From a virus: a stretch of DNA of 26,482 nt. The position numbers were made by a program, and so were the translations under genes. Under the pieces are notes generated by a model that was not told where the DNA came from, made no database searches, and worked only from the letters and a program-made list of their open reading frames with translations. Of the stretch, positions 1-26,482 are shown piece after piece (the first letter of the stretch is position 1; each line of letters starts with the position of its first letter). The DNA lies in IMG/VR virus record IMGVR_UViG_3300025655_000016, positions 1 through 26,482 of that record; one strand, written 5' to 3'.

Positions 1-127
1 AACATTGACATCAAGTTCGATGGAAGAACAGTTGGTGTGGTGAAAAGATATTGGCATCCACAGTTCACTTGTTATGTGTGGGAAGCAGTATTGACCCATG
101 ATGGCCAAACATACAGCCATCTTGATT
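1..127. repeat. Terminal direct repeat, left copy (127 bp)
   Basis: Bases 1-127 are identical to 26356-26482. The repeat lies inside an open reading frame that stays in frame across the join, so the window is a circular map written with an overlap. An overlap of exactly 127 bp equals a common maximum assembly k-mer, so it is more likely an assembly overlap than a packaged terminal repeat. Confidence 0.95.
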
Positions 128-411
128 TTCATTCCAGTCAAGTGTGTGTTGATTGGGCAGAACAAAAGATTCTTGCACTGCAGAAACCACAGTTCAAGTA
201 CATGTTGAAGATGGCCATCCAATCTAGCTGCACCAACATCCAATCACTTGCACACACCATTGGATGTTCCAGATTCACTGTTCACAAGTGGATACGTGGT
301 GAATCATATCCAGAGGTTCATCTATTAAAGAGAATATGCACCACATTGGACCCAGTCAATGGTGAAACATTGTATCAACAATGGTCTGACCAGATTGAGA
401 TGGAAAGATGA
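1..411 (+). CDS. XRE-like HTH regulator, C-terminal 136 residues (gene continues from 26278)
   Basis: This is the downstream part of a gene whose true start is ATG 26278; joined across the circle it encodes 162 residues. A GTG at 37 is only an internal codon, because the frame is open from base 1 and matches the right-end copy. The last third carries a Cro/CI-type helix-turn-helix: helices around IQSLAHTIGC and RFTVHKWIRG, then the long helix HLLKRICTTL, the usual layout of XRE DNA-binding domains. The N-terminal half is basic (RDYIRRHGRTAARKRF) with a probable beta-rich section, and I do not recognise it. The gene precedes the RusA-type gene with an ATGA overlap, so it is cotranscribed with the replication genes and probably regulates early transcription. 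The target is unknown. The HTH is clear; the role is inferred. Confidence 0.8.
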   Translation, partial: NIDIKFDGRTVGVVKRYWHPQFTCYVWEAVLTHDGQTYSHLDFHSSQVCVDWAEQKILALQKPQFKYMLKMAIQSSCTNIQSLAHTIGCSRFTVHKWIRGESYPEVHLLKRICTTLDPVNGETLYQQWSDQIEMER

Positions 412-836
412 TGTGGGTTCTTCACAGCCAAGGAACATTCCATTCTGACCCAGTTGCATTGGGTCGACCAAGAATGTCCAGATTCGGTGCATACACACCC
501 AAGAAATCCAGAGAATATCAGCAGTCAATGTTGGATGCCTTGGGTCCTGTGGATGCACCATTGGATGGACCAGTCAAGTTGTCAATCACATTCTGTCACA
601 AGAGACCACAGAGATTGAACCGCAAGTCTGACACAGTGGCCAGAATTCCAAAGACCACCAAACCAGACATCGACAATCTGGTCAAAATGGTGATGGATGT
701 GTTGACCAAAGGTTCAGTATGGTTGGATGACAATCAAGTGGTGTCCATCACAGCTGAAGACTGGTATTGTTCCCAAGAAGAAGAACCACACACCCAATGG
801 AGAATCTACACAATGACAACACAACAATCAAACTGA
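408..836 (+). CDS. rusA: RusA-type Holliday junction resolvase
   Basis: The 142-residue product matches the RusA endonuclease family, small dimeric magnesium-dependent nucleases that cut four-way DNA junctions symmetrically. The family signature is present: KPDIDNLVKMVMDVL at residues 86-100 followed by VWLDDNQVV at 104-112. It supplies the acidic residues (D87, D89, D107/D108) expected to bind metal, and the lysine-rich stretch before them fits DNA binding. The length is close to the family norm of about 120 residues. The start overlaps the preceding stop in ATGATG, so translation is probably coupled; ATG 411 is an equally possible start. In phages of this type RusA removes branches from replicated DNA before packaging, which suits its place at the head of a primase-helicase operon. 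Confidence 0.88.
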   Translation: MMWVLHSQGTFHSDPVALGRPRMSRFGAYTPKKSREYQQSMLDALGPVDAPLDGPVKLSITFCHKRPQRLNRKSDTVARIPKTTKPDIDNLVKMVMDVLTKGSVWLDDNQVVSITAEDWYCSQEEEPHTQWRIYTMTTQQSN

Positions 837-845
837 GATATCAAC

Positions 846-1721
846 ATGACAAGAACAACATTCAAACTAACAACATTTAACCATGTCAAAGCCAACCGGG
901 GCAGAACAATCACAGTGGACATTGATGGACTGAGAAGGGGCCTATTGGGTTCCATGGGTACACTGGATGACAAGAATCAACTGCCATTGTGGTCACCATC
1001 GACATTCACACATGACCATCGAAACAAGATGAACACCATTGCAGTTCATCACTTGGTGTTTGACATGGATGATGGGATTGCACCACTTGATTCATGGAGA
1101 TTGTTCACAGACTGGACAGTCTTGGTTCACACATCATTCAGCCACAAAGCACATCATCACAAGTACAGAATCATATTGCCATTGGCAGAACCCATTCCCG
1201 GTGCAGATTGGGATAGGGCAGCTGTAGCAGCATCCAACTTGTGGACACATGTGATTGGTCGTGGAGAACCAGACCCAAAAGCACTGAAAGACCGTGCCAG
1301 AGTATATTTCAGATATGGGATTCCATCCAGTGAACATCCAGAAGACCATCCACAGCATCCAAAGCACATCCACCAGACACACATCCACATTGGTGACTTG
1401 TTGAAACTGGAGTATGAAGATATAATCATTGAACCACCAAGACCAAAGACCACCACCAAAGTCTATATGAATGGCAAGGCATCGATGGATGATGTGTTCA
1501 TGGATTCCAGATTCAGACAACGTGTGGCCAATGAACTGGGTGCAACTATCCAAGGCAATGAAGCAAGATACATCACTTGTCCGGGATGTTCCAGACAGAG
1601 TGTTCATTTCAGTTTGGAGCCATCAATCCCAAACAGTTACAAGTGGCCAACATGCAACCACCAGAACAGTTGTGGATGGTGGGGCAGCTTCATCGACATG
1701 GACATCAACATCACACAATGA
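846..1721 (+). CDS. Primase-like replication protein (AEP-type core plus zinc ribbon)
   Basis: The 291-residue protein resembles phage and plasmid replication proteins with an archaeo-eukaryotic primase core. The visible marks are a metal-binding FDMDD at residues 72-76, then the typical strand HKYRIILPL at 105-113 after a histidine-rich HTSFSHKAHHH, and DRARVYF at 149-155. The C-terminus has a probable zinc ribbon, CPGC at 245-248 and CNHQNSCG at 270-277, as in primases that read a template sequence. It starts 9 bases after the resolvase stop and overlaps the helicase start by 4 bases, so primase and helicase are translationally linked and likely work as one replisome unit. Without a phage polymerase, host polymerase III would extend its primers. 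The core assignment rests on motif pattern only; a replication initiator lacking primase activity is the alternative. Confidence 0.68.
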   Translation: MTRTTFKLTTFNHVKANRGRTITVDIDGLRRGLLGSMGTLDDKNQLPLWSPSTFTHDHRNKMNTIAVHHLVFDMDDGIAPLDSWRLFTDWTVLVHTSFSHKAHHHKYRIILPLAEPIPGADWDRAAVAASNLWTHVIGRGEPDPKALKDRARVYFRYGIPSSEHPEDHPQHPKHIHQTHIHIGDLLKLEYEDIIIEPPRPKTTTKVYMNGKASMDDVFMDSRFRQRVANELGATIQGNEARYITCPGCSRQSVHFSLEPSIPNSYKWPTCNHQNSCGWWGSFIDMDINITQ

Positions 1722-3034
1722 CAACAACACAACAACAATCAAAAATAGGTATGAAAATGACACGACAAGAAATGGACAGATTCAAGGCACTGATGGCATT
1801 GGCCAAAGATGAACTTGGTGTGGTGGTAGAAGATAAAGGGAATCCACCAGATGCAGACATTGACACTTGGGATATGTTGCGGAAGGTGACCAAGAAAGGA
1901 ACTGGAATGCTGACACCATTGAACTGCAGATACAACACAGCCACCATATTGAGACAAGACCCAAGATATTCAAGTCTCTGTTACAATGAACACAGTGACA
2001 AGATTCTATTGGATGACACAATGGTTGATGATGCCATGATGGAACGGATTGCACTGGAATTTGAAGAGAACTACCGATACAAGGTGACAGACAAAGCACT
2101 TCGGGCCAGTGTTATCATGGTAGCCCAAGAACGGACCATTGAACCCATCAAGGAATGGTTGACCAGTATTCCAGAATGGGATGGAGAAGACAGAATCCAA
2201 TGGTTTTTCCACAACATCTTGAATGCCAAGATTCCAGATGGTGCATCACAGTTGGTGACAGAAATGTCTTGCAAGTGGTTTATCAGTTGTGTGGCCAGAG
2301 TCATGGAACCCGGTTGCAAGATGGACACATGTTTGGTGTTGGTTGGTGCCAAGGGAATGAGAAAGTCCACAGCACTGAAGGAACTGGCAAGTGAAGAATA
2401 CTTTTCAGATTCCAACATCAACATCAGTCACAAAGATTCATATGAGCTGTTGCACCAGTCTGGTGTTTGGATTTGGGAACTGGCAGAAATGCATGCACTC
2501 CAGGGAAAGACAGCAGCCAATGCAAAACAGTTCTTGACCAGTGCCAGTGACAGATATAGACCAGCCTATGCCAAGATGCCAGTCCAACGAAGCAGAAGAA
2601 CAGTGTTCACAGCATCCACCAATGACTATCAGTTCTTGTCTGATGGTCCTGAACGCAGATTCTGGATTGTGGAGGTGGGTTCCAAGATTGACATCCAGTA
2701 CATCAAAGAGAACAGAATCCAACTGTGGGCAGAAGCTTTGCACTATTATAGACAAGGACTGGAATGGTGGTTGTTAGAAGAATCAGAAGAAAAGTTGATG
2801 GAGTATCAACAGTCATTCATCATCGATGACCCGTGGACAGTCAAGGTATTGGAATGCATCAAGATGAACCAAGGACATGCAACCACCACACAAATCATGG
2901 AACACTTGCAACTGTCAGCTGCAATGCAACACAGTGGATTCAGTCGAAGGATTGCCCAGATATGTCGTGACTGTGGATATGAACAGTTCTTCAGTGGAGA
3001 GCAGAAGACAAGAATGTGGAGAAGAAAGCGATAG
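1718..3034 (+). CDS. VirE-type superfamily 3-like replicative helicase/ATPase
   Basis: The 438-residue protein fits the virulence-associated E (VirE) ATPase family found beside phage primases. A P-loop GAKGMRKS lies at about residues 210-217, with arginine where the usual second glycine stands. VWIWELAEM, about 40 residues on, is the Walker B segment, and STNDYQFLSDGPERRFW is the family's characteristic sensor and arginine-finger stretch. An N-terminal region with EWLTSIPEWDGEDRI is also typical of the family. A winged-helix-like tail (residues about 370-438, ATTTQIMEHLQLS) may bind DNA. ATG 1718 was chosen for the ATGA overlap seen throughout this genome; ATG 1757, which follows AGG at good distance, is a serious alternative. 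The gene ends just upstream of the DnaA-box array, so the replication operon abuts its origin. Confidence 0.82.
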   Translation: MTTTQQQSKIGMKMTRQEMDRFKALMALAKDELGVVVEDKGNPPDADIDTWDMLRKVTKKGTGMLTPLNCRYNTATILRQDPRYSSLCYNEHSDKILLDDTMVDDAMMERIALEFEENYRYKVTDKALRASVIMVAQERTIEPIKEWLTSIPEWDGEDRIQWFFHNILNAKIPDGASQLVTEMSCKWFISCVARVMEPGCKMDTCLVLVGAKGMRKSTALKELASEEYFSDSNINISHKDSYELLHQSGVWIWELAEMHALQGKTAANAKQFLTSASDRYRPAYAKMPVQRSRRTVFTASTNDYQFLSDGPERRFWIVEVGSKIDIQYIKENRIQLWAEALHYYRQGLEWWLLEESEEKLMEYQQSFIIDDPWTVKVLECIKMNQGHATTTQIMEHLQLSAAMQHSGFSRRIAQICRDCGYEQFFSGEQKTRMWRRKR

Positions 3035-3092
3035 TTTGATTCTGTTGTCAGAACTATAGTCACAGTTGATATTCACCAGACAAAACAAACTA

Positions 3093-3204
3093 TGTGGATA
3101 ACTTATCAACAGGGTGTGGATAACTTGTCCACAGACTTATCCACAATACTTGTCCACAAGTGTGGATAACTTGTCCACAGGGTGTGGATAACTTGTCCTC
3201 ATTC
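3093..3204. other. Replication origin: DnaA-box array
   Basis: Five perfect DnaA boxes are present: TGTGGATAA at 3093, 3115, 3161 and 3183, and the inverse TTATCCACA at 3137. The starts are 22, 22, 24 and 22 bp apart, about two helical turns. Between them sit one-mismatch boxes (TTATCAACA at 3103; TTGTCCACA at 3125, 3150 and 3171). The repeating unit is a near-dyad, TGTGGATAACTTGTCCACA, so each unit offers two facing boxes about one turn apart. AT-rich DNA follows directly (3199-3235). Clustered boxes next to a replication operon are the standard mark of a DnaA-dependent origin. The boxes are seen; origin function is inferred. Confidence 0.88.
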
Positions 3205-3221
3205 AGATTATATGATATAAT
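3193..3221 (+). promoter_or_regulatory. Sigma70 promoter overlapping the last DnaA half-unit
   Basis: TTGTCC at 3193-3198 and a perfect TATAAT at 3216-3221 are separated by 17 bp. The -35 element is part of the final DnaA repeat, so DnaA binding would compete with RNA polymerase. Transcription should begin near 3228. Confidence 0.6.
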
Positions 3222-3227
3222 GAATAT

Positions 3228-3303
3228 GAAGCTATCTTCTCCAGTAGATATCTTTGATTGATTGTTGTTTGAGGGGCCATCCATTGGGTGGTCTCTTTTG
3301 CTT
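3228..3303 (+). ncRNA. Putative origin-proximal small RNA (about 75 nt)
   Basis: This is the stretch between the predicted start of the 3193-3221 promoter and the terminator at 3271-3307. It has no convincing reading frame or Shine-Dalgarno site. It begins near a small hairpin (GAAG and CTTC around 3228-3241) and ends in the terminator stem. An RNA beside an origin could act as a replication primer or as a copy-control RNA, or it could simply be transcription that helps melt the DNA. Its existence is inferred from promoter and terminator alone. Confidence 0.4.
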
Positions 3304-3307
3304 TTTT
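3271..3307 (+). terminator. Rho-independent terminator after the replication operon
   Basis: A hairpin at 3271-3295 pairs GAGG with TCTC and CCATCC with GGGTGG (one G-T pair in each), with a GG bulge and an ATT loop. The T-rich run TTTTGCTTTTTT follows. It would end both the early operon and the proposed small RNA. Confidence 0.7.
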
Positions 3308-3326
3308 CATCCAATACCTTGTTCGA

Positions 3327-3370
3327 TATACAGATGAAATCAGATATATACAGATAAAATCAGATAACTG
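3327..3370 (+). repeat. Left CAGAT array, 10-bp phased iterons
   Basis: CAGAT begins at 3331, 3341, 3351 and 3361, exactly one helical turn apart, so all copies lie on one DNA face. At the larger scale these are two tandem 20-bp units (3327-3346 and 3347-3366) that differ at one position. Bases 3347-3367 recur as a perfect inverted copy at 3572-3592. Such iterons usually bind an initiator or regulator protein; the binder here is unknown. Confidence 0.7.
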
Positions 3371-3440
3371 GTTGGTACTTTGTCCAGTTGCCATCGATAC
3401 TGTAGAGAAAAATCACCAGTTTTGTCGATGTCGCTATCTG

Positions 3441-3527
3441 GGTTTACATATTTTAAATATACTAAAATCAAAAAAGTTTAGTGAAAAATTCTATTATATA
3501 TAGATATATATATATACTATATAGAAC
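3441..3527. other. AT-rich core between the CAGAT arrays (possible unwinding element)
   Basis: This is the most AT-rich stretch of the genome, with A and T runs and an alternating TA tract. The tract at 3489-3526 is nearly self-complementary (TTCTAT near the left end, ATAGAA near the right), so it could extrude as a cruciform or melt easily. No gene is supported here. It sits between the two inverted CAGAT arrays and about 240 bp past the DnaA boxes, which suits an unwinding site, but this is inference. Confidence 0.5.
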
Positions 3528-3563
3528 CATTGGGAACAGTAGAACAAAAGACCATGTTAGACT

Positions 3564-3609
3564 ATCTGATTTTATCTGATTTTATCTGTATATTTTGCCA
3601 AGTCATCTG
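3564..3609 (-). repeat. Right CAGAT array, inverted 10-bp phased iterons
   Basis: ATCTG, the complement of CAGAT, begins at 3564, 3574, 3584 and 3605 (steps 10, 10 and 21), mirroring the left array. Bases 3572-3592 are the perfect inverted copy of 3347-3367. The array lies just past the stop of the minus-strand gene at 3617. Confidence 0.68.
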
Positions 3610-3616
3610 TATTCAA

Positions 3617-3961
3617 TCACTTGGATTCCAGTTGTCTGATTGCTCTTTTGACCCATCTTCTGGCAGCAGTTCCACCCCACAAAGCCCAAGCGATGGCCGC
3701 CTTGGATGTTCTGTCTTGTCTGGCCTTGGATTCTTGTTCTGATTCACCATGTCTTGCAAACCATGCATCCATCAACTTCAGCTGTTCCAAGTCAACAGAA
3801 CCAGATGCCAATCTTCTAGCAGTTCTCATTCCAGTACCGGGAACCCTTTTGCCACCTTCATCTTTGAATGCAGCTCTTTTGGACATGGGAAGAGATATGT
3901 TATAGTCGATTGCTCTTTTTGCAATCAGTTGGATGTCTTTGGGTACTGTTACAGTTGGCAT
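3617..3961 (-). CDS. Conserved-type phage protein of unknown function (minus strand)
   Basis: This 114-residue basic protein is one of only two minus-strand genes. From residue about 40 to 105 it shows a pattern I associate with a short domain found in many phage proteins: MRTARRLASG, then a helix ending in MDAWFARHGES, then AAIAWALWGGTAARRW. The function of that domain is not established to my knowledge. The start ATG at 3961 follows AGGA at about 5 bases. The gene runs towards the origin and ends just before the right CAGAT array. A TTGACA lies upstream on its strand (3994-3989), but no good -10 follows at normal spacing. It is divergent from the acidic gene starting at 3996, only 34 bp away. 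Coding status is well supported by the domain pattern; the role is unknown. Confidence 0.72.
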   Translation of the reverse strand: MPTVTVPKDIQLIAKRAIDYNISLPMSKRAAFKDEGGKRVPGTGMRTARRLASGSVDLEQLKLMDAWFARHGESEQESKARQDRTSKAAIAWALWGGTAARRWVKRAIRQLESK

Positions 3962-3995
3962 GGTGAATCCTGTTTTGATGTGTTACATTGTCAAT

Positions 3996-4385
3996 ATGAG
4001 TATATCAGATATTATTGGCACAGTTGGAATGTTGATGAATGGGATTGAATCCAATGGACCCATTGACCCAACACTACATGCAGATTTCTTTTCAGAACTT
4101 TGTGAACACAATGGTCTGGATTTCATGCATGACAGCACAGAAGGAATTGTCTTTGATTCAGATTCAGAACAAGTTTGTTTTGTTCGATGGTCTGAATCTG
4201 GTGTGGACTTTGAGCAACACACATATCATCCAATGACATTGCCAGTCATCAGATTGTGTTTGCACACATTGCAAGCATTGGAAGAATCTGAAGAGCTGCA
4301 AGACTTGGAAGAGATGTCAGAGACTGAAGAACAGACTGTGACCATGAAAGAAGATGACACCACTTTTGATGATGATTGGATTTAG
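3996..4385 (+). CDS. Very acidic small protein with SSB-like C-terminal tip
   Basis: The 129-residue product has 31 Asp/Glu and only 3 Lys/Arg, an extreme negative charge concentrated in the last 45 residues. It ends in TTFDDDWI, which resembles the acidic hydrophobic tip of bacterial single-strand binding proteins (DFDDDIPF in E. coli), although no OB-fold is evident. ATG 3996 was chosen because the upstream alternative (3933) would overlap the divergent minus-strand gene. No strong Shine-Dalgarno precedes it. The next gene starts right after its stop. Highly acidic phage proteins are often DNA mimics that block restriction or DNA-binding enzymes; a tip like this could also recruit host SSB partners. 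Both ideas are inference, and no family was recognised. Confidence 0.65.
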   Translation: MSISDIIGTVGMLMNGIESNGPIDPTLHADFFSELCEHNGLDFMHDSTEGIVFDSDSEQVCFVRWSESGVDFEQHTYHPMTLPVIRLCLHTLQALEESEELQDLEEMSETEEQTVTMKEDDTTFDDDWI

Positions 4386-4387
4386 GT

Positions 4388-4615
4388 ATGGCCACCAGAA
4401 AAGAAATGCAAGACTATGCAGTATCCCGGAAGATTATTCGATTGATGCGAGAAGGCTATCCCCAGAAGCAAGCCACAGCAATTGCATTCAGAATGTTGAG
4501 AGATGGAGAACTGAACATTCCAGGGAAGCCAACCAAGGTCAAAAGACAAGACCCAATCAAAGAACGCAATGAACGCAGAAGAAGATGGCAACAAGAACTG
4601 AGAAGAAGACAATGA
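4388..4615 (+). CDS. Small basic phage protein with KxMREGYPQKQA motif
   Basis: The product is 75 residues and strongly basic. Residues about 11-36 (RKIIRLMREGYPQKQATAIA and the following FRMLRDGEL) match a short helical module, kLmreGyPqkQAvAIA, that recurs in phage and phage-like proteins; its function is not known to me. The tail is an Arg/Lys-rich helix (RNERRRRWQQELRRR) likely to bind nucleic acid or acidic partners, notable next to the very acidic upstream product. ATG 4388 follows TAGGT closely; TTG 4376 is a possible in-frame alternative. The stop overlaps the next start in ATGATG. Confidence 0.68.
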   Translation: MATRKEMQDYAVSRKIIRLMREGYPQKQATAIAFRMLRDGELNIPGKPTKVKRQDPIKERNERRRRWQQELRRRQ

Positions 4616-4809
4616 TGAAAGTGAATGGGAAACAATTCGTGTGGTGCAGCATCGAACAAGCCAATGGTGAACTACATTATGTCTTTGTTGATATCCAACA
4701 GGCGGCTATTTTATGCGTAGAACATGGATACACAGTTGATATTCCAGAACAAATGGTGCCAGTACACATCCAAGAAGAATGGTATAGAGCCAAAGGAATC
4801 AGACCATAA
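4612..4809 (+). CDS. Hypothetical protein, 65 residues
   Basis: This gene starts at ATG 4612 by an ATGA overlap with the preceding stop, the standard coupling in this genome. The residues look like a compact alpha/beta protein (FVWCSIEQANGELHYVFVDI, then a helix with AAILCVEHGY), with no signal peptide or membrane segment. I do not recognise it. It is the last gene before the late promoter region at 4810-4874. Confidence 0.6.
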   Translation: MMKVNGKQFVWCSIEQANGELHYVFVDIQQAAILCVEHGYTVDIPEQMVPVHIQEEWYRAKGIRP

Positions 4810-4817
4810 TCATCAAT

Positions 4818-4851
4818 ATATTGGTCAATATCGGTGTATATTGTATATAAT
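4818..4851 (+). promoter_or_regulatory. Candidate late promoter with dyad operator
   Basis: TATAAT at 4846-4851 has an imperfect -35 (TGGTCA at 4822-4827, spacer 18). The -35 lies inside an inverted repeat, ATATTG-GT-CAATAT, at 4818-4831, a plausible operator for one of the phage's HTH regulators. It lies upstream of the terminase gene and the whole late operon. Promoter and operator are pattern calls. Confidence 0.5.
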
Positions 4852-4874
4852 TATTCATATCTGAGGTACAAAAG

Positions 4875-5090
4875 ATGAAGACTGGTGGGCATCCAACAGC
4901 CATGTGTGTGGAGCAGACAGGCCCCGCACTGCAATCACCGCGACTTTCTTTTGCTATTCAGAAATTTTTCCAGAAAAAAACAGGTACAGGAGCAGTCAGA
5001 CATGACAATCAAAAAGGGAAGACCAACCAAGTTCACCAAAGAACGCAAGGAACGCATAGTCAAAGCCATCGCTGCCGGTTGCACTTATGA
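4875..5090 (+). CDS. Candidate leader ORF overlapping the small terminase gene
   Basis: ATG 4875 has one of the best ribosome sites in the genome, GAGGTACAAAAG, yet its 71-codon frame is one base out of register with the terminase and its last 30 codons are terminase shadow. Removal of one A from the run at 4974-4980 would fuse it in frame to the terminase, giving a product of about 262 residues. It may therefore be a true short leader peptide, the real terminase N-terminus expressed by slippage at the A run, or the mark of a base-call error. I do not recognise the residues. Confidence 0.35.
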   Translation: MKTGGHPTAMCVEQTGPALQSPRLSFAIQKFFQKKTGTGAVRHDNQKGKTNQVHQRTQGTHSQSHRCRLHL

Positions 5091-5664
5091 GATGGCAGCA
5101 GATTATGCCGGGATAAGTCGGACCACCCTTTGGGGATGGTTGCGAAAAGGGGAAGACCCAAAAGAGAAATCCTATTGTACATTTCTGAACGAGGTAAAAA
5201 GCGCAGAGATTGAAGGTGCCATGGTTCATCTTGGAACCATCACAGCAGCCAGTTCCAAAGACTGGAAGGCCAGTGCATGGATGTTGGAAAGAAGACACGG
5301 GTATTCCAAAGACAGACCACAACAGACCCAAGAAGAAATCCCACAAGATATTCCAGACAACACACTGGAACTGTTGAGGGAACAAGCTGTGGACTTGAAA
5401 CGAGGAATGGCCAAAGCTGAATCATCTGAATCTTGGCAAGCCTATGCAGCATTGCAAAGACAGCTGCTGCAAGTGGTTGCACAAATACGACAAATTGAAT
5501 CTGAAGAAGGTATGATGGATGAACTGGATGGTTTGACAGATGACCAGTTGGTTCAAGAAATCACTGCAGCGATTATTTCGCTTCCACCCATCTTGAGACA
5601 AAGACTGGAATCAGATATAGGAAACTTGGGAAATGTTATCGCAATCAATAAGAAAGAGGTATGA
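5002..5664 (+). CDS. terS: Terminase small subunit
   Basis: The 220-residue protein begins with a homeodomain-like HTH (residues about 8-50: GRPTKFTKERKERIVKAIA, then MAADYAGISRTTLWGWLRKG), the DNA-recognition fold of many phage small terminases. A helical, Gln-rich middle suited to oligomerisation follows. Small terminases bind the packaging site and present DNA to the large subunit. ATG 5002 has AGGAG eight bases upstream. The frame is open further upstream to a GTG at 4885, and a leader ORF with a stronger ribosome site overlaps it, so the N-terminus is uncertain. The large subunit lies 970 bp downstream rather than next door, because three accessory genes are inserted between them. Confidence 0.82.
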   Translation: MTIKKGRPTKFTKERKERIVKAIAAGCTYEMAADYAGISRTTLWGWLRKGEDPKEKSYCTFLNEVKSAEIEGAMVHLGTITAASSKDWKASAWMLERRHGYSKDRPQQTQEEIPQDIPDNTLELLREQAVDLKRGMAKAESSESWQAYAALQRQLLQVVAQIRQIESEEGMMDELDGLTDDQLVQEITAAIISLPPILRQRLESDIGNLGNVIAINKKEV

Positions 5665-5668
5665 AGAC

Positions 5669-6094
5669 ATGACAATCACAACAGCCGCACTGATTGGATT
5701 GTTGGTTGGCACCATGGGAACCACAGGAACATTCATGTGGTTACAATCCAAAGACACCACCCAACAACAGATTCTGGACAATCAGACCAAAGCACTGACA
5801 GACTTGGCCACCATTCAAGGCAAGTTGGCAACTGGTGAACAAGAAATCCGAAAACAACTGACAGACACTGACTTGTTGGCTGTGTCATGTTCTGAAGACT
5901 GGATGCAGCAGAATACAAACATGCTATGTCGTGAAATGTTCTGCAGATTGCAGACCAGGGAAGGCGATGGAGCTAGCCAAAAGGAATGTGATGAAATCAG
6001 CAACATTGCCAACACATTCTTCATCATCGAGGAATGCAAGAACAACAAAATGGAGATTGACACATGTCTGACAGTATTGGACAAACGCAAGTGA
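5669..6094 (+). CDS. Membrane-anchored Cys-rich protein (spanin-like or accessory)
   Basis: The 141-residue protein has an N-terminal hydrophobic helix (residues about 5-24, AALIGLLVGTMGTTGTFMW). A Gln/Lys/Asp-rich probable coiled coil follows (30-66), then a C-terminal domain with six cysteines (CSED, LCREMFC, ECDE, EECK, DTCL). An anchor, a coiled coil and an even number of cysteines suggest a protein exposed outside the inner membrane with disulfides. Spanins have a similar plan, but they normally sit beside the endolysin, not between terminase genes. ATG 5669 was chosen because it follows AGGT and avoids deep overlap with the terminase. The stop overlaps the next start in GTGA. Confidence 0.62.
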   Translation: MTITTAALIGLLVGTMGTTGTFMWLQSKDTTQQQILDNQTKALTDLATIQGKLATGEQEIRKQLTDTDLLAVSCSEDWMQQNTNMLCREMFCRLQTREGDGASQKECDEISNIANTFFIIEECKNNKMEIDTCLTVLDKRK

Positions 6095-6366
6095 AGACCT
6101 TTGGTGACTGGATTGCAGAACAGATGTGCAAGTCAGGATTGACAGAGAAGAAATTGGCAGTGAATGGTGGAATGACAGAAGCAGCAGTCCGAAGATGGAT
6201 GAATGATGAACGGCTTCCAAAACTGGTGAATCTGATTGCACTGTGTGAAGTGTTTGGTGCCAAACAACATCGAGGACCAACACAGCTGCTGTTTGAAGCC
6301 TTGCAATATCTCCCGGAAATGAAGAATGCAGAACAAAGACACAAAAGAAGAATGTCCATGCTGTGA
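6091..6366 (+). CDS. XRE-family regulator A (tandem paralogue)
   Basis: The 91-residue protein has a Cro/CI-type HTH: TFGDWIAEQMCKSGLTEKKL, then the recognition region GGMTEAAVRRWMNDERLPKL, then NLIALCEVF. The GTG at 6091 was preferred over ATG 6064 because it makes a GTGA overlap and aligns with its neighbour, whose start reads MMNFGEW against VKTFGDW here. The two are clear paralogues. XRE proteins are DNA-binding repressors or activators; sitting in the late operon between the terminase subunits, this pair could time late transcription. Targets are unknown; the dyad at 4818-4831 is a candidate operator. Confidence 0.75.
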   Translation: MKTFGDWIAEQMCKSGLTEKKLAVNGGMTEAAVRRWMNDERLPKLVNLIALCEVFGAKQHRGPTQLLFEALQYLPEMKNAEQRHKRRMSML

Positions 6367-6401
6367 ATGCACACCATGTGATTGTCATGGAATAGGTGAA
6401 G

Positions 6402-6644
6402 ATGATGAACTTTGGAGAATGGGCCAGAATCCAAGTGACCAAGGAAGGAAGAACCCTGTCATGGTTGGCCAAACAGATTGGAGCCAACCAAAGTCTGATA
6501 TCCAGATGGAGACAAGGAACAATCCCCAGAACGGAATACTTTTTGAAGACCATCCAAGTGGTTGCACAGTTACAAAAGAGACCATTCAATCAAGTTCTGA
6601 AACATGGTGCTTCCTCTATTGGGATTGCTATAGATGACAATTAG
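6402..6644 (+). CDS. XRE-family regulator B (tandem paralogue)
   Basis: The 80-residue product matches regulator A in layout. NFGEWARIQVTKEGRTLSWL, the recognition section AKQIGANQSLISRWRQG, and FLKTIQVVAQL give a complete XRE HTH with nothing else except a short tail. ATG 6402 follows TAGGTG and aligns with the regulator A start; ATG 6405 is equally possible. The stop overlaps the large terminase start by 11 bases. Its recognition helix differs from that of regulator A, so the pair probably reads different operators or forms a heterodimer (inference). Confidence 0.77.
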   Translation: MMNFGEWARIQVTKEGRTLSWLAKQIGANQSLISRWRQGTIPRTEYFLKTIQVVAQLQKRPFNQVLKHGASSIGIAIDDN

Positions 6645-8046
6645 AGCAGCCACCAAGTCAATCAGAAGATTGAAGCGAAGGGCGGTTCAAAATCCCCTTG
6701 ACTATTTTTGTCCTACTCCACCACAGGAAACTTGGTTGAAAGATGACAGCAAAATCAAGTTATTTTTGGGCGGTAATCAAGTCGGAAAAACCACCACGGG
6801 ATGTGTGGAACTGTTGCACAGATGTCTTGGAACACATCCATTCATTCAGACAGACCCACCACCCATTCAAGCCTACTTGATAACACACAGCCATCAACAG
6901 TCTGTGACCATTCAAGAAAAGTTGTTCAATCTGTGTCCAAAAGGTGCATTGCATCCAGAATGTGAGTTTGTACCGGGGAAGGGATTCAGAGGAATCCATC
7001 CAATTGTCAGATTCAACAATGGTTCAATCATCTATATCAAGACAGCCAACCAAGGTCTTGGACTGGCATCATTCACCGCTTCGTTCGTTCATGTCGATGA
7101 ACCCGTTCCACAGGATGTCTGGAACGAGATTGCAGCCAGAACATTGCGTGGTGGAGCTGGTGGAAAGACTGGAACCATTGCAGTCACCATGACACCAGTG
7201 GGACAAGATGTCCGATATATGCAAAAATTGGTTGAAGATGGTGTCATCAGTTGCACCAAGGCACCATTGACAGTGGCAGACACCACACCAAAGTTCTGCC
7301 AACCCACATTGACCCAACAGCAGATTGACAGAATCAGTCAAACATACCTACCCATTGACAGGAATGCCAGATTGAATGGTGACTGGGTGGTTGGTGTTCC
7401 AGAAGGCCGGGTCTTTGATTGCTTTGATGAATCCATGATATCTTCTGCTCCACCACCAGCTGCCAACTATGAATTCGCATTGGGCATTGACCATGGAAGC
7501 CAACCCAATACCCAGATTGCAATCTTGACTGCTGTGAATATCACCAATCCACAAGAACCATGGGTGTATGTCTTGGATGAATATGTCAGTGGTTCTGCTC
7601 CACCAGAAGCACATGCAAGGGCCATTTTGGAGATGTTGACCAGAAACAATTTGGTTCCAGCCCAATGTCAATGGACTGGTGACAATGTCCACTTTGGCAG
7701 CGGACAGAATGGTAGTGGTAAGATGTCCAACAGTCTTTTGATGCGCGCCTTTGAATCGATTCTGAGGATGCCACAATTGCCCTTTAGAATTAGGACTATA
7801 CGAAAGCCAAGATACAGTGTATACTACGGTAGCGCAATGATTCATTCCATCATGGCCAGAAGACAGTTCTTCATCAATCCAAGGTGCCAACGGACCATCC
7901 ATTCAATCCAACGGTGGACCATGAAGAAGACACAATCTGAACGGTCCAAAGATGAATGGGGCCATTGCGTTGATGCGTTGCGATATGCAGTCACACCAGT
8001 TATTGAAAATACACGATTCACTTCACCATCTCACTTGAGGTTCTAA
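6634..8046 (+). CDS. terL: Terminase large subunit (packaging ATPase-nuclease)
   Basis: The 470-residue protein is the DNA-packaging motor. The ATPase half shows Walker A GGNQVGKT (46-53), Walker B VHVDEP (153-158, catalytic E157) and the coupling motif TMTP (186-189). The nuclease half shows the RNase H-like strand ALGIDHGS with D287, a second acidic position at TGDN (D351), and a third at VDALRYAV (D448). Both active sites look intact and the length is normal. The motor docks on the portal, encoded immediately downstream with a one-base TAATG overlap. The packaging mode (cos or headful) cannot be read from the sequence. Confidence 0.93.
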   Translation: MTIRAATKSIRRLKRRAVQNPLDYFCPTPPQETWLKDDSKIKLFLGGNQVGKTTTGCVELLHRCLGTHPFIQTDPPPIQAYLITHSHQQSVTIQEKLFNLCPKGALHPECEFVPGKGFRGIHPIVRFNNGSIIYIKTANQGLGLASFTASFVHVDEPVPQDVWNEIAARTLRGGAGGKTGTIAVTMTPVGQDVRYMQKLVEDGVISCTKAPLTVADTTPKFCQPTLTQQQIDRISQTYLPIDRNARLNGDWVVGVPEGRVFDCFDESMISSAPPPAANYEFALGIDHGSQPNTQIAILTAVNITNPQEPWVYVLDEYVSGSAPPEAHARAILEMLTRNNLVPAQCQWTGDNVHFGSGQNGSGKMSNSLLMRAFESILRMPQLPFRIRTIRKPRYSVYYGSAMIHSIMARRQFFINPRCQRTIHSIQRWTMKKTQSERSKDEWGHCVDALRYAVTPVIENTRFTSPSHLRF

Positions 8047-9506
8047 TGTTCAATGATAAACCGATGAAACCACTTGCACCCAATGCTGGAGAACAAGCCA
8101 GATGGGATCACACTGGACTGAGAAGAAGAATGATTCTTGGAGCATGGGAAGAAGACTTGGAAGATGAATTGGCAAGACATCTTCCACCAGACCGAAGGGA
8201 AGCATGGGGACCAAGTGACATGTCTAGCAACCCCTTCGAACAAATCACCAGACAGTTGTCAGTGTTGTACCATGAAACACCAGCTGTGACCAACATGAAT
8301 GGTGACATCGATGAACTGATTGGTCGTGAAGGTCTGGTGACCAAAGCTGGATTGTGGCAGTTGATGCAACGTGGACAACAGATGGTGATTGGTCTCAGAG
8401 AAGCCATCATCAGAATCGATGTGAACCCACATACTCAAAACATGCCGGCCAGAGTACCGGGAATCCAATACAGATTGGTCACACCAGACTTGGTGTATTG
8501 TGAAGCACATCCAGACCAACCAGATGTGCCAGTATATTATCAAGAATACAGATTGAGAAAGAATGACAAGGGCAATTATGTTTGGGTCGTGGATGTCATG
8601 GATATCCGAAACATGGACAATCCAATGTTTGGGATGTTCGAGGTCACCAATGATGGTTCTATTGGTGCAGATGTTTCAGAACTGTACATGGGCCACCCAA
8701 CCCATCAAGGGCCAACATATCCATATCGAGACCAGAACAATGTTCCATTCATTCCAATAGTGTTGTACCATGCTGAAAAGACTGGCTACCTATGGGATAC
8801 CTATACAGGTTCACAAATGGTGTATGGTTCTTTGACCAGTGCGGTTCTCTATTCGATGTGGACACACTTGGTGAAATCTGCTTCATGGTCACAAAAATAT
8901 GTTGCTGGTCTCACTTTGGCTGGTCTCAATCAGATGGACCAGAACAGTGTTGCCAGAAGGGCATCCATATCCACAGACCCATCTTCCATTCTGGTGTTCA
9001 CCCAAGACCCAGATGCCCAAGGTCAACCAATGGTGGGTTCCTTTGGGATTGCCACAGACCCACAGGACTTGTTGGAAGCGGTGTCCAAGTATGAAGTCCG
9101 TGTTGCACTCAGTGCTGGACTTGCACCAAGTGACATATCGAGAACAGCAGCTGACCCAAGAAGCGGATATTCATTGGCAGTGTCCAAAGCTGGTCAACGT
9201 GAAGCACAGAAGAAATTTGCACCAGTCTTCAGAATGGGTGATGAAGAATTATTGGCAAAGACTGCCATGTTGTCAAATCGCTATCTTGGCACCAATCTTC
9301 CAGAAGATGGATACCGGGTATCATACCACAGCATGCCATTGACACCAGAAGAAATGCGTGCCCAACGTGAAGACATCATTGCCAAGATGAATGCTGGTCT
9401 GATATCCCCAGTCACAGCAGTCATGATGATGTATGATGACATGGACCCAAAAGAAGCCAGAGAATATTTATTGCAAATCAGAAGAGAAAGAGCCGAATTC
9501 CTATGA
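8046..9506 (+). CDS. Portal protein
   Basis: The 486-residue protein lies directly after the large terminase and has the look of an SPP1-gp6/HK97-type portal. It has an N-terminal helical part, a mixed wing (VPGIQYRLVTPDLVYCEA, FIPIVLYHAEK), then long helices with SAGLAPSDISRTAADPRSGY, a pattern typical of portal stems and crowns, and an Arg/Glu-rich C-terminus. Portals form the dodecameric ring at one capsid vertex, through which DNA is packed and to which the neck attaches. The assignment rests on position, length and general pattern rather than on a diagnostic motif. The next start overlaps its stop (ATGATGA). Confidence 0.85.
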   Translation: MFNDKPMKPLAPNAGEQARWDHTGLRRRMILGAWEEDLEDELARHLPPDRREAWGPSDMSSNPFEQITRQLSVLYHETPAVTNMNGDIDELIGREGLVTKAGLWQLMQRGQQMVIGLREAIIRIDVNPHTQNMPARVPGIQYRLVTPDLVYCEAHPDQPDVPVYYQEYRLRKNDKGNYVWVVDVMDIRNMDNPMFGMFEVTNDGSIGADVSELYMGHPTHQGPTYPYRDQNNVPFIPIVLYHAEKTGYLWDTYTGSQMVYGSLTSAVLYSMWTHLVKSASWSQKYVAGLTLAGLNQMDQNSVARRASISTDPSSILVFTQDPDAQGQPMVGSFGIATDPQDLLEAVSKYEVRVALSAGLAPSDISRTAADPRSGYSLAVSKAGQREAQKKFAPVFRMGDEELLAKTAMLSNRYLGTNLPEDGYRVSYHSMPLTPEEMRAQREDIIAKMNAGLISPVTAVMMMYDDMDPKEAREYLLQIRRERAEFL

Positions 9507-9850
9507 TGCCAATACTTTGGAAACAACTGAACTGTCAACACTGCCAAGAACCACTTGATGTCCAAAAAGCCAAGGTGGAATGGATGTCCACTTGTATGGA
9601 TATTCACTTGGTGGAGACCATCAGAATTGTTCATCCACATTGTCAGTATGCATTCACCAAAGAACGGACAATGAGAATGCTGGACTTGTTTGACCATTGG
9701 CTTCCATTGGCCACCCTTGGACAGTTCATGGACTTGGTTGATGAAAAACAATGGGATAACAAGACCGCAACCACAGCCATCTTCACAGATTTAATCTTCC
9801 ACAAAAACCAACATCTACGAGGTACCAAAGATGAACACAATAAACCATGA
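9503..9850 (+). CDS. Small Cys/His-containing protein of unknown function
   Basis: This 115-residue product lies between portal and scaffold, where many phages carry a minor head protein or a maturation protease. No Ser/His protease motif is visible. Residues 10-13 form CQHC, and a later stretch has STCMDIHL and HPHCQYAF, so zinc binding is possible. No membrane segment is seen. Its 3' end overlaps the scaffold start by 20 bases. I do not recognise it. Confidence 0.62.
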   Translation: MMPILWKQLNCQHCQEPLDVQKAKVEWMSTCMDIHLVETIRIVHPHCQYAFTKERTMRMLDLFDHWLPLATLGQFMDLVDEKQWDNKTATTAIFTDLIFHKNQHLRGTKDEHNKP

Positions 9851-10466
9851 AGGACAAGAATACGTTTTGAAAGCAGACATTGAAAATGCATTCAAAGACA
9901 GAATCCAGAAGCTAAGTGCCAGAGCATTGGCAGCAGAAGAAGCAGCAGCAACCATCCAAGAACAGTTGGACAATCAATCTGGTGAACTGTCCAAGATTCA
10001 AAAACTGTCCAGTCGAGTCCAAGAACTGGAAACAGAATTGGAGACTGCCAACAGTCGATATTCCAGACACACTGCCATGTCAGAACTTGGAATCACAGAC
10101 CCAGAAGTTCGTGAACTGGTGGAATGGCAATATGAGAAGGCCACCAAAGGAGATGACAAAGCACCATCATTGAATGACTGGTTGGCATCCATGAAAGAAG
10201 ACCCATCCAAAGCACCAGTGACATTGCGACCACATCTTCAGTCCAATACAACTGCAGCTGCACCAGAACAAGTGACAAAACAAGTGACCGAACAAGTCAC
10301 AATTGCACCAGAGCCAGACCAACCAGCTTTGATTGCTCCAAAGACCAACACTGGAACAGCACCAGCACCAGTCCAATCCACAGACATCTTGAAACGTGGT
10401 GCAGAAGACTTTGAATTCTACAAAGCCAACCGAGATGCAATCAGAAAAGCATGGGGCAAGAAATGA
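9831..10466 (+). CDS. Capsid scaffolding protein
   Basis: The 211-residue, highly charged, low-complexity protein has a long coiled coil (residues about 20-85: AARALAAEEA-like heptads, then SRVQELETELETANSRY), a short globular section, a Pro/Ala/Thr-rich linker (APEPDQPALIAPKTNTG), and a basic C-terminal helix (YKANRDAIRKAWGKK) of the type that binds capsid protein. This is the classic plan of a separate scaffolding protein, which guides procapsid assembly and then leaves. The strong GAGGTACCAAAG site before ATG 9831 suits a product needed in quantity. No head protease gene is evident, so the scaffold probably exits without cleavage by a phage enzyme. Confidence 0.82.
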   Translation: MNTINHEGQEYVLKADIENAFKDRIQKLSARALAAEEAAATIQEQLDNQSGELSKIQKLSSRVQELETELETANSRYSRHTAMSELGITDPEVRELVEWQYEKATKGDDKAPSLNDWLASMKEDPSKAPVTLRPHLQSNTTAAAPEQVTKQVTEQVTIAPEPDQPALIAPKTNTGTAPAPVQSTDILKRGAEDFEFYKANRDAIRKAWGKK

Positions 10467-10771
10467 GTGAAAATTATAAAGGTCTGAACACATTCCCAAT
10501 CATCAGGAATTTCAATGCAATCCAGACATGGACAAATGTTTCACTACCGGGAAAAGCCATCATCATCACTGTTGGATGTGAACAGCATGATATCTATGTC
10601 TCATTCGAGGGAACAGAAGGACAAGCCACAACTGGTGTCAACAAGATATTCATCAAATCTGGTGGATATATGTCAATCAATCGTGGTCGTGGAACCAATC
10701 AACACAGCAACATCCAGATTGCAACCAAGTCTTCATCAAGTGCAGAGGTCACATTGATATTCGAAGAATAA
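10463..10771 (+). CDS. Small beta-rich virion protein candidate
   Basis: The 102-residue product starts by ATGA overlap with the scaffold stop. It is rich in Ser, Thr, Gly, Ile and Val with alternating hydrophobic residues (KAIIITVGCEQHDIYVSF, SAEVTLIFEE), consistent with a beta sandwich. Its position between scaffold and capsid genes suggests a head decoration or stabilising protein. No family is recognised. Confidence 0.6.
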   Translation: MSENYKGLNTFPIIRNFNAIQTWTNVSLPGKAIIITVGCEQHDIYVSFEGTEGQATTGVNKIFIKSGGYMSINRGRGTNQHSNIQIATKSSSSAEVTLIFEE

Positions 10772-10799
10772 TCAATCATCAAAAGAGGTACAAAACAAC

Positions 10800-11012
10800 A
10801 TGGCAAAAGCAACATTTTTTCCAAGTAGGCCAAAAGAATATGCATTTTCCAATGTGGCCCAAGTCACCATCACACACAATCTGAACTACATTCCCAATGT
10901 TCAAGTTCTTATCAATGGAACAGTGGTATATGCAGAAATCACACACACAAATTCCAATGAACTTGTGGTGACTTTCGTAAATGCAACCACAGGAATCATT
11001 GTCATCAGATAA
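10800..11012 (+). CDS. Stand-alone fibre C-terminal-type beta domain (70 residues)
   Basis: The whole protein corresponds to the last domain of the next gene. VTITHNLNYIPNVQVLING here parallels FATLNHGLGKKIVHVSAYD there, and both end in a strand after an Asn/Val-rich hairpin (VTFVNATTGIIVIR against KSVVNVTGAEIVVSI). This beta domain is common at the C-termini of phage fibres and appendages, where it probably caps or trimerises. A separate ribosome site (AGAGGTACAAAACAAC) precedes ATG 10800. It may be a small head decoration or a partner of the fibre-like protein. Confidence 0.7.
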   Translation: MAKATFFPSRPKEYAFSNVAQVTITHNLNYIPNVQVLINGTVVYAEITHTNSNELVVTFVNATTGIIVIR

Positions 11013-11056
11013 AGTATCAATGAACTTATCTCAACCATCCGAAATGGAGAAAAACC

Positions 11057-12424
11057 ATGCAATTCCTTGCACCCACAAACGTTTTCGAAGGCGTTGTCCA
11101 GTTGAATCAAGCACCAACTGCTGACAATCATGCTGTTACCCGTGCTTATCTTGAAGCCAATGCTGTAGTTGGAATCGCAACTGATTCTGCAAACTATGCA
11201 GAACTTGTGACTGTAAATGGTGAAAAGCAACTGAAGCTGAAGCCATTGACCATCACTGATGTATCTGTTGACACTACTCAAACAAGCATTGCAAACTGGG
11301 TATCTGCCAACTACACAAATGGCGATGAAAAACAAGAAGGTGACATCATCATCTTGACTGCTGTTTCAGGTCGCGCCCAATCTTGGATTCACAATGGTGG
11401 TTCAGCTGGTACAACTGCTGACTTCACTGAGATTGAAGGACAAGATGTTTCAGATGCTGAAGTTCGTGCTGCTTTGTCTGCTTCTGCTGGTATTGACTAC
11501 AACAGTGCAACTGGTGAATTCACTGCTGACCAAGCTGAAATCCGTGGATTCTTTGCTGCTGGTTCTGGATTGTCATACAGCAGTTCCAATGGTACTTTTG
11601 CATTGAATGTTGATTCTGATGGAATCGCAGAAGGTGCTTCAAACTTGTATTTCACAGATGCCCGTGCCCGTGGTGCAATCAGTGTATCTGGAAACGGTAT
11701 CACATACAACAGTGGAACTGGTGTCATTTCTTTGGCTGTGGACACTGATGATGTAGTTGAAGCAACCAACTTATATTTCACAGATGCCCGTGCCCAAGCT
11801 GCAATCAGTGTGACTGGTGCTGGTTTGTCATATGCTTCTGGTGTTATTCAGTTAACTGCTGATACTGATGACATTGCTGAAGGTGCAAACCTGTATTTCA
11901 CAAATGCCCGTGCCAAAGCTGCACTTGGTATCCAAACATTGTCTGCCCCAGATGTTCAATTGTTGAAGAAGGATGTAAGCAATGATCTTTCTGTTGCTTT
12001 GTCTGACATCTTTGCTGAATTTGCTGCTGGTACTGGCTTGTCTTGGGATGGTGCCGGTGAATTCTCTTTGAATGCATCAACATCAGATGTGTCCGAAGGA
12101 ACAAACCTGTATTTCACAGATGCACGAGCGCAACAAGCAATCAGTGCTGATGCAAGTTCTGACAACTTGGCCCAATATGACAATACCAAAGGTGAAATTC
12201 TTGTTGACATCAATGATTTCAGAAAAGAGTTTGCACCACAGAACTTGACTGCAAACACTTTTGCAACCTTGAACCATGGTCTTGGAAAGAAGATTGTTCA
12301 TGTGTCCGCATATGACAGCAGTGGAAACTTGATTCAGTTGGATGTCCAATTGGTTGATTCCAACAATGTCAAGGTTAAGTCAGTTGTCAATGTTACTGGT
12401 GCTGAAATCGTTGTTTCAATCTAA
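11057..12424 (+). CDS. Repeat-rich fibre-like protein in the head module
   Basis: The 455-residue protein has four copies of NLYFT(D/N)ARA at residues about 196, 238, 278 and 350. Each follows a (D)D-(V/I)-(A/S/V)E-(G/A)-x motif and is followed by AISV-type strands, a repeat familiar from tail fibres of marine phages. The N-terminus (APTNVFEGVVQLNQAPTADN) resembles the start of appendage proteins, and the C-terminus is the beta domain shared with the 10800 gene. Codons are T-rich (GCT, GGT, ACT, TTG), as in the capsid gene but unlike the rest of the genome. It lies between scaffold and capsid genes and has its own strong terminator, so a head fibre or decoration is more likely than a tail fibre (inference). 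GGAG lies seven bases before ATG 11057. Confidence 0.78.
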   Translation: MQFLAPTNVFEGVVQLNQAPTADNHAVTRAYLEANAVVGIATDSANYAELVTVNGEKQLKLKPLTITDVSVDTTQTSIANWVSANYTNGDEKQEGDIIILTAVSGRAQSWIHNGGSAGTTADFTEIEGQDVSDAEVRAALSASAGIDYNSATGEFTADQAEIRGFFAAGSGLSYSSSNGTFALNVDSDGIAEGASNLYFTDARARGAISVSGNGITYNSGTGVISLAVDTDDVVEATNLYFTDARAQAAISVTGAGLSYASGVIQLTADTDDIAEGANLYFTNARAKAALGIQTLSAPDVQLLKKDVSNDLSVALSDIFAEFAAGTGLSWDGAGEFSLNASTSDVSEGTNLYFTDARAQQAISADASSDNLAQYDNTKGEILVDINDFRKEFAPQNLTANTFATLNHGLGKKIVHVSAYDSSGNLIQLDVQLVDSNNVKVKSVVNVTGAEIVVSI

Positions 12425-12467
12425 CCATTGATATTTTCCCTGAATAAAAGTCCGTACCTCACTTTTT

Positions 12468-12493
12468 CCCACCCTTCACGGGGTGGGTTTTTT
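12468..12493 (+). terminator. Strong Rho-independent terminator
   Basis: The perfect 7-bp stem CCCACCC/GGGTGGG has a 6-base loop and is followed by TTTTTT. It lies 43 bp after the fibre-like gene and just before the capsid promoter, so capsid transcription is partly insulated from upstream. Confidence 0.93.
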
Positions 12494-12501
12494 CGTTTAT
12501 G

Positions 12502-12530
12502 TTGCACAGTCTGAAATTATACTGTACAAT
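12502..12530 (+). promoter_or_regulatory. Sigma70 promoter for the major capsid gene
   Basis: TTGCAC at 12502 and TACAAT at 12525 are 17 bp apart, a near-consensus promoter directly after the terminator. The predicted leader of about 95 nt contains a CA-rich, unstructured stretch (around 12583-12600) before the AGGT ribosome site at 12622, which would favour high translation. Confidence 0.82.
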
Positions 12531-12632
12531 ATATTCAATGACATCTTGATGTGGAAGGTTCGCAACCGTAAACAGCAGTAATCCACAACCAAACCAACCA
12601 AACCTTCAAACCTCACATAATAGGTGTTTATT

Positions 12633-13571
12633 ATGGCTATTACACAGAACAATCTGTCAGGTGACTTACGACTTGCACAGATGATTTCACAAGAAATCCG
12701 ACTTCTTCTAACCGACTCAACCAACCTTCGAAATACCCCATTCATGGACTTTGTTGGTTCAATCAATGGTATGGGTTCTGACACCATCCGAGTTCGCAAA
12801 GCTGGACTTGATGGATACGATGCATTCACAGCATTTGCATCACCAGCACTGAATCCAGTTGCTGTGACACCATCTGCTTTGACTGATGGACATGTTGATG
12901 TGGTTGTCAAGCGACAAGCATTGGCATACGAGATCACCGACTTGGCTGGTATGACAGCTTATGGACAAGGTGATGTTGACCCATTCCGCATTGCTGAATC
13001 AATTGCAAAATCATATGATGCTTTGTTCGCTGACTTGACTGGAACAACTATTGCTTCATTTTCCAATGTCAAAGGTTCAACTGGTGCTGCTTTGACTGCA
13101 TCTTTGTTCCTTGATGCAATCCAACAATTGGAAGCAGCTGCTTCTGGAAAGGGTGCCCCCGGTCCTTATGTTGCTGTATTGCATCCAAAACAATGGGCAG
13201 ACCTTCAAGATTCTTTGATTGGTTTGACTTCTGGTGTGTTGGCATTCGTTCCAGCTACCTATGAAGCAATCAGTGCAAAAGGTTCACACTACAAAGGTCA
13301 GTTCATGGGTGTTGAGATCTACACATCTTCACACGTGACCAATGATGGTACTGACCATCAAGGTGCTTTATTTGCACCCGGTGCAATCGGTTTTGCAACT
13401 GGCATGCCAGCACCATTGGCTGGTGCAGCAGAATCCATGGAAATGGGTGATGTGATGATTGAGATGGAACGTGAAGCTGACAAGGCAATGACACGCATCG
13501 TTGGACATGCTTATTTGGGTATGTCAATCATTGATGATGAACGTGGATGTCTGTTGATTTCTGTTATCTAA
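12633..13571 (+). CDS. Major capsid protein
   Basis: The 312-residue protein is assigned from position after the scaffold, its own promoter, high-expression-style codons and the residue pattern. TIRVRKAGLDGYDAFTAF looks like an early E-loop/N-arm region, FRIAESIAKSYDALFADL like a spine helix, YVAVLHPKQWADLQD like the P-domain, and GVEIYTSSHV with ALFAPGAIGFA like the A-domain strands of HK97-fold capsid proteins. No N-terminal scaffold domain is present, consistent with the separate scaffold gene. ATG 12633 was chosen over an in-frame GTG at 12624 because AGGT sits at correct distance. A weak hairpin terminator follows, which would favour this product over distal genes. Confidence 0.88.
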   Translation: MAITQNNLSGDLRLAQMISQEIRLLLTDSTNLRNTPFMDFVGSINGMGSDTIRVRKAGLDGYDAFTAFASPALNPVAVTPSALTDGHVDVVVKRQALAYEITDLAGMTAYGQGDVDPFRIAESIAKSYDALFADLTGTTIASFSNVKGSTGAALTASLFLDAIQQLEAAASGKGAPGPYVAVLHPKQWADLQDSLIGLTSGVLAFVPATYEAISAKGSHYKGQFMGVEIYTSSHVTNDGTDHQGALFAPGAIGFATGMPAPLAGAAESMEMGDVMIEMEREADKAMTRIVGHAYLGMSIIDDERGCLLISVI

Positions 13572-13594
13572 TCTGATTCAATATTCAATATTCA

Positions 13595-13626
13595 ATGGGT
13601 GGTGGTCTGACTGCCACCCATCTTTT
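13595..13626 (+). terminator. Weak terminator/attenuator after the capsid gene
   Basis: ATGGGTGG at 13595-13602 pairs perfectly with CCACCCAT at 13614-13621 across an 11-base loop, followed by only CTTTT. Partial read-through is expected, setting capsid above neck gene expression. Three ATTCAAT copies precede it. Confidence 0.55.
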
Positions 13627-13642
13627 CAATGAGGTACACACA

Positions 13643-14320
13643 ATGAATAATAATCCAATGCAACCACAACCATGGGCACCAATTGCCCAAACACAACAGA
13701 ATCTGCTGCCGGCTAGACCCAACCATCCATTCTACTACAAATGGCACCCATCCAACTGGTCCTTTGTGTATCGAGATGTCGAAATTCAATCTGGCAAAAG
13801 CACCAAGACAGTCAAAAAGGGCTTCTTTATTCCACACTTGAGAATGGAAAGAGTTGTACCCGGTGTCAATGGAATCCATCAGATATCTGGTGAAATAGGC
13901 AACCCCGGTTCCAGAATCGGAAAATTGCAACAAGATGGTTGGGTATACTTGGACCCACAAAAATTTGATTATATGCATGTTTATGATGTTCGTGGTGGAA
14001 GATATCACTGCCCCAAGTGGAACAATGTCAGAGTGGTGGCCAATCGATTGATTGAAAAATTGGACACCAATGCATTCCATGACTGGTGTGTAAATATGTT
14101 GCGTTCCAACATGCTTGGGAATCCAGAACCACACTTTTGGGAACTGGCTGCACTGGACAAGAACAACAGCCGCATGAAAGAAATGTTGATGAAAGAACAA
14201 CACATTCCAGAGAAAAGACAACAGCTTGATGAACTTAACCAAGTGGTATCTGATATGAATGCCTTCATTCAAGAATATCAGACCATTGGGATGACCATCT
14301 ATGAAGGATTCACAAAATGA
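13643..14320 (+). CDS. Probable virion/neck protein of unknown family
   Basis: The 225-residue protein lies between capsid and neck genes. It has an N-terminal Pro/Gln-rich stretch (MQPQPWAPIAQ), an aromatic-rich beta section (FYYKWHPSNWSFVYRDVEI) and a helical, charged C-terminal half (NNSRMKEMLMKEQHIPEKRQ). ATG 13643 follows TGAGGTACACACA, a strong site; the upstream in-frame ATG at 13595 falls inside the terminator stem and is rejected. The stop overlaps the next start. I do not recognise the family; position suggests head completion. Confidence 0.65.
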   Translation: MNNNPMQPQPWAPIAQTQQNLLPARPNHPFYYKWHPSNWSFVYRDVEIQSGKSTKTVKKGFFIPHLRMERVVPGVNGIHQISGEIGNPGSRIGKLQQDGWVYLDPQKFDYMHVYDVRGGRYHCPKWNNVRVVANRLIEKLDTNAFHDWCVNMLRSNMLGNPEPHFWELAALDKNNSRMKEMLMKEQHIPEKRQQLDELNQVVSDMNAFIQEYQTIGMTIYEGFTK

Positions 14321-15093
14321 GCAATGCAACACCCTATGCACCACAAATCAAAGTGCCAGAACTGTTGGAACGTGGCAAGTCACAACTGACTACCCTTCCA
14401 ATTTATCGCAATGGTTCTTTGGTTGGTCCAACAGATGTCAAATACAGTTTGATTGCACCCAATGGAACAAAGATTGTGGATGGAGCAGCCGGAACATATC
14501 CCGGTAACATTCCACAATACACACACAGTTCATCCAACTTGGCTGAAACATTGGAACTTGGTGAAGGGTACTTGCAAGAATGGGAAATCAGTTTGACTGG
14601 TGGGGTGTTTAATTTCAGACGTAATGCAGCAGTGGTGAAAAGAAGATTATATCCAGTTGTCTCAGATGGCGACTTGACATCGACATACAGCCAACTAGCT
14701 GATATTCGCCCCAGCAACCTTGCATCCTACCAGTCTTATATTGATGAAGCTTGGTTCACAATGGTTCAGAGAATGCGGACAGAAGGTGGTGGACTGGAAT
14801 ATCTTGTAATGAGTCCAGAAGCCTTCAGAACTGCACATCAGAACTTGTCATTGTACTATATATTCAGAGACTTCCACAGCAGTCTTGGCCAGTCCAATGG
14901 AAGATACTTGGATTTAGCAAGTGAACACTTCAGACAGTACACACATGACTGGAAGCAAATCAACTTTGTATATGATTATGACCATGATGGCCACAGTGAC
15001 CAACCAAACAATCGACAAGCCAAGAATCCAGTGATATTCTTGAATCAATCTGGTCGATTTGGTCAATTTAGAACGAGAAGAACAAGAAGATGA
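14317..15093 (+). CDS. Head-tail connector/neck protein
   Basis: The 258-residue protein starts by ATGA overlap. The first 110 residues are beta-rich (TTLPIYRNGSLVGPTDVKYS, YLQEWEISLTGG). Then RPSNLASYQSYIDEAWFTMV begins a helical region like those of head-tail adaptors, which form the ring under the portal. The very basic end (RTRRTRR) may contact DNA or the portal. The role rests on gene order and general pattern. Confidence 0.65.
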   Translation: MSNATPYAPQIKVPELLERGKSQLTTLPIYRNGSLVGPTDVKYSLIAPNGTKIVDGAAGTYPGNIPQYTHSSSNLAETLELGEGYLQEWEISLTGGVFNFRRNAAVVKRRLYPVVSDGDLTSTYSQLADIRPSNLASYQSYIDEAWFTMVQRMRTEGGGLEYLVMSPEAFRTAHQNLSLYYIFRDFHSSLGQSNGRYLDLASEHFRQYTHDWKQINFVYDYDHDGHSDQPNNRQAKNPVIFLNQSGRFGQFRTRRTRR

Positions 15094-15515
15094 AATTCAG
15101 TGCAGTCAGAGCAGCAATTGCAGCCAAGGTGGGTGCATTGACTGGATTCAAGGAATCCAAACACAGTCCAGACTATTTTGGAAGAACTGAAAACACAGTG
15201 GCACATCTTGCTTTTGGTGTCCAGTTGGCATCCAGTACAGCTGTTGATGAAAGACAAAGAAGGGCGGTGGGTGTATATGTCAACACACCAGTCCGGGTTC
15301 TGTTCGCATATAGATTGAGACCGTTGGACATATACCCAACAGACTATGACAATGCATTGGATGCTGAAGAGAATGTCATCAATGCAATCTTGTCAGCATA
15401 CACGACACCCAACAATGGATTCACTGTTAGATACAACAGTTCAACCAGAGAGGTGACAGACTCACAAGAATACTGTATAATCAGTATAGAATTCACAGCC
15501 CTACACACAATATAA
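15090..15515 (+). CDS. Tail terminator/tail completion-type protein
   Basis: The 141-residue product sits between the connector and the major tail protein, where siphophages encode the tail terminator. It begins with a helix (FSAVRAAIAAKVGAL), continues with strands (AVGVYVNTPVRVLFAYRL) and a helix DALDAEENVINAILSAY, and ends in QEYCIISIEFTALH, the alpha-beta plan of such proteins. Terminators cap the tail tube when it reaches the length set by the tape measure. No single diagnostic motif is present. Confidence 0.65.
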   Translation: MKFSAVRAAIAAKVGALTGFKESKHSPDYFGRTENTVAHLAFGVQLASSTAVDERQRRAVGVYVNTPVRVLFAYRLRPLDIYPTDYDNALDAEENVINAILSAYTTPNNGFTVRYNSSTREVTDSQEYCIISIEFTALHTI

Positions 15516-15528
15516 ATGGAGGCCACCA

Positions 15529-16032
15529 ATGGCTTACTCAGTAATACCCAAAACAAAACGAGATGGCAAGATTGAACTTCTTGATGGTTCAGCAGTCACA
15601 TTGGAAGTTGCATATGAAGATGGCAACTTTTCATTCAGTCAACCACAACAGTTCAGTGAATTGGTGGTGATGGACCGTGGAAACTTTGCAGCAGTTCGCA
15701 AACAAGATGAACAAGCTGTGACTGGTTCATTCACATTCCATTTCCGACAATTCACAGATGCAACCCAAGTTGGTGGTGTTCGTGATTTCATCAATCAATC
15801 TGGTGTGTATTCATCAAACACATCAACTGGTTTGACTGGAACACCATATGTTGAACACTACTGTGTTGATATCAAGTACACTGCTGAAGGAACAAACTTT
15901 GGTGATGCAGCTGACCACACTGTCACATTGTCAAAGTGTGTTTGCACTTTGGATTTCAGTGAAGGTGACCCATCATCATTCACATTGAATTTCACTTGCT
16001 ATGGTGGTGCAACTGTAACTGGACCAACCTAA
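15529..16032 (+). CDS. Major tail (tube) protein
   Basis: The 167-residue beta-rich protein has position, size and pattern typical of a siphophage tail tube protein. KIELLDGSAVTLEVAYEDG and a central GNFAAVRKQDEQAVTGSFTF, with a last strand DPSSFTLNFTCYGGAT, look like the tube beta sandwich. GGAGG lies nine bases before ATG 15529, the best ribosome site nearby, and a hairpin with a weak T-run follows the gene, both fitting a highly expressed product. The protein would stack in hexameric rings around the tape measure. Confidence 0.82.
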   Translation: MAYSVIPKTKRDGKIELLDGSAVTLEVAYEDGNFSFSQPQQFSELVVMDRGNFAAVRKQDEQAVTGSFTFHFRQFTDATQVGGVRDFINQSGVYSSNTSTGLTGTPYVEHYCVDIKYTAEGTNFGDAADHTVTLSKCVCTLDFSEGDPSSFTLNFTCYGGATVTGPT

Positions 16033-16052
16033 CAGTTCTGAAATTTTCAAAT

Positions 16053-16088
16053 ACTTGGGTTCATCTGTATGGTGGCCCAAGTTTTATT
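16053..16088 (+). terminator. Weak terminator/attenuator after the tail tube gene
   Basis: ACTTGGG at 16053-16059 pairs with CCCAAGT at 16076-16082, with an inner CAT/ATG pairing, followed by TTTATT. It is placed like the attenuator after the capsid gene, so the two most abundant structural genes both end in leaky terminators. Confidence 0.6.
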
Positions 16089-16106
16089 CAATAAGAGGTA
16101 CACAAA

Positions 16107-16454
16107 ATGAAAGTAAATTTGAAGAAACTTGGTGAACATGACATCCAGATTCCAAACAGCATTGCAGTCTGTTTGGACTTTGTTGCAATATGGGGTTCAG
16201 AACCCAACAGAGCGCAATTGGGAAGACTGTGTGCAGCTGCCATTGCTGTTGCAGTTGACCATGCCAAATGTCTTCCAGCATATCCAATCCACAGTGGTGA
16301 CCCAATACAGTTTGGATTCAAGGTGATGGAACGATTGTTGGAAGCTGGAATGGCACCGGGTTCCATATATGAACAAGGCACAACTATCTTGGTGGAGATG
16401 ATGAAAAGCATTCCCACAGAACAAGATGTGGAAGACACTGCAAATTTTTCATAG
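16107..16454 (+). CDS. Tail assembly chaperone, short form (lambda gpG-like)
   Basis: The 115-residue product lies between the tail tube and tape measure genes, the place of the tail assembly chaperone. It is mostly helical (QLGRLCAAAIAVAVDHAKC, FKVMERLLEAG). The zero frame ends at TAG 16452, four bases after a slippery heptamer, so this is the normal short product. The longer frameshift form extends to 16666. The chaperones coat the tape measure and recruit tube protein. The start follows AGAGGTACACAAA. Confidence 0.8.
   Translation: MKVNLKKLGEHDIQIPNSIAVCLDFVAIWGSEPNRAQLGRLCAAAIAVAVDHAKCLPAYPIHSGDPIQFGFKVMERLLEAGMAPGSIYEQGTTILVEMMKSIPTEQDVEDTANFS
16442..16448 (+). promoter_or_regulatory. 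Slippery site for -1 programmed frameshifting
   Basis: A-AAT-TTT fits the X-XXY-YYZ rule in the zero frame of the upstream gene. Slippage by -1 re-pairs with AAA and TTT and continues as TTC-ATA-GGT. The -1 frame has no stop from here to 16666. No strong downstream stem was evident by eye. Confidence 0.8.
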
Positions 16455-16666
16455 GTCGGTCAGGTTCTTTTGACTTGATGGCCATGCGGATTGCAATGCG
16501 TTGGAATCAACATCCAGATTGGTTCCACACATTGGACCAACCGACCAAGATTAAAGTGTTGGCCGAATATAGACTTTTTTGTGAATCACCAGATGAAAGA
16601 AGAACACGACAAGAACGGATAAAAACTGCTAGAATGGAATCAATGATATCCAAGAGAATGCAATGA
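16448..16666 (+). CDS. Frameshift extension of the tail chaperone (T part of G-T fusion)
   Basis: This is the -1 frame extension, read after the slip at 16442-16448. It adds about 72 residues to the short chaperone, including FIGRSGSFDLMAMRIAMRW and HTLDQPTKIKVLAEYRLF, ending in a basic helix. In known siphophages the T part binds the major tail protein while the G part binds the tape measure. An independent start at ATG 16478 is possible, but it has no clear ribosome site, which favours frameshifting. The stop overlaps the next start in CAATGA. Confidence 0.78.
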   Translation, partial: FIGRSGSFDLMAMRIAMRWNQHPDWFHTLDQPTKIKVLAEYRLFCESPDERRTRQERIKTARMESMISKRMQ

Positions 16667-17133
16667 AGTCATATACCAGAGGAAATGCCACAGTAACAGT
16701 GACCCAAGACATGGAATCCATGTTCATGGGGTTCTTGCATACTGTGGCACCCAATGCTGGAAAGATTATGGAAGAAGAGTTGGCCAACATTCAGAAGGCA
16801 GCTGTCAGAGACTGGCCAAAGCGGAAACCACAAATCAGAACTGATGACCAGGGAAACATTGTCTTTTTCCGTAAAACATCCAAAGAATCCTATAAAAGAT
16901 TCCAACGTGGAATGAAAGTGGATGCCAATGGAAACTTTGTCGTGTTTTTGAAGAACACTGCACCATACAGTTACATGATAAAGTATGGAGAAGATTCAGA
17001 GAACTACCAGTCCAGAGACATTGTCCAACCCCAAGGTCGAAGGGTGGCAGATGAAACACTGGTGAAACCGCATCGAAAAACTGCAAACCGAGTCATCAAA
17101 GCATTGGCAGATGACTTGATGAAGAGAGTGTGA
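16663..17133 (+). CDS. HK97 gp10-like tail/neck protein
   Basis: The 156-residue basic protein contains NTAPYSYMIKYGEDSE near residues 103-118, the (A)PYa-x-(I/V)-E/K-(F/Y)-G signature of the HK97 gp10 family (neck/tail completion proteins), followed by the expected C-terminal helix (RVIKALADDLMKRV). The family usually sits before the tail terminator, so finding it between chaperone and tape measure is unusual. It starts by ATGA overlap. If the match is right it joins the tail to the neck; otherwise it is an unknown tail assembly protein. Confidence 0.65.
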   Translation: MKSYTRGNATVTVTQDMESMFMGFLHTVAPNAGKIMEEELANIQKAAVRDWPKRKPQIRTDDQGNIVFFRKTSKESYKRFQRGMKVDANGNFVVFLKNTAPYSYMIKYGEDSENYQSRDIVQPQGRRVADETLVKPHRKTANRVIKALADDLMKRV

Positions 17134-17136
17134 CCC

Positions 17137-19044
17137 ATGGCAGAAGAGAAAAAGTCGATTGAAATCAGTTACAAAGCCAACTTGCAAGACTTGTTGTCCA
17201 AACTGAAGACCATTCCCAACATCACAGACCAAGAAGCCAAGAAGATGGTTGCAGCCTTGGACAGGCAACTGAAACAAGCAGAAAAGGCAGCCCAAAAGAG
17301 TGCAGAAGCATCCAAGAAGGCAGCCAAAGAAGCCGCCAATGCTGCCAAAAGAGGTGCATCCAGTTTTGATGAATTGGCAGACAGTGCCAGAAGGGCAGAA
17401 GACAGATTGGAACGTGTTGCTGAATCCAGTGGTGACATTGACCGAGGGTTCAGTTCCATTGGTCTTGCATTGCGTGGTGTGAATCCCCAGTTGGCTGAAG
17501 CTGCTGATGGTCTTGCAGATGCTTTTGCAGTGACTGAAGGACTGACCATGTCATTCAGTGCATTGAATCCGATTGTGTTAGCTGGTGCAGCTGCTGTTGG
17601 TGCATTGACACTGGGCTACATGTCCTATCAAGCAGAAGTGAAGAAATCCAGAGAACTGACACTGAAATTGCGAGATGCACAACAAGCATTGATTGACACC
17701 CAACAGGAACAACAGAACAATCTGATTGATGCTGGTGGCAAGTTGCGAGAAATGCGGAATCAATATGCATTGTTAACAGGTCAAATCACAGAATATCAAT
17801 ACAATCTGGAGAAGGCCGGGGAAGCTGCCAATGAATCATTCAGAGGAAACATTGAATCAGCAGAAGCCACCATCCAGACCACCAAGATGCAAAAAGCAGC
17901 AGTGGACAGTTTGATTGCTGCATTTTCATCTGGTGAAACAGCAGTTCTGTCTGACCAGATGAAAGAACAGTTAAACACATTACAGTTGCAGAATGCGCAA
18001 ATCAGTAACAATGTGGATTTGACTGATCGCAGTGTCACTGCTCAAGGTGAATTGTATGAACTGTCAAATCTGTTGAATGCTCAGTTGGTCCAACAGACAA
18101 AAGAGCGTGATGTCTTGGTGTTGATGCAAGATGAAGCAGTCAAATTGGCAAAAGACATGGTGACACTTGAAAAAGAACTGTCAGATAGTAATGAAGAAGC
18201 CGCCAATGCTGCTAAGAAGGTGACCAAGGCCAAAAAAGAGACTGTGGATGTGTCACATGATGAAGAAGATGCACTTCGCAGATTGATTGAACTGGACATG
18301 GAACGGTTCAAGAAGCAACAAGATGCCACCAATGAACTGTCAAAATTGTCTGAATCGACATTCCTGACCAAGTCAGAACAAGAAGAACTTGCTTTTGAAC
18401 GTGAGATGCAAAGAATCAAAGAACTTGGTGAAACAGCCAAGAATGTGGAGATGGCCAATGCAATCATTGCTGAAGAGAACTTGAAACGACAGCAACAAAT
18501 GAAGATGGACATCTTTAACACAGACATGGCCAATGCAAGTGCTTTGTCTGGTGCCTTCAGTGAATTCAGCAGTGCAGTCTTGCAAGCTGCCATGGACAAT
18601 GGAAGAGCCAATCAAAAGACCATCATGGGATTGTTCAGAATGAATCAAGCTGCAGCAGTGGGTGAAATTGCCTTCAATACTGCCAAGGCAGTCACAGAAG
18701 CATTGGCATATCCACCCATTGCAAGGGCAGCCATGATTGCAGCAGCCATTGGAACCGGGGCAGCACAGACATCTGTTGTCATGGCTCAAAAACCACCACA
18801 AGCCACATTCCACATGGGTGGTATGGCACCAGATGAAATGCCAGCCAGAGTTCTGAGAGGTGAAGCAGTCTTGGACCGTGCCACAGTTCGCAGAATCGGT
18901 GGTGAAGAAGGTGTGAAACAGTTATCACAAGGTACAGCACCACAAGAACAAGTGGTGGTGGTGCAACCATTCAAGCACTTTGGCAGATTCACAAAAGAAA
19001 TCGGATTCAGACAACCAAAACAAACCGGGATAAGGGCATACTGA
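17137..19044 (+). CDS. Tape measure protein
   Basis: The 635-residue protein is the longest helical, Ala/Gln/Lys-rich product and follows the chaperone. It has coiled coils at residues about 35-100 and 170-440, one hydrophobic segment (144-163, LNPIVLAGAAAVGALTLGYM) and a second at 500-545. Its C-terminus, FHMGGMAPDEMPARVLRGEA then VLDRATVRRIGGEEGV, is typical of tape measure proteins. At about 0.15 nm per residue it predicts a tail near 95 nm. The protein sets tail length during assembly and is ejected ahead of DNA. No peptidase or lysozyme domain is visible. Confidence 0.9.
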   Translation: MAEEKKSIEISYKANLQDLLSKLKTIPNITDQEAKKMVAALDRQLKQAEKAAQKSAEASKKAAKEAANAAKRGASSFDELADSARRAEDRLERVAESSGDIDRGFSSIGLALRGVNPQLAEAADGLADAFAVTEGLTMSFSALNPIVLAGAAAVGALTLGYMSYQAEVKKSRELTLKLRDAQQALIDTQQEQQNNLIDAGGKLREMRNQYALLTGQITEYQYNLEKAGEAANESFRGNIESAEATIQTTKMQKAAVDSLIAAFSSGETAVLSDQMKEQLNTLQLQNAQISNNVDLTDRSVTAQGELYELSNLLNAQLVQQTKERDVLVLMQDEAVKLAKDMVTLEKELSDSNEEAANAAKKVTKAKKETVDVSHDEEDALRRLIELDMERFKKQQDATNELSKLSESTFLTKSEQEELAFEREMQRIKELGETAKNVEMANAIIAEENLKRQQQMKMDIFNTDMANASALSGAFSEFSSAVLQAAMDNGRANQKTIMGLFRMNQAAAVGEIAFNTAKAVTEALAYPPIARAAMIAAAIGTGAAQTSVVMAQKPPQATFHMGGMAPDEMPARVLRGEAVLDRATVRRIGGEEGVKQLSQGTAPQEQVVVVQPFKHFGRFTKEIGFRQPKQTGIRAY

Positions 19045-19045
19045 T

Positions 19046-22000
19046 ATGGCAAACACAACACCAGACAAGATGCGTGGACTATTGGTTCCAACCATCAACA
19101 TAACAAAAGATAACATTTGGCCAGAACAGTCCACATTCACACAACAGAATTCCAGAGCTGGTGTAGCCCTTCCAAGTCAGTCATACACTGGATTGTCTTT
19201 GGCAATGGCTGGTTCACAGTCTCAAGACATCACTGTTGAAACTGTCGAGGGTGGAACACCAGGAGAGAAAGCCAGTTTTGTGTTTTCTGGTTCAGATGAT
19301 GTCAAGTGTTCACAGAATGCCAACAATGTCATCACTGATTGGAAATATCTGAATTTCACCAATACCACAGCAAGCTATTCAGACTATGGAATCACAGCAT
19401 CCCAAGATGGAACACTGTATTGGGTCACTGAATTGAACAATGGTTTGATCTATACCATTTCAGTCAGAAGACAGAAGCAGAATGGCAGCATTGAAACACT
19501 GCAGACACTGTTGACCACCACTTTGTCTGGTTCACCACAGAACACAGCCAAACCATGCATTGCAGTCTTGAAAGATGGTTCAATCATTGTGACCTTCTTC
19601 AACTATACCAATATCGATGTGGTCAATCTGTTTGTGTGGAGAAGCTCAGATGGTGGGGACACTTGGCAAGAAATATCCAGAAGGGCATTGGTGGACAACT
19701 ATATTGATGTCAGTGCCAGTTCTGGGAATTACTTGGATACTGCCAATCTGATTGTATCTGATGACATCATCACTTTGACTGTTGGCCTGAGAACAAAAAT
19801 CACATTGTTGGGTGACAATAAAATGGTTCAGTTTGTGTCCAGAGACAGTGGAACAAGCTTCTATGCACTTGGCTTCTATGGTGAAGAACATGCATTTCCA
19901 GTTGCTGTTGCATTGCCCAATGGTCAACAGGGATTCGCATATCTCAGTGAAACTGATACTTTATCATTCATCAAGATACCCAATCCCGGTATTGCTGCAG
20001 CGACTACACAATACACATCTGAATATCAAGTGAATGTTTCCAGTGGTGTGTTGACATTCTGCACAGCATCTGGTGACACATTGACTGATGGAACACTGGC
20101 TTGTTGGTACCAAGATGAAACCATCTTCATTGTTGTCAGAGATACAACTGGTGATTTGTATGGCTTCCAGTCCAAAGACCTTGGTGATACTTGGCAACAG
20201 ACCAGTCAAGGGTTCACAAGTGGTGTTGCACAAACTATCTTGTATCAAGGCGGTTCCACAATCAACTTGCGGAATCTCAAAGCTGCAGTGTGGGAAGGCA
20301 GAACATTCTTGGCATTGAACACCACAAGTGGTTCAACTGGTCTCAGTCTTGGTGGATTGTATCTTGGTGGATGGTCTTCAGTTCAGCATCCAGAACGAGA
20401 ACAGCAACCAGACCGAAATCAATACTATGGATTTGAATATAACTGGATTCACAATCAGAAACCAGACAACACAACATTGTACACCACAACTGGTGCTGGT
20501 TCAGATTTCATCTTCACAGAGGGATTGAAAATCCAAACAAGTTCAAATACAAAATATTATAGATACACACCAAGTGTGTATCATGACATGTTCTATCGAT
20601 TCAAGATAAGAGTTGAAACCAATACAAGTTTGACAGCAGACAACATTGCATTCAAAGTCCAATCTTCAGATGGTTCCAACAGTTACACATTGCGGATTCG
20701 GTTTGCTGAAGGTGGATTCAGCATCTTGGACCACACTGCAACATTGCACACAGAAACCATCGACTTGACAACCATGCATGAATTCATGGTGTTCCAAGAT
20801 GCCACAAAGGTCAAAGTGTACTACCGTTCATGGGATGAAAAACAAGCCAAGGTATGGACAGAAATCAGTGTGACACTTGGAACCCAAGCACCGGGAATCA
20901 CAAGATTGTTCCATTGGGGCCATCTGTCAAGTGGAACATTTATATCATACTGGCCAGAAATGCATGTATCAGCTGGTGGCATTGGTGAACCAAATGCTGA
21001 ATTGCGTGGTGCTGTGTATCCAGCTTATGGTTCATATGCATACATTGATGGTGGTCTGTTACTGAGTGCCAAAGATGCCCCGGCCAGAGCTGGTGACCAA
21101 TACAAGATTGCACCAAGATATGACTATCCGATTGACCACATATTCCATCAAGTTGCTTTGTCACCTAGGGTGGTTTGGAGAAGTGTTGATAACTTATCCA
21201 CAGAGCGGATTGCATGGTACACGGACCCAGTCACCAAGTCAAGTGAGAAGAATCTTGGATTGAATGATGTTGCTGGTCTCCATCTGTCCAATATCAACTG
21301 GAAGACAGCCACATTGAAGACATGGAATGGTTCCAGTTGGTCAACTGCTGTGTCCATCGATGTGTCAACTGGTCTGTCAGGAAACTTTGAAAGGGTGGGT
21401 GCAACACTGGTTCCAGACAACCTGACCAAGAACATCTATCTGAAATATGGTGAATGTGTTGGATGGCGTGCAGAACTGATATCTGGTGAAACCAAGTACA
21501 TTGTGAAGATAGTGCAAAACAGTGAAGGATTGTGGACAAAGACATCAGATGCCAAAAGTGCTGTATTGGTCTTTGACAGTGAACTGGTGGATCCAACGAC
21601 ACTTCCAACCAGTGGAACAATCAACTTGATTCCAGACAGTGTGACTATTGTTTCAGAAGCCTTCCAAGGTGCTGCCGGTGCTGGTGAGGTGGCATATGCC
21701 ATCGAGATTCCAACACAGGATACATTGGAAGGATACTATCAGATTGGCACCATGGTCTTTGGTTCAATATATTTCATGGCACCACAATATCAACGTGGTC
21801 GAAGTATCAACTATGAACCAAATGTCCAATCATACACCACCAATGATGGAATGTACTATGCACGCAAGATGTCAGAAGGTCGCAGAACATTCCAAGTGGC
21901 ATGGACAGAACCTGTGGACAGTCGGACCATCTATGAACTGAACCCAGATTTCTGGCAGTTCAGCAATGCCAGTGGAGCAATGCCAATTGCCAACTATGGG

Positions 22001-22237
22001 GATGCTGTGTTTGGTATGTTGGGAATCTGTCAACATCTCAGTGAACAGAAGCCAGTGGTGTATCTTCCATCGATTCCACAAGACAAAGATGAAGATGGCT
22101 TCTTCATCTTCAATCGATACTACAATCATGCACTGGTCAGAATGTCTGGTGGTGTGACTTTGGAATCTGTACTGGGTGAAGAAGAACAAGATGAAATGTT
22201 CAGACTGGCCACAGTCACATTGGTTGAGGTGGAATGA
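19046..22237 (+). CDS. Large tail protein with Asp-box beta-propeller and lectin-like region
   Basis: This 1063-residue protein is the largest in the genome. The N-terminal part carries three Asp-box (BNR) motifs, S-x-D-x-G-x-(T/S)-(W/F): SSDGGDTW at 200-207, SRDSGTSF at 265-272 and SKDLGDTW at 376-383. These mark sialidase-type beta-propellers. A middle region (about 500-640, FYRFKIRVETNTSL, FMVFQDATKVKVYYRSWDEK) looks like a lectin jelly roll. The C-terminal 150 residues resemble a distal-tail domain. No full set of sialidase catalytic residues was identified, so carbohydrate binding is as likely as cleavage. Position between tape measure and hub suggests a baseplate or receptor-binding protein. 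The ATG lies two bases past the tape measure stop. Confidence 0.78.
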   Translation: MANTTPDKMRGLLVPTINITKDNIWPEQSTFTQQNSRAGVALPSQSYTGLSLAMAGSQSQDITVETVEGGTPGEKASFVFSGSDDVKCSQNANNVITDWKYLNFTNTTASYSDYGITASQDGTLYWVTELNNGLIYTISVRRQKQNGSIETLQTLLTTTLSGSPQNTAKPCIAVLKDGSIIVTFFNYTNIDVVNLFVWRSSDGGDTWQEISRRALVDNYIDVSASSGNYLDTANLIVSDDIITLTVGLRTKITLLGDNKMVQFVSRDSGTSFYALGFYGEEHAFPVAVALPNGQQGFAYLSETDTLSFIKIPNPGIAAATTQYTSEYQVNVSSGVLTFCTASGDTLTDGTLACWYQDETIFIVVRDTTGDLYGFQSKDLGDTWQQTSQGFTSGVAQTILYQGGSTINLRNLKAAVWEGRTFLALNTTSGSTGLSLGGLYLGGWSSVQHPEREQQPDRNQYYGFEYNWIHNQKPDNTTLYTTTGAGSDFIFTEGLKIQTSSNTKYYRYTPSVYHDMFYRFKIRVETNTSLTADNIAFKVQSSDGSNSYTLRIRFAEGGFSILDHTATLHTETIDLTTMHEFMVFQDATKVKVYYRSWDEKQAKVWTEISVTLGTQAPGITRLFHWGHLSSGTFISYWPEMHVSAGGIGEPNAELRGAVYPAYGSYAYIDGGLLLSAKDAPARAGDQYKIAPRYDYPIDHIFHQVALSPRVVWRSVDNLSTERIAWYTDPVTKSSEKNLGLNDVAGLHLSNINWKTATLKTWNGSSWSTAVSIDVSTGLSGNFERVGATLVPDNLTKNIYLKYGECVGWRAELISGETKYIVKIVQNSEGLWTKTSDAKSAVLVFDSELVDPTTLPTSGTINLIPDSVTIVSEAFQGAAGAGEVAYAIEIPTQDTLEGYYQIGTMVFGSIYFMAPQYQRGRSINYEPNVQSYTTNDGMYYARKMSEGRRTFQVAWTEPVDSRTIYELNPDFWQFSNASGAMPIANYGDAVFGMLGICQHLSEQKPVVYLPSIPQDKDEDGFFIFNRYYNHALVRMSGGVTLESVLGEEEQDEMFRLATVTLVEVE
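21184..21202. promoter_or_regulatory. Stray origin-type DnaA box pair inside the tail gene
   Basis: TGTTGATAA-C-TTATCCACA has the same paired-box architecture as the origin units: a perfect box at 21194-21202 and a one-mismatch box facing it. I saw no other perfect box outside the origin. It lies within the coding sequence of the large tail protein, about 8.3 kb upstream of the origin on the circle. Confidence 0.55.
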
Positions 22238-23946
22238 TGAGACTGCATCCAGATGACATCCAAGGAAAAGAACTGTGCTATCTGTTGACCATTGACTATC
22301 TTGGCAAGACATACAGATTCAGCACCATACCCATTGACATCGATGACCCACAGACAGGACAGACCCACAGATACAATGGTGGACTGGGTGACCCAAGTAT
22401 TGAACAACAGACAAGTATTGTGGGATTCAATATTGAAGCCAACAGTGTATCCATTGAAGTTGTTTTTGATGATGTGAATTGGATTGCAGAATGGTTGGCC
22501 AATCGAACACTTGAATTGTCTCCAGCTGTGTTGTCAATGGTGATGGTCTCCAATGGCAAAACATCATTCACAGAACAAGACAAGATTCCATTGTTTGCTG
22601 GAAAGGTAGTTGACCCAATCATTGGAACACCAAGAAAGGCAATGGGCAACATCATCTTCAGCATCGAGAATGGATTGAATGTCACCAAAAGAAAGTTGAT
22701 GGCAAACAGTTTTGAGATTGATCCTTTTGTGTTCCCTGGTCTAGACCAACGAGCTGCAACACTTGGAAGAATGATTCAATACCCGGTGGGCAAATATGTT
22801 CCATGGGTGTTTGGTGCATTGGGTGAATGGTATGTCAGAAATACATCCAAGTCTTTTGAGACTTTGAAAGATGCCAAAGTGACACCCACATATATCATCG
22901 ACACAACTGGAAGCGGTGTCAGTTTAGAAATCACATTGATTCTTGCAATGGGTGATGTCGCTGCATCCAGAATCACAATCTTTGACCAAGATGGTGGAAA
23001 TTTCACCAACTATATCAGCACAGCCATCAATGAAGATGGTATCATGTACAGCTACACCACATACCAACTTGGCAGTGTATTATCTGACAATGGATTCACA
23101 CCAGCATTGGATGAAGACCAAACATTCTGGGCTTCATGGGGTGAACATGGAGAAGGTGGACAAGACCCAATCACTGGACAGTCATTGTCTGGTGGTGGCA
23201 ATCTGTGCATCTATCTTCTGGAACTGACTGGTCTCCAGTTCAATCGGTCAGCATGGGAAGGACTCAGACCAGTTTTGAACCGTTACAAGTTCGGTGGGTA
23301 TGTGAATGATCCAGATGTCATTGCATTGGAATGGATGCAAGAAAACATCATTGCCAACTTGCCAATCGAGGTGTTCAACGGACCAGATGGCATTGAACCA
23401 AGATTGAATCTGTACTATCAATCAGAACAAGTGAATCCATCATTCCACATTCTGGAATCAGGAATGTTCCAAGTGGTGACTGGCTTGCAACCATTGGATG
23501 TGGAGCCAGTGAACAAAGTCACAGTCAAGTATGGATATGAAGGCCAGAACAATCATTTCTTGTCCACAATCACCATTGACCCAACAGTCAGTGCCAAAGA
23601 TGTCAATCCATTCTTGGCCAAAGACCCGGTATCTGATATCAGCTATTCCAGATTCGGATTACGTGAAGTTGTCTTGGAACTGCCCTTTGTCTGGGATATG
23701 AACACAGCATATCGAATTGCAAGGGATAAAATCAGAATCAGTGGTCTTGGTGCCTATGGTATCGAGATTCAAGCATTCCCAGCTTTTGGATACTTGGATG
23801 TGGGTGATGTCATATCATTCACCAGCACACAGTTTGGATTGAATGAACACAAGTGCCAAGTGGTGTCCAAGTCATGGAACAATGGACAATGGAGATTCAT
23901 ATTGCATCTTGAATCAAATCCATTGGTGAATCCAAGACTTGTGTAA
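22234..23946 (+). CDS. Tail hub/baseplate protein
   Basis: The 570-residue protein is encoded between the large tail protein and the lysis genes. Its first 150 residues (KELCYLLTIDYLGKTYRFST, SNGKTSFTEQDKIPLFAGKV, IIFSIENG) have the look of the first hub domain of gp27-like proteins. The C-terminal part (NKVTVKYGYEG, ISFTSTQFGLNEHKCQVVSK) resembles the region that closes the hub and measures out oligosaccharide-like folds in such proteins. These hubs cap the tail tube and open on infection. It starts by ATGA overlap at ATGATG 22234; ATG 22237 is the alternative. The assignment is from position and pattern. Confidence 0.72.
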   Translation: MMRLHPDDIQGKELCYLLTIDYLGKTYRFSTIPIDIDDPQTGQTHRYNGGLGDPSIEQQTSIVGFNIEANSVSIEVVFDDVNWIAEWLANRTLELSPAVLSMVMVSNGKTSFTEQDKIPLFAGKVVDPIIGTPRKAMGNIIFSIENGLNVTKRKLMANSFEIDPFVFPGLDQRAATLGRMIQYPVGKYVPWVFGALGEWYVRNTSKSFETLKDAKVTPTYIIDTTGSGVSLEITLILAMGDVAASRITIFDQDGGNFTNYISTAINEDGIMYSYTTYQLGSVLSDNGFTPALDEDQTFWASWGEHGEGGQDPITGQSLSGGGNLCIYLLELTGLQFNRSAWEGLRPVLNRYKFGGYVNDPDVIALEWMQENIIANLPIEVFNGPDGIEPRLNLYYQSEQVNPSFHILESGMFQVVTGLQPLDVEPVNKVTVKYGYEGQNNHFLSTITIDPTVSAKDVNPFLAKDPVSDISYSRFGLREVVLELPFVWDMNTAYRIARDKIRISGLGAYGIEIQAFPAFGYLDVGDVISFTSTQFGLNEHKCQVVSKSWNNGQWRFILHLESNPLVNPRLV

Positions 23947-23976
23947 ATGAAAATATATTCATGATATTATAGAGAC

Positions 23977-24561
23977 ATGTTAGTATTCATAGACAGACAG
24001 CATGCTGGCAAGCCATCCAGAGTGGATGACCGTGGTGCCGGCTTTGACATCAATCAAGATGGTCAGATATCCAATGATGAAAAAGAAGCACATTGGACTG
24101 GGTATCTTGCTTTGATATTGGAACAGCGATTGATGGACCTTGGACATCAAGTGATTCCCTTGTCTGATGGAACATACACAGAAAGACATATCAGAGTGAA
24201 TGACTATTCAAGTCGGTTTGATTGCAAGATGGTATATCTGGCAATGCATCTGAATGCTGGTGGTGGTGATTATGGTGCATTCTTTTATCATCATCAGTCC
24301 ACACATGGAAAAGAACTGGCAGCTGCAATGGCATCCAGTCTTGGACAAGTCATTCATGTCAAGAAGCAGAAGGCAATTGCATGCAAACCAGATGACTGGA
24401 CAAAGAATGCTTGGCACACCATCAAGAATGTTGGAAAGCCAGTTGCCATCTGTTGTGAACCTTTTTTCATGGATACACACAATGACTTGTTGACACCCTT
24501 TGGAATGTCACAAGTTGCCATTGGCATGGTCCAAGGCATTGAAAGATGGGGTTCACAATGA
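23977..24561 (+). CDS. Endolysin: N-acetylmuramoyl-L-alanine amidase with EF-hand loop
   Basis: The 194-residue protein fits the zinc amidase 3 (LytC-type) family, which cleaves the bond between muramic acid and the peptide stem of peptidoglycan. Zinc ligands are read as H9 (FIDRQHAG), E37 (KEAHWT) and H91 (AMHLNAGG), with catalytic E161 (AICCEPFF). Residues 24-35, DINQDGQISNDE, form a complete EF-hand calcium loop set between the first two ligands, which is unusual. There is no signal peptide, so export depends on the downstream holin candidate, whose start overlaps the stop. The short upstream gap is AT-rich with a TATTAT, and the ribosome site is weak. Confidence 0.87.
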   Translation: MLVFIDRQHAGKPSRVDDRGAGFDINQDGQISNDEKEAHWTGYLALILEQRLMDLGHQVIPLSDGTYTERHIRVNDYSSRFDCKMVYLAMHLNAGGGDYGAFFYHHQSTHGKELAAAMASSLGQVIHVKKQKAIACKPDDWTKNAWHTIKNVGKPVAICCEPFFMDTHNDLLTPFGMSQVAIGMVQGIERWGSQ

Positions 24562-24863
24562 CAGACCAAATGCTTTTTGAAATTCTTACAGGACCAGTGG
24601 CAGCTTTGGCACTTTGTGTCAGTGCCATCTTCTTCATTGGAAGATGGTTGGCACATCATGTTCCAATCTGGGTCGACAGACACATGAAACAGATTGACAA
24701 TATTGTTGAATCCCACAATGAAGACCGCAAGGTATACCGGGAAGGTTTAGAAACCTTGAATGTATCATTGCGTGACTTGAATGGTGAAGTTCATGTCTTG
24801 AAAGATGATGTGCGAGATATCAAACACAATTTGGACAAGGTAGTTCAGGACAAAGCCCAATAA
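24558..24863 (+). CDS. Putative holin (one membrane segment plus coiled coil)
   Basis: The 101-residue protein starts in an ATGA overlap with the amidase stop. It has one clear membrane helix (residues about 11-31, TGPVAALALCVSAIFFIGRW) followed by HHVPIWVDRHMKQ and a long charged coiled coil (RDLNGEVHVLKDDVRDIKHN). Small membrane proteins translationally coupled to the endolysin are usually holins, which open the inner membrane at lysis; a spanin-like role is a second option. Its last 44 bases overlap the 3' end of the opposing minus-strand gene. Confidence 0.7.
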   Translation: MTDQMLFEILTGPVAALALCVSAIFFIGRWLAHHVPIWVDRHMKQIDNIVESHNEDRKVYREGLETLNVSLRDLNGEVHVLKDDVRDIKHNLDKVVQDKAQ

Positions 24864-25368
24864 ACTTGTGGACATGTTCATGGATTCTGATAAATGGAAT
24901 CTGTTTGAAATACACACTGTCAGTATTGTTGAATATCTGGAATGTGGGTAGTGCATCATAGAACTGATGTACATGTTGGAACAATATCTTGGTTTGAACT
25001 GCAGCCACATATGAGCGGTTTTGATAGTGGAATCCCTCGATGGTCCAATCAGACATCAATCCACCAGTCTGGAATGCTGCCAGTCTGGAATCCAGTTCCA
25101 GATGTCGTTCAATTGCTCCGGTCCTTCTCCATCTCAGTGCAAAGTGTGATTGTGGATAGGCCATCCAACATCTTGCACTGATTGTGGTGGTCTGTGCCCC
25201 ATTGACCACAATGAAATCAACACCATGGTCTGTGTCCAATGTGGATGCATTGCAGCTGTGCCATTCACCAGGGAACATGTCTTGCACCATTGGCTTACAG
25301 AACTTGAGAAAGTTCTTTTCACCATATGTCATGCGCTGTTGTCTTGTCATTGTGGGGAAAGTAGCCAT
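24820..25368 (-). CDS. Putative PDDEXK-like nuclease or unknown minus-strand protein
   Basis: This 182-residue minus-strand protein converges on the holin gene and overlaps its end by 44 bases. The core reads DTDHGVDFIVV then TTTISARCW, followed later by WTIEGFHYQNRSYVAAVQTK. This layout (an acidic residue, a strand with D, a second strand) recalls restriction-endonuclease-like folds common in small phage proteins, but the expected lysine of the second strand is missing (ISARC), so activity is doubtful. The start is ATG 25368, six bases from a TATAAT, so the message would be nearly leaderless; upstream in-frame codons to 25506 would read through that promoter and are rejected. Function is unproven. 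Confidence 0.6.
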   Translation of the reverse strand: MATFPTMTRQQRMTYGEKNFLKFCKPMVQDMFPGEWHSCNASTLDTDHGVDFIVVNGAQTTTISARCWMAYPQSHFALRWRRTGAIERHLELDSRLAAFQTGGLMSDWTIEGFHYQNRSYVAAVQTKILFQHVHQFYDALPTFQIFNNTDSVYFKQIPFIRIHEHVHKFIGLCPELPCPNCV

Positions 25369-25374
25369 AACAAC

Positions 25375-25389
25375 ATTATAACACAAATA
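25375..25389 (-). promoter_or_regulatory. Extended -10 promoter giving a near-leaderless transcript
   Basis: On the minus strand a perfect TATAAT (25380-25375) is preceded by TGT, an extended -10 element, with only a poor -35. The start codon lies six bases downstream, so transcription would begin at or next to the A of the ATG. Confidence 0.6.
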
Positions 25390-25405
25390 AAAATAAATGT
25401 TTTTG

Positions 25406-25434
25406 TTGACACATTGTTTTGAACTGTGTATGAT
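25406..25434 (+). promoter_or_regulatory. Strong early promoter
   Basis: TTGACA at 25406-25411 and TATGAT at 25429-25434 have a 17-bp spacer, one mismatch from the sigma70 consensus. This is the best promoter in the genome. It lies 48 bp upstream of the first early gene and reads through the join into the replication operon. It is back to back with the minus-strand promoter, so a protein bound between them could control both. Confidence 0.88.
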
Positions 25435-25481
25435 TATAAACAGATGGACAAACCATCTAACAACAATCAAAGAGGTACAAA

Positions 25482-25742
25482 ATGAGAACACTACAAGATA
25501 CAGCATTGAACATCAGTGATGCATGGATTCATGAAAGAACATTCAGCACTGGTGATGGTCAAGTCAAGTACACAATCACATGGACATATGTTGGTAAATT
25601 CCTGTCCAGAAGAGCAGTGGCCACAGTCAGAAGTGAACAGACTGGACTTGTATTTTCAATGACCAAGACCAACATGACAACAAGAATGGACTTGGCTGAA
25701 ATCATCTTCGCAGATTACACATCATATAAGGCCCGCCAATAA
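25482..25742 (+). CDS. Early protein of unknown function (86 residues)
   Basis: This is the first gene behind the strong early promoter, with the strongest ribosome site in the genome (AGAGGTACAAA directly before ATG 25482). The product is mixed alpha/beta with several Thr-rich strands (VKYTITWTYVG, RAVATVRSEQTGL) and no membrane segment. First early genes of phages often make host-takeover proteins, but nothing here identifies its target. I do not recognise it. Confidence 0.68.
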   Translation: MRTLQDTALNISDAWIHERTFSTGDGQVKYTITWTYVGKFLSRRAVATVRSEQTGLVFSMTKTNMTTRMDLAEIIFADYTSYKARQ

Positions 25743-25762
25743 GGTGGGTCATTGAGGCACAC

Positions 25763-25927
25763 ATGAACAAGATACAAGTGTTAGAAGACAATATCAAGCT
25801 GTTGAAAGACAAGGTTCTGGATGCAGCTGCAGACAAAAACTATTCTGAAATGGCAAGATTGGGTATGATTATATCCATCAATGAAAAATTGATTGAAATC
25901 ATCAAAGCAACAACTGGAGACAAATAA
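25763..25927 (+). CDS. Small helical early protein (54 residues)
   Basis: ATG 25763 follows TTGAGG at six bases and the frame runs to TAA 25925. The product is almost entirely a charged helix (NKIQVLEDNIKLLKDKVLDA then LIEIIKATTGDK), consistent with a small coiled-coil protein. It lies 20 bases after the previous gene and one base before the next, inside the early operon. Function unknown. Confidence 0.62.
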   Translation: MNKIQVLEDNIKLLKDKVLDAAADKNYSEMARLGMIISINEKLIEIIKATTGDK

Positions 25928-25928
25928 C

Positions 25929-26066
25929 ATGACAAGACAACAATCAAAACAACTTGGAACCAACATTGGAATCTTCTTTGTGGCACTTGGAATGGCCATC
26001 TTGATATTCCCATCATTCAAACTGTTGGCATACATTGCCACATTGGTCAATGGGGTGTTGGTATGA
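25929..26066 (+). CDS. Small single-pass membrane protein (45 residues)
   Basis: The frame ATG 25929 to TGA 26066 encodes a basic N-terminus (TRQQSKQ) and one long hydrophobic stretch (residues about 12-43, GIFFVALGMAILIFPSF and LLAYIATLVNGVLV), possibly two short helices. The start lies one base after the previous stop, and the stop overlaps the next start as ATGA, so it is a coupled operon member. An early membrane protein could act in exclusion or alter the host envelope, but no function can be assigned. Confidence 0.6.
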   Translation: MTRQQSKQLGTNIGIFFVALGMAILIFPSFKLLAYIATLVNGVLV

Positions 26067-26266
26067 GAGTCAGAGAACTACACATTGCAATCTGGAAGAC
26101 AGATGATGAATCTGAGGTGGTGACCAAACTGTTTCACACCATGACAGCCGCAAAATTCTGGTTGCTGCAAATGGGTCAAACTGATGACTGGATTGCACTG
26201 AAGGCAACTGAAAAGATGACACCGGGAATGATTGTCCACATCCAACAGACATTCATGTACATATAG
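26063..26266 (+). CDS. Small early protein of unknown function (67 residues)
   Basis: The gene starts by ATGA overlap. The product begins with a strand (RVRELHIAIWKT), continues with a helix (TMTAAKFWLLQMG), and ends in MTPGMIVHIQQTFMYI, a compact alpha/beta plan. It stands eleven bases before the HTH regulator. No family is recognised. Confidence 0.6.
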   Translation: MRVRELHIAIWKTDDESEVVTKLFHTMTAAKFWLLQMGQTDDWIALKATEKMTPGMIVHIQQTFMYI

Positions 26267-26277
26267 GAGAAACAACA

Positions 26278-26482
26278 ATGACACAAGAAATCAGAGACTA
26301 CATCAGAAGACATGGAAGAACAGCAGCCAGAAAGCGGTTTGGTGACATCATAGATAACATTGACATCAAGTTCGATGGAAGAACAGTTGGTGTGGTGAAA
26401 AGATATTGGCATCCACAGTTCACTTGTTATGTGTGGGAAGCAGTATTGACCCATGATGGCCAAACATACAGCCATCTTGATT
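26278..26482 (+). CDS. XRE-like HTH regulator, N-terminal part (continues at base 1)
   Basis: ATG 26278 has AGGAGA nine bases upstream and opens the gene that continues, after 26355, at base 1 and stops at 411. The N-terminal segment MTQEIRDYIRRHGRTAARKR is basic and helical. Bases 26356-26482 repeat 1-127 and encode the same residues, so this copy is truncated only by the window edge. The full product is 162 residues. Confidence 0.8.
   Translation, partial: MTQEIRDYIRRHGRTAARKRFGDIIDNIDIKFDGRTVGVVKRYWHPQFTCYVWEAVLTHDGQTYSHLD
26356..26482. repeat. Terminal direct repeat, right copy (127 bp)
   Basis: This copy is identical to 1-127 and preserves the reading frame of the regulator gene. With the left copy it shows that the unit genome is 26,355 bp and that the window is a complete circular or circularly permuted molecule. 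Confidence 0.95.

Follow-up and report, generated by a model that had tools for sequence, protein, structure and literature searches.

The window, by which we mean the whole stretch of viral DNA analyzed (IMG/VR record IMGVR_UViG_3300025655_000016, 26,482 nucleotides), ends with the same 127 bases with which it begins (1-127 = 26356-26482) and is therefore probably complete, either as a circular or as a terminally redundant genome. Besides RusA, TerS, TerL, and head and tail proteins, it encodes a primase-like protein (846-1721, plus strand) followed by a helicase (1757-3034, plus strand). The helicase is of the VapE/SF3 type (PF05272, 9e-66) and matches one solved chain, PDB 7pds ('similar to D. 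nodosus vapE', 2.3e-27); with its helix-turn-helix-like C-terminal end it is predicted to be the origin-binding initiator. The primase-like protein carries C-terminal zinc-ribbon-like cysteines and gave a weak primase match in PHROG, whereas the best match of its AlphaFold model (pLDDT 77.5) was the cyanophage S-2L PrimPol (E 8.4e-5, with low TM-scores of 0.33/0.49). We assign it tentatively, at the level of fold only, to the AEP-type primases. About 580 bp of non-coding DNA lies between the helicase end (3034) and a reverse-strand gene (3617-3961), and the array, the predicted small RNA gene and the iteron core described below are found there, downstream of both replication genes.

A sequence-only reading of this DNA had placed a phage primase-like protein and a helicase alongside an origin that recruits the host initiator, in a small phage lacking its own polymerase. 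Both proteins are indeed encoded near the array and no DNA polymerase family was matched among the window proteins searched, but the phage has a SaPI-Rep-like initiator helicase and thus need not depend on DnaA alone. No named phage in the collection searched is a close relative of the group: the DNA of 800-4400 had no match among named phages and TerL was only 21-26% identical to theirs. The helicase profile found no relative in genome contigs of bacteria and archaea, hence no prophage and no pointer to a host.

The DnaA-box array

A motif scan with TTATCCACA, allowing at most one mismatch, found nine DnaA boxes filling 3093-3191. Five are perfect (3093, 3115, 3161 and 3183 on the minus strand, 3137 on the plus strand) and four have one mismatch (3103, 3125, 3150 and 3171, all plus strand). 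A degenerate half-site with two mismatches, TTGTCCTCA at 3193 on the plus strand, is the tenth and extends the array to 3201. Across 500 dinucleotide shuffles the maximum per 120 bp was three boxes in all and one perfect box, as compared with nine and five observed, and thus the clustering first read from the sequence is beyond chance.

The perfect boxes start 22, 22, 24 and 22 bp apart, as claimed earlier, but the underlying box-to-box steps are 10, 12, 10, 12, 13, 11, 10, 12 and 10 bp, so that each box takes up roughly a turn of the helix. As the steps are all 10-13 bp, the boxes lie to a first approximation on one face of the helix. Four pairs form 19-bp dyads of the design TGTGGATAA-C-TTRTCMACA, but the claim that every unit is a near-dyad of facing boxes fails for the third perfect box, which is on the opposite strand and belongs to a same-strand run. 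The 22-bp phasing was rejected as the key feature, since 12-bp direct repeats or 33-bp units replace it in other members of the family. DnaA is the most likely ligand of these predicted boxes. Note that TTATCAACA, frequent in the arrays of the window and its relatives, does not fit the E. coli consensus TTWTNCACA (PMC5835720), which may not be that of the host. A lone dyad of the array design (TGTTGATAACTTATCCACA, 21184-21202) lies within a 1063-aa open reading frame and holds the sixth perfect box of the window; it may be there by chance.

Searches with the array DNA gave no match among plasmids and only short partial matches among phages. The tandem-dyad pattern was reported in nine IMG/VR stretches, all from this phage family (the relatives L053 and L054 among them), and had no match in 11.3 million bacterial and archaeal contigs, which argues that the array is not a copy of a known oriC layout. 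Direct-repeat arrays are common, with at least 120 IMG/VR stretches having three tandem boxes, although some of these may be plasmid or host DNA.

The iteron core and a predicted small RNA gene

Downstream of the array, within 3326-3367, four CAGAT iterons (3331, 3341, 3351 and 3361, spanning 3331-3365) follow one another in exact 10-bp steps. They are opposed across a spacer of about 200 bp by an inverted set on the minus strand (3563-3609), in which ATCTG occurs at 3564, 3574 and 3584 in 10-bp steps and again 21 bp farther on at 3605. The spacer contains the lowest duplex stability in the whole 26.5-kb window, whether calculated over 60 bp (3463-3522) or over 100 bp (3443-3542), and the position of this AT-rich DNA is conserved in relatives. 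We regard 3443-3542 as the probable unwinding element. The AT-rich DNA that adjoins the array (3206-3265) is the fourth least stable 60 bp of the window. In almost all of the 12 CAGAT or TACAC loci compared the geometry is kept (four forward iterons at about 10 bp, the spacer of about 200 bp and three or four inverted iterons at about 10 bp), while the motif changes from CAGAT to TACAC. The iteron core, about 200 bases downstream of the array and better conserved than it, is the likely start of replication. GC skew cannot decide the origin position, because nearly all genes are on one strand.

A putative small RNA (sRNA) gene, previously undescribed and conserved in its place between helicase and iterons, occupies 3228-3306 on the plus strand. 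A predicted sigma-70-type promoter with an extended -10 (TTGTCC-17-TGaTATAAT, 3193-3221, plus strand) and an intrinsic terminator (3271-3306, with a stem at 3271-3297 and a T-run) delimit an RNA of about 75 nt (3228 to about 3300), consisting of a 5' hairpin, a GU-rich single-stranded linker and the terminator. Its gene is homologous in L009, L011, L013, L014, L039, L042-L046, L053 and L079, and Rfam gave no family match for 3228-3300. When the RNAs of 13 loci were folded singly, the 3' terminator hairpin formed with changing sequence and many pair types at most levels, although pair levels were counted from the loop on single folds, a procedure that by construction leans toward a terminator shape. 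The 5' hairpin was present in nearly all 13 loci, with the GU-rich linker between the two hairpins. RNAalifold on a MAFFT alignment of these RNAs returned no structure owing to misalignment.

In the window the seed of the linker (TTGATTGTTGTT, 3258-3269, plus strand) is the perfect complement of a CA-rich stretch of the helicase leader (AACAACAATCAA, 1731-1742, plus strand) just upstream of the ATG at 1757, giving 12 contiguous pairs. Across eight representative phages matched linker-leader pairs bound better than mismatched pairs, the gain being about 3 kcal/mol for each pair (permutation p 0.0004-0.0009, values that ignore the kinship of the phages), and the result held after dropping any one phage. 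For the leaders of eight other genes p was at least 0.03; those of orf3617 and orf4391 were borderline (0.033 and 0.05), as expected among nine genes. Pairing in L053 does not support the covariation with the helicase leader. The primase leader ranked top within the window in a noisy duplex scan of fixed-length slices but was discarded as a target because it does not co-vary with the linker (p 0.25). The co-variation of the GU-rich linker with the CA-rich helicase leader suggests that the sRNA controls the helicase; as relatedness was left uncorrected, we treat the pairing as a good lead. GU-rich-seed sRNAs such as GcvB use a GU-rich linker to bind a CA-rich translation-initiation region. The window sRNA is predicted to do likewise, but it is phage-borne, has a single predicted target next door and lacks an Rfam match.

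Presence, absence and placement of the array among relatives

About 20 related contigs, retrieved from IMG/VR by means of the helicase, TerL or array patterns, were compared. In clade A (L007-L012 and L039, with helicase identities of 89-100%) the array is present, most loci having 6-9 boxes and fewer being found within L039. The -35 of the predicted sRNA promoter is here provided by the final half-box of the array. In all six clade A loci tested 25 nt separate the last minus-strand box from the -10, although array length varies, whereas the distance from the -10 to the iterons ranges from 115 to 160 in the same six loci. In two members, L008 and L011, a DNA-methyltransferase-like gene intervenes between helicase and array. 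This gene, with a DPPY motif, lies at 6061-6699 in L008, 6452-7066 in L011 and also at 6582-7220 in L094, and is absent at the corresponding place in the window.

Clade B (L013, L014 and L042-L047, helicases 74-79% identical) has no DnaA array in any of its eight loci, and the boxes are therefore not conserved as part of the origin. Clade B retains the sRNA with its terminator, the AT-rich spacer and opposed TACAC iterons in the CAGAT geometry, the iterons beginning a few hundred bp past the helicase stop codon. Its promoter directly follows that stop codon and has at the same place a better -35, TTGATA. Elsewhere the array changes position: in L053, L079/L084 and L161 it precedes the iterons and follows a terminator or a hairpin resembling one, whereas it is found beside GTGACA-type iterons in L089 and L147, and right after the helicase in L094. 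On the reverse strand of L054 an eight-box array (790-876) separates terS from the gene beside it, and no iterons are visible nearby. From this distribution we read the origin as one conserved core (iterons plus spacer) with one movable and dispensable accessory, the array. The reverse-strand gene on the origin side of L053 is 83% identical to that of the window, but its helicase and primase are only 46% and 42% identical, which suggests modular exchange of the replication genes.

A proposed accessory DnaA element at a SaPI-like origin

The sequence-only reading took the array itself to be the origin, with DnaA the main initiator. Box density far above chance and the adjoining AT-rich DNA at 3206-3265 favor this, DnaA remains the likeliest ligand and the array does adjoin the replication genes and the probable origin. 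However, eight relatives with helicases 74-79% identical have no array, the phage itself encodes a primase and an initiator helicase, the stability minimum lies at 3463-3522 rather than at 3.1 kb, and the tandem-dyad design is missing from all 11.3 million bacterial and archaeal contigs. Hence the array is not the conserved origin, and that it is itself the origin seems very unlikely. We consider it slightly better than an even chance that the array is instead an accessory DnaA-binding element of a SaPI-Rep-like iteron origin, with the sRNA gene between the two.

In such an origin the VapE-type helicase would bind the opposed iterons on either side of the AT-rich spacer (3331-3365 and 3564-3609), open that spacer (3443-3542) and load itself, and the phage AEP primase would prime. 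Host DnaA would fill the array, one box per helical turn, in a compact nucleoprotein. As in iteron plasmids, DnaA would thereby help origin opening or recruitment of the host replisome but would not be the only initiator. The RNA of about 75 nt probably pairs with the helicase mRNA leader and, since the array overlaps its promoter in clade A, DnaA occupancy could also tune initiator supply. The array, iterons, AT-rich minimum, protein families, conservation pattern, RNA fold and RNA-leader co-variation are read directly from the sequence. The accessory reading is favored by the iteron geometry that persists despite the motif switch, by the coincidence of spacer and stability minimum, by the VapE/SaPI-Rep type of the helicase, by the presence of the array at an iteron origin in several lineages (clade A, L053, L079/L084, L161, L089 and L147), and by the co-variation of sRNA and helicase leader. 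Against it, clade B without an array makes the array function dispensable for this replicon type, the L054 array has no iterons in view, the array-to-iteron distance varies (unusual if DnaA must touch the DUE), and TTATCAACA deviates from TTWTNCACA, although the box preference of the host may differ from that of E. coli.

The same promoter overlap admits a regulatory role. DnaA on the array that supplies the -35 might gate the RNA of about 75 nt, which would repress (or activate) helicase translation and couple phage copy number to the initiation state of the host; we consider this unlikely. That the array is mainly such a transcription switch, linking phage replication to the host DnaA level through the RNA and helicase translation, is a rather unlikely proposal, although the last half-box is the -35, the 25-nt register is constant in six loci, box-less clade B has the better TTGATA, and sRNA and leader co-vary. 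The fixed register fits DnaA acting on the clade A promoter, but these loci are close kin and may simply have inherited it. Moreover, the arrays of L053, L079/L084 and L161 lie past a terminator, or a hairpin resembling one, where they cannot work through that -35, so promoter control is not the general function of the array. The shifting position, and the L054 array away from visible iterons, would suit a sponge in which about ten boxes per phage copy titrate host DnaA and halt host initiation, the phage itself relying on an initiator of its own. Box arrays occur in many other virus contigs as well, and the E. coli locus datA likewise carries perfect and one-misfit boxes (PMC5835720). Yet most arrays with readable surroundings adjoin an iteron origin, which titration does not need, and clade B manages without one; we find this account improbable. 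Chance likeness to DnaA boxes in the operators or partition site of another protein is most improbable. The 19-bp dyad symmetry would suit a dimeric helix-turn-helix protein and the phage encodes three small ones, but five boxes match the near-universal DnaA box exactly, the dyads give way to direct repeats of the same 9-mer in parts of the family, and no ParA/ParB-like protein was found among the proteins searched. In weighing these readings we infer DnaA binding, helicase-iteron binding and the direction of all regulatory effects.

The accessory reading has precedents on both sides. SaPI origins are iterons directly downstream of rep, recognized by the C-terminal domain of Rep helicases (PMC7581432). 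The VapE-type helicase, the PrimPol-like primase model and the iterons downstream of the helicase gene point to this SaPI/PICI layout, which has a separate AEP-type primase and origin-proximal AT-rich DNA as well. Unlike those islands, the phage of the window encodes a terminase and head proteins itself, and it adds the DnaA-box array, the small RNA gene and 10-bp CAGAT/TACAC iterons. The plasmids RK2, P1 and pSC101 are established examples of origins in which DnaA boxes adjoin iterons and a DUE, and in plasmids DnaA may be helpful or dispensable, depending on the host (PMC4980987). The window, L053, L079, L089, L147 and L161 similarly have boxes, iterons and an AT-rich DUE candidate in one locus, as do RK2 oriV, P1 oriR and pSC101. 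However, the plasmid initiators are winged-helix Rep proteins that need DnaB loading, whereas that of the window is an SF3-type helicase, and the phage family has up to ten packed boxes, often in dyads, in an array that can be lost or moved. The datA locus, with two perfect and four one-misfit boxes (PMC5835720), is a similarly compact cluster, but the window array is on a phage beside its origin, where titration is a candidate role.

These environmental phages thus seem to pair a self-loading initiator of the SaPI type with a DnaA-box array, a suggested joining of origin designs usually described apart, in which the DnaA part may be acquired, lost or relocated around a lasting iteron core. 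Pairs of clades with and without the array offer a natural experiment on the contribution of DnaA, and the conserved origin-side sRNA gives a testable hypothesis of copy-number control. Large arrays of 10-15 boxes also occur in phage contigs for which no relation to the window was detected: L082 (2917-3208), L095 (7652-7943), L090 (5508-5680), L091 (3066-3239) and L085 (2858-3048). In L090 the array adjoins 15-bp repeats and in L085 it is flanked by TCTAGA-type repeats.

Follow-up and report, generated by a model that had tools for sequence, protein, structure and literature searches.

A small RNA predicted at the 3' end of a phage replication operon probably base-pairs with the leaders of the primase and helicase genes of that operon and restrains their translation. 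The window, meaning the whole 26,482-nucleotide stretch of DNA analysed here, is one circular tailed-phage genome with an end repeat of 127 bases. In the mechanism proposed, the RNA would have its own promoter and terminator and would be transcribed from the region where the primase-helicase operon ends, beside a putative origin. Its open, U/G-rich linker would pair with the helicase and putative primase leaders along an uninterrupted run of 11-12 bases that lies upstream of the start codon, weaker pairing would extend into the Shine-Dalgarno region, and the most likely effect would be to block ribosome binding. As the number of operons or genomes rises, the RNA would damp the synthesis of the replication proteins. 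We infer from the sequence that the RNA is produced, that it pairs and that pairing represses, together with any input from DnaA; repression is preferred to activation because of the position of the predicted sites.

The helicase gene (1757-3034, + strand) encodes a VapE-type replicative helicase of 425 amino acids (Pfam PF05272, 9e-66; PHROG 1313, 2e-79), with a start set by relatives, and is both the upstream neighbour of the small RNA unit and one of its predicted targets. The other is a putative DNA primase gene (846-1721, + strand), named from a weak, partial match to PHROG 2135 (3e-7). Profile matches identified further genes of the window as those of a RusA-like resolvase, a terminase and a major head protein. 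Against named phages, the best helicase matches reached about 30% identity, all of them below 35%, the terminase matched at 21-26% identity, and a DNA search with positions 3040-3600 gave no match; by such comparisons, no isolated phage appears close to the window phage. Searches of bacterial genomes returned a single distant match to the helicase profile (26% identity) and nothing related to the small convergent protein encoded at 3617-3961.

The small RNA unit and its conservation

The small RNA promoter (3193-3221, + strand), located by sequence scan, consists of the -35 element TTGTCC (3193-3198), a 17-nt spacer and the TG-extended -10 element TATAAT (3216-3221); it matches 10 of the 12 consensus bases, and its geometry is kept in relatives. 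The predicted RNA of about 76-80 nt (3228-3307, + strand) has its start placed from the -10 element and its end in the T tract of an intrinsic terminator (3271-3307, + strand), which a terminator scan resolved into a 12-bp stem (3271-3297) and the T-rich tail TTGCTTTTTT (3298-3307); no other terminator was seen downstream of the helicase gene. Reading of the sequence revealed no credible gene between promoter and terminator, the one ATG frame (11 codons, at 3226) having no ribosome-binding site. The initial annotation, which had described this promoter with its spacer and TATAAT, a -35 inside the last DnaA unit, a terminator hairpin following without an intervening gene, and an RNA of about 75 nt, was accurate on all these points. 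A small-peptide reading was set aside, no conserved frame being found by reading across representative units, and Rfam gave no match in the window at gathering score.

The window RNA folds better than its shuffles (z = -2.9), mainly by virtue of the terminator. For the window's clade, the predicted fold starts with a stem-loop at the 5' end (3228-3255, + strand, in the window), continues with an open U/G-rich linker and closes with the stem of the terminator. Although its sequence differs greatly between lineages of this clade, the 5' stem-loop is predicted in each; in the distant clade, many units measure only about 60 nt, and a clear 5' stem is missing from them. Predicted fold, alignment and complementarity all point to the linker (3256-3271, + strand; core TTGATTGTTGTT at 3258-3269) as the candidate pairing segment: its columns are the most conserved in an 11-sequence alignment and are mostly unpaired in the predicted folds.

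Within the window alone, the promoter-terminator unit is at chance level, and its significance comes from relatives: the 3 kb around it hold 8 promoter-like sites against 7.9 expected from shuffled sequence, and 2 terminators against 1.7, neither count being significant. Relatives were collected through the helicase (14 loci, then 80 kept of 87 matches) and through the small convergent protein (at least 74 loci). The 170 loci with a helicase match yielded 81 distinct downstream regions, with the convergent gene in place in 59. An automatic scan found a promoter-terminator pair in 48 of the 81 regions; seven pairs were set aside as chance-like (L074, L059, L219, L208, L213, L066, L191), which left 41 units, 38 of them among the 59 distinct regions with both flanking genes. 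The other 21 regions of these 59, mostly from more distant phages, had no unit at the expected place, and two loci in which a unit is possible by eye (L219, L087) were excluded from the count. The layout shared at this position by the related uncultured phages is a promoter, a C-poor and U/G-rich body and a terminator, adjoining the putative origin, the stretch from promoter to hairpin being exemplified by TTGTTTGTTTGTT and GATTGATTGTTGTT. In some relatives (L002, L005, L173), the helicase gene and the RNA unit are separated by an inserted gene, apparently for a DNA methyltransferase.

Promoter architecture was compared in 36 representative units, picked for having the unit and thus giving no measure of its absence rate. 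The spacer is 17 nt in 27 of them, 16 nt in 8 and 18 nt in 1, and the -35 starts with TTG in 27; in five (L035, L036, L039, L061, L220) manual placement set the promoter on TATACT, and the -35 there is poor. Shuffled versions of the unit's own 110 nt matched or exceeded the real promoter score, at the proper distance, in fewer than 5% of cases for 15 of 18 lineages (combined p 4e-15); L173, L035 and L045 missed this level. When the 49 terminators of 11 complete genomes were ordered by promoter score, the RNA units took ranks 1-9, 11 and 13, and the unit is therefore unlike the usual terminator in these phages. A covariance model of the close clade (R1, five pairs retained) detects a single unit in the window and in each of three close genomes and none in genomes of the distant clade, so that it does not join the two clades; because of this, position and layout serve to recognise the unit in the distant clade. 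What we claim for that clade is accordingly limited to a predicted unit with matching layout at the corresponding position, and does not include a shared target.

The hairpin might be nothing other than the terminator of the helicase operon, next to a promoter-like sequence that is incidental or weak and gives rise to no functional separate RNA. Its standing as the sole terminator after the helicase gene would agree with this, as would the chance level of the promoter within the window. The promoter geometry is nevertheless fixed across relatives while the surrounding sequence diverges, and the linker is both conserved and matched to targets, and we consider this explanation unlikely. We regard the predicted promoter-terminator unit as real, and conservation in relatives supports the presence of a small RNA gene next to the putative origin, as the initial annotation had suggested. 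Retention of the promoter-terminator pair was one of the checks it had put forward, and the pair is kept in 38 of the 59 regions; relatives devoid of the promoter, which it held would speak against the RNA, were not encountered in the close clade.

DnaA-type boxes, the putative origin and the convergent gene

A repeat search placed an array of DnaA-type boxes at 3093-3201, with five perfect TTATCCACA boxes within 3093-3191 and a degenerate last unit (ACTTGTCCTCA, 3191-3201) that contains the -35. Beyond the terminator, it delineated a region (3326-3593) made up of iterons (3326-3367), an AT-rich core (3489-3526) and inverted iterons (3563-3593), which would be the origin; many relatives also have iterons flanking an AT-rich core past the terminator. 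The iterons of the window (CAGATAAAAT) flank an AT-rich palindrome in opposite orientations, and in relatives the iteron word differs (ATACACCAAAA, ACAGATGATT) with the layout unchanged.

With the DnaA-type array on one side and the iterons on the other, the RNA could be a replication primer or an origin-activating transcript under DnaA control, a reading that we consider very improbable. The terminator ends the RNA before the iterons, and arrays upstream of the promoter occur in only 5 of the 36 units, from two lineages (the window's and that of L173/L175). The primer RNA of the initial annotation was rejected, as the terminator closes the transcript about 20 nt short of the first iteron and would not let it run into the origin; the best-conserved part of the RNA is the linker, which matches the helicase and primase leaders. 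DnaA-type boxes are found only downstream of the terminator in 4 of the 36 units, and 27 have no DnaA-type array. With upstream arrays in so few units, DnaA control can only be a local addition: a promoter blocked by DnaA, also proposed initially, may exist in the window phage and those closest to it, and DnaA control as a general feature was discarded because the overlap of array and promoter is not conserved. In L037, L043, L052 and L053, the arrays stand after the terminator, as if the array had moved around a fixed unit.

The small convergent gene (3617-3961, - strand) marks the opposite side of the putative origin. Its product carries the motif LMxAWFARH...SKAAIAWALWGG, matches PHROG 2859 (5e-6) and occurs in at least 74 loci; it was set aside as a profile query, its matches being swamped by a widespread motif. 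By the libraries searched the gene is not cII-like, and it has no visible terminator before the unit. An RNA acting in OOP-like fashion, as a cis-antisense RNA on the 3' end of this gene, would suit the 29 of 36 regions, window included, in which no minus-strand terminator was found before the unit. In the other 7 such a terminator is present, and the match of the linker to the replication-gene leaders would be left unexplained; there is very little probability in this explanation.

Complementarity to the replication-gene leaders

The targets were predicted by complementarity to the RNA. The helicase-leader site (1731-1752, + strand) is formed by AACAACAATCAA (1731-1742), complementary to the linker, followed by the Shine-Dalgarno region, ahead of the start codon at 1757; the putative-primase-leader site (821-842, + strand) is formed by ACAACAATCAA and a GATATC match, ahead of the start codon at 846. 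Cofolding with the window RNA yields gains of about -14 kcal/mol for the helicase and about -21 kcal/mol for the primase. The 11-mer ACAACAATCAA has four copies on the + strand of the window, against 0.05 expected, and every copy is at a gene start. A further copy of the target motif, likewise found by complementarity (25459-25470, + strand), precedes a small ORF starting at 25482, and the fourth copy of the 11-mer (25929-25947) is just inside the start of another small ORF (start codon 25929).

Among relatives the matching sequence varies yet still fits the linker, as in L173 (linker GTTGTTTGTTTGT, helicase leader ACAAACAAACAA) and L178 (linker GATGTTTGTATGTTGT, helicase leader ACAACATACTGACATC). 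The primase target is weaker in the closest relative, G001 (rank 4), because a gene has been inserted before the primase; this gene, of 293 amino acids, lies directly 5' of the primase and takes over a leader carrying the target motif.

The helicase was first chosen by inspecting the window and three relatives, and only the later screens are independent of that choice. With regions antisense to the RNA itself excluded from the rankings, and gene starts taken from a simple purpose-made caller, the start region of the helicase gene comes out first or second among 35-39 genes in 7 of 11 complete genomes when each gene is scored for complementarity to the RNA of its own genome; it ranks fourth in G009 and 25, 23 and 26 in G004, G007 and G012, respectively. 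An unbiased screen of 36 ortholog groups across the 11 genomes, which are not fully independent (G001 shares the RNA of the window, and G006 and G007 are close to each other), placed the helicase first (p 2e-5) and the primase second (p 4.5e-4), followed by a tail gene (0.013). Helicase and primase kept these positions when the window was left out (2e-4 and 4e-3); restricted to the distant clade, the screen singled out no gene group (tail gene 0.02, helicase 0.05).

Linkers and targets were swapped among seven lineages of the window's clade, with one representative per lineage and three choices of representatives reported: for two choices, 1 of 5040 permutations reached the true pairing, namely the identity itself, and for the third choice 45 did, the figure being 3 of 5040 when duplex energy was used. 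Linker and target change together in the window's clade, and their own pairings beat nearly all swapped ones. Against dinucleotide shuffles, 6 of the 7 lineages were significant (p < 0.05) and L181 missed; both partners are of low complexity (U/G against A/C), which eases matches, and shuffles and swaps remove this effect only partly. Computation shows the unit and its conservation, an open linker and, within the window's clade, a complementarity specific to each lineage.

The complementarity to a translation start region of the RNA's own operon, present in the window's clade, is not found in most distant lineages. Of 12 such lineages submitted to dinucleotide shuffling, only L031 and L052 showed significant pairing with the helicase or leader gene. 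In L031 the significant pairing involves a small gene located ahead of the helicase and overlapping its start, whose leader is matched by the RNA without mismatch over 12 bases (AATAACCGAATA). This match hints that the same circuit may work there through translational coupling. As a general rule for the distant clade, pairing through the helicase or a preceding small gene was rejected, the match being strong in L031 with little elsewhere.

The linker could also act as part of a 3'UTR element, pairing inside its own operon mRNA and bringing the 5' leader together with the 3' end, with an effect on translation or decay. The unit is on the operon strand at the operon 3' end in the window and in relatives, and the complementarity is to the leaders of that very operon, both in keeping with such an element; a conserved promoter of its own would, however, be needless, and we judge this arrangement improbable. 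With a separate small RNA as the preferred reading, the replication-control role put forward by the initial annotation gains support in the window's clade, by a route that it had not foreseen, namely predicted pairing at the sites where ribosomes would bind the helicase and putative primase mRNAs.

Relation to known regulatory RNAs

CopA and RNAI are plasmid copy-control antisense RNAs, fully complementary in cis to their targets. The phage RNA would resemble them in damping replication-protein synthesis in step with copy number, and would differ in using a short, imperfect match from elsewhere in the operon. A plasmid-like replication control may be envisaged, in which an RNA gene at the origin sets primase and helicase translation by pairing, DnaA arrays sense the host initiator in some lineages, and linker and target coevolve across lineages; we offer this wider scheme tentatively and regard it as rather doubtful.

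Targets are known for only a few phage small RNAs. If the mechanism is true, it represents RNA feedback on the phage's own replication machinery, by an RNA that tracks the leaders of its replication genes through sequence change, and it offers precise, testable pairings in uncultured aquatic phages. A literature search covering few subscription papers and no preprints gave no account of such an RNA, and the word helicase is absent from the main text of a review of phage small RNAs (PMC12197685). Among the RNAs treated there, lambda PreS acts on host dnaN, and VpdS of VP882 acts on phage and host mRNAs through Hfq (PMC12197685). The RNA described here is predicted to be, like these, a phage-encoded, trans-acting small RNA bearing on replication; it differs in its place beside the origin, for which the parts of that review drawn on here describe no counterpart.

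OOP RNA of lambda is antisense to cII and was formerly taken for a replication primer (PMC12197685). The predicted window RNA shares its short length, own promoter, terminator-defined end and proximity to a phage origin, and is distinguished by predicted targets in trans, the helicase and primase. The autoregulatory small RNAs OppZ and CarZ of Vibrio cholerae are derived from 3'UTRs, being cut from mRNA by RNase E (PMC7398697). In the window and its relatives, the unit likewise lies at the operon 3' end and finishes at the operon's terminator, and the pairing with the operon's own transcript that inhibits translation in the case of OppZ and CarZ (PMC7398697) is predicted here. OppZ and CarZ are bacterial and processed by RNase E, whereas the present RNA belongs to a phage, has replication genes as its predicted targets and possesses a conserved promoter of its own, which favours an independent start over RNase E processing.

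Follow-up and report, generated by a model that had tools for sequence, protein, structure and literature searches.

The window, i.e., the whole stretch of DNA analysed here, is the IMG/VR record IMGVR_UViG_3300025655_000016 of 26,482 nt. It has terminal repeats of 127 bp and is therefore probably a complete genome; matches to a terminase, a tail tape measure protein and an endolysin identify it as a phage and not a helper-dependent satellite. Phages of this family have small genomes (26–30 kb). No DNA similarity to cultured phages was observed, and the best matches of the terminase among them are below 26% identity. Alignment against bacterial genomes returned no relative, so that neither a prophage nor a host was identified.

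The genes and features of the locus

The site under study occupies a gap of 582 bp between the gene of a VapE-type helicase and that of a conserved 114-aa protein; a RusA-like resolvase, the primase-like protein and the helicase are encoded to the left of it. Arranged in the gap, from left to right, are DnaA boxes, a promoter, a terminator, a left array of short repeats, the AT-richest stretch and a right array (Table 1). The 114-aa protein is 63–95% identical across the relatives, which makes it more conserved than the helicase; its distant matches are in Synechococcus phage S-CBS4 and Limnohabitans phage DC31.

Table 1. Coordinates of the genes and predicted elements at the locus (positions in the window)
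Feature	Position	Strand	Comment
Primase-like gene, directly 5' of the helicase gene	846..1721	+	PHROG DNA primase profiles, E 3e-7; no Pfam match
VapE-type (D5-like AAA+) helicase gene	1757..3034	+	PF05272, E=7.8e-66; PriRep1 (7pds), Z=31.6
Predicted C-terminal winged-helix domain, proposed to bind the iterons	2828..3031	+	Residues 358-425; AlphaFold2, whole protein and domain alone
DnaA-box cluster	3093..3192	.	5 of the 7 TTWTNCACA matches of the genome; precedes the left array
Sigma70-like promoter	3193..3221	+	TTGTCC-17-TATAAT; position conserved in many relatives
Intrinsic terminator	3271..3305	+	Would end a putative ~80-nt transcript; left array follows closely
Left iteron array	3326..3367	+	Four 10-bp units, A/T-rich plus CAGAT; oriented to the core
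Inter-array core	3368..3562	.	Predicted melting region; AT-richest part ~3450-3525
Right iteron array, inverted	3563..3609	-	CAGAT(-) copies; oriented to the core
Conserved 114-aa protein gene, far side of the putative origin	3617..3961	-	Adjoins the array in nearly every relative

The preliminary description of this DNA reported four CAGAT copies at exact 10-bp steps (3331-3365), and the motif positions bear this out, with starts at 3331, 3341, 3351 and 3361. The four inverted copies reported for 3564-3609 are likewise all present (3564-3568, 3574-3578, 3584-3588 and 3605-3609), but only the first three follow at 10-bp steps; the fourth stands 21 bp, i.e., two helical turns, further out, and the same offset of the outlying copy is seen in relatives. 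The perfect inverted repeat, given previously as 21 bp with the arms 205 bp apart, exists with slightly different dimensions: the best one has 22 nt (3346-3367 and 3572-3593) with 204 nt separating the arms, and is nested in a 31-nt pair matching at 87%.

Both arrays are intergenic and inverted relative to each other. The score for two inverted arms with a 10-bp period is 56 here, compared with a maximum of 43 in 200 shuffles of the whole window, and a genome-wide search finds a CAGAT triplet at 10-bp spacing in this single place. The word CAGAT itself is frequent in the genome (152 occurrences observed, 97 expected), so the signal consists in the phasing and inversion and not in the word.

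The innermost C-to-C distance across the core is 207 bp. The core had been called very AT-rich, and rightly so, considering that no 60-bp stretches of the genome are richer in A+T than those found in it (88% AT). The near-palindromic character also ascribed to it was rejected as a structural element: the folding z-score is -0.81, as for shuffles, and the identity of cores between distant clades is that of shuffled sequences. Direct repeats within the core ('CATAGnnAAAA') were considered as well and were mostly non-significant.

The array layout in related phages

Relatives of the helicase in viral contigs (loci denoted by L and a number) carry the same arrays downstream of its gene. The unit is CAGAT in the close relatives L006-L010, AAATACACGT in L011-L019, ATACACGT in L020, AATAACACC in L026, TTACAG in L030 and AAAAACACTT in L045 and L046; it is again CAGAT in L038-L041, though their helicases are only 43-48% identical. 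Thus the units of the clades vary (CAGAT, ATACACGT, AACACC, AACACTT, TTACAG), while the phasing, the inversion, the AT-rich core and the neighbours are constant, and alignment of the units reveals an A/T-rich half followed by CA in common. The boxes face inward in every unit class. A motif search in the relatives indicates that phasing and inversion are kept despite the change of the unit and of most intervening DNA.

The same follows from an unbiased two-arm scan, for which no unit sequence was given beforehand: inverted 10-bp arrays are the top feature at most loci bearing the region, with scores of 46-68 versus at most 43 in shuffled sequences. Within the available DNA of family members no array was seen in L028 and, less clearly, in L027 and L042. 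The distance from the helicase gene to the array is 299 bp here and ranges from 6 bp to ~1.7 kb in relatives, the array being 1.4-1.7 kb off the gene in L038-L040.

Since the helicase as bait would bias the result, a DNA-only search of 2.9 million viral contigs was also made, using just the spaced CAGAT pattern. It occurs at 35 sites, and at 30 of them a helicase of this family (identity down to 39%) is encoded near the array; the 114-aa gene lies across the array from the helicase in all of these 30 except L068, where the DNA ends. The reversed control pattern gave 1 site in the same search, and the equivalent ATACAC pattern gave 7, all from this phage family. The CAGAT pattern allowed 30 spacer lengths and could choose among registers; hence its matches speak for the register and not for the absolute distance between the arms. 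In the related records, as in this genome, the CAGAT arrays form one cluster each. Judging by the recurrence of the two-armed layout in dozens of related phages despite changed letters, the arrays are a real and well-kept site.

The distance between the arms also obeys the helix. At CAGAT loci the innermost C-to-C distances are about 195-197, 206-208 and 218 bp, i.e., they differ by steps of one turn; the exception is L069 (188 bp), which is due to an extra copy. With one locus taken from each of only eight lineages of our own choosing, the clustering by helical turn has a Rayleigh p of about 0.001 at 10.5 bp. The stepped spacing is not simply inherited sequence, because the cores of distant clades are alike only at the level of shuffles. 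The unit-to-unit steps of 10, 11 and 21 bp fit the helix likewise.

The remaining elements of the gap are conserved to different degrees. Clusters of DnaA boxes are found just left of the array also in L056 and L072 (8 of 8 boxes) and in L060 (3 of 3); most others lack them. They are an optional addition, and their placement favours a replication origin. It appears that the cluster was gained or lost independently beside the array in several clades. The GC skew has no clear switch at the site, and no origin was called from it.

A promoter and, about 80 nt on, a terminator lie between the helicase gene and the left array in many relatives. A strict test for this unit was positive at 10 of 29 loci, which are not independent; of 2900 shuffles only 1 was positive, and of 1950 stretches taken elsewhere in these contigs, 0. 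The putative transcript has a recurrent U/G-rich stretch, GTTTGTTTGTTG. None of the known RNA families scored above its gathering threshold. The unit remains beside the array where another gene is inserted. By eye, a methyltransferase-like gene with the motif VVDPPYG lies between the helicase gene and the array in L005:6059-6700 and L008:6354-6970; in L020 and others this place is occupied by a DnaQ-like exonuclease gene, also recognised by eye.

The arrays might be operators of a phage regulator that controls transcription by looping, for which the HTH proteins encoded in the window (the Cro/CI-type one at 37-408, others at 6064 and 6396) are examples; a promoter is located about 100 bp upstream, and helically phased, inverted sites at whole-turn distances would suit looping. 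Against this, the promoter is outside the arrays and its putative transcript stops before them, an operator needs neither the AT-richest stretch nor DnaA boxes, and the layout follows the vapE helicase, after which cultured phages, too, have repeat clusters (see below). We regard such operators as improbable.

In the parC site of type II partition systems (ParR/parC) repeats flank a promoter, and two arrays of ~10-bp repeats around a spacer recall it. A centromere-like partition site would imply a plasmid-like prophage; this is extremely improbable, given the small genomes and the proteins scanned in the window, among which there is no match to ParA, ParM, TubZ, ParR or a CopG-type protein. 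The preliminary description had named a segregation protein and a looping regulator among the possible ligands of the site, and positive support emerged for neither.

Two other proteins were considered as the binder. An HTH-bearing small subunit of the terminase (TerS) is encoded 1.3 kb downstream, and some packaging (pac) sites contain repeats, so that the arrays could mark the packaging start. The TerS proteins of the CAGAT and ATACACGT clades share 80-84% identity, whereas that of the CAGAT-bearing L065 is only 63% identical; TerS thus does not track the unit. At these loci the array moreover stays in the gap between the helicase side and the 114-aa gene, and we see next to no chance that it is a pac site. 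The strong conservation of the 114-aa protein, and the place of its gene beside the array in nearly all relatives, might be expected if the site were an origin or a structural site bound by this protein. It does not track the unit either, being 81-84% identical in clades whose unit differs and about 66% in one that shares the unit; its role as the binder is very improbable.

The helicase as candidate reader of the unit

The AlphaFold2 model of the helicase is confident (pLDDT 87). Its residues 35-357 superpose on the replication initiator of the pathogenicity islands of Staphylococcus aureus (SaPI), PriRep1 (7pds), with an rmsd of 2.4 Å over 310 residues, and the structural runner-up has a Z of 14.0; the profile match to 7pds has E=1.2e-40. 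PriRep1 is thus the closest solved structural relative of the phage helicase.

The last 68 residues are modelled as three helices and a two-stranded wing. Nearly all Foldseek matches listed for it are DNA-binding proteins of the winged-helix type, with weak E-values (at least 0.08); a profile search of the PDB using this region alone gave no match.

Between the CAGAT and ATACACGT clades the predicted recognition helix carries the fixed changes 390 M to N, 393 S to K/Q, 396 S to T and 397 R to K; many fixed changes between these clades are also found in the N-terminal region of the helicase. Arg 397 occurs wherever a CAGAT locus has a full helicase, and also at two loci with other units. Across the family, the divergence of the recognition helix is not larger for loci with different units than for those with the same unit at equal divergence of the helicase core; the coevolution of helix and unit is visible only locally, between the two clades mentioned. 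The general covariation test being negative, the claim of specificity rests on homology and not on covariation. By homology, then, the helicase is the best candidate for the reader of the unit.

Proposed origin and its relation to known systems

We consider it very probable that the site is the replication origin of the phage, with the VapE-type helicase binding to the arrays, two hexamers loading head-to-head and the core melting. A phage initiator was among the ligands suggested in the preliminary description, and this suggestion gained strength: the array accompanies the VapE-type helicase, the layout is the one described for SaPI origins, the AT-richest stretch of the genome lies between the arms, and DnaA-box clusters adjoin in three or more clades. 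The course of events that we infer from these data begins with binding and leads, via hexamer loading and melting, to origin activity. The C-terminal winged-helix domain of the helicase would bind the 10-bp units of each array. With units recurring about once per turn in arrays of opposite orientation, two helicase rings would face each other; they would assemble at a distance of ~20 turns on either side of the AT-rich core and melt it, whereupon replication would start. Priming would probably be carried out by the primase-like protein encoded upstream, and the host DnaA may assist via the neighbouring boxes in this clade.

SaPI origins offer the closest parallel. In SaPI, the iterons follow the rep gene directly, and the Rep protein acts on them with its C-terminal domain (PMC7581432); repeats of opposite orientation load two head-to-head hexamers at these origins (PMC9894130). 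Here, too, the putative origin is directly 3' of the gene of a helicase related to PriRep by homology, and short opposed repeats flank an AT-rich region in it. The SaPI helicase has a primase gene upstream, the phage helicase a primase-like one. The differences are that the element described here is a complete tailed phage and not a satellite, that the site has 10-bp phased units with the arms ~200 bp apart in one-turn steps, a spacing that may set it apart from SaPI origins, and that some clades of the phage family additionally possess DnaA boxes and the promoter-terminator unit.

The SCCmec Cch2 origin (AAGTG iterons) also has a D5-like helicase, the isolated C-terminal domain of which binds downstream iterons; it differs in having only three of them, and the available text of the source reports no two-armed inverted layout (PMC7581432). 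In SV40, two opposed hexamers of T-antigen melt DNA at the origin (PMC9894130); T-antigen, however, recognises its sites by an N-terminal domain (PMC7581432). It is only distantly related to the phage helicase.

In origins of the lambda type and those of iteron plasmids the iterons adjoin a melting region rich in A+T, and in some cases there are DnaA boxes as well. Their initiators are not helicases, and the iterons usually form one direct array, which in lambda is within the O gene; the arrays considered here are intergenic and inverted rather than a single direct array in the initiator gene.

VapE-type helicases are common in phages (617 records of cultured phages matched). Six cultured phages with a more distant VapE were sampled, and five have repeat clusters on both strands just 3' of vapE, with other units and spacings: Marinobacter PS3, Pseudomonas U5, Synechococcus S-LBS1, Staphylococcus 2638A and Bacteroides F2. 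Iterons after vapE therefore look like a general feature, of which the two-armed layout with 10-bp units and ~200 bp between the arms is this family's version. In Synechococcus phage S-LBS1 the primase/helicase gene is followed by a long run of GCCTAACCT repeats in both orientations (L094:5140-5518). We believe that the best explanation of the site is an iteron origin of the SaPI kind, in a new variant from an uncultured phage family.

Few origins appear to have been mapped for VapE-type helicases, common as these are in phages and islands. With dozens of probable natural origins that share a layout but use several different units, the family allows recognition, spacing rules and head-to-head loading to be tested, and the layout can serve as a sequence signature for locating origins in phages available only from metagenomes. 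Tentatively, the origin could be viewed as a geometric device, in which opposed arrays are held in helical register ~18-21 turns apart, the letters are changeable, and the short transcript next to the origin takes part in initiation. This proposal is possible, though we have considerable doubts about it; if it is true, the family would be a natural series for the choice of VapE origins and the loading of opposed hexamers, with the winged helix as the specificity module.

Some minor observations concern repeats elsewhere. CATCCA recurs at short, near 10-bp spacing at 1231-1387, within the primase-like gene of the window, and in that of relatives; this is probably just coding sequence. No family helicase is present in the available DNA of the other 5 of the 35 CAGAT pattern sites (L061, L074, L076, L080, L087). 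Two of these contigs contain inverted CAGAT-type arrays with two-arm scores of 50-52 (L061:1017-1262 and L074:10434-10669), which are perhaps origins of other phages.
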